Source: Haliclystus octoradiatus
Lineage: Eukaryota > Cnidaria > Staurozoa > Stauromedusae > Haliclystidae
Direction of reading: 5' to 3'
DNA: 64,000 bases
Assembly: GCA_916610825.1 (NCBI GenBank)
Contig: OU744450.1
Location: forward strand, 22,071,338 to 22,135,337
Part shown: in pieces, positions 1-64,000 of the stretch
How positions within the stretch are numbered: position 1 is the stretch's first letter
Layout: every line of letters begins with the position of its first letter
Translations under genes and position numbers: made by a program
The notes under the pieces: generated by a model
What the model saw: only the letters and a program-made list of their open reading frames with translations
Databases searched by the model: none
What the model was told of the DNA's origin: nothing

Positions 1-157
1 ATGTTTAATTGCAATCTTCAGATCATAATATATTGTTCTCTGCTTTAATTAATATTGAAACATTTTTATATATATAATATATAATGTAATAATAATAATG
101 ATAATATGGTATCTAACAGCAGTTGAGATAGTGCTCGATGTCATTTGACAGAGCGTG

Positions 158-340
158 AATAATAATAATAATGGAGTCAAAGACTACGCATTCATTTTCT
201 GTATATTAAAGTTTCTCGCTTTAGTTGCTATATATATTAAAGATGCTATAGTATAGTATCTGTCTGATGATCGCATAAAGCGAGAAACTTTAAGTAACAG
301 ACAATGAATGCGTAGTCTCTGACTCCATTATTATTATTAT
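158..340. repeat. Short foldback element with about 70-bp arms
   Basis: 158-230 and 273-340 are inverted copies: ATAATGGAGTCA, GACTACGCATTCATT and TTAAAGTTTCTCGCTTTA occur on both arms in opposite orientation, with an ATT/AAT trinucleotide run at each end. Confidence 0.75.
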
Positions 341-673
341 ACATATAATATATATATGTGTATCCGAGTTTACACTCAATATAAATATCCTTATTCATAA
401 ATGACTTCTTAAAAATTTATGACGTGATGACGGGTTGACACTGTATTCTTTTGAAAATTGTACAAAAGTTTTGAAAAAGGGTCTATTTAAAGTCATGGGT
501 CAATAGCATGTGCTTCTAGTGCCTGAGGGTAAAACGGTCTTGACACAAATATGATTGATAGTCAATCTTTAATGACAACTGCTGATTGTTTAGGAGACAT
601 TAACAAATAGGATATAGGAGTGAATTAGTAGACAGGTAATGTATTGAATATGTTATTCTTAGTTTGTGTACTA

Positions 674-838
674 CAGTAGAGCAAAACCTGTATATAACGG
701 TCACCTACAAGAGGTAGAGAAATTGACCATTATAGACAGGTGGCCTCTATATACAGGTTTGATTCGATAGAAAATACTATTTTAGACATTACAAGAGTGA
801 CCACTATAGACAGGTGGACATTATGACAGGTTTGACTG
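674..838. mobile_element. TA-flanked inverted-repeat element, family 1
   Basis: 165 bp, flanked by TA, with one end CAGTCAAACCTGT and the other near-complementary. Internal signature: TTCTATTGAATC and the GTGACCACTATAGACAGGTGG block. Same family as copies at 2711, 24283, 27913 and others; a non-autonomous Tc1/mariner-like MITE by its TA target. Confidence 0.8.
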
Positions 839-912
839 TACAGGTATATACTAATATGATAATATCATTATTTAAATTAATTGTCTGCACTTACTCTTTG
901 CACGGTACCAAA

Positions 913-3900
913 TTAGTTGTCTGCAACAGGAATATCAATTTCTTGTTCTGGAAGGTCAATAGCCAATGCCTGGACAATCCAAGGATCACATTTAGAGCCT
1001 TCTCTGAATTCTTCCATAGTTAATTGACCATCGTGATTCTGAAACAGATATAATTTCAATATTCAAAATTGGATTTTTGGCTTTAATTCAGCAAAATATG
1101 TAATAGGTTAGGGTCAATGGTTGTCAAAACATTTTTAGTCTCCTGGCAACTAAAGAATGTTGGATAATTAATAGCTTTCAAATTACGAGAAAAAATAATG
1201 AAATCAAAATTTTGAATTGTGATTAATTTGAAGCATGATGATATCAATTCAAATAAAAACAGCTTTGCAAACTTTTTGAATTGGGGATCAAAATTTAATT
1301 AACTCGGAATTTATACTAGTCTTCCAGATGTTCCCCAGATCTCACACGGACACACTTTAAGACTACAGCCTTTATGATACCTAATGGCACCTGCGTACAA
1401 GCCATTAGGTACAATACTTAAATGGAGCATTATTGCTTGGTGTCGGGAAAGGCATTCGGCAATAGAATGCATACTTCAGATGTCAGTCAAATTAGGTGAA
1501 AGACGCTTCAACTTATAGCTTGATCAGTGCCCAGTTAAACTGATCCAGTTACGAATAAATAAGAAACTTAAAAAATTGTGATTAACCAATATGCAAAATT
1601 GTATTGTTATTGACTCTTTTAACAAGCATAAAATATTATGTTTGCACAATACACAATTGCACATCATCAAGAATGGATTGTCTACCTGTATTTGATAAAT
1701 GTAGGTTACCGATAGGATCCTACCCCTTCTGCCTCTGCTATTGCTCACCAACGTCAGATGTCTTTTTTAGGTCACATCGAAAGATCAAAGATGTATGCCC
1801 CTCAACCGCTGCATGACATCCTTCATTGGCAAACCGAAGGAGATGCTTCGACGGGGCTATGGGAGAGTAGTATCTTTTCATAATGTTTGGTATAGTGAAT
1901 TGTGTTATTTAAAAGTTTCTTTGTCAGCTATGTGGCTTTCTTTGTGTAGCATATATGTAAGGCGTAAGAGGGACGGCACATTCCTATAATGTGACTGTCT
2001 ATACTACTACTACTACTACTACCGATAGGCATATATCACAATGAAGTTTTGAAATCTGAGAACCTACTGAAAACGTACTGAGGGTGAGAATTCACTGAAT
2101 AGGCTACTGTGTTGGGCTCTTTTCTCATAGTAGCTTTCAAATTGTAAGGTGCAATTCAGTAGTTTATCAGTAAAATGAGAAGAATGTAGAATTAAGTGTC
2201 TGGTGAGTTTCAGTATGGTTTCAGTACTCAATCCCTATCCAGTATGTCTTCAGTAGCGATTCAGTATATCCAAGATTCTTAATGTGTGGTACATTGGTGC
2301 ATGGACAAACCATGTTAGATAAAAACCCCTTGAGAACTATACCTTATCCATTTTATTAAATATTTTATCTACTCTTTTCTCTGGTGTGTCTTCGTCAGAT
2401 GGTATATCAACCATATTTCCCTGGCAAACAAACAAAGAAATCATCAAGAGTAATAGACCTAATAATAGAAGTAATGAATTTAATATAGTAATATTCCAAT
2501 TGTTCTTGCATAAATTTAACATAATGTTGGATATTGACGTCATAAAAATACATATGAGACAGAATAGGTACTAAAAATTAAAAATCTTTATCATTTCTTA
2601 TCGAATCGGCTTCAAAGTTTTATCAACAAATTTTTTCAGTTGATATGCATTAGAATCTTCAATTTATTTGAAAGAGATTTCTTCAGTAGAACTAGAAAGC
2701 CCTATTAGTACAGTCAAACCTGTTATAACGGTCACCTCTATACAACGACCACTTGTCTATAGTGGTCACTCTTGCAATGTCTAAAATAGAATTTTCTATT
2801 GAATCAAGCATGTATATAAAGGCCACCTGTCTATAGTGGTTAGTTTGTCTAACTCTCGTAGCTGGCCGTTATACAGGTTTCACTGTAGTACATACTGTTA
2901 CTATCAGTAATTTTGATTCAGCAATACAACAAGCATTCCAAATCACAGCACGTTTTCATCTTTTTTGTTTATGAATTTTTTGTCAAGGATTGACCTCAGG
3001 TTCCAATAAAATGTTTTACTTTCCACAAACATCAACTTTTAGATAAAAATTTGAGTAATTTTAATGAAGTAAAAACATAAAATAGAATTTTATTTTTCAT
3101 ATCCTGCATTTTGCCTTTTCTTCTGAATATTCCTAGCCTTCTGCAGACTAGGTTTCTAAGTTTCCGGACTTTGCCGGACCCTGACTGGCTTCTAAATCTG
3201 TAAAATAAAATATCTACTTTCTTCTGAAGTTGCTCTGCGGTTTGCAATATAGGATCATAGGATCCCTACTTTTGTCTTTTATCCATTCAGCTTTGTGAAA
3301 GCAATTTAAAAGATGTCGGTTCTTGAAAAGAGTATGATTTACTTACAACCATGTGATAAATTGCTTGTACAATATGCAGCATCTCATTTCTTGTTATAAA
3401 GCCATCTTTATCAAGATCATATAGTGAAAATGCCCCTGTATTAACAAAATAGAAAAATACATGATCAAATAAGGTCAATTCATTCACAAAAGAAATAGGG
3501 TCTGTGTGAATTGCTCGGTTTCTCTGTCCGGGCCTCGTATCAGAATAAGATTGATGTCACATAATTATGCAAGATGATTCTCACCGGGATTCTCACATTG
3601 CTTTGTTCACTTCAGTTGACATGATTGCAATAAGTTCTATTTTAGGCTTCGTAGCTATGACAATTAATTGATTGTGGTGATGAATTTATTATCTTAGAAC
3701 AATAGATTTACGAGGCATCGATCAGAAACTTCCGCTCTACGATTTCGTAGAGTGGCTGGAAATAGAACTGTGCAAAACACACAGACCCTATTCTTCTGTG
3801 AATGAATCGCGGTCTGTAAACGCAGACTATAAATGTTCATGAACTGCAAGGGGTTATACCAAGTACAACACAAACATCATGCACACTGTCGCATCGTAAA

Positions 3901-6900
3901 GCGACCACCGTAATCTGTATTTGAATGCTAGTAAGAAAACGTGGAAAGTAGACAGCATGTATTTTCAGAATATAAATTTGTTACTATTTCTTAAGGCATT
4001 GTAGCATTAGGGCGGTTACCAGTCGTATCGTCCAGTGGTAATATCTTCCATTTTCGAGAACGTCCTACCGAATACCATAACGTCTAGTTTTGAAAAGGTC
4101 CAGGTTTACTAACAGCTATAGATAATTCACTTCGTTATTCAATAGATCAAAAACGACAGTTTATATTGATATAAATATTAATTATAAAACATGAATAACT
4201 CTCAAGGGCAATAATATTAGTGTTTTGTTTTCGTCAATTTTCGAAATTTTATGCGTTCAATCCAATGAAGGCCAATTAAAGTTTGGTCAATTTACAATAA
4301 GTAAATGATGTATAAACCGTCTGTTTAATACTAGGTCTTGTGAAATCTCTTCTATTGAATCTCTAAAACATTTTTGTTCAAGTTTGTAATACATTTCTAT
4401 ATTTAGCATTGTAGTTTCATTGACTTGTTTTCATAATTCTTATGATTAATATCTGATTTGATGCAATCACTTCCACCAGTATTCAATTCAAGAATATATT
4501 TTTAAATTAATTAATTAATCCAGCTAGAAATGAAGAAAGAACGTTTTTTGTGACTGGACGTTATTGTAAACAAATAATATGGACGATGTCCCGACTGGAC
4601 GTTATGACCTGATACCATTGGGACTATCCTATAGACATCAATAATTATAATAAAAATCTGAAGAAAAAAGAACAAATCATCTCTGTTTCCTATTCTATAT
4701 CATGCTCTGTTCTATCTAACAACTAACACTTTCACGAAAATGTGTGTATCTGAATTTATACTCAACTTATGATTAATTTTTCAAGTTATTCAACCGGGAC
4801 TGTGCAGTGGAGAAAGTTGGAATTAAATAGCTAGTATTTCAACTGTTCAACAAGCATATTCTGGCTGCTTCCATGTGTTACTGTGTACATAGCCCTTCTT
4901 GATAGTATCTGGGAAGTAGATTGTTGAAACATATAATTGTGATTCTGTTCGGTATGTTTGCAGGCTAATCTTACATTCTAATTTCTCGTCAAGGCTTCCT
5001 CTTGAGGTTATTGACAACGCGGTTATGAATTCTTGAAAACTGATTGAACCATCCTATAATGAAGGTAATAATAATAAGTTCGAAAGCATTCAAATACCAG
5101 AAAATTGGCTGTCATTAACTATTTGAGTTCAATTAATCAATTCATTTCTCAGCCAATCACAACTGCTCCTCGATCAGCTTTGTTAGTAGATGCATTGTAA
5201 AAGGCCATACAGTTATATATATTTGAAAATGATTGACATTTGTTGGATGTTTAGATGTGTGTCCTAGATGTGTTGTTATCAGGATATTTTAATTGGCTAA
5301 CACTATTGACTAGGGTATTTGAGTTCAATTAATCAATGCAAAGTAATATAGGAAGTTCAGACTTTCAGTTCCATTGAAATTTTTAAAATCAAAATCACAG
5401 AAATCATAATTAACTAGGCCTAATTGCAATAGGCTTTGCTACGTAGAGCAACTTGGATTGGACATGGTTAGGGTAAAAACGTACCGAATCTTTGTCAAAT
5501 ACTTTGAAAACAAAAGATGCAAACTGTGATGGATCTCCAAATGGGAAAAACTGTTGATAAATCCTTTCAAACTCCTGCAAAAACAAACAATTTACAGTAT
5601 AATGTAATTCATCAGATATACCTTTAATAAAGGCCTACAAGTTAGTAGCTACAGTGTTAATATCACAAGCCGATTAATATCACAAATTTTTGAAAGCGGT
5701 TTCTATCATACTCAATTATTTAACTCCTCTAAAAATAGAAGAGCGATGGATGCACCGTTTGTAGGGTGATACTGTGTCAATTACTCTTTTTACTTTTGTA
5801 GAAGTCGTTTCAATACCATGCCAGTAAATTGAGCTTCTGGTTCCTTCAGATTTTAAATCTAACTCTATTTATTCTACATGTTGTCTTCATTCAGGGTCAT
5901 GCACTTCAAATAACTAGGGGAACAGTTTCCGTATAATCTAAAAAAAAAAATATTCCATGAGGAACTTGTTAATATTTTAAATAATAAATGATTTAGCATA
6001 CATTCTGGTGGAGCTGGCCTGATGGGCAATCTTTCATAAAATCCCGATACCTGAAAAGAACAAAAGAAAGTCAATTCAAAACTTGAAAAAATCACATTGA
6101 AAAAATTTAATATCATACAGTGAAACTTGTGTATAACGGCCAGCTAAGAGAGGTAGACAAATTGACCACTATAGACAGGTGGCCGCTGTATAGAGGTGAC
6201 CGTTATAACAGGTTTGACTGTATATATCATATCAAAAAATGTGAATATCTATTTTTTCATTATTTAAAAAATATATATAGATAGATCCACACTTCTTATG
6301 ACCATAAATGCAACATATGATATTTCAATTTATAGGAATTTAAAATCAAAATTTTAAAATTTCTCAGTTTGAAATTCAAAAAGGAAAAGTTATTGCAAGA
6401 CGCAAATGTTCCCATTGAAAATTAAATTTCAAAATGAAAAATGTTTACCGCAAAAAAATTTCAAGAAGTATAAAGTAGAAAATATTATGAAGGTTTTAAT
6501 CCTTTTGTTAGAGACTGACTCTTTTATCATGATAGACTAATGACTGATGCCCATGGACTAAGAGAAATTAATTGTTAAAGGTGGCTTTATAGGCTACACA
6601 GGGAATCTTTCAATAATTCAAACATTCAATAATAGCTAATGCAGTGAAATATGTTTATAACGGTAGGCTACCCCTAGGGAATAGAGGTCTGCGAATCCGA
6701 TCCGAGTCTGATCCGATCCTTTCGGATTTTTGTTGGATTCGGATCATTTCATCTTTTTCTGATCAGATCGGACCGTTCTTTTCCTCAAAAAGTTCGGATC
6801 GGATTTTTTTATTGTTTGATAATCATGTCATAATATTTATTTATAATAAATTTATGGTTCGTAGTTCATGAACTTTATCAAATTCAACTTAAATATCTTT

Positions 6901-9900
6901 ACATAGATTTTGAAAGATTTTGAAAACATAAATACAATGCAAAAGACGTCACTGTGAAAAATATGTTGCGTTTGTGTGTTTGTTTCGAATTTTAGATCAG
7001 CGAAATTAGAATTTGATTTTAAACTTTAAAGATAAGTTTATCCAAGAAAGGTTGCTTTGTGCTTTATAATTGGAAAAAAGAATATTTAATATTAATTTAA
7101 ATAAACAAATACTTTATTTATTTATGAAACCGACTATTGCTTGGTTCATCGTGATCAGCTACATATTCACGGCTGATTTATGGCCGCACTTCGTATTTTC
7201 ACACCCTGAAAATTTCCACCATTTTTAATGGTTGGATTCGGATTAAAAATATAAAATCCGAAATTGTCGGATTCTTTTAACAAAACAGCAGTCGGATCAG
7301 ATTTGGAATAGATTTCGTGCCTACATTCAGATTACTAATGCCTAATCTGATCCGATGCATACCTCTACTGAGGGAACTTTCAAAAAGTACGTTATAGGCG
7401 ATGTGCCATTGTAGCCGATTATTTATAAGAAGAAAGATATTAATTTTTACTAGGAACATCAGTTAAATTAAGCACTCTATAAACAATAATCTGTTATAAA
7501 AGGTGATGGAGAGTATCAGGGGACATACATAGACTACATTTCAAGTTTCTGTAGCCTACTGTGTGTCCCTGGTTAGACTGGGGCTGGGTGTGCCCCTGGT
7601 TAGACTGGGGCTAGGTAGCATTAGCAACATATTGGTTTTGCTTGAGATACAGTGATGTTTTGGTGGGGGAATGCGGGGGAACGTCATTCCCCCATTACTT
7701 TCTCCGGGGGAACGGCGTTTCCTCACTTTCTTCATTAAGGTGAAGTTTTATATGTTCTTGTTCTGAGTAAAATTTTCATTGGTACTATTAACAGACAGAG
7801 ATGCTTCACCTCAACAAATTGTGTGGAATGTGTTATTATAAATATTTCTATTACAAGTGGTGTCCGTGTCATTTAATAAGATATTAAATTTTAATAAATA
7901 TAACTTTCTAGGTAACTTCATTTTTTAACAAGGAAATAATTAAATAACCCAATAGATTATACTGAATTGGTCTCTTGAAATGCACAACAGAGCTCTTAAA
8001 AGATTGCAAGTTTTAAAATATTTCCGAGGGTGTGGGGGCATGCCCCAGAAAACCCAGAAAGAGGGGCCTTAGGCCCCTATAAGAATTGCGAGACGTTCCC
8101 TACTATTTATTTTTGAAAACATCACTGTTGAGATATAAACCTCAGTTATGATACTCGCAAGCATCCCATATGTGGATTAGAGGTGAATATGAGTACGAGT
8201 ATCCACACTCAGAGTATGGCAGAAGTATCCACACTTCAACAGGTGCTGGACTGCTTGGACTGGAGTGGAGCAGAAGTCCCAGAATGCAGTCCTGGTAATT
8301 ACTTAATTAATAATTTCCAAATTAAAAATTTCCAAATTAAAAATTGTATATAGAGGTTGGATTGGCTAAATATGTTTATTTATTTTGTACCTTTATATGT
8401 TTGCCTATAAAATTTGGAGTCAGGAAATTAATCCGTTCTCGGACTATTTTATGTGAGTTTGTCTGAAATATTTTGGAGCTTAAGTCTATTATCTTACATT
8501 TTGGGAGCAGGACTTGAAGTCAAATACTTCTATAAGGACCTTTTTCGGATTCAGAGTCTGGAACTTCTGACTCCGTACACCTCTGATGTGAATAATACAG
8601 ACACAGTTCATCAACATTGCGTGAAAAGTCGATTGATAGTTCACAAATTTATTTGAAATTCCTAAAATTGTTATGGATGTTCCCATTAGGTCGGATTTAC
8701 AGAAAATTGATTACGGGTACGAGTGCAATAATGATCCGAATCCGATCAAAAGCAATATCATAAATATAATCCGATCCGAAACCAAATTTTCAAAATTAAT
8801 CCAACCTAATCCAAAATTTTTGATGAAACCAAAGTTCCACAGGGCATGTGAACATCCAATAGACGTACAATTAGCCAACATAATTTAAAACAGTGGCATT
8901 TAAACATCTACCGACGCTTGCTAGATGTTTCGTCCTTACGACTGTTCTTTGTTTTCTAATGAGTACAGGCACAGTCAAATACAGTGAAGACTCAAAACAA
9001 ACACAATCCATATCCATTAACAGTACATATAATTCCCACAATTGAAATAATACCAAGTTACTGTAATGTTGATTATAATAGTCTATAATAGATTATAAAA
9101 GTCTAGGTGGTTTTGAACATTATTCCCATACTGAAAAATAATAGGAAACAGCGTGTTATTTATACTAATTTACTACATGATTAAGCATATTCTATAATTA
9201 CTTACATTTGATGGTCTCAGCAAAACATTAATATACACTTACATCATTTTCTATAAGTATACAATTCAAATAGTTTAAGTCGGCATTTATAATTGTTTAC
9301 GGATTTGTTTACGCTTATATATCAAGCTTACTTGTACATATTCTAATTATACAAATTCGCGCATTGCTCTATTTTTAACTCAACAACTATGACATCATCC
9401 TTCATTTATCTATTCATTGAACACCCTTAACAATTAATTTAAACAATAATTTCTATGGAGATACATCCAATTACTTAATCAAAACACTAGATACGGTCTC
9501 AGATATACATGAAATCAAGGATATCTAGATATTTGTAATGGATTTCAATGACGAAAAGGCAATGTCTAGAGTTTACAATTCCATACAGCCTAGACTCGTC
9601 AGGTGTGTGACGCTAGATGGCGCGAATATTGCACAGCTTTCTGGAATTGCGGTAGAATGTGAAAATATATGAAAATCGATGTGAAAAGTATGCACGTGCA
9701 CACATAGGCAGTTTACAGACACTGGACAAAAAATTCCCGTATCAAGCTATCGAAAAAGGGGGATTTCTGATTCTTGTTTTATATGAACCAATTTGAATTA
9801 ATTTTTGAAGGGATGAATAATTCCCCATAGATAGTCCCCAACGCATCCCCATATACGCACTTACACCTCCAATAATTGGTTCAATAAAAGTTCAATCGTT

Positions 9901-11056
9901 CATTAACCATAATTGCACCTAAGCCAAGCTGAAATGTTTTTATATCGTTACTATATACTTTTATAGTACTAAAGTAATGACGTATTCGTGGTGATAATTT
10001 AATTTTAGAAAAGAATGAAATCTTTGTGAACATTTGACTGCAATTGACTGCATTGATATCAAGGATGGCTTTAGCAATACACATTACACAATATAGATGA
10101 TCTTATTTTTGTTTTCAAATTGTTTACAAATTTGATAAACAGGATAATAAAAGGAGGGAAATAATGGCGATATGTCTATTGAAGTTGAAAAACTCGATGC
10201 TGAGCAATAATCAATTGTGCAAAGATTAACACAAATAAGTCACGCTAGCAACAGTCGCTTGTTTTTGAGAGTGATAAACCAATTAAATACATGTAAAATA
10301 AAGATTATCATTCGAAATGGTCAATGTCTTACCATTTCTGTAATTCTTTTTTGTCAACTGTGAAGAAAAATATTCGAAAAATTATTGGCCAAATTCATAA
10401 ACATGGCCATGTGAGAAAATTCTCAACAGGCTGTTTTGTAAAGCCTGTGTTATTAAATAGTGGAGTAAAATCAAACGACATCGCTATTGAGAAATAATTC
10501 TTGTTATAATAAAGATGTTGTTAGCCTAGCATATATTGTTATTCTTAGCCAAACATATGTTGCTTATTGTGCGGATTTCCCACAGCATTCCTAATCAGGA
10601 GAAATTTTATAATCAAAACGTTTAGGTCCGATACCATATTGAAAACGTGGAATGCGCACTGCAACTTTACCATAATATCTCAGCCTTGTTCACAGCAAAC
10701 AATGAATACAGACCGAGCAAAAGGTAATTAATAAAACAATATGGTCAATCTGGTAATATCAATAAATTCCTTTGCTTTTAAATGTAATCCGATGTAAGTT
10801 TTATCTTTGAATGTAACTCACATAAATACTGCCCTAAGTCCACACTATTTGAAAAGAAATTGCGGAAGCCAAAAGCTATTAGACGACTTTGCTGATAGCT
10901 TGTGAAACACAAAAAGGTGATTTCAAGGAACTATTTGTTTGAATAGTTAACGATAATTATGAATAAAACAAAGGAATTGGAATAATACTCACAATAAGTT
11001 GCCTTTTGCAGGCCTCGTACCTCCTCGGGTGTTAATTTACTACCTTTACCGCCCAT
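913..11056 (-). CDS. NCS1: Neuronal calcium sensor 1 (frequenin), 8 coding exons
   Basis: Coding exons on the minus strand: 11056-10993, 10357-10333, 6050-6002, 5574-5485, 5053-4975, 3435-3347, 2420-2343, 1038-913. All junctions are GT-AG and phases close to a 199-residue protein (human NCS1 is 190). The start MGGKGS fits an N-myristoylation signal (Gly2, Ser6). EF1 is the cryptic Cys-Pro type (DCPSG, about 37-41). Canonical calcium loops are EF2 73-84 ([12 protein letters not shown]), EF3 109-120 ([12 protein letters not shown]) and EF4 157-168 ([12 protein letters not shown]), the same positions as in human NCS1. [14 protein letters not shown] and [12 protein letters not shown] favour NCS1 over neurocalcin or hippocalcin. 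The C-terminus is about nine residues longer than the vertebrate form and unlike it. Known family role: membrane-associated calcium sensor controlling PI4-kinase, GRK2 and exocytosis. Head-to-head with WDR5. Confidence 0.95.
1834..2023 (+). repeat. ACT-tailed interspersed repeat, copy 1
   Basis: Runs from CCGAAGGAGATG through GGGGCTATGGGAGAGTAGTA to ATTCCTATAATGTGACTGTC and a (CTA)n tail. Matches 40399-40655 and, inverted, 60069-60270. The microsatellite tail suggests the 3' end of a non-LTR retrotransposon or a SINE mobilised by one. Confidence 0.75.
2711..2885. mobile_element. Family 1 element, full copy
   Basis: 175 bp from CAGTCAAACCTG to CAGGTTTCACTG, with TA on each side, in NCS1 intron 7 coordinates (between exons at 2420 and 3347). 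Best full-length reference for the family. Confidence 0.85.
6118..6220. mobile_element. Family 1 element, internal deletion
   Basis: 103 bp; both ends present and TA-flanked, but the central TTCTATTGAATC section is missing. In an NCS1 intron. Confidence 0.8.
6681..7370. repeat. Inverted-repeat element built from GGATCGGA/TCCGATCC motifs
   Basis: GAGGTCTGCGAATCCGATCC at the left and CTGATCCGATGCATACCTC at the right are near-complementary ends about 690 bp apart, with further ATCCGA motifs inside. Similar degraded stretches occur at about 8690-8800 and 24830-25090. Confidence 0.55.
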
Positions 11057-12656
11057 GACAATCAAAACTCATGAACGAAGAACGATCCTTGCAAGGTCAA
11101 AATAGTAACAGTGAACTCAACTTTATTTAATTTAACAACGCATACAATTTATTTCCTTTGATATGAATAAGACATGTTTTTCTATTTAAAACAAAGCAAA
11201 ACAAATTTTCATCTGCTCGCAATCTCCGCCCAAATGGGAACAAAACCCTCCACAACTATTCACAACAAAAAATGTGTAAGAAGTGACGCAAGAATAATTT
11301 ACCATGGTGTTATAAATCTCGGTTAAACGGATATCCGTAAACATTGCAATTATCTGACTTTATAGATTACGATAATATCTACTGCCAGATATATATATAT
11401 ATATATATAAGTACTTTCCTTTAAATTTGCATCTATAGTGTACTTGTTAATAACCAGTAATCACACTTAATCTGAATTACAGTCCTTGGAATTATAGAGA
11501 CAAAATATCAAGATAAACATTTAAACCATGATTTAACCGCTCAAAAACAATACCGGATCAGATGGATTTGTTTAACAGATGTTTAATTTCTTTGTAATGG
11601 TCTGTAAGCACAAAACAAAAAATATTTTATGCATATCCATTCGCTCATCATAGCTACACTTCTATAAAACAAATTAACCATATTCATATAAATAAGATTG
11701 TTAATAAAATATTAAAAATATATTTGAATTCAGCGATCGCTATCATGTACTTTTAATATTGTGGTATTTTTCCTTATTTGACCTAGCAGACTATTCAAAT
11801 TTATGCTTATTGAAAGGCTAGCTTGTTGTCAGCTTGATCACGGTTAATAATACAGCATTGAATGGCTATATTCGAGGCTAGATCGATAAATAGACAGTAT
11901 ATTAATAAATTATATGCAAGATAAGATAACAGAACGCAAGTAATTTATCTTATGTGGCCAATACACACGGTTGTCGCTTATGAAGTCCTCCTCGCGCTGC
12001 CCTGTCCTAGCCTAGCCCCTGTCCCTCATCCATAGATGCTTGCTATCAAGACGCCCCTGAAGGTAACCGGGTCTTTGGTTGAAAAAAACTAAAGTCCCGG
12101 CAGTCAAATGCGCACGCGCACAACGCCAAGCGTCAAAGCGTGAAACATCAATATTATATCGTATTTTCATTTCTGTCACGGCTTCTCGATGTAATGGGAC
12201 TGAATTTGTATGACAGCTAATTTCGAATTGTCAAATGAATTTCAACAAAAAACTCTCCAATGGTCCTAAAATGTAAGAAAGTAGCAATTTTCAATCAGGT
12301 GTTCCTAAATTTGCATACATCCCATGCAGTATAATATAAAGTGAACCTGCGTACAGAGCCTCAAAATATTTCTAAGCATAACATTAACATTTTTCTACTG
12401 TTTCACATTTCGATGCATGCTGCACGCAGGTTATAAAGTTGCCGTCGGATGCCTCTTATTCGAGTATTCCATGTTGAACTAGCAGCCTCGCTTTTATGGT
12501 AGCGCCATAAGTTTTTCCAAGATGAAGTTCAAATTTTGATTTTAAGTTTCCACGTGTTTACACGAAGATCTACGACTGTTTCTTATTATTTAGATACTAG
12601 TAAAGCATTTAGTTACATTACTGAATGTATGATTATTTTGTGTGAGCTCTCTCGCT
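11057..12656. other. Divergent intergenic region of NCS1 and WDR5
   Basis: No coding exon seen. Holds a short TA microsatellite at about 11389-11410, a GC-richer island around 11960-12130 with CpGs and the NRF-1 motif, and AT-rich sequence elsewhere. Both promoters and 5' UTRs must lie here. Confidence 0.6.
12109..12120. promoter_or_regulatory. NRF-1-type palindrome between NCS1 and WDR5
   Basis: TGCGCACGCGCA matches the NRF-1 consensus (YGCGCAYGCGCR) and lies in the most GC-rich part (11960-12130) of the 1.6 kb between two divergent start codons. It is a plausible shared promoter element, more likely for the housekeeping gene WDR5. Motif match only. Confidence 0.45.
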
Positions 12657-27571
<14,915 letters not shown>

Positions 27572-27912
27572 CTGAATAATTCTGAGAGCTTGATTATTTT
27601 ATATTCTACATAATATTATTATTTGTAATGTTCTTTTAGGTAGTAACTTTGTTAAAATCAAACAAATTTTTTGCGTAGTTTAAAAGACTAGCTAATGTAA
27701 ATATAATATGTTCTAAACTAGTTAGTCGGTAGGTAACTGTGGTGTACAAGTGATTTGTAAAGAAATTATGACTATTATAAATGTTTATATAAATAGGATT
27801 GATTTGAATACTTATCATAAATCAAAAATATTGTTTCTTATTTACTATATTTATATCTTTTTGTATTATAATTCCCATTTTTGCAACCATTTTCCCATTT
27901 TCTCAAAGCATA

Positions 27913-28076
27913 CACTGAAACCTGTAGGCCTATATAATAGCCAGCTATGAGAGGCAGATAAATCAACCAATATATGCAGGTGGTCTTTATATACAGGGAT
28001 GATTCAATAGAAAATACTATTTTAGACATTACTAGAGTGACCACTATAGACAGGTGGTCGTTGTATAGAGGTAACC
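27913..28076. mobile_element. Family 1 element downstream of WDR5
   Basis: Reverse-oriented copy with ATTCAATAGAAAATACTATT and GTGACCACTATAGACAGGTGG; the right tip is lost. Partial relics of the same family lie at about 22183-22245, 25842-25920, 30071-30112 and 41461-41520. Confidence 0.75.
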
Positions 28077-29684
28077 AGGACATCTCTGGTTAGCTTATTA
28101 TTAATTGATTTAATTATTTTAATGAGAATTCGCATTTACTTTGTTTCTGAGTACTATATCTTGTTAAAACAAAAACTATTTTCCGTAAAAATGCTTGCAA
28201 CCTTTCAGATTACTGCTTCATACAAGTTTCAAATCATTGATAGGTGAAATAGGATATAAAAAGTCACTGAAAGTGAATAAATATGCAAACAAAACACTCT
28301 TGTTTCAAACCACGTAGTTTAATTCCAAGAAATTAATTCACATCACTTGAAATGTTGGTTAGTTCGTTTATATAACCCCAAATGTGAACTTGATGCTTTT
28401 TGGTGTTGTACCTAATTTTTGAATTGAATTCGGTGTGTCCACATAACCCCAGCCTTATTATAATGCAGATTGAAAAAAAATGAGGGTCATGAAAAATAAG
28501 GACCTATAAACTATAACACATTTTGGTAGAGTAGCATATATTATGTTAACAAAATAGAGGACTGTATATGGTAACAAAAACCAAGAAAGTATTTTGCCAA
28601 ATTCACATGTCATAAATGAGCAAGAAATAAGCGGAAAATGCAAGTGCTATAAAGCTGTTACAAAATAATAATATAAATCAGCAAAGAACATTTAGAGAAT
28701 TCACATATATGGCTTTGATGAGGTTAGATGATGAGGTTGGAATTATCCCCTGTTTAATGTGGGCAGCACTGCAAATTTCAGCAATCGAACCTGGTAAACG
28801 TGAATCTAGGCCTACTCCTCTTCTATTGGGAAGGTTAGCCAATCACCTTTCAGTAATAATGGCTTTGTTTAAAGTGGTTAATCAAGTTTTGATATACAAT
28901 GATCAAAAGATAGCATCCTTTCAACCATAATTAAAATGAATCTACCAGTCCAGCGATAGTTTCCAAAACGCTCATCAACACAAATAAAATTCAACAGGTT
29001 TCATAGCAGATAGGCCTCGGATTGTCAATGCACAGCAAACTAATAAATAAATAGCAAGCGGTGATTGTCCACGCAGAAACAGTGTTCAATGAGTCAACTC
29101 ACAGAATATTATTCAGTTTAATGCTCTACAATAACAATTGCTGTGCCGTATACATATAACACATAGCTGCATGTTATAATTTTACAATTAAGTGACTTGT
29201 TTGCAAACCATATAATTATACCATAGTCTTATCTTATTATAGACAACATCTGTGTATTTGTTTCAACTGATTAATTTACATTTAAATAGAGCACATGGTA
29301 GAACTCATATTGCTTCCTTTAGATTTCGCAAACAGTATAGACCTACTAAATTTCATTATTTCTTCCGTTTTACCTTCAAAGGAAAAATCAATTTAAAATT
29401 TAAAAAATTTCCAAAAATTCCAAAATTTAAACTAAACATTTACAGTTTCTTAAATAATATCAACTTACTTTACTTTTTTGTGATTTGCTGGCCTTTGATG
29501 GCTCTACAATGTTAATTAAATCAAATAAGTTGCATATTAATTGAGTCCATAATTTTAGTTAAAACAGCGTTGTCAAATTGATAAACCTTCTGGGAATACA
29601 TTTATCAAATGCTTCATACCGTGCTACAGCCTATATTTTGTAATTGTGTCATTCTTAAACAATTTTGAATAAAAACATTGTAGA

Positions 29685-29995
29685 CGACATAAGTTGATGA
29701 CAGAATATGACAATGGCGCTACTAAACTGGTTCATGAACATTTTTCGAATTCATTGGTAAAAAGTCGATATTATCATATTACAATCAGTATTATTCCAGT
29801 ACATTTTCAGTAGTTTTCTTTTATTCAATACTTTTTCAGCATATTTTCAGTATATTTTCAGTACTTTGAAATCTCATAGTGTAAGTTGAAGACAGAATAT
29901 GACAATGGCCATGCTATTAAACTGGTTCATGAACATTTTTTGAATTCACTAGTAAAAACTAAATACTACAATCAGTATTATTTCAGTATATTTTA
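29685..29995. repeat. Diverged direct repeat of about 115 bp
   Basis: GACAGAATATGACAATGGC, AACTGGTTCATGAACATTTTT and CAATCAGTATTATT occur in order at 29697-29800 and again at 29890-29985. Confidence 0.75.
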
Positions 29996-30131
29996 TATGA
30001 ATTGATATCAGAAGAAATTCTGTGTGTTCAGTCTCATAAACACAAGGAACAGTTATTTGTCAGCCATCCAAGTGATATAGGGAAATTGACCATTATATAC
30101 AGGTGGTCAGTGTCTGACAAAAGGTTTCGCC

Positions 30132-30199
30132 TCATTGCCTCAACATGAATCCTAGAACATTTTCAACATTTTTCTTCAGATTTTTTTTTGAGGTTTGGC
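30132..30199 (-). CDS. Candidate last coding exon of SURF2
   Basis: Exon 4 of SURF2 ends with one base of a codon at a GTAAAT donor. Downstream on the same strand, an acceptor (TTTATAG) at 30200 opens a phase-compatible reading frame of 22 codons, Lys/Asn-rich (begins GQTSKKNLKK), ending in TGA at 30132. A short basic C-terminus fits what SURF2 has in vertebrates, but I see no convincing residue-level match, so this may be a chance frame. If exon 4 is read through instead, the frame stops at 30443. Confidence 0.25.
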
Positions 30200-30474
30200 C
30201 TATAAATCAGAATATCATTTTTATCTTCTGAATTGCTCTAGCCTTGATCCCAGGATCTCCACTTTTGTCGGACCCTGCAAGTAGTTGATCTAATTAATAT
30301 GCTATTTTTGACAATTTGGTCATTGTTGATCGGTGGTTGCTCTGTAAGAGGACGCTGTTTTAATAGACCGTATGGTCACAAACTCAGAAAAATTAAGTTT
30401 AAGTTCAATATATGCTTTCGGTTTGTGCTCAATGTAGGCCTACTACTCAACAATAAAATGTTTGCACAATTTAC

Positions 30475-33400
30475 CTTCTATTAAAATCCTCTTTCTTGTT
30501 TTCTTGATTGGAATATCTTTCGATGCTTTTTGTTTACTTGCAACTTCTTCTACGATATCTACAATTTCATTGTCTGATACATCCATAGGCTCATCAGAGT
30601 CATCATCATCTGTTCCATTCAACTCCTCGATCTCATCAGCAGCAGCATCGCAGCGGAGATCATCATCATCATTTATATCCTCTTCCTCGCCGTCTGCATC
30701 ACTATCAACATCCGATGGTATCCACATTTCATTGTCACCTTGAGATTCATCTAATAAATTCACCGCTGCTTTAGCTGTGTAACAAAACAAAGAATCAGAA
30801 AAATGTGCAGAATAATTTTTATGTTTCGGAAAACAGACCCTATAGGCTAACTCAATATGATTCTTGGAAAGATGTCAAGGTACATGAATAATCAAACTTA
30901 ATTATATATAATTCCTTGAAAATGTTTTTAAATTGTTTGGCCAGTTGAAGAAATGACCATGAAAAGTATGAGATTAGTACAGACATGGATGTTCGTCCTA
31001 ATCAATGAAATTAAACATCAGCATAAAAGATAGGCTTCACAAAAACCTTTGAAATCTCTTTGATTACTGTTGTACCAAGGTATGTTATATGTTATGTCGA
31101 TTGTAAGTAGTCTAACATATTGAACATTTATTGATATTGATGGAAGGCCGGTGTGATGAATATCGGCTGATAATGATCGAGGTCCGCCAAGGTCAAGCTG
31201 CCGATATTCATTGAGCCTGAGATCACCAACTGTTTTGGTCAACAATTAGCATGTCAATTTTGGAGCATGTAATCATGACATGACATTTAATGGCATCAAA
31301 AACGCAATTATCCTATGCGATTGTCGTTTCGCCATAACAGTTAGAAAACATGGAGAAGTCTACAGAAGAATACAGTTTAAAATTCACTGCTGTTTGATCA
31401 ATTGAATTGCTCAATTTTCGTATTGACTTATTGGTTGATGACTAACTCAATGTAGCCTTACAGAGAACATTCTATCATAACATGATGATTTCTATTGTTA
31501 CAAGATCTCTGTCACCTCATCGGCTCCCCAAGAGTCAAATGCTATTTATTAGTTGATCTCAGAATGCAATATCGTTTGACATTTTAATTAATAATAGACA
31601 GTTTCTTTTAAAAAGCTGACATTAAATTGTAGGCATACATATATCCCAAACATGAGAATTCAAATTTCAGAAATAGTTTGAAATCAAAGATATCTAGATT
31701 ATTAGTAATGGATTTTAATGGATGTAAATAATCTGAAATTCTCTGAATTAGTCTGAAAATGGTCATATGTCTAATATCTGAAGATACTCCTTCTTTCAAA
31801 TTATAATTGATATTTAAAATATATTTTGAATAAAAATTAATTAACCAGAAGTCTTAAACTAAAACATATATTGTAACTTTGTAAGTTCTGATTGCATGTT
31901 GTATAAAATAAAGTTCTCAAAGTTTTCTCTCGACATCCTGATTCATCAGCCTGCTTGCAGACCTTACTTGAAAACATTTCTTCCTTGTTAGTAAGGAGGA
32001 AGAAAGGTTTTCAAGTAAGGTCTGCGCGCAGGCTACTGATTCATAGACTCTAGCTTTTATAACACCTTGGTTTTCAATTCTGTGTAGGAATCATAGGTAG
32101 GCTACGCTTTGACTATTAGATCATTAAAGGAAATAGCTATTCACAAATAACTATAGCCTACCGATATCTTATACTGGAAGGATTGTGAAGTCTAAATATA
32201 TTTTAAAATGTGCACCAGAACTGCTTCCGGGCATAGCATAATGTTGAGCTCATCAGCTTAGGCCTACCTAATTCAGTTTAGGATAGACATGGCTTTATAT
32301 GGCCTGCTCAATGTTAATTTTGAATTAGCAAGAAATAAAAGCAAAGAAATAAATTATAATAAAATTATCTTACCTTTTTCTAGTGCACGCTTGAAGCGCT
32401 TGCCGTTAATATGTTTCCAAATGTGTGACGGTATATTATTAATTGGTTTCTTTGTTAATATGCAATACACAACACTCCTGAAACACAATGCAGCATCAGC
32501 ATGTATAGATTGATATAGGGATATACAGTGTATACATATTACTTCACACACATGCTTATATGAGTCAGGCTGGCTTGGGTAACGATGGCGAGAGAGTTTG
32601 TTTTTGTTGCTGTTTATATGAGAACTTCTTCCCACCTTCACTCAAACATTATTCTGAAAAATTGAGGTTTGCAAAAGGTAAACCCTTTGGTCAGACTATG
32701 GATATTACAGTCAATTCCATGACAAGAAATAACAGGCAGATAAAAACGAATATTCAACATACAGTCAAACCTGTTATATAACGGTCACCTGTATACAGCG
32801 GTCACCTATATATAGTGGTGATTTTGCAATGTCAAAAAGAGAATTTTCTATTGAATCAACCCTGTATATAAAGGCCACCTGCATTAAGTGGTCAATGGTA
32901 TACATGCCCCAGATTGAAAGTTTGTTGTGCGCACCTGAGATCTCAGCAGATTTCTTGTGTAGGAGTTCAACGAAATTTAATAAATTTCAGGCGCATAAAT
33001 TGCAATTGTCAACTGGTAGGCCTACATGCCTAACTCAAATATTATATTGCATGAGAAAAATTTGACGAAATGCATACAGCTGTGTAACCCGCTTAAGTGT
33101 AATTCGGGTAATGATATAAATCCGCTTAAATCCTGGTTAAACAATATGGATAAATGCAAATTTAGATAAATGCAATGAGAATTATTGGCAATTTTTACTT
33201 GCACTTAAGCAGGCTGACAGAGTTGCAGGCTACTCCTAAAATTGATCAATCATGACTCTGATTGGAATACTATATTCTTTGGACACAGTTAGACCCAGAG
33301 CTGGTTAGATCACAACCTGGGAAGAATGCTGTTTGCGGGCAAGATCTTGATTGAGCAATTACTTACGCAGCTGAAGTTCCAGATTTTACAAGAAAAATAG

Positions 33401-36400
33401 AATAATTTCTAATATTCGTTAGATGTTACACCCAAAAGTTGTTTAAATATATGAATATTATATGAATTATGATCCACACGCGCAAAATTGCACTGTCCGC
33501 CCACAATGCATTCTTTCCAATCTGGGTTAGACCTTAAGCACGGCTGGCTATAATCGAATGAAACTTACTTTGTTTTGCCACTTTGTTTTAGGTACTGTTT
33601 GCATTCTGTTAGGTATGGGTCACAGTATAAATTGTCTTTTGCCAATCGTTGATATTTCTTGCCATTTACGTATGTTACAATAGCATCTTCCGAACATGGC
33701 ATCTCATGCCCCGTGATTGAGCATTTGATCTAGCAATTCAAACGAAACATCAATCATTCAAATAAATACAGTCAAACTCGGTTAATATCCCCTTTTTTTA
33801 ATATCCCACCTTGCTTTTATATCCTCACATAAAACTGATTTTTATTCTCAAATCTCCATAAAAAGTTACAAACTCATCATATTCTCGGTGGGCGTAAAAT
33901 ACCGACCCGCCGACTCGCCGATCACACAGATCAGATTGATTTAATCTAGAATTTCCGGGTTGACATGACGAATACTTCACGGCGTTGTACAGAATATTTT
34001 GTATGAACTTTTGATTCATATATACGATATTTATTATTTCTCCAGTAAATATGACCGATAAATGTGATAAGCGTCATATTTAGTGACCCTTAAAGCATGA
34101 ATAGGCTAGAATTGAACTTCCAAGCCATACTGTATATGATTTGGATGGGAATGTACACATTCGTCCGACGGTCCGTGCAAGTGCAACTTTTGCTTCACTA
34201 TTTATTATCTTGCAAATCAATACGATGTCTGCTGATGTCCTGAAGATTTATAAATTTTCTTTAATAGGTATGTTCTCCGTCGAATTAATTCTTCCAATTT
34301 GTTCAGCTCAACAATTCAACTAGGAAAGCATCGACACAATTATGGCACGCACATCAATCCACGTTGTTTATGTTTCGTAGTAATACATATTTACGAGGAT
34401 GCAAAGGTGAACAAGGATGATACTTGTGCATTTACGGTATAATATTATAACGTTGGTACTAAAGTAAAGGAAAGAATACAGAAAATTAAGTAAAGCACAT
34501 GTTTTAAAACTTGAATAACTGTTTAAATTTACATGAAAATTTACAGTCAAGGTTCCACATAATGTTCAATAACAGGAATAATAACAATCCACATCTCGTA
34601 AATATGTATTACTGTACTATGAAACATAAACAACGTGGATTGATGTGCGTGTCATAATGGCATCGATGCTTTCCCAGTTGAATTGTTGAGCTGAACAAAT
34701 TGGAAGAATTAATTCGACGGAGAACATACCTATTAAAGAAAATTTATAAATCTTCAGCAGAAAGTTCTTACAAAATACTCTGTACAACGCCGTGAAGTAT
34801 TCGTCATGTCAACCCGGAAATTCTACATTAAATCAATCTGGTCTGTGTGGTCGGCGAGTCGGCGGGTCGGTATTTTACACCCACCCTCATATTCTTACCT
34901 TGTTGCTTAAAAGGGATATTACACAAGTTTGACTGTATTACAATTATCAAGGTTATTTATAAAATGGCATACTATCATATTTGACATATAAAATATAATA
35001 CACTAGCATTACATATCACGTTTACATCTAGTAAGCATTATTGAAACTTGTAGTGGTTTAATATTGTATTGACGTCAGTGTATTATTGTCTACTGTTATT
35101 CATTTCCTGTAAATCTATATGTGTGTAAACTGTACCACGTAAACGCTCTCTTTCGCCCCTTACTATCTTACTGTACGGTTGTGTCTGTTGTATCAAAGAG
35201 CTCTGACTAACGGCCATAGTAGCCCTTAGCATCTCTCCCTGTAATGTCAGCAGACACGGCCTACCTTATTATAATAAAGAGTATTAACATTATGGATTGT
35301 GTCGTTATTTAATCTCCCACAAATGGTGACCCCGCTTTAGACCACGCAGCCAATCGGTCATACAGTTATAACACGGAGAATCCATTTTCATACAACGAAA
35401 TTTATATCTTTCGCTTATACGCATGGATCGTCATTCAACTTGGATTGTCAAATCTTAGATATATATTAACTTGTTTATAAAAGACGGCTGGATTTCTATT
35501 CACATTATCACTGAATAGCATTCATCATTTTGAAGATAATCTATATATTATGTGTCAACAAATTACAACGTACAACAGCACATCATCCATGAATACAAAC
35601 AACATGATTATCCCACTATATTATTATTAATGTCTTGAAACAAGATTTTCATCAAAAGAAGTATGTAGAATCATCGAATTTTCGAACAATTACATACATA
35701 TCATCAACTCTCGCTGTTCTTACTAATGAGGACTGTATTTATAATATAAGAGTGTATTTAAACTCAAAAGATCAAGTATTGGATGAACCACACAAATGAA
35801 CACAACCAATCTTACTTTACTTTCTTTCTAATGAGGAGTTAACTTAACACTCCCCAAAACTACCGCATAACTTGGCGTAGCTTGGCATAACTCTGGGCAT
35901 AACTGACTAACTAATACAAAATCGAACTATTTATACTACATTATTACGTCATTACAAAAGGTTAATTATTACAATATTACTCGTGCTTACATAAAAGGAG
36001 GTTAACTTCTCACTAAACGAGGCTATCTGAAATGTTGAAAATGATTACTTATAATAGTGCGAATAAGTACGGTTTTCGCCCAAACATCCTCCCCCTCATC
36101 GACCATCTGTGTCTTCTTCTAATAATATAATGGTCGATCACAACCGTAACCTTAATTCTAATATACAATTTCAATAATAAGAAATTCATAGCTATATGCT
36201 TTAACTTGAATATGATAGTTGTGATAAAGTTCTACTATTTATGTATACCAAGATTAACCATTTTCTAAACGCAGAATCTATTTTAACTAATAATAAAGAC
36301 ACATATAATTATAACTTCGTTTTAACCCTGTCTTTCCTTCATCTTACTTCATATTCAATCGTAAAGTCCATTAATCGTTTTGTATTCTAGTTTCTTCATC

Positions 36401-38893
36401 TGTAAATCTTTGTATATTTTAACTTTTACATCTACGTAATACTTTGAAAAGGATCTTTAAATTTAAATATTCTCAATTTGGTGGCTTCCATTGATAACTT
36501 TTCAGCAATATTTTCTCTTTTAAGAATATCATCGGCGTATCTGTTGTTTTTATTCAAATAAACGCAATCAATAATTGTTTTCCTTTTACCTGCCTTTACT
36601 GTTATCACATAACGTTTACTCGGTTGTTCTATAGTAATTTTTGTAACATGTTTCACTTCGCTTTCATCACGCTTGACATTCACTTTTTCATTATTAACTG
36701 TACATGATGATAACGCAGAATTAGTTTTTACGCAATTTTACGTTTTACTTTTGTTCTCAACATCGGGGCCATCAGTTGTAGGCCTATTCTCCTTGAGGCT
36801 TAAATTGTTATATATATTTAACACTTCAGTTGTTAATGAAACATCTACTTCATCAAAGTCAAAATCATATCCGTAATAGCTTTCAGCGAGTATACCGATG
36901 TCCAATACTTCCTCGAATACATCCGCCATATAATCTGCTTCGATATCAAAATCAACTTCAGATAAGAAAGCGGCAAGATCATCTGTTAATCTTTCTATTA
37001 CTGAATAATTTACCTTCAGCATGTTCATATATTTTCTTATTACTTTGATACCTGATGACGTTTTTATTAGACATTCCACCTCTTTTATTATTTTTTCGAC
37101 TACACCCCTTTGGGCATCTCTCTTGTTTTTGATGTGACGTATTTCTTTCACATGAGATGCTGTTTGTATAATATCATCTCCTTCCTCTCGCTGTTTCGGC
37201 ATTTTTCTTGAATCACTTAAACACGTAAAGAAAATTTTAACCAAAACATCTATCGTTTAAACTTTCTAACTAATAACAAGATATTATTACTATTTGCATT
37301 ACCATCGATGCTTTACACCGTCTGCTATTGTATTTAAACTTTATGATGTTAACCTGTTGTCGTTTTAATTAATCACTTAAATCTATAATTTAAGTAATTT
37401 GTTTTTGTGTTAAATTTTGTGATATTATAATCCACTATTTAATGGCAATATGTGTATCTTAAACAATATTACCTTCTTTTAATTCGTATTCTATAGCGGT
37501 AATTATTCAACAATATTTTTAATTAGTGTAAGATATATCAATTCTTTACACCTAATTACGATTTCAACGTCCTTTATTGAATTTTCAAAACTTTGAATTT
37601 AAAAGTTTATCGGAGAGTTCTTAATTCTTAAAGAATAATTCCGACACAATGTGTCGCTTCGATTCCACGAGAATTTAAACTTTATATATAATGTAAAGTT
37701 TTTTCAGCTAATAAAACTTCATTTATTTTATCAATGTTATTTATTCTCACCAAAGTCACCAATCTTCAGCAGTTTTCAGGGATTTAACAAACAATTTCCA
37801 GATACCAAAATCTTTTAATCGAATAATTGCAAGCTTTTCTTTCTTTCCACTTGAACCAATTTTCTTTTTTCTTGTTGTAAATTGTTTCTCTAAATTTGTT
37901 ACTTGTTCGTCTCCGGTTAGACGTGACCACTTGTTCTTACGAATGAGGACTGTATTTATAATATAAGAGTGTATTTAAACTCAAAAGATCAAGTATTGGA
38001 TGAACCACACAAATGAACACAACCAATCTTACTTTACTTTCTTTCTAATGAGGAGTTAGCTTAACACTCCCCAAAACTACCGCATAACTTGGCGTAGCTT
38101 GGCATAACTCTGGGCATAACTGACTAACTAATACAAAATCGAACTATTTATACTACATTATTACGTCATTACAAGGTTAATTATTACAATATTACTCGTG
38201 CTTACATAAAAGGAGGTTAACTTCTCACTAAACGAGGCTATCTGAAATGTTGAAAATGATTACTTATAATAGTGCGAATAAGTACGGTTTTCGCCCAAAC
38301 ACTCGCAACATTACGTGTTAATAGTTCACAGTTTTATAAATTGAAATTTTAATATTGTGACTCCGTCCTGACGGGGGGGGGGGGGGGTTATGTAGTGGTT
38401 TAATATTGTATTGATGTCAGTATATTTATTGTCTATTGTTATTCATTTCCTGTAAATCTATATGTGTGTAAACTACAGTTTACACGCCCACGTACACGCT
38501 CTCTTTCGCCTCTTACTATCTTACTGTACGGTCGTGTCTGTTGTATCAAAGAGCTCTGACTAACGGCCATAGTAGCCCTTAGCATCTCTCCCTGTAATGT
38601 CAGCAGACACGGCCTACCTTATTATAATAAAGAGTATTAACATTATGGATTGTGTCGTTATTTAATCTCCCACAAACTCGAGTCATCGAGTGTTACTCAT
38701 GTTGGCCTATTATTATTATTACATCAACATCTGATAGAGGGCTCTCATATGAGTAAACATAGATACTATAACAAAGAGTAGTATAACTAACCAGCTTTTT
38801 GTCTTCGATAATTTCCAAGCTTGCGTATTGATCCAATAACTCTTTAACTTTAGAAAGCTTCATTTTGACTTTCTTTGATTTTTTGTCGGCCAT
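30475..38893 (-). CDS. SURF2: Surfeit locus protein 2, four clear coding exons, 3' end unresolved
   Basis: Exons on the minus strand: 38893-38792, 33729-33569, 32477-32374, 30774-30475, in frame through GT-AG junctions, giving 222 residues before the last donor. Diagnostic matches to SURF2 are ITGHEMPC...NGKKYQRLA in exon 2 (human LTGHELPC...RGKKYQRL) and IPSHIWKHINGKRFKRAL in exon 3 (human CPEHVLRHTQGRRYQRAL). Exon 1 is Lys-rich (MADKKSKKVKMKL). Exon 4 is a long Asp/Glu tract starting with MWIPSDVDSD and ending in a basic KKTRKR stretch, as in the acidic middle of SURF2. The basic C-terminus known in vertebrates should follow; the best candidate last exon is listed separately. SURF2 function is poorly defined; a nuclear or nucleolar role is reported. 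Intron 1 (about 5 kb) is mostly transposon DNA. Confidence 0.9.
31949..32036. repeat. Hairpin element with AGCCTGC ends
   Basis: GCCTGCTTGCAGACCTTACT continues as TGAAAACATTTCTTCC and is followed almost at once by its reverse complement ending GGTCTGCGCGCAGGCTA. In a SURF2 intron. Confidence 0.8.
32761..32902. mobile_element. Family 1 element, right end lost
   Basis: Begins CAGTCAAACCTGTTATATAA after TA and runs through the TTCTATTGAATC core; the last 30-40 bp are missing. Confidence 0.75.
33077..33220. mobile_element. Family 2 element, second copy
   Basis: Shares TGTAACCCGCTTAAGTG, the GATAAATGCAA core and GCACTTAAGC near the right end; the right tip is degraded. In SURF2 intron 2. Confidence 0.7.
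33769..34935. mobile_element. 1.17-kb foldback element in SURF2 intron 1
   Basis: Flanked by TA, with ends CAGTCAAACTCGG... and its near-complement at 34935. The arms are long inverted copies: 33890-34000 pairs with 34775-34890 (CCGACCCGCCGACTCGCCG and CGAATACTTCACGGCGTTGT visible in both), and 34200-34395 pairs with 34565-34765. The right arm lacks about 190 bp present in the left (around 34010-34200). No coding frame. Confidence 0.85.
35049..35321 (+). repeat. 5' LTR of the outer retroelement
   Basis: Pairs with 38391-38674; they differ by a small indel and scattered substitutions, for example near 35118. Confidence 0.9.
35715..36086 (-). repeat. 3' LTR of the inner retroelement
   Basis: 372 bp; differs from its partner by a few changes, such as AAAAGG versus AAGG near 35957, suggesting a recent insertion. 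Confidence 0.9.
36432..37244 (-). pseudogene. Gag-like frame of the inner retroelement with one in-frame stop
   Basis: A frame of up to 168 codons (best start about 37202, MPKQREEGDD) shows a basic helical stretch (HIKNKRDAQRGVVEKIIKEV) and then an acidic Tyr-rich part. A single TAA near 36738 separates it from a further 80-odd in-frame codons (HVTKITIEQPSKRYVI...) that stop at 36432. The N-terminal pattern resembles BEL/Pao gag regions, a weak assignment. Codon content is AT-rich like the surroundings. Confidence 0.45.
37932..38301 (-). repeat. 5' LTR of the inner retroelement
   Basis: 370 bp, partner of 35715-36086. Confidence 0.9.
38391..38674 (+). repeat. 3' LTR of the outer retroelement
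   Basis: Preceded by a run of about 15 G acting as the polypurine tract; followed by the AACT duplication, 118 bp from SURF2 exon 1. Confidence 0.9.
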
Positions 38894-39046
38894 GTTTCAC
38901 AATGTGCTCTCAGCCTCGAAATCATTTCTACGAGGTGTTCGTTGATTTTAGCCTGTGTGCAGACCTGCAGTGGATGACTGCCAGAGACTGCCAGTAATAT
39001 AATCATAGTCACTAGATAATCTTATCTTATAAATCTTATAGTACAG

Positions 39047-39220
39047 GGTGCTCTTAAAACAGGGTGCTCTTCAAACAGATGCAGTTGTTTAAAATCTGAA
39101 TTGAAATGTACATCACTCTGCAGATGTATTTCCTGTGAAAATTACACAACTGAGAATGATGAGCAACCGGAGAGAAATAATGAAATTTCAGACGAAGAAT
39201 CAAGCTCAGATGAGGACTAA
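39047..39220 (+). pseudogene. Cysteine-rich C-terminal coding relic
   Basis: After an acceptor-like TACAG, an open frame of 57 codons to TAA shows the spacing C-x4-C-x-C-x6-C-x4-C-x-C-x2-C (TGCSSNRCSC...CTSLCRCISC) followed by an acidic Ser-rich tail (DEESSSDED). From memory this resembles Cys-rich tails of some transposon-encoded or zinc-binding proteins. No upstream exon is seen, so I read it as a relic or a terminal exon of something broken. Confidence 0.35.
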
Positions 39221-39263
39221 ATTTAATGAAATATAGTGATGTAGTCATGTTAAATAATCTTAC

Positions 39264-39324
39264 CTTTCTCATTTTCTGCTCTCTTTCCTTTGTTGAGTTT
39301 TTCTAACTTTTTAGTCAATTCCAT
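39264..39324 (-). CDS. Possible first coding exon of an unidentified gene
   Basis: On the minus strand an ATG at 39324 opens 20 codons rich in Lys and Glu (MELTKKLEKLNKGKRAENEK) ending at a strong GTAAGAT donor in phase 1. It lies just upstream of SURF2 exon 1, but does not splice in frame to SURF2 exon 2, which starts in phase 0. I cannot find its next exon. It could be a short separate gene or chance. Confidence 0.25.
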
Positions 39325-40179
39325 TCTTTCCGAAATGTCAGCGAGGTTTCAAAGATGTTAAAGTATATAAAAATTCATTGAAAGTAGGATCATTTCGAAT
39401 ATTAAGCTTCAAATTAACGTTCAAAATATGTAAACAACTTCACTCTGATTCGAGTTTGGGCATAGGCGTTCTCCTCGTTTTTCTGTGAATGCGCGAAAAC
39501 CATTGTTCCCAGTCCGTTTGTGCCCTATAATGGCTGCGTTGGACGAAGAAGAACCCTAAATGTTGGCAAGAATTAAATGATTACGTTTGACTGAAATTAA
39601 TGTGGTAAAGCTTGGGAACTTTTTACATTTGAATTCAGCAAGCTTTCAAGTAGGCAATTGTGGAAAAAAATTGTAGAACCCTGGGTTTGCTTCACGAGAT
39701 TTCATTTTTTCGAAGGACAACACACGGTCTATAGACGCAAAAAAGATATTACCAAAAAATTGTGTCTTACTATTTATTATTACCTGATACCGGTGTTTTT
39801 GTACTAGATAAGTTATTCAAAAGTAGCGTTTATTGTAATCACAAAAGCAAATTTTATTTAGTTGCATAGCTATCTATAAGTACATATGATCTGTAGTTAG
39901 ATAAATGTTTACCAAGACAAAAAACGTGCTATATTTTGAAACGAATTAGTATTGTAGGACTGTTGACAAAAGATCGAGCGAGAATTCCTGCATTCCAAGG
40001 TTCTCCATATTCCCTAATGGGTGCTTGTTACCCTTTTGTTCCCTGAAATATCATTCATGGTGTTGTCAGTACGGGGTGTCATGCCTTATCATAATTGTAG
40101 GAACCTTCCTGCATGTAGGTTCTCCTATGTTGTAGAATATTCTAGATGGTCCAGGAAGGTTCCTACATAATTCTCTCAT
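39325..40179. other. Intergenic stretch upstream of SURF2
   Basis: No supported gene. A short ATG frame at 39529 (nine codons) closes at once. The remaining sequence includes a TAGGTTCTCC / GGAAGGTTCCTAC inverted motif near 40100-40165. Confidence 0.4.
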
Positions 40180-40398
40180 CTGTGACTAATCAATTCACTA
40201 AGGCCTCAGGTAACTCAGCAGCTACATCAAATGGTGACATAGAAAGTGTAGATTCGTTCAAGTACCTAGGTTCTGTACTTCCATCTTCTTCACATGATTT
40301 AATCCAAAGTAGAGGCCAAGCTTGAGCAGCCATTAGAGGTCTAAATAAATTCTTGGCATTCGAAGACTGTTCAGACAACGATAGCACCTGTACTATAA
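40180..40398 (+). pseudogene. LINE reverse-transcriptase C-terminal relic
   Basis: One frame reads GDIESVDSFKYLGSVLPS, the motif that follows the palm domain in many LINE polymerases, then an in-frame TGA and further LINE-like residues (AIRGLNKFLAFEDC). Truncated at both ends. Confidence 0.6.
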
Positions 40399-40655
40399 CC
40401 GAAGGAGATGATTTGACGGGGCTATGGGAGAGTTACGGGCAGAGCCTTCTATGTAAAAGGCTCATGTTTACATAGAAGGCTCTGGTTACGGGGTAGTATC
40501 TTTTCATAATGTTTTGTATCGTGAATTGTGTTATTTACAAGTTTCTTTGTCAGCTATGTCTGACCGTGATTTGTGGCGTTCTTTGTATAGCAAATATGTA
40601 AGGGCAAGGGGGATGGCACATTCCTATATTGTGACTGTCTATACTACTACTACTA
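40399..40655 (+). repeat. ACT-tailed interspersed repeat, copy 2, with a hairpin insertion
   Basis: Same family as 1834-2023; the GGGGCTATGGGAGAG block is interrupted by a 45-bp palindrome. It follows directly on a reverse-transcriptase relic, so it may be the 3' UTR of that LINE. Confidence 0.75.
40440..40484. mobile_element. 45-bp palindromic insertion with 8-bp target duplication
   Basis: Ends CAGAGCCTTCTATGTAAA and its complement, flanked on both sides by GTTACGGG (40432-40439 and 40485-40492). The other copies of the host repeat lack it. The 8-bp duplication and CAG...CTG ends fit hAT-type transposition of a minimal element. Confidence 0.75.
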
Positions 40656-41570
40656 ACTCAGCCCGAACTCAGCAGTTGAATTTGTCCTGTTTCTCTGATA
40701 TGACGCGATTTGATGAGTAAGTAGCATGACATGACACTCATTGATTATCAGTGACTTTTTACCGCGCTACGTCATACCAGTTTCTCTATTATACGTAAGT
40801 TGATTGTTTCTATGGTTCCAATGATAATTAACAAAGCATATTTAATTGCAAAACGAAATTCCGGTACATTTCTTCCCGTCTTTTTCAATTTCATAAACAA
40901 TTCATTGAATACGAACGTATACGATACGAACTTATATTGAAAATAAAATATGCACTTATAATAATATACACAGTGAGCGACAACATGAATCCAAATAATT
41001 AATGTTCATAGTAAAAAAGACGTTAGAAAACAAAGAGTAATAAACGAACTATCCTACATCAAGGTGAGTTTATAGATTATGTTTGTGTTTTTAAACAACA
41101 TATACATTACGATTGTATCATTTACTGGTACATTTTTGATGAAGATTTCCTGGCATAGATATTATAGTTCAATAACTCAGGAAGATATTTCATTTCATTT
41201 ATTTTGTCAAAATTGATATAAATTCTGTCCATCTATAACCTACCCAATATTATATCAGTTACCGTCTGATGATCGCTCAAAACTTAAAAGCTCTGAGTTA
41301 CGGACTACGGTAAGGGCTTTGCCTCATTCTTGTGTTCAATCTATACATAAGCTCTGTTTTAGTTTAACATTGAGCAGTTTTACGTTAATTAAATACATGC
41401 GATGCGTGTGTACAAATCACTATTTCTAAATAAGCCATATATTACAGGTGATCACTTATACACATAATTGTTGGGGGTTGATTCAATAGAAAATACTATT
41501 TCCAACAGTGCAAGACTTAAGTCTTAAGTTAAGAGTAACAACCTGTACTGTGATATATCACCAATAATCT

Positions 41571-41680
41571 AGCCTGCTTGCAGACTCACTGTCAAATATG
41601 TGAAATTGATCTATACTGTTTCACCAAGTTTACATTTTGACAGTGCCATGGTCCGAATGATTCTGCGGGCAGGCTATTAT
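41571..41680. repeat. AGCCTGC-ended element
   Basis: TAGCCTGCTTGCAGACTCAC at the left and TTCTGCGGGCAGGCTA at the right are inverted ends about 75 bp apart, with CACTGTCAAA / TTTGACAGTG as an inner pair. Same ends as 31949-32036. Confidence 0.7.
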
Positions 41681-41723
41681 TATCATCGTCATCATCATCA
41701 TCATCATCAAATGTTCAACTCAT

Positions 41724-42497
41724 TTGTTAGCTTTTGACCATAACTCGCCAATCCATAAGGTCTTCGGGGAACAAGTCTCAGACAGTTCTCCTCTTTCCTG
41801 GTTAGCCCATGCAAAATATTTTCTTTGTGAGGTTGGAGTTGAGTTCGAACTCATCTGTCGTAAGGATTTATCCTGTAAATATACTCAAACAATCATTGTA
41901 AAAGTTATTGAAAACGATTTAAAACAAACATTTACTGATTCATTTAATATCAGTCTAATTCCCAGTCATTCTAATCAAGTGTCCCACCAACTTAAGTTTT
42001 ATCGTAAAATTCAAGTAAAACAGAATTTAAATTTGAGCAATATCTATTAATTAATGCCACAGACAAACTCTAGAATAGCACTAACAAAACTTTCCCTATA
42101 ATGACTGAAAATGCCCCATATGTAACTCCAATGAGATAGATGATGAAATACATCTCCTCTTTTCTTGTTCTTCCAATTATGACAAACGTACTGCATTTTA
42201 TAAAGCATTAGATAGACATAGTCAATAGAACAATATACTGGGTGCATTTGTGCTTCATTCGTTTGGATCGAGGGACATTTAGTTACGAGGAATTAGTCTG
42301 TACATAATCTTTGTGAAAAGAAAAAAAATAATAATAATAATTATATCTTAAATTTCTTTTAGAAAAATTATAATAGTATATTATAATACATGTGAAACAA
42401 ATTTAAAACATGTATCACATTTCAAATTAGTAACAGTTAATAGTAAACATGTACCTATCACACATCTTGTAACATTGGATATATTGATAATAAATTG

Positions 42498-42530
<33 letters not shown>
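41724..42530 (+). pseudogene. LINE 3' end with zinc-knuckle-like C-terminus and (AAC)n tail
   Basis: A 108-codon frame (41724-42050) is followed, in a shifted frame, by CPICNSNEIDDEIHLLFSC, the CxxC...H...C motif found near the C-terminus of many CR1/L2/Jockey-type LINE proteins. The piece ends at an (AAC)n run at 42500-42530. Stops and frameshifts make it dead. A similar AAATAAACAACAACAAC tail occurs at about 58520. Confidence 0.65.
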
Positions 42531-42747
42531 TCATAATTTATCCGGATCCATTTAAGTTATACATATCTTTTTTCAAAGGATTGATACATATTTCATATAC
42601 ATAGCTAAGTTAACAGGAAAACAGATTATAATCATCATTGGCAGCTTTATATGAGTATTTTTGGTGGCCTTGGTATTCCCGAGATGATAACATTGATGAA
42701 TAACTTTCTCTTTTTTTTGCTTCTAGCTGCCCACTTAATTTCTAAGA

Positions 42748-44012
42748 ATGGAAATGAAGATCCACTTCATATTGTTACTCAGTGTAATTTTTATTATTTC
42801 TTTCAATGGGTCTGATTGTAAACCTAGATTTAGACATGAAGACATAGAATTTGAAGGTGCGTAACATGGATGTATATATAGCTATACTATATAGGTTATA
42901 TTGCATGAATATACTCTGTTATAAGCCCAGGGGGGGTAACTTCCATTGCTCTTCGATGGGGTCGTTTAAATGGAACTTTGGCAGAATGACCATAAAAATT
43001 TTTCACCTAATGAGAAAGATACCCCAAATATATGTTTTTTGAATGACAGATTCAACCAAAACAAATGAAAAACACAAATTCATAGGCAAAATTTGTTTTG
43101 CAAAATGAAAAAATTGCAAAAAGCTTCAAAAGGATACCTCAAAAAATTTTCATGACTAAGCATACCCTAAAAATTTTGTATGGATTTTGCTGAAAAAGGT
43201 ACCCTTTAATATTTGAATGTCCCCGTATACTAAAAGTATGAAAGTTACCCCCAGGTGTTATAAGATTATGGGAGCAGTTTAGTAAATGATAATTATCGTA
43301 TTGTATAATTCGATGAACTATGGCATGGATATTTCTAAGCACATTCACAGGACCCAGAGAGACCTTCAGGATGCAGATTAAGAATCAATTGAAATTAAAA
43401 TTATAAGTAAGATATCAAAAATTGTGGCAAGGTATATGAGATATTTCTGTAAATAAATTCGAGCCACTCACTGGCTAAAATCAATCACGTGATTTGGTGG
43501 TATCTGAAGACAACAAGCTAGTGGATCAAGGTGAAATTAATGGAATCCAATTTTTGTTGTTAGAAATATATACGTCGTTGTTGCATAATGATCGTCATAT
43601 ATACCTTATTGGATTGTGGAGGGTGCTATTTTTCAGATAGTTATCAAGTATACTTTCGGAGCAGCATAAAGTTATAAATATTTCACAATATCTAAAAATC
43701 CTCTTTAGAGAAAGTTTTAAAGTTCAGACCAATTCCATGCTCTGATGTGGAATAATTCAATATAATCATCGCGTTTATTCTCCGGGACCGTAGATAAAAT
43801 TTGCCTAGCCCATAATACGATTAATAAGAAACTGAAAAGTACTGACGACAGTTATAAATAACTTGAATGTTTTTTTCTTTATAAATTGTTTAGATTACCC
43901 AGAGATTGAAGATATTTCCAGAGAACTCAAAAATAGCGAAGAAAGAGACGAGGATATGTCTGATACTCGTGACCCACCATTTATATACCTCGGAATGAAC
44001 GATGACAGATAA
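42748..44012 (+). CDS. Small secreted acidic peptide precursor, two exons, unknown family
   Basis: Exon 1 is 42748-42856 and exon 2 is 43894-44012, joined by a GTGCGT donor and a TTTAG acceptor in phase 1 (G|AT gives Asp), for 75 residues. Residues 1-22 are a strong signal peptide (hydrophobic run ILLLSVIFIISF, then NGSDC). The mature part is acidic, with few basic sites, and ends in RDPPFIYLGMNDDR. A possible 5' UTR intron acceptor (CTTCTAG) lies 20 bases before the ATG. The layout (signal exon, phase-1 G|AT intron, acidic last exon) repeats that of the two intact genes downstream, so it may be a diverged relative or single-copy founder. I do not recognise a homologue. Confidence 0.7.
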
Positions 44013-45019
44013 TCAATATGATACAATATAGAAGAAATGATTCTATATCCCGTTCTATATATAATACAAATCTTGGTAGTAGTTGGATGATGATACCAAT
44101 CAGCAAACCTTTATTAAATGACTATTTTAGGTACATATAATTTTAAGATTTATTTTATCTTCTAGATAGTTTTATTTACAAGTCAATTTATTTAGCTTCT
44201 ATAATATAGCCACCTCAGTTGCAGATCATTTTAAAATTTGAATGCTATGTAAATATATGCCTCAAATATTTTTCTAATTCAATCACTTTGGACAATTCCA
44301 CTTTCAATAATTCATTTTATCTCTCTCTTTCCTGACTCTCATTTGAGTTGTAAAATCTAGCTTTAATATGATTAGCTATATCATATGTTATACAAGTTTT
44401 TGCTCTGCCCTCGTTGTTACAATTTGCCGCTTTTTTATTCAAGCCTTCTATACTGCGGAAACTCCATACATTTTCCACAGAAATGCGAAACAAAAGATGC
44501 TTATTATGATCATCTAGATTGCTAAACTGTATTATATGATAGATTTTATCAGAAAACCTCAAAATTCCATGATAAAAAAACGCATCATCTACAATGACTT
44601 CATAATTACTGCAAAACGGCACAGTGTCCACTTTTTCAGCGGGCCAAGACTATATTTCAAGAAATGATTTCCGCCTGCTCAAATTTGTAGGCATGCTGGC
44701 ACGATGCCGCTTTTCAATATCTGAAAAAGCTGTTTAGATTAGCGTGACACATTCCCGTTTGAATCCAGTATTGTGATTCGACTCCTTGATCTACTATTAC
44801 ATAACTTACTTTTCTATTCTTATAAAATGCCCAAAATATGAATTACAACAGAAATATAATAATGAATTGAATTCAGTGCCTGATATCATAGAAAATGATT
44901 CAATTACTATATTGTTATGATATACTCTCTGTTTGATGAAATATTCTGATAAATTAATCCCCTGACAATATTGTATAAGATTACAATCATTATTGTACAA
45001 CGTGAATCTTCATAAATCT
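44013..45019. other. Intergenic region between the small secreted gene and gene A
   Basis: Contains 44860-45000, an inverted copy of part of 50985-51185. No supported coding exon. Confidence 0.45.
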
Positions 45020-45318
45020 TATGAAAGCCATGTAGCATGAGTTCTATTTATATTCAAAGTTTCTGTTGTAAGAAAAGCCAAAATTAGGTGTGGTCAAAAG
45101 GAATCATCCCAAATACAAAGGCATTGGATACGCATACATGCATACCTCATTTCAAAACCAAGAAAGTAAGAATATTTGACAGATATTTCTTTACGGCATA
45201 AGTGGTGTAAGATATATAATCCTAATGGTTTGAATAATTCGTCACACACCTACTATTACTAGCTGATATATTGATAAACCTTGTAGACAGAAAATATTAT
45301 TAAAAGTTTGATACAGAA
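45020..45318 (+). promoter_or_regulatory. Promoter and 5' UTR of gene A, conserved in B and C
   Basis: About 300 bp upstream of the ATG align with 52730-53045 (gene B) and 60020-60468 (gene C). Shared blocks include a TATA-like GATATATAAT at 45211-45220, about 100 bp before the ATG, followed by CCTAATGGT, then a CATTGATAAACCTT-like block and ATTATTAAAAGT just before the start. The spacing fits a TATA promoter with a short 5' UTR. Conservation is by eye; no transcript data. Confidence 0.55.
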
Positions 45319-48300
45319 ATGGCAAAACTAAGTTTATTCTTAATAATCTTGATTTTGTCAGTTTATCTACAAGCCATGATGGAAGCCTCAGAAACTGGCT
45401 ACGACAATGATGAACAAGTTGACAATCAAGAAATTACAAGGGTCGATGAAGACGACGCGGCTAAAAGTTCCCCTGTTTCTGCAAGACGTAGATTCGCATC
45501 AAATGCAGAGAAGATAAAAGCTTACCGAAGAAGAACGTCCAATTCTGAAGCAATTCCCAGAAGTAATAATGAAAAAGTTACAATTGACGATGAAGACGAC
45601 GCGGCTGAAAGTTCCCCTGTTTCTGCAAGACGAAGATTCGCTTCAAATGCAGAGAAGATAAAAGCTTACCGAAGAAGAACGTCCAATTCTGAAGCAATTG
45701 CCAGAATAAATAATGAAAAAGTTGACAATCAGGAGATTACAATTGACGATGAAGACGACGCAGCTGAAAGTTCCCCTGTTTCTGCAAGACGTAGATTCGC
45801 ATCAAATGCAGAGAAGATAAAAGCTTACCGAAGAAGAACGTCCAATTCTGAAGCAATTCCCAGAAGTAATAATGAAAAAGTTACAATTGACGATGAAGAC
45901 GACGCGACTGAAAGTTCCCCTGTTTCTGCAAGACGTAGATTCGCATCAAATGCAGAGAAGATAAAAGCTTACCGAAGAAGAACGTCCAATTCTGAAGCAA
46001 TTCCCAGAAGTAATAATGAAAGAGTTACAATTGACGATGAAGACGACGCGGCTGAAAGTTCCCCTGTTTCTGCAAGACGTAGATTCGCATCAAATGCAGA
46101 GAAGATAAAAGCTTACCGAAGAAGAACGTCCAATTCTGAAGCAATTCCCAGAAGTAATAATGAAAGAGTTACAATTGACGATGAAGACGACGCGGCTGAA
46201 AGTTCCCCTGTTTCTGCAAGACGTAGATTCGCATCAAATGCAGAGAAGATAAAAGCTTACCGAAGAAGAAGGTCCAATTCTGAAGCAATTGCCAGAAGTA
46301 ATAATGAAAGAGTTACAATTGACGATGAAGACGACGCGGCTGAAAGTTCCCCTGTTTCTGCAAGACGAAGATTCGCATCAAATGCAGAGAAGATAATAGC
46401 TTACCGAAGAAGAACGTCCAATTCTGAAGCAATTCCCAGAAGTAATAATGAAAGAGTTACAATTGACGATGAAGACGACGCGGCTGAAAGTTCCCCTGTT
46501 TCTGCAAGACGAAGATTCGCTTCAAATGCAGAGAAGATAAAAGCTTACCGAAGAAGAACGTCCAATTCTGAAGCAATTGCCAGAAGTAATAATGAAAGAG
46601 TTACAATTGACGATGAAGACGACGCGGCTGAAAGTTCCCCTGTTTCTGCAAGACGTAGATTCGCATCAAATGCAGAGAAGATAAAAGCTTACCGAAGAAG
46701 AACGTCCAATTCTGAAGCAATTCCCAGAAGTAATAATGAAAGAGTTACAATTGACGATGAAGACGACGCGGCTGAAAGTTCCCCTGTTTCTGCAAGACGA
46801 AGATTCGCTTCAAATGCAGAGAAGATAAAAGCTTACCGAAGAAGAACGTCCAATTCTGAAGCAATTGCCAGAAGTAATAATGAAAGAGTTACAATTGACG
46901 ATGAAGACGACGCGGCTGAAAGTTCCCCTGTTTCTGCAAGACGTAGATTCGCATCAAATGCAGAGAAGATAAAAGCTTACCGAAGAAGAACGTCCAATTC
47001 TGAAGCAATTCCCAGAAGTAATAATGAAAAAGTTACAATTGACGATGAAGACGACGCGACTGAAAGTTCCCCTGTTTCTGCAAGACGTAGATTCGCATCA
47101 AATGCAGAGAAGATAAAAGCTTACCGAAGAAGAACGTCCAATTCTGAAGCAATTCCCAGAAGTAATAATGAAAAGGTTACAATTGACGATGAAGACGACG
47201 CAGCTGAAAGTTCCCCTGTTTCTGCAAGACGTAGATTCGCATCAAATGCAGAGAAGATAAAAGCTTACCGAAGAAGAACGTCCAATTCTGAAGCAATTGC
47301 CAGAAGTAATAATGAAAAGGTTACAATTGACGATGAAGACGACGCGGCTGAAAGTTCCCCTGTTTCTGCAAGACGTAGATTCGCATCAAATGCAGAGAAG
47401 ATAAAAGCTTACCGAAGAAGAACGTCCAACTCTGAAGCAATTGCCAGAATTAATAATGAAAAAGTTACAATTGACGATGAAGACGACGTGGCTGAAAGGT
47501 CCCTTGTTTCTGCAAGACGTAGATTCGCATCAAATGCAGAGAAGATAAAAGTTTATCGAAGAAGAACGTCCAATTCTGAAGCAATTGCCAGAAGTAATAA
47601 TGAAAAAGTTACAATGGACGATGAGGACGACGCGGCTGAAAGTTCCCCTGTTTCTGCAAGACGTAGATTCGCATCAAATGCAGAGAAGATAAAAGCTTAC
47701 CGAAGAAGAACGTCCAATTCTGAACCAATTGCCAGAAGTAATAATGAAAAAGTTACAATTGACGATGAAGACGACGCAGCTGAAAGTTCTCCTGTTTCTA
47801 CAAGACGTAGATTCGCATCAAATGCAGAGAAGATAAAAGCTTACCGAAGAAGAACGTCCAATTCTGAAGCAATTCCCAGAAGTAATAATGAAAGAGTTAC
47901 AATTGACGATGAAGACGACGCGGCTGAAAGTTCCCCTGTTTCTGCAAGACGAAGATTCGCATCAAATGCAGAAAAGATAAAAGCTTACCGAAGAAGAACG
48001 TCCAATTCTGAAGCAATTGCCAGAAGTAATAATGAAAGAGTTAAAATTGACGATGAAGACGACGCGGCTGAAAGTTCCCCTGTTTCTGCAAGACGAAGAT
48101 TCGCTTCAAATGCAGAGAAGATAAAAGCTTACCGAAGAAGAACGTCCAATTCTGAAGCAATTGCCAAAAGCAATGTGAAAGGTAATTATAATATCAACTC
48201 CACTTTGTCCCTCCTTTATGAAACCCTTAGTTGTTGAAATGAATAAAACAGTGGATCCTCTATCCTTGCTTACCTCCAAAATGCATTTTTTTATATGCAT

Positions 48301-49212
48301 TGTAGATTCAATTGTAGGATAATCGTAAAATAATTAATTTTTATAGCCAGAAATTAGTGATCATCGAATTCAGTTGCTAATTTATGATTACACAAAATGT
48401 GGGTAATTCGCAAGTCTAAACTAGACCGTTTCTTTCGGGGAAAATTCGGTCGTGTGAGCTATGTTTATAGTATATAGTTTTTTGTTTAACGCTAATACTG
48501 ATTTGTAGCATTGCTCTTATGTATTTATTTTGATCAATGCAGGTATATATTTTCAAAGGTGTATACTACAAATAGTATGTAGTTATAATAAATATTTATT
48601 CCTTCCGTCCTGGTGTTGAAATCAAGATACTCTGCAAAGTATAACAATACCTCTTCATGGATATCCTTTTCTTTCATATTTTAGCCAAACTTTTTCAAAT
48701 ATTTCATATTTCATTCCGAAAATCGACAAATATTTTCCAATTTGAAGTGATCCCTTTCATTATATGAGAAAATGTTAAGAACAAATCAAAATTAAAAACA
48801 CGCTATCAAAATTGAAAATATTTCAAATTTCATGATCAGAAAATGTTCAAATATTTCATATTTTATTCGATCTTTAGGGCATGAGTATTTCATATTTCAA
48901 ACACCTTCAAAATGGCATCACTTTGATATATGATAGGATATGATATATATTTGTGAATCAATAATCAAGATCAAGATCAATAATAACTGGCAGATAGAAG
49001 AAGGTGTTAGCCTTCACTTACACATAGCCATAAAATGCATATTACTAAGTTTAAAACACATAGTTATAAGTATTGAAATTAAAGACAATGGAAAATTAAC
49101 ATTTACAATGCTTTGATAAATCAATTGCATCTAATCTTGATTTTATGGTTGCCAACGTTGGTGCAATTATAATTTCGTTTGGTATAGGTCGCTCCACCAC
49201 GAAATGATAATT

Positions 49213-49247
<35 letters not shown>

Positions 49248-49803
49248 TATCATCATATATTCAGAAAGCTGATAAGTTTTACAAAATTTTGCTCTCACCA
49301 AAACGATTGAATAAGTATAATAATAATTTGTACTAAAAAAAAGTAGGCGAGATAGTTAATACACATAAATGCTAACAATTAACAAACATAAAATCTAAAT
49401 ACATAAAATTCAAAGTTAATCGAATATGAACATAACTGCAGTAATTTTGTAAATATTTATGATATAAAATGAAGTTGTAACTATGCACTGTTGTAGATAT
49501 TGTCTGGGGGATACTTCTAAATAGGTAGTCTACGGAATGTGTCATTTTTCTTGTAGCTTTGGGGGTATTGTAATCAGAGCCATCTATTTTAAATAGATGG
49601 CTCTGATTGTAATTACTGCGTGTGACAGTGACGGTGTAAATATGTTGTGCTCTCTCTGATAAATATTTCGTGTCGTTTCAGATTCCGAAGAATATCTTGA
49701 TGATAGAGATGCAAGCGAAGAGAAAGAAAATGCTGATGCCGTGGATGCCGTTGATAAGCTTGATAATGAAGTAGATGAAATGATCACCAAATTACAGACT
49801 TAA
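45319..49803 (+). CDS. Gene A: secreted protein with 19 acidic/Arg-rich repeats, two exons
   Basis: Exon 1 is 45319-48181 and exon 2 is 49682-49803; the intron is phase 1 (G|AT) with a GTAATT donor and TTTCAG acceptor, giving 994 residues. Residues 1 to about 23 are a signal peptide (MAKLSLFLIILILSVYLQA). After a short acidic leader come 19 repeats of 48 residues (144 bp); one interval, leading into the third repeat, is 53 residues. Each repeat has an acidic block (IDDEDDAAESS), then RRR, the segment FASNAEKIKAY, RRR, and a polar link (TSNSEAI, then PRSNN or ARSNN). The flanking Arg-Arg-Arg sites fit furin or prohormone convertase processing. Exon 2 codes a 40-residue acidic tail, 16 of them Asp or Glu, with helix-like spacing. 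No cysteine occurs in the repeats. Candidate roles, all inferred: multi-copy neuropeptide, cationic antimicrobial peptide precursor, or charged matrix protein. Confidence 0.85.
48242..48247 (+). terminator. AATAAA just after the in-frame stop inside the gene A intron
   Basis: If the exon 1 donor is not used, translation continues 18 codons (GNYNINSTLSLLYETLSC) to a TGA at 48235-48237, and AATAAA follows four bases later. The arrangement is kept in genes B and C, so it may be a real intronic polyadenylation site. Confidence 0.45.
49210..49252. repeat. ATC microsatellite in the gene A intron
   Basis: Run of ATC triplets broken once; absent from the shorter intron of gene B. Another ATC run lies at about 41685-41708. 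Confidence 0.9.
49575..49605. mobile_element. 31-bp palindromic insertion with 8-bp target duplication in the gene A intron
   Basis: Ends CAGAGCCATCTATTT and its complement, flanked by ATTGTAAT at 49567-49574 and 49606-49613. The homologous intron of gene B (about 55350-55365) has a single ATTGTAAT and no insert, a clean empty site. Same ends as the 45-bp element at 40440. Confidence 0.85.
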
Positions 49804-50877
49804 TAAATATGGAATTATGGATGATGAAAGAAAAAGAGCATGGGACGTTAAACAAGAACGTCAATTGCTCATAATAAGTACTAAAGATCTTGAATCAAAT
49901 GAAATATACTTGCAAAGGTGCATTTACATTTACTAAGCAATCTTGAGACCATGTTCGAGAAAAATGAATTCAAGTAAATATTTAAATGTTGTTAATTACT
50001 CTTATGTCGTATAAAAATTTTCATTTTACGTTATACTTCTCTGTCTTCGAATGGCTGTATAATTTGTAACAACCCATTTGCAGTTTTATTTTTTTATATT
50101 CCTAGTAACTTACAGTATGATCAGTCTACAAACCGGGCAAGCTAGTAGCTCCTCTTCTGCACCGGGGTGGTTGATACTTTACCTACCAGGGATATAGGAA
50201 AAGGATAGGAAAACGTCGCCTATTTGACATGCTACACTTTTGATGGCAATGGCCATTTTGTCAGTTCATCAACCCAGCGATCATCTAGCCTGCGTGAAAA
50301 CCTACTGTTTTCCTTCGTCAAGGTTGGGTCTGCGAAACGCCTGCAGAATAAAGGGTTACCACACACGTTGCCGTGTTTGTATTCTCAGTTGTACAATCAG
50401 CTTCAATCGAATCAAATTACTTTTAAGCTTTGAAAAATAACTAAAGGAAACAAGAATAAGAAATCATAGGAATTTGTACCATTTGTCTCTAAGATCTCGT
50501 TGGAATAGCAACTCAATTAGAGAGCTTGCAGAATCTCTGAAAATCTTCCATATGAGTGTCTGATTATTGAGTATTTTTCCAGTTGTGACATGATTTTACA
50601 CTCCTGTTCATCGTAAACAAGACTTTACACATGGAGATACAAAAGTAACACTCGTAATAGTAATTTGTTAATGAAGTTCGGCTGCTCTAGCATCTGAGCC
50701 AACCCCCTATTGTAAAGTGCAAACTTTCATTTAATTTAGGACATGTTTATTCTACAGACAGGCTGCCAAGTAGAAATAGTGTGACATCACACAGCCCACG
50801 ATTTCTTCACAAAAGAATATGATTCACCTATTCTATTGTGAATGAATTTCGGCCTGTAAGTAGTATTTGAAACGGTG

Positions 50878-50940
50878 GTAACGCCCTACCGAAGGCACCC
50901 TTGCCACTCCTCTATTTCTAGCAGAGTGGCTGGGCTTAAA
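50878..50940 (-). mobile_element. SINE tail fragment
   Basis: Reverse complement of the hairpin and GGTGCCTTC...GTAGGGCG tail of the SINE at 26990. The sequence just left (CTGTGAATGAAT...GGCCTGTAAG) also resembles 3780-3835. Confidence 0.55.
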
Positions 50941-50984
50941 GACCTTAAATAAAAGGCTTTCATAACATTGATGAAGATGCACAA

Positions 50985-51185
50985 TAATTTTTACAATCTT
51001 ATACAAGGCAGAAAAGGGAATAATAGATATTATCAAGGGAATGATTTATCCGAATATTTCAGCAAACAGAGATTTTATATCGTCACATATTCTCGTTTTA
51101 ATGCAGATCCTAATTATAGTAGTACACCATAAAAATATAGTAATTAAATCATTTTCTATGTTATCAGGCATCGATTCAATGGAAC
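50985..51185. repeat. Inverted duplicate of 44860-45000
   Basis: Shares AATCTTATACAA, GAATATTTCA-CAAACAGAGA and TCATTTTCTATG-TATCAGGCA with the reverse strand just upstream of gene A. The copy here has about 35 extra bases in the middle. Confidence 0.7.
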
Positions 51186-52729
51186 AAGTTGATGACTATA
51201 AAATACCACACACGTACATAGACGGTTCTGAGATACAGATATTTGATGTAACTAGTCACCAAGTTACACTCCGAAATGAGTGTAATTTCAGCAAAATAAT
51301 GTTGTATTTATACCCTTACATTTAAATATCCTACATGTCATAATGTGTACTGTGCCTTTCATTTTAATTATTTTCAACTATTTGAATATGTTTTAAATGT
51401 CCTTGCTCTTAAAGGGGTGTGGGAGCTATAAGCGTGTGCCTTCCCAAAAGACTTTTGAACAGACCAAAACATTGATGGAAAATGGATGGATCTGCTAGGA
51501 TGGATCCCTCGTATTTGACGTTTGAGAGTCCCGTATATTTGCTACCAGATTGCCATTTGCTCGTAATCTTCTTTCCCTCGTATTTGGTATTTCATTGTCT
51601 CTTATATAGTTTCCAAAATAACTGTATTCACTTGCAATCTGCCCTCTTTACTACGTAGTGTTTACTGAATTATCTCTTGTAGCTGCGACAGGCTCTCTGT
51701 TAACTTGTAATCTACTTGTTCTTGTATTATAGGACTTTCAGTGTTCCGTCTGTAATTTGCTACACGCTCGCTATAGTTCCTTTTAACCCGACGTAAGCAT
51801 ACAACCCATAATTAAATTGTAATTAACTTGATAATATTGTGCGCATTATTTAATTGTCTGTATTTTTCTATCTTCTTTAGTGAAATAATTAATAAGTAAC
51901 AAATAATTCAGTCGATTCTAACGGTGTTGTCGAATTCAAAGTGTCATACTCCCAATTCACAACAAATACATTTTCTAGCTTTTTAGAACTTTTGGGGTAG
52001 CTTTTTCAAGTTTCAGAACTCTTTGGATACTTCACTGTTTGGAAGTGACACCCCGCCCACCCACCCCCTGTATTGGAGGGAAGTGGAACTGGAACTGGAA
52101 CTGTATGGAGCTCTATTGAATAGCGTGCCCGATAGCGCGGCATTGCGAACCCGTTGCGAACAAATAAAAAAACAATTTTTTGTTTATTTTTCCGTCAAAA
52201 CTTGGCTAATCGAAGAAACAAAGCATTGGAAGGAAGCCTCCGGGTTAAGACGAATCCAATAATATAAGTCATGCATTGATTGGATCTGAAACGGCTTCCC
52301 TGATCCCCGCCGTTGTACACATTACAGACACACAAATTGAATAGCGTCAATTTAGAAGTAGATTGCTGTAATAATAACTGTAGCTGGCCATCAACAAGGA
52401 GAGGATTAATGAGGTTTAGCATGACCGTTGATAAACAGAGCCTCTATGAAGGTGGACCAGCTTTGCTAATATAGATGTTTTCGCCACGAAGGGCACTTGA
52501 TCTGTGTAGTATTACGTAAGCTTGTAGTGGATCGTTTTATGTCTATTGTCTTATACATAATGTTTTTGCTTTGTTAACTGTAAGTACAGCTTCCGCTTGT
52601 AATCACGTATGCCTTGTAAATGAAAATCACTGTCTGTAATGTATTCAAGCTCTTCATGTCTGCCGCTCATATCACAATACTTTACCCAAACAAGAATGTG
52701 GCATGCTATTTCTAAATTAGCCTTTATGA

Positions 52730-53045
52730 GTTCTGTTTGCATTCAAAGTCTCCGTTGTAAGAAACGCCATTCTGCGTTAACAATTAGGTGTGGATCAAAC
52801 GAATGCCTAATTCAAAGTATGTTCAAAGGCATGGACCACACGTATACAATACACACTTCATTCCAAAATCATGAAAGTATTATCATTTGACAAATATCTT
52901 TTCACGGCATTAGGTGGTGCAAGATATAATCCTAATGGTGTTATTGCTGAATAATTGGTCACATATCTGCTTTTATCAGCGGATACATTGATAAACCTTA
53001 AATTGATATATTGTTAGACAGAATACATTATTAAAAGTTACAGAA
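52730..53045 (+). promoter_or_regulatory. Promoter and 5' UTR of gene B
   Basis: Homologous to the region before gene A. The AGATATAATCCTAATGG block at 52922-52938 is the TATA-like element; CATTGATAAACCTTA and ATTATTAAAAGTTACAGAA precede the ATG. Confidence 0.55.
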
Positions 53046-55505
53046 ATGGCAAAACTAAGTTTATTCTTAATCTTGATTTTGTCAGTTTATCTACAAGTCA
53101 TGATGGAAGCCTCAGAAAATGATTACGACCATGATGAACAAGTTGACAATCAAGAGATTACAAATGACAATGAAGATGTCGCCGTTGCAAGTTCCTTACG
53201 AAGACGCAGGCGCAGATCTTCATCAAATGCAGAAAAGATCATAGGTTCCCGAACAAGAATTTCCAACAACGAAGCAATCGCCAAAAGTAATGATGAACAA
53301 GTTGAGGATCAGGAGATTACAAGTGACAATGAAGATGTCGCCGTTGCAAGTTCCTTACGAAGACGCAGGCGCAGATCTTCATCAAATGCAGAAAAGATCA
53401 TAGGTTCCCGAACAAGAATTTCCAACAACGAAGCAATCGCCAAAAGTAATGATGAACAAGTTGAGGATCAGGAGATTACAAGTGACAATGAAGATGTCGC
53501 CGTTGCAAGTTCCTTACGAAGACGCAGGCGCAGATCTTCATCAAATGCAGACAAGATCATAGGTTCCCGAACAAGAATTTCCAACAACGAAGCAATCGCC
53601 AAAAGTAATGATGAACAAGTTGAGGATCAGGAGATTACAAGTGACAATGAAGATGTCGCCGTTGCAAGTTCCTTACGAAGACGCAGGCGCAGATCTTCAT
53701 CAAATGCAGAAAAGATCATAGGTTCCCGAACAAGAATTTCCAACAACGAAGCAATCGCCAAAAGTAATGATGAACAAGTTGAGGATCAGGAGATTACAAG
53801 TGACAATGAAGATGTCGCCGTTGCAAGTTCCTTACGAAGACGCAGGCGCAGATCTTCATCAAATGCAGACAAGATCATAGGTTCCCGAAGAAGAATTTCC
53901 AACAACGAAGCAATCGCCAAAAGTAATGATGAACAAGTTGACGACCATGAGATTACAAGTGACGATGAAGATGTCGCCGTTGCAAGTTCCTTACGAAGAC
54001 GCAGGCGCAGATCTTCATCAAATGCAGACAAGATCGTAGGTTCCCCAAGAAGAATTTCCAACAACGAAGCAATCGCCAAAAGTAATGATGAACAAGTTGA
54101 CGACCAGGAGATTACAAGTGACTATGAAGATGTCGCCGTTGCAAGTTCCTTACGAAGACGCAGGCGCAGATCTTCATCAAATGCAGAAAAGATCATAGGT
54201 TCCCGAACAAGAATTTCCAACAACGAAGCAATCGCCAAAAGTAATGATGAACAAGTTGACGATCAGGAGATTACAAGTGACAATGAAGATGTCGCCGTTG
54301 CAAGCTCCTTACGAAGACGCAGGCGCAGATCTTCATCAAATTCAGACAAGATCGTAGGTTCCCGAAGAAGAATTTCCAACAACGAAGCAATCGCTAAAAG
54401 TAATGATGAACAAGTTGACGATCAGGAGATTACAAGTGACAATGAAGATGTTGCCGTTGCAAGCTCCTTACGAAGACGCAGGCGCAGATCTTCATCAAAT
54501 GCAGACAAGATCATAGGTTCCCGAAGAAGAATTTCCAACAACGAAGCAATCGCCAAAAGTAATGATGAACAAGTTGACGATCAGGAGATTACAAGTGACG
54601 ATGAAGACCTCGCCGTTGCAAGTTCCCCGGAATTTGCAAGACGCCGCAGAAACGCATCTAATGCAGAGAAGATTACAAGTTTTCGAAGAAGAAAGTCCAA
54701 TTCCGAAGCAATTGCCAAAAGCAATGAGAAAGGTAATACCTGTAATATTAACTCTACTTTGCCCCTCTTTTTATGAAACCCTTAGTTGTTGAAATGAATA
54801 AAGTAGTGGACCCTCTTGCACGTGTTGTGTTATCTTGGTATCTGATTGGATTCTCTATGTTTACCTTCAAAAGTCATTATATATGCATGGTAGATTTAAT
54901 TGTAAAATAATCGTAAAGGGATTATTTTTTTATAGTCGTCAGGAATTAATGTGATCAACAAATTTGGTTGTGAATATTGATTTGTAGTATCGCTCTTATG
55001 TATTTATTTTGATCAATGCAGGTATATATTTCCAAAGGTATACTGTATACTACAAATAGTATGTAGTTATAATAAATATTTATCCCTTCCGACCTGGTGT
55101 TGAAATCAAGATACTCTGCAAAGTATAACAATGCCCCTTCATGGAGATCCTTATCTTTCATATTTTAGTCAAATTGTTTCGAATATTTTACTTCATTCCC
55201 AAAATCGACAAATATTTAACTGCAATAATTTTGTAAATATTTATGATATAAAGTAAAGTTGTAACTATGTACTGTTGTAGATATATGTGTAGGGGGTACT
55301 TCCAAATAGGTGGTCTACGGAATGTGTAATTTTTCGTGTAGCTTTGGGGGTATTGTAATTACTGCGTGTTGTTTCAGATTCCGAAGAATATCTTGATGAT
55401 AGAGATGCAAGCGAAGAAAAAGAAAATGCTGAAGAATACTATGTGGATGCCGTTGATAAGCTTGATAATGAAGTAGATGATATGATCACCAAATTACAGA
55501 CTTAA
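53046..55505 (+). CDS. Gene B: secreted protein with ten acidic/Arg-rich repeats, two exons
   Basis: Exon 1 is 53046-54732 and exon 2 is 55378-55505 (GTAATA donor, TTTCAG acceptor, phase 1), for 604 residues. The signal peptide is nearly that of gene A. Nine repeats of 53 residues (159 bp) carry an acidic block (QEITSDNEDVAVASS), a run of six arginines after Leu, SSSNAEKIIGS, a basic triplet (RTR or RRR) and ISNNEAIAKSN. The tenth repeat is different (SSPEFARRRRNASNAEKI) and matches the unit of gene C. Exon 2 gives the same acidic tail as gene A with a small replacement (EEYYV). Near-identical repeats argue for recent unequal exchange. Head-to-tail paralogue of genes A and C; function unknown. 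Confidence 0.85.
54797..54802 (+). terminator. AATAAA inside the gene B intron
   Basis: Unspliced reading ends at TGA 54774-54776 (tail GNTCNINSTLPLFL); AATAAA follows 20 bases later in a block conserved with genes A and C. Confidence 0.45.
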
Positions 55506-55810
55506 AAAATATGAAATTATGGATGATGAAAGAAAAAGAGCATGGGACGTTAAACAAGAACGTCAATTGCTCATAATAAGTACTAAAGATCTTGAATCAA
55601 ACGAAATACTTGCAAAGGTGCATTTACATTTACTAAGCAATTTCGAGAACATGTGCGAGAAAAATGAATTTTAGTAAATATTTAAATGTTGTTAATTACT
55701 CTTATGTCGTATAAACATTGTCATTTTGTATTATACTTCTCTGTCTTCCAATGGCTCTTATTTGTAACAACCCACTTGTATTTTTATTTTTATATTCCTA
55801 GTAACTTGCA

Positions 55811-56850
55811 TTCTAGAATATCACCAAGGTTTTCTGCGATCTGATTGGTCGAAAGAGCGTGCATGAAATCCTAGGGTAAAACATGGCTTCGAAAACCGGG
55901 AAAAACCGCAAGGTTCAAAAAGTTTGATCTGTGATAAAATACAGAATTTATAGTTTTTTGATAACAACCCAATAAATATCTCAATAATGGCTACGATATA
56001 CAAAACGACATTTAGCTCAAGATGTTTATATTTATTGAAATGCGTGGTGAATGAGTTATTGGTCGTGTAACATGCAAAATAAAAACACAGAATGAAAGAC
56101 AATTATAGGCTACGTCACTGTTCCAAGTTAAACCTAAAATATAAATAACAATAACTGCATTAATTTACTAAAGAACTATTGTACCACTTATATTACAGAC
56201 GTTTTTGTACATGTCTTTCTTTATTCGACAATATCTATCTTGTTGTGGGATTCTCTTCGCTTGGTTTATGAATTGAAATTGAATTTTAAATTGTGAATTC
56301 ATGAATTGAAAATTCGCCGTCGAATGAGATTCCGACATTTGTTTTATTTTAGAAAAGGGTTACCACATGCTTGCAAATGTTTGTATTCATATTTACTGAA
56401 CTCGAAAATGTTGGGAGACACTCGGGAAGCTAAAAATCACTCGCTCGGAGCTCGTGATTTTTTAGCGCTTCACTCGTGTCTCCCAACAAATTCTCGTTTA
56501 GTAAATATGAATACAAACATGGCTAGTATGTGGTAACCCTTTATTCTAAAATATCACGAAGGTTTTCTGCGATCTGATTGGTCGAAATAGCGTGCATAAA
56601 ATCCTAGGGTAAAACATGGCTCCGAAAACCGGGAGAAACCGCTAGCTTCAAAAGTTCGATCTTTGATAAAATATAGAAATTATAACTTTCCGATAACAAT
56701 CCAATAAATATCTCAATTATGACACCGATTTACAAAATGATATTTAGCTGAAGATCTTCATATTTATTGAAAAGCGTCGTAAATGAGTTGTTCGCCGTGC
56801 AGCATGCAAAATAAAAACACAGAATGAGATACAATTATAGGCTACGCTGT
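55811..56850. repeat. Composite repeat: two direct copies around a foldback core
   Basis: 55811-56115 and 56543-56850 are direct copies (CTGCGATCTGATTGGTCGAA, CTAGGGTAAAACATGGCT, CAAAATAAAAACACAGAATG). Between them, 56353-56420 and 56480-56545 are inverted arms (GGGTTACCACA, GTTTGTATTCATATTTACT, TGTTGGGAGACACTCG). A further arm copy lies at 56960-57050. Confidence 0.75.
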
Positions 56851-57059
56851 TTCAAGGTAAACCTTAAATTTAGATAACATTTAGTACATCAATTTCTAGA
56901 GAACTATGTACAATTTATATTACAGAAGTTCTTGGATGTGTCTTTCTTAATTCAACAATATATATATTTACTCGCTCGGAGCTCGTGTCTCCCAACATTT
57001 TCTCGTTTAGTAAATATGAATACAAACATGGCAAGTGTGTGGTAACCCTATATTCATCT

Positions 57060-58290
57060 GTACTTATAAAACTCTTACGGAAGGAATGATCTTGATTTAG
57101 CTTTCGCTGCAATCATTGCGCAATGCGCGGAGGATTTTAAATCTGGAGTGAACAAAACTCCAAGATCCTTGATTTGCTTAAACTGAGCACAACTCTTTGT
57201 CTTCTAATGTGTACGATTGGTGAATAGTATTTGTGTCACCAAGAGAACACACAACATTTATGAAAAGCTAGCTTTAGCTGCCATGTCTGAACCCAAGTAG
57301 CAACTTTGTTTAATGTTTCCTATAAATTACAATTTGAATCGTTCCTTGAAGTAAAGATCTTTGCGTCATCCGCAAATAGTTTTATATGGCAGTCTTCTTC
57401 AAGGCAAGTAACGATGTCATTAATAAATACGATAAATAGCAACGGACCAAGAACAGAGCCTTGGGGTACGCCACTGTCAACTGGTAACATTTTCGAAAAA
57501 ATGTTTTCAATGCAAACAGATTGTGTTCGGTCATGTAGGAAAGAGGATATCCACTGTAACAGTTCAAAGTTTATGCCATATGCTTCTAGCTTTGTAATAA
57601 ATCTTTTGTGTTCTACAGTATCAAAAGCTTACTAAAATCCATATAGACTGTGTCAGTGAGTAATTTTCTATTGATTGCTTGTGACCATAAATTCAGTGTA
57701 GATAATAGCTGTGTGAAAGTTGAACGACGTTCTATAAACCCATGCTGTTCTTTCGTAATAATTTTGTATCTTAGGAAGTATTTCTTCATTTGGTTAGAGA
57801 TAATTGATTCCATAACTTTGCAAGTTGTGCTTGTTAAAGAAATAGGGCGATGAATTTTGATAAAGGGAAGTTTTCCTTTTTAAAAATTGGAATTACAATT
57901 GCAGTTTTCTATATAGATGGTATAGTTGACCTGACTGCATACAGTAGATGGTTCATACAGTATGGATAGAGGCAAAGTAATATCATTGACAATAGTCTTT
58001 AAAAATGTTGCTGGATAACCATCAGGGGATTGTGATGCTTTATTAGGTAGTTGGAGTAAAACCTTTAGAATTTCTTTCGGGGAAAAATCTATAAACGACA
58101 GAGATGTAGTACTCTCGATCTGCGGCTGAAAATCCGGATTGTACTCATCATCTTGTGTGTGTAAATACTGGCAAAGTAGTTGCTAAAAAGTTCAAATTTT
58201 TCATTTAGATATGTTACTTTTTCTCCAGTATTATTTTTTACAGCAGGTATTGAAGGGTGTGGCTGAAATTTGCTATTAACGAACAAACTG
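57060..58290 (-). pseudogene. LINE reverse transcriptase relic (CR1/Jockey type)
   Basis: Reading on the minus strand in several frames: LNEKFELFSNYFASIYT (about 58215), YMDFSK (about 57650), GVPQGSVLGPLLFIVFINDI (57470-57410), LFADDAKI (about 57370) and a downstream AHCAMIAAKAKS region. The order and the GVPQGS and FADD motifs are those of a non-LTR reverse transcriptase. A single-base loss after YMDFSK shifts the frame, and other stops follow. The endonuclease part is absent. Confidence 0.85.
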
Positions 58291-58299
58291 AAAACAGCC

Positions 58300-59189
58300 G
58301 TACCGGCACGCCTAAAAAAGCAGTTGGAATATACGCCGTACTTTCGTGAGGCGCATTATTCTGTTGATCTAATGCCTTATGCAAAGCTAATTAGCAAGAT
58401 ATGAACTGCTAGTTAAAACAGTAACATATTTTAATTTTATGCTTTCTTTATGTATTTATTAAGGAAATATGTAAGGGAAAGTTCTACTTTCCTATATAAT
58501 CGGATCAGTATAATTGACAAATAAACAACAACAACATTTGTCAGAGTTTTTTAACATAAGAAGAAATGGGCCTGCCACGTCATCATCAATTCTCATCTGT
58601 AATTGTTTGTTACCACAGCCTGTTTATCATTACTACATTACAGTTATTATTAATTGTATTTTAACCTAATTACAAGCAGCATAAACACAATTTCCAATAG
58701 CTAGACTAAAGCAGACAATAAAAATGTATAAATTCTGATTTTGCTATACAATTTTGATTGCGATCAAATTATTTTACGGGCTGCGCAAACTTTGGTAAAG
58801 TACCGCAAATATAGCAAGATAGCCAAGGCCTAATGTTTCAGAAATCGAGGAAAATGATATAATAATAAAAAATAGATAGATATATAGATAGATAGATAGA
58901 TGAATGTTTATTTGGTTACATAAACGATTGATACAATGTTAATTTTACAGGTTATGTGTTTCAAGGGCTAATTTTATTTGAATATATAATCATTTCTTGG
59001 TAACTATAATAGACTATTGGCCTATTGACAATATAATATGTAATGGACTATTGACAGTGATATACGGCTATCAAATTAGTAACTAGTAAAAGTCAGAATT
59101 GAAGTCTAAATGCATCTACTGATCAATGCTAGACTCAATGCTATCAGTCCTTTGAAAAAAAGTTTGTATAACTTAAAGGTTCTGAATAA

Positions 59190-59225
<36 letters not shown>

Positions 59226-60019
59226 TGATCAATATCTTTAGACGGATCGGTGACGAACTCTAAAAATGATTTGGATCAGTTCATTTATTATTGACCCAGT
59301 GTAATCAGATCCCATAAAATAGATATAATCTAATCTAGTTGATAAAAAAAAAAATAAGCATGTAAATATTAGCAATTATGAGAAGTACAAAGCCTTCGCG
59401 CTTTTCTACCCCTTGTATATATCAAAATTTAAAGAAGGTCCACATCAGCCAAGTGCTGCCAGGATCTCGACCTGCTCAAATAAATCAGAAATACATACAT
59501 ACATACTGATCAATGCAGTTCATTATAGTCAAATTGGAGTTTGTGATGGAAATAAATGATAAATGTTCTCGAATCCCTCCAAAGATTATTTTCATTTAGT
59601 TCCATTAAATTTAGAGCATCAACACAATAGCCCAATTATGAGCCTCATTCTGATGTAGGACGATTGATGACGAATTCAGGGTTTTTTATTTCAGAAAATT
59701 GAAGCATTACTGTTTCTGAGATATGTGGTATACTTTACTTCAAGTGCTCTTGGGTGTGTTTGTGATTATTGTGAACACTGTGATACACTACGAGTGTTGA
59801 CCTCTTTTTCGTGCAAATTAGATAGAAATGTATCAAGTTCAGATAGAAATAGTCTTATTTTTCTGGTCATGCTGATGTAAAAATATCTTTTGTTCAATTT
59901 GTTCAATTTGAACTTTATTTTGACTGGACTATAAGTAACCGTGGTTAGTAATTGTACGAGAACAAAAGCGGTGGTGTAGCATTACGTTTTAGATTTTTAA
60001 TAAATCAATTTACCATGCT
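58300..60019. other. Intergenic region upstream of gene C
   Basis: LINE-tail-like (AAC)n near 58525, a GATA run at 58875-58900, a GAT run at 59192-59225, and an (ATAC)n run near 59490-59505; otherwise unique AT-rich DNA without a supported gene. Confidence 0.5.
59191..59226. repeat. GAT microsatellite
   Basis: Twelve or so GAT units after AATAAAT, possibly a retroelement tail. Confidence 0.9.
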
Positions 60020-60468
60020 GTGATCAATTCAAAGTATGTTCAAAGGCATGGACGTATACAATACACAGTAGATCAGTAGTGTAGTATAGACAGTCACATT
60101 ATAGGAATGTGCCTTTCCTCTTACGCCTTAATGCATATTTGCTACACAAAGAACGCCATAAATCGCGGTCAGACATGGCTGACAAAGAAACTTGTAAATA
60201 CCACAATTCACGATACAAAACATTATGAAAAGATACTGCTCTCCCATAGCCCCGTCTAACCATCTCCGTGCAATACAAACTTCATTCCAAACTCATGAAA
60301 GTATTATCATTTGACAAATATCTCTTCACGGCGTAAGCGGTGCAAGATATAATCCTAATGGTGTTATTGCTGAATAATTGATCACAAATCTACTTTTACT
60401 AGCTGATACATTGATAAACCTTATATTGTTATATTATTAGACAGAAAATATTATTAAAAGTTACAGAA
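60020..60468 (+). promoter_or_regulatory. Promoter of gene C, split by a LINE-tail insertion
   Basis: The flanks match the gene B promoter, but 60069-60270 is a foreign repeat (minus-strand copy of the ACT-tailed family). It breaks the block GTATACAATACA; CAATACA is found on both sides and is probably the target duplication. The proximal TATA-like block at about 60345 is intact. Confidence 0.55.
60069..60270 (-). repeat. ACT-tailed interspersed repeat, copy 3, inside the gene C promoter
   Basis: Reverse-oriented copy with GACAGTCACATTATAGGAAT and CTCTCCCATAGCCCCGTC. It interrupts sequence that is continuous in the gene B promoter. Confidence 0.75.
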
Positions 60469-61039
60469 ATGGCAAAACTAAGTTTATTCTTAATCTTGAT
60501 TTTTTCCGTTTATCTACAATTCATGATGGAAGCCACAGAAACTGGTTACGACCATGATGAACAAGTTGAAAATCAAGAGATTACAAGTGACGAAGAAAAT
60601 GTCGCGGTTGCAAGTTCCCCGGAGTTTGCAAGACGCCGCAGACATGGATCAAATGCAGAATCCCCGGAATTTGCAAGACGCCGCAGACATGGATCAAATG
60701 CAGAATCCCCGGAATTTGCAAGACGCCGCAGACATGGATCAAATGCGGAATCTCCGGAATTTGCAAGACGCCGCAGACACGGATCAAATGCAGAATCCCC
60801 GGAATTTGCAAGACGCCGCAGACACGGATCAAATGCAGAATCCCCAGAATTTGCAAGACGCCGCAGACATGGATCAAATGCAGAATCCCCGGAATTTGCA
60901 AGACGCCGCAGACACGGATCAAATGCAGAATCCCCGGAGTTTGCAAGACGCCGCAGACACTGATCAAATGCAGAGAAGATTACAAGTTCCCGAAGAAGAA
61001 GGTCCAATCCTGAAGCAATTGCCGAAAGCAATGCGAAAG
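60469..61039 (+). pseudogene. Gene C: third paralogue, nonsense-truncated and lacking exon 2
   Basis: The frame opens with the same signal peptide and leader, then eight copies of a 15-residue unit (SPEFARRRRHGSNAE, 45 bp). A TGA at 60961-60963 interrupts copy eight; the other copies have GGA there, so one G-to-T change made the stop, leaving 164 residues ending in RRRRH. Past the stop the original frame stays open to a GTTTAT donor after 61039 in the ancestral phase. No sequence like the acidic exon 2 of genes A and B is seen before homology resumes in their 3' flank near 62930. A LINE-tail insertion also sits in the promoter. Most likely a decayed paralogue, though a transcript ending at the AATAAA at 61105 could still make a short secreted Arg-rich protein. 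Confidence 0.75.
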
Positions 61040-63432
61040 GTTTATACCTGTAATATTAACTCTACTTTGCCCCTCTTTTTATGAAACCCTTAGTTGTTGA
61101 ACTGAATAAAATAGTGGACCCTCTTGCACGTGTTGTGTTATCTTGGTATCTGATTGGATTCTCTATGTTTACCTTCAAAAGTCATTGTATATGCATGGTA
61201 GATTTAATTGTAAAATAATCGTAAAGTGATTATTTTTTTATAGTCGTCAGGAATTAGTGATCAACAAATTTGGTTGTGAATATTGATTTGTAGTATTTCT
61301 CTTATGTATTTATTTTGATCAATGCAGGTATATATTTCCAAAGGTATACTGTATACTACAAATAGTATGTAGTTATAATAAATATTTATCCCTTCCGACC
61401 TGGTGTTGAAATCAAGATACTCTGCAAAGTATAACAATGCCCCTTCATGGAGATCCTTATCTTTCATATTTTAGTCAAATTGTTTCGAATATTTCATATT
61501 TCATTCCGAAAATCGACAACCTTTTAAAATTGAAGTGATCTGTTTCCTCATATTAGAAAATGTTGAGAACAAATCAAAATTGAAAATACGCTATCAAAAT
61601 TGAAAATATTTCAAATTTCATGATCAGAAAATGTTCAAATATTTCATATTTTTTTTGACATTTGGGGCAGTATTTCATGTTTCAAATACTTCTATAAAGG
61701 TGGCTCTTTAATCATCATCATCGTCATTAACCTTGTTACTGTATTTAGATTTTATGTGTGATATATTTTGTCCTTGTGACAGACAAATAAAATATACCAT
61801 ATTTATCATATAATATCATCATTGCCACGGTAATATTTCGAATGCATTTATAAGGAATAAGATTGAAGTAGTAATAAGAGTAGTACGAGGCAGTAAAAAC
61901 AAGGTAGTCAAATCTTTCGTAGCCATTTTGAAATTTTTATCTTTAATATTTTTGGTATGAAAATGATGCATAATTCTTTGGTATAATATTATAAATCAAT
62001 CCAGAAAGAAAAAACATTAAAAATGTTACGCCGGAACTAGTGCCAGGCTCTTTTCGTCAAAATAAAATGGCTGTTCTTAAAAACGTCGGGTGTAAAATTG
62101 CTTTGCATAAATCATAATTATTTTGCTGATAATTGTACCTTGACATATTTACTTGGATTCTACCGTGTGCTTTTTTTGATTGGTGAAGATACAAAAAAGT
62201 TGTGGTGTTTTGAAGTTTCAAAACGCAGTCACGCTAAAGCAGTTTCTAAACATCTAATTGAATAACTTTTTGTAACATTAGTGAAGGCACTCCGTTCGTA
62301 TATACGTCCTATTGGTCTCTCTGTTGGTGATGATGAGAGTGAAAGGCTCGGTTGAAGGTATTGGTATGGTATGATCGGGTTTGTGTGATATATGATATGT
62401 GATTTGTTATTGTGATCTAGAGTTATATATGATATGTGATTTATTATTGTGATCTAAAGATCAAGGAGGCGTGTATGTGTTAAATGACGTGTATGAACTG
62501 TAAAGGTGTATCTATGACTGCTGAATTATTTGTTTGGGGCTATTGTGACGTAATGCATTATAAGGAATAGCTGACTTCATGTAATAAGAGTTGTTGTGAT
62601 ATGTATGTTAAATTTAAATTATAGTGGAATGGTTAACTGTGACGATGTGATGTAATTATGTTTGTATTTTATGCTGAACTGGATTATATGACGTTTTTGT
62701 ATTAAATTACTATAGTTTCATTAGTTTATTCATATGGTTTATTAGAGCTGTTGTTAACAGAAAGTCATTTCGAATAGAGTAGCACGTTGACGTCATATAT
62801 GTCAACAGCGGAACACAAATGATGATGGATTGAAATTGTTCCCGTGTTAATAGTTTAATGTTTAAATATGGTTTAGATTGGATATGTTTATTCCGTATCG
62901 TGTAAAATTGTTCCTGTCTTGATGACTTTGTGATGCTCATAATAAGTAGGAAAGACCTTGAATCATATGAAATATACTTGCGAAAGTGCATGTTTTACAT
63001 TTATTAAACAGTTTTAAGACCACGTGTGAGATCAAATGTGTTAAAGTACATCTTTAAATGCTGTTAATAACTTCAATAACTCCCGTAATATAACTACACT
63101 TTTGTCGTATTGAATTATATAATCATTTTATATTATACTTATTCTTTAAATAGCCCTCTCTTCAGGAAGTCAGCCCCCTTGTTGGGAAAATCCAGGTGAT
63201 ACCCCTGTTAATGGCAGTCCCATATTTGTCTGATCCGATAATCCGATAACTGTTTATATTCAGAACGAGGTTAATCTTGTTTAATGCACAAAGAGGCACA
63301 TGAAACAGAGCGCGAGATAAAGGGAATCGAAATTTGAAAATCAATTGAAAACTTGAAAGCCTGAAGAACTGGCGATATTTCCAGCAAATTAAACCATATC
63401 TCTTATCTTATTGTGGAAGGCAAATACCTGAA
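61040..63432. other. 3' region of gene C
   Basis: 61040-61700 aligns with the introns of genes A and B, then homology is lost. It returns at about 62930-63150, matching the 3' flank downstream of exon 2 of genes A and B. The ancestral exon 2 should lie between and is not visible. Confidence 0.55.
61105..61110 (+). terminator. AATAAA downstream of gene C exon 1
   Basis: Counterpart of the intronic AATAAA of genes A and B. As exon 2 is missing here, this is the likely 3' end of any gene C transcript. Confidence 0.45.
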
Positions 63433-63480
63433 ATGATGACAGTAAATCCAGAGGAAGAAGTGGAACAAGATTTGTTATTG
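63433..63480 (+). CDS. Possible first coding exon of a gene running off the window
   Basis: ATG with acceptable context opens 16 codons (MMTVNPEEEVEQDLLL) ending exactly at a GTAAGC donor in phase 0. No continuation can be identified in the last 500 bases. Acidic N-terminus; product unknown. Confidence 0.3.
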
Positions 63481-63713
63481 GTAAGCTTCAGCACTCAGTA
63501 GGAGACAGGGTAGTGGTTTCACTGGCTTAGTGGACTAGTGAGCGAGAGTGAGTGAGCAGCACGGCAATCGCAGTAGGCCTATCAGATGTTCTTTCATCCG
63601 CGGAGAAAGCAAAAATCTGTTGAAGCGCCATCGGACGCTGGTGAACAATTTGTTGCCGCCCCCGAGATCTAGTTGAAAAGGTCCCTTCTTTGCAAACTGG
63701 CCACATGGGTCCA

Positions 63714-63740
63714 GAGAGAGAGAGAGAGAGAGAGAGAGAG
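63714..63740. repeat. GA microsatellite
   Basis: Run of about 13 AG units. The preceding 63605-63710 resembles 13045-13145 (CTTCTTTGCAAACTGGC versus CTTCTCTGCAAACTGGC), so both may end the same dispersed element. Confidence 0.85.
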
Positions 63741-64000
63741 TGTTTTCTATCAGGGTTCAGGGCTACAAAATTATCAAATTATTTGGGATAAATTTTGTTA
63801 GCAGTTTGTTTACATTGATAAGAAGAACTCTTATATTCAATTTCAAAGTAATTCAACAAAAAAATCAAGTAAATCAGAAAGATTTGAAGAACTGTGATCC
63901 ACTTACCACATTCCGCCATCTTCCCTATTCAGACAAGAACAAGATGAAATATCTGTGAATTTTAGTTGAAATGAGTAAGATCATTGCCAATGTTTTCTTT

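Follow-up and report, generated by a model that had tools for sequence, protein, structure and literature searches.

Tandem genes and their repeat units

The locus lies on chromosome 5 of Haliclystus octoradiatus, within the window, which is the whole stretch of 64,000 nucleotides that was analysed. It holds three genes for predicted secreted acidic/Arg-rich repeat proteins (g1, g2 and g3), arranged head-to-tail and all on the + strand. The gene models were read directly from the sequence, and the features are as follows.

45138..45318, + strand: 5′ flank of g1, which aligns with those of g2 and g3 (three-way alignment, BLASTN, genome search; 79% identity)
45319-48181 + 49682-49803, + strand: g1 CDS, 994 aa
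45319..48181, + strand: g1 exon 1, with signal-peptide-like start, acidic stretch and 19 units
48182..49681, + strand: g1 phase-1 intron, GT...AG
49682..49803, + strand: g1 exon 2, acidic C-terminus DSEEYLDD...MITKLQT
52847..53045, + strand: 5′ flank of g2 (BLASTN, genome search, three-way alignment)
53046-54732 + 55378-55505, + strand: g2 CDS, 604 aa
53046..54732, + strand: g2 exon 1, with signal-peptide-like start, acidic stretch, nine 53-aa units and a terminal 38-aa unit
54733..55377, + strand: g2 phase-1 intron, GT...AG
55378..55505, + strand: g2 exon 2, acidic C-terminus
60271..60468, + strand: 5′ flank of g3 (BLASTN, genome search, three-way alignment)
60469-60960, with TGA at 60961-60963, + strand: g3 CDS, 164 aa
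60469..60963, + strand: g3, with signal-peptide-like start, acidic stretch, seven complete SPEFARRRRHGSNAE units and an eighth that TGA cuts short
60964..61039, + strand: remnant of the g3 terminal unit past the TGA, to the former exon end
61891..62900, + strand: dispersed repeats at the expected site of g3 exon 2
62934..63072, + strand: remnant of the family 3′ UTR downstream of g3 (78% identity to g2, 81% to g1)

The 5′ flank of g1 contains a shared ATATAATCCTAATGG stretch and the 5′ leader. The genome search showed that the 5′ region and first coding bases of g2 were 91% identical to g3 and 79% to g1, and matches of the 43-residue start were 84–98% identical. The starts are signal-peptide-like by hydropathy as the sole criterion (12-mer Kyte-Doolittle maximum 2.6–3.2). 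The similar starts, 5′ regions and repeat logic bear out the observation of the sequence-only reading, which had given three head-to-tail paralogues a common signal peptide, promoter and repeat logic. The phase-1 intron and acidic last exon that it gave to the intact pair are seen in the models of g1 and g2, whose donors both leave phase 1. The stop-to-stop frames span 977 and 589 codons, and the sole length change among the g1 units is a multiple of three; together these are far beyond chance.

The g3 frame is open across its seven full units and has an in-frame TGA within the eighth. Exon 2 is missing from g3, and its place is occupied by two different dispersed repeats (61891-62271 and 62271-62900). 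Single-strand folding of part of the repeats inserted near g3 showed nothing (z 0.47).

Tandem Repeats Finder reported a first array of period 144 (18.9 copies, score 4942), a second of period 159 (9.4 copies, score 2775) and a third of period 45 (8 copies, score 648). The units of g1 are 48 aa long, except that the second copy has 53 aa and the final one is cut to 38 aa. The 48-residue unit is the 53-residue unit minus 15 bp, and the second g1 copy keeps the longer form, so the units of g1 and g2 are one unit. The terminal 38-aa unit of g2 has the archetype sequence. In g3, the 15-residue unit corresponds to the SPEFARRRR..SNAE sub-piece of the g1/g2 unit; it contains four Arg and two Glu and keeps the Arg cluster and the 11-mer but not the acidic block. 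The three different repeat lengths claimed earlier (48, 53 and 15) are in part different labels for a single unit. The Arg clusters of g2 (RRRRRR) are longer than those of g1 (RRR). The arrays are young; they are homogenised and differ in copy number among the genes.

No further copies of the family were found in the H. octoradiatus genome search. Exon 1 of g1, g2 and g3 gave no credible single-stretch match above cut-off in Pfam, NCBIfam or the PDB. The Pfam family VtrC reached 49.1 bits on g1 against a cut-off of 27, but this score was summed over repeats and no stretch passed alone; TRAM was likewise repeat-summed, without a passing stretch, and under its cut-off. The Pfam matches of g2 and g3 exon 1 had E values of 0.22 or worse. 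NCBIfam gave two weak matches, below or far below cut-off, and none for g1. The phmmer search of the PDB gave one match for g1 (E 0.26) and none for g3 or, with E up to 10, for g2. Pattern matches in prokaryote contigs (21, with g2) and in IMG/VR (31, with g1) yielded no confirmed case, and the window had no Rfam match at gathering scores. In the portions consulted of the open-licence PMC literature on arginine-rich/acidic repeat precursors, antimicrobials (acidic-propeptide types, arminins and those of staurozoans), polyampholyte adhesives and Hydra peptides that lack amidation, nothing was recognised as this family. The description of an unrecognised tandem family thus holds within its own genome, Pfam, NCBIfam, the PDB, prokaryote contigs (g2) and IMG/VR (g1).

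Arg-cluster spacing and predicted processing

Paired Arg clusters stand exactly 11 residues apart in 19/19 g1 units, in 9/10 g2 units (the remaining one has PRR) and in 7/7 g3 intervals, with RTR counted as a cluster. The residues flanking this interval vary between the genes, and the spacing is partly common by descent. Each gene contains at least three similar peptides between predicted basic sites, those at RTR or PRR in g2 being weak. We favour the reading that g1–g3 encode secreted, non-amidated multi-copy peptide precursors over an uncleaved polyampholyte and a self-neutralised antimicrobial, and give it about an even chance of being right. If the genes are expressed, the signal peptide, apparent from hydropathy and presumably cleaved, would target the protein to the secretory pathway, where proprotein convertases would cut after the Arg clusters and a carboxypeptidase would trim the arginines from the products. 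This would free many copies of an 11-residue, non-amidated and possibly active peptide with an SNAE or SNAD core: FASNAEKIKAY in g1, mainly SSSNA[D/E]KI[I/V]GS in g2 and HGSNAESPEFA in g3. Only SNA[E/D] is common to the three 11-mers. The acidic stretches, together with the acidic final exon, would serve as spacers offsetting the positive charge before cutting.

Convertase-type P domains were observed in the genome, with P_proprotein matches at 10 places that represent exon pieces and not 10 genes; three hold a stop. For scyphozoan pQPPGVW precursors, PMC6909153 gives RRR as a processing site. The motif R-X-[K/R]-R matched 28 times in g2 (overlapping matches counted), 8 times in g3 and once in g1, and g1 would therefore need dibasic cleavage. 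In g2 the second cluster reads RTR in 5/9 full units and PRR in one, both of them poor cleavage sites.

The same genome contains precursors of GRFamide (10 copies) and of RPRSamide (16 copies, 14 of them exact); no exact match to the pQPPGAWamide pattern was found in it. These two staurozoan preprohormones, described in PMC6909153, resemble g1–g3 in a hydrophobic start, many repeats, basic sites and acidic spacers. They differ in having Gly-amidation sites and short units, and their repeats are old and synonymously diverged; g1–g3 have long homogenised units with variable 11-mers. The C-terminal Gly for amidation (GR/GK) is the signal used by the neuropeptide screen of PMC6909153. G-[R/K] sites number 21 and 15 in the two same-genome precursors, those inside GRF cores counted, and 0 in each of g1, g2 and g3. 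Net charge per residue is alike in all five (−0.05 to 0.06), and none has Cys after residue 24; the charged fraction is 0.47–0.49 in GRFamide and RPRSamide versus 0.39–0.40 in g1–g3. The suggestion of a neuropeptide precursor thus survives in part. A peptide-precursor class fits best because of the fixed 11-residue interval and the charge make-up like that of the same-genome precursors, but classic amidated neuropeptides fit poorly because G-[R/K] is lacking.

Thypedin, from which the Hydra peptide pedin derives in many copies, is called a beta-thymosin repeat-like protein in the title of its description. It is a medusozoan multi-copy precursor, like the one proposed here, and its peptide is not known to be amidated. 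Beta-thymosin repeats were considered for g1–g3 because of this precedent and were dropped because exon 1 had no thymosin match in Pfam.

Charge, cationic segments and selection

It is possible, though rather unlikely, that the proteins stay uncleaved as disordered block polyampholytes, whose acidic and Arg-rich blocks would associate with one another or with polyanions, giving rise to a coacervate, mucus, adhesive or capsule-matrix material. Their total charge is near balance (g1 +198/−192, g2 +108/−122), and their charge segregation was reached by only 3, 0 and 6 of 2000 shuffled units. The absence of Cys, the homogenised arrays of differing copy number and the longer Arg clusters of g2 also agree with such a material, as do adhesive glandular pads, widespread in Staurozoa according to PMC5088631. 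Near charge balance is not special, however, because the two same-genome neuropeptide precursors have it, and the g3 unit has lost its acidic block. A secreted chain with Arg clusters would probably encounter convertases. Tyr (22/994 in g1, 6/604 in g2) and Gly (1 in g1, 9 in g2) are scarce, unlike in many adhesive proteins. The charged matrix material of the sequence-only reading has the nearly balanced, segregated charge in its favour; as an uncleaved material it ranks below the precursor reading.

It is improbable that the genes encode a self-neutralised antimicrobial precursor comparable to Hydra arminin and periculin, in which cleavage at acidic residues would free cationic segments of ~33 residues. 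The g1–g3 family shares with those peptides, as PMC10945409 presents them, predicted secretion, acidic/basic charge bias, tandemly clustered paralogues and taxon restriction (for g1–g3, within the databases searched). PMC6909153 reports that cnidarian neuropeptide precursors can be cut at acidic residues, and the cationic halves carry a net +7 (g1) and +8 (g2). However, arminin and periculin are described in PMC10945409 as bipartite with a complex Cys pattern, whereas g1–g3 are multi-repeat and Cys-free and show no cationic part that is amphipathic beyond shuffles. The hydrophobic share of the cationic segments is 0.21–0.30, and their helical moment was reached by 430/1000 (g1), 475/1000 (g2) and 981/1000 (g3) shuffles. 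The trimmed 11-mers carry +1 (g1), 0 (g2) and −2 (g3); that of g1 is 0.55 hydrophobic, yet its amphipathicity was not above shuffles (442/1000). The classic membrane-active form of the self-neutralising cationic peptides proposed earlier thus fits poorly, because of low hydrophobicity and a moment not above shuffles.

Plant Ib-AMP-type precursors alternate acidic propeptides with Cys-rich cationic peptides behind a signal peptide. The alternation resembles that of g1–g3, but those peptides are Cys-rich and from plants.

The array variants of g1 (9 synonymous/16 nonsynonymous, P 0.15) and g2 (5/10, P 0.32) showed no departure from neutral expectation. In g3, the seven full units gave 5/0 (P 0.0009–0.004 depending on transition weight), and eight units gave 6/1, the one being the TGA (P 0.001–0.007). 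Reverse complement frame 2, one of five control frames, did as well as the true frame (9/16, 6/9 and, for g3, 5/0), and its wobble bases coincide. The 11-mer alone gave 3/2 in g1 (P 0.08), and pS 0 with pN 0.047 in g2. Outside the arrays, g1 and g2 differ more at synonymous (12.5/64) than at nonsynonymous sites (17.5/260; Fisher P 0.007, rounded counts). The starts of g2 and g3 have pN 0.063 and pS 0.046. The GRFamide and RPRSamide cores are alike despite synonymous divergence near saturation (about 0.85). For pN/pS, exact peptide patterns served to choose the units of g3, GRFamide and RPRSamide; their low pN is in part a product of this choice, which leaves pS unaffected. Exact copies numbered 10/10 for GRFamide, 14/16 for RPRSamide (one RPRSGR and one RPRSEK left out) and 7/8 for g3, whose eighth holds the TGA.

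It is very improbable that these are coding minisatellites that expand selfishly, with a product of little function and g3 already decaying: the near-neutral g1 and g2 arrays, the truncation of g3 with loss of exon 2 and recent repeat insertions, and the pN above pS at the g2–g3 starts would agree with it, but the two long stop-free frames, the synonymous excess outside the arrays and the g3 counts argue against it.

A possible peptide system and its meaning

Within the multi-copy precursor reading, we speculate that the products may be staurozoan non-amidated 11-residue signalling or defence peptides with an SNAE core, freed at Arg clusters from minisatellite precursors with fast turnover, and that g3 may be a constrained, minimal module of cut site plus peptide. 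This specific proposal is unlikely as it stands.

On either reading, the locus holds a small predicted gene family of one animal with no relatives known. If the proteins stay whole, they would be natural block polyampholytes with nearly balanced charge, which might be of use for underwater materials. Should the peptides exist, the locus would show the gain and loss of units of a multi-copy precursor within a small tandem family. It would also mean that screens for amidation sites (GR/GK), as set out in PMC6909153, miss a peptide system of stalked jellyfish by design.

Gene models and the repeat unit

The gene models, with the arrays detected by TRF in g1, g2 and g3, confirmed the three head-to-tail paralogues of the sequence-only reading, all on the + strand.

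45319-48181 + 49682-49803, + strand: g1, 994 residues, phase-1 intron, exon 2 encoding the acidic C-terminus
53046-54732 + 55378-55505, + strand: g2, 604 residues, phase-1 intron, exon 2 encoding the acidic C-terminus
60469-60960, + strand: g3, 164 residues, TGA stop at 60961-60963, within the eighth unit

The models also bore out the phase-1 intron and acidic last exon described for g1 and g2. The reported repeat lengths (48, 53 and 15 residues) do differ, but one unit underlies them all. In g1 the second unit is 53 residues long and every other full unit 48, a 15-bp change (VDNQEIT vs VT); all nine full units of g2 have 53. The 15-residue unit of g3 is the SPEFARRRR..SNAE piece of the longer g1/g2 unit, and the terminal unit of g2 likewise begins with SPEFARRRR. 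Behind each protein's start, the acidic stretch is this unit's acidic part, which gives the order putative signal peptide, (acidic part, Arg-rich part)n and acidic tail.

The genome searched comprised 261,861,806 bases in 33 contigs, with the window at C6:22071338-22135337. Among the best candidates scored, the g2 5′ region had at least 13 matches, the signal-peptide region at least three places and exon 2 at least two, all in the g1-g3 cluster; g2 residues 1-103 had at least 29 matches, all within the g1/g2/g3 frames. The 5′ flanks of the three genes are alignable except in the farthest part taken. The three paralogues have a 5′ region and a signal-peptide-like start in common, in line with the suggested shared promoter and signal peptide. 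The exon-1 proteins had no credible family match in the libraries searched (Pfam, NCBIfam and PDB, with prokaryote contigs for g2 and IMG/VR for g1), and "without relatives" refers to those libraries.

The window also contains an EF-hand exon (PF00036; 3290-3556, − strand) with a sequence reminiscent of a neuronal calcium sensor. The mitochondrial contig (C33, 18,316 bp) has a medusozoan type of layout. Its cox1 contains 8 internal TGA codons and is encoded on one strand, the remaining long coding frames on the other. Two tRNA genes (ARAGORN, bacterial code), long extra ORFs near both ends and Pro/Gly-rich frames on both strands at ~16.4-17.1 kb were also found.

State of g3

BLASTN matched g2 and g3 at 95% over a stretch that starts where exon 1 ends and takes in roughly three quarters of the g2 intron, and at 78% in the 3′ UTR. 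It found no g3 counterpart of g2 55219-55568, which contains exon 2. Two dispersed repeats lie at that place in g3.

61891-62271: dispersed repeat 1
62271-62900: dispersed repeat 2

Among the best 40 of 443 candidates, the first has partial copies elsewhere (84-91% identical), with adjacent inverted copies at at least three places, and the second has at least 10 full-length copies elsewhere (99-100% identical). It follows that exon 2 was probably lost recently.

Copies of the second repeat often adjoin 66-bp pieces spaced ~134 bp. Between g2 and g3, reverse transcriptase fragments (PF00078; 57323-57879, − strand) lie in two broken frames, one stretch over the cut-off and one slightly under.

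The seven full units of g3 have five variable sites, all synonymous (P 0.0009-0.004 across transition weights); with the eighth unit there are six synonymous variants and one nonsense, the TGA itself (P 0.001-0.007), both P values assuming independent events. Four of the five control frames gave 0 synonymous/5 nonsynonymous; the other, which shares its wobble bases with the true frame, gave 5/0. Since nearly all array variants are synonymous, g3 looks from its sequence to have been constrained as a protein while the array spread. The terminal unit differs from that of g2 by five nonsynonymous and three synonymous changes, stop codon excluded.

Selection on the arrays

Outside the arrays, g1 and g2 differ at 12.5/64 synonymous and 17.5/260 nonsynonymous sites (Fisher P 0.007, on rounded counts). 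For the start region of g2 and g3, pN was 0.063 and pS 0.046. Distinct array variants did not depart from the neutral expectation in g1 (18 full units; 9 synonymous/16 nonsynonymous, P 0.15) or g2 (9 units; 5/10, P 0.32), and the control frame with coinciding wobble bases gave 9/16 and 6/9, respectively. As yardsticks, two neuropeptide precursors encoded elsewhere in this genome were used.

C4:34914196-34914560: GRFamide precursor, 10 copies of QFLRGRFG, acidic tail
C1:14645437-14646053, − strand: RPRSamide precursor, 16 RPRS copies, 14 of them RPRSGK

The former carries the QFLRGRF core published for staurozoans (PMC6909153). Synonymous differences per site were 0.85 in both cores (10/10 GRFamide and 14/16 RPRSamide copies). 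In both, exact copies were picked, which in part accounts for the low pN. Array pS in g1 and g2 was 0.04-0.06; judged against 0.85, these arrays are young or homogenised and carry little information on peptide constraint.

Candidate functions

Paired Arg clusters, counting RTR as a cluster, are exactly 11 residues apart in 19/19 units of g1, 9/10 units of g2 and 7/7 intervals of g3. g3 retained this cluster and 11-mer module though it dropped the acidic block. RRR is named as a processing site of scyphozoan precursors in PMC6909153. Pieces of the convertase P-domain occur at 10 genomic places, of which three contain a stop. We therefore favour, with moderate confidence, multi-copy secreted precursors whose predicted peptides would be bounded by Arg clusters. 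However, g1, g2 and g3 lack amidation sites, the second Arg cluster of g2 is weak, g1 has one furin-type site only, and the 11-mers of the three genes share just SNA[E/D].

That the proteins act uncleaved as block polyampholytes is rather unlikely. Their charge segregation was matched by just 3, 0 and 6 of 2000 shuffled units and total charge is near balance, but such balance is also seen in the GRFamide and RPRSamide precursors, whose charge statistics resemble those of g1-g3 and so fit the precursor reading as well. Of the three functions originally suggested, peptide precursors gain from spacing and charge, whereas self-neutralised antimicrobial precursors become improbable, the cationic segments being low in hydrophobicity (0.21-0.30) with an amphipathic moment not above shuffles.

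On the favoured reading, g1-g3 would encode a variant of the multi-copy secreted precursor, a type already known; the mechanism is about as likely as not.
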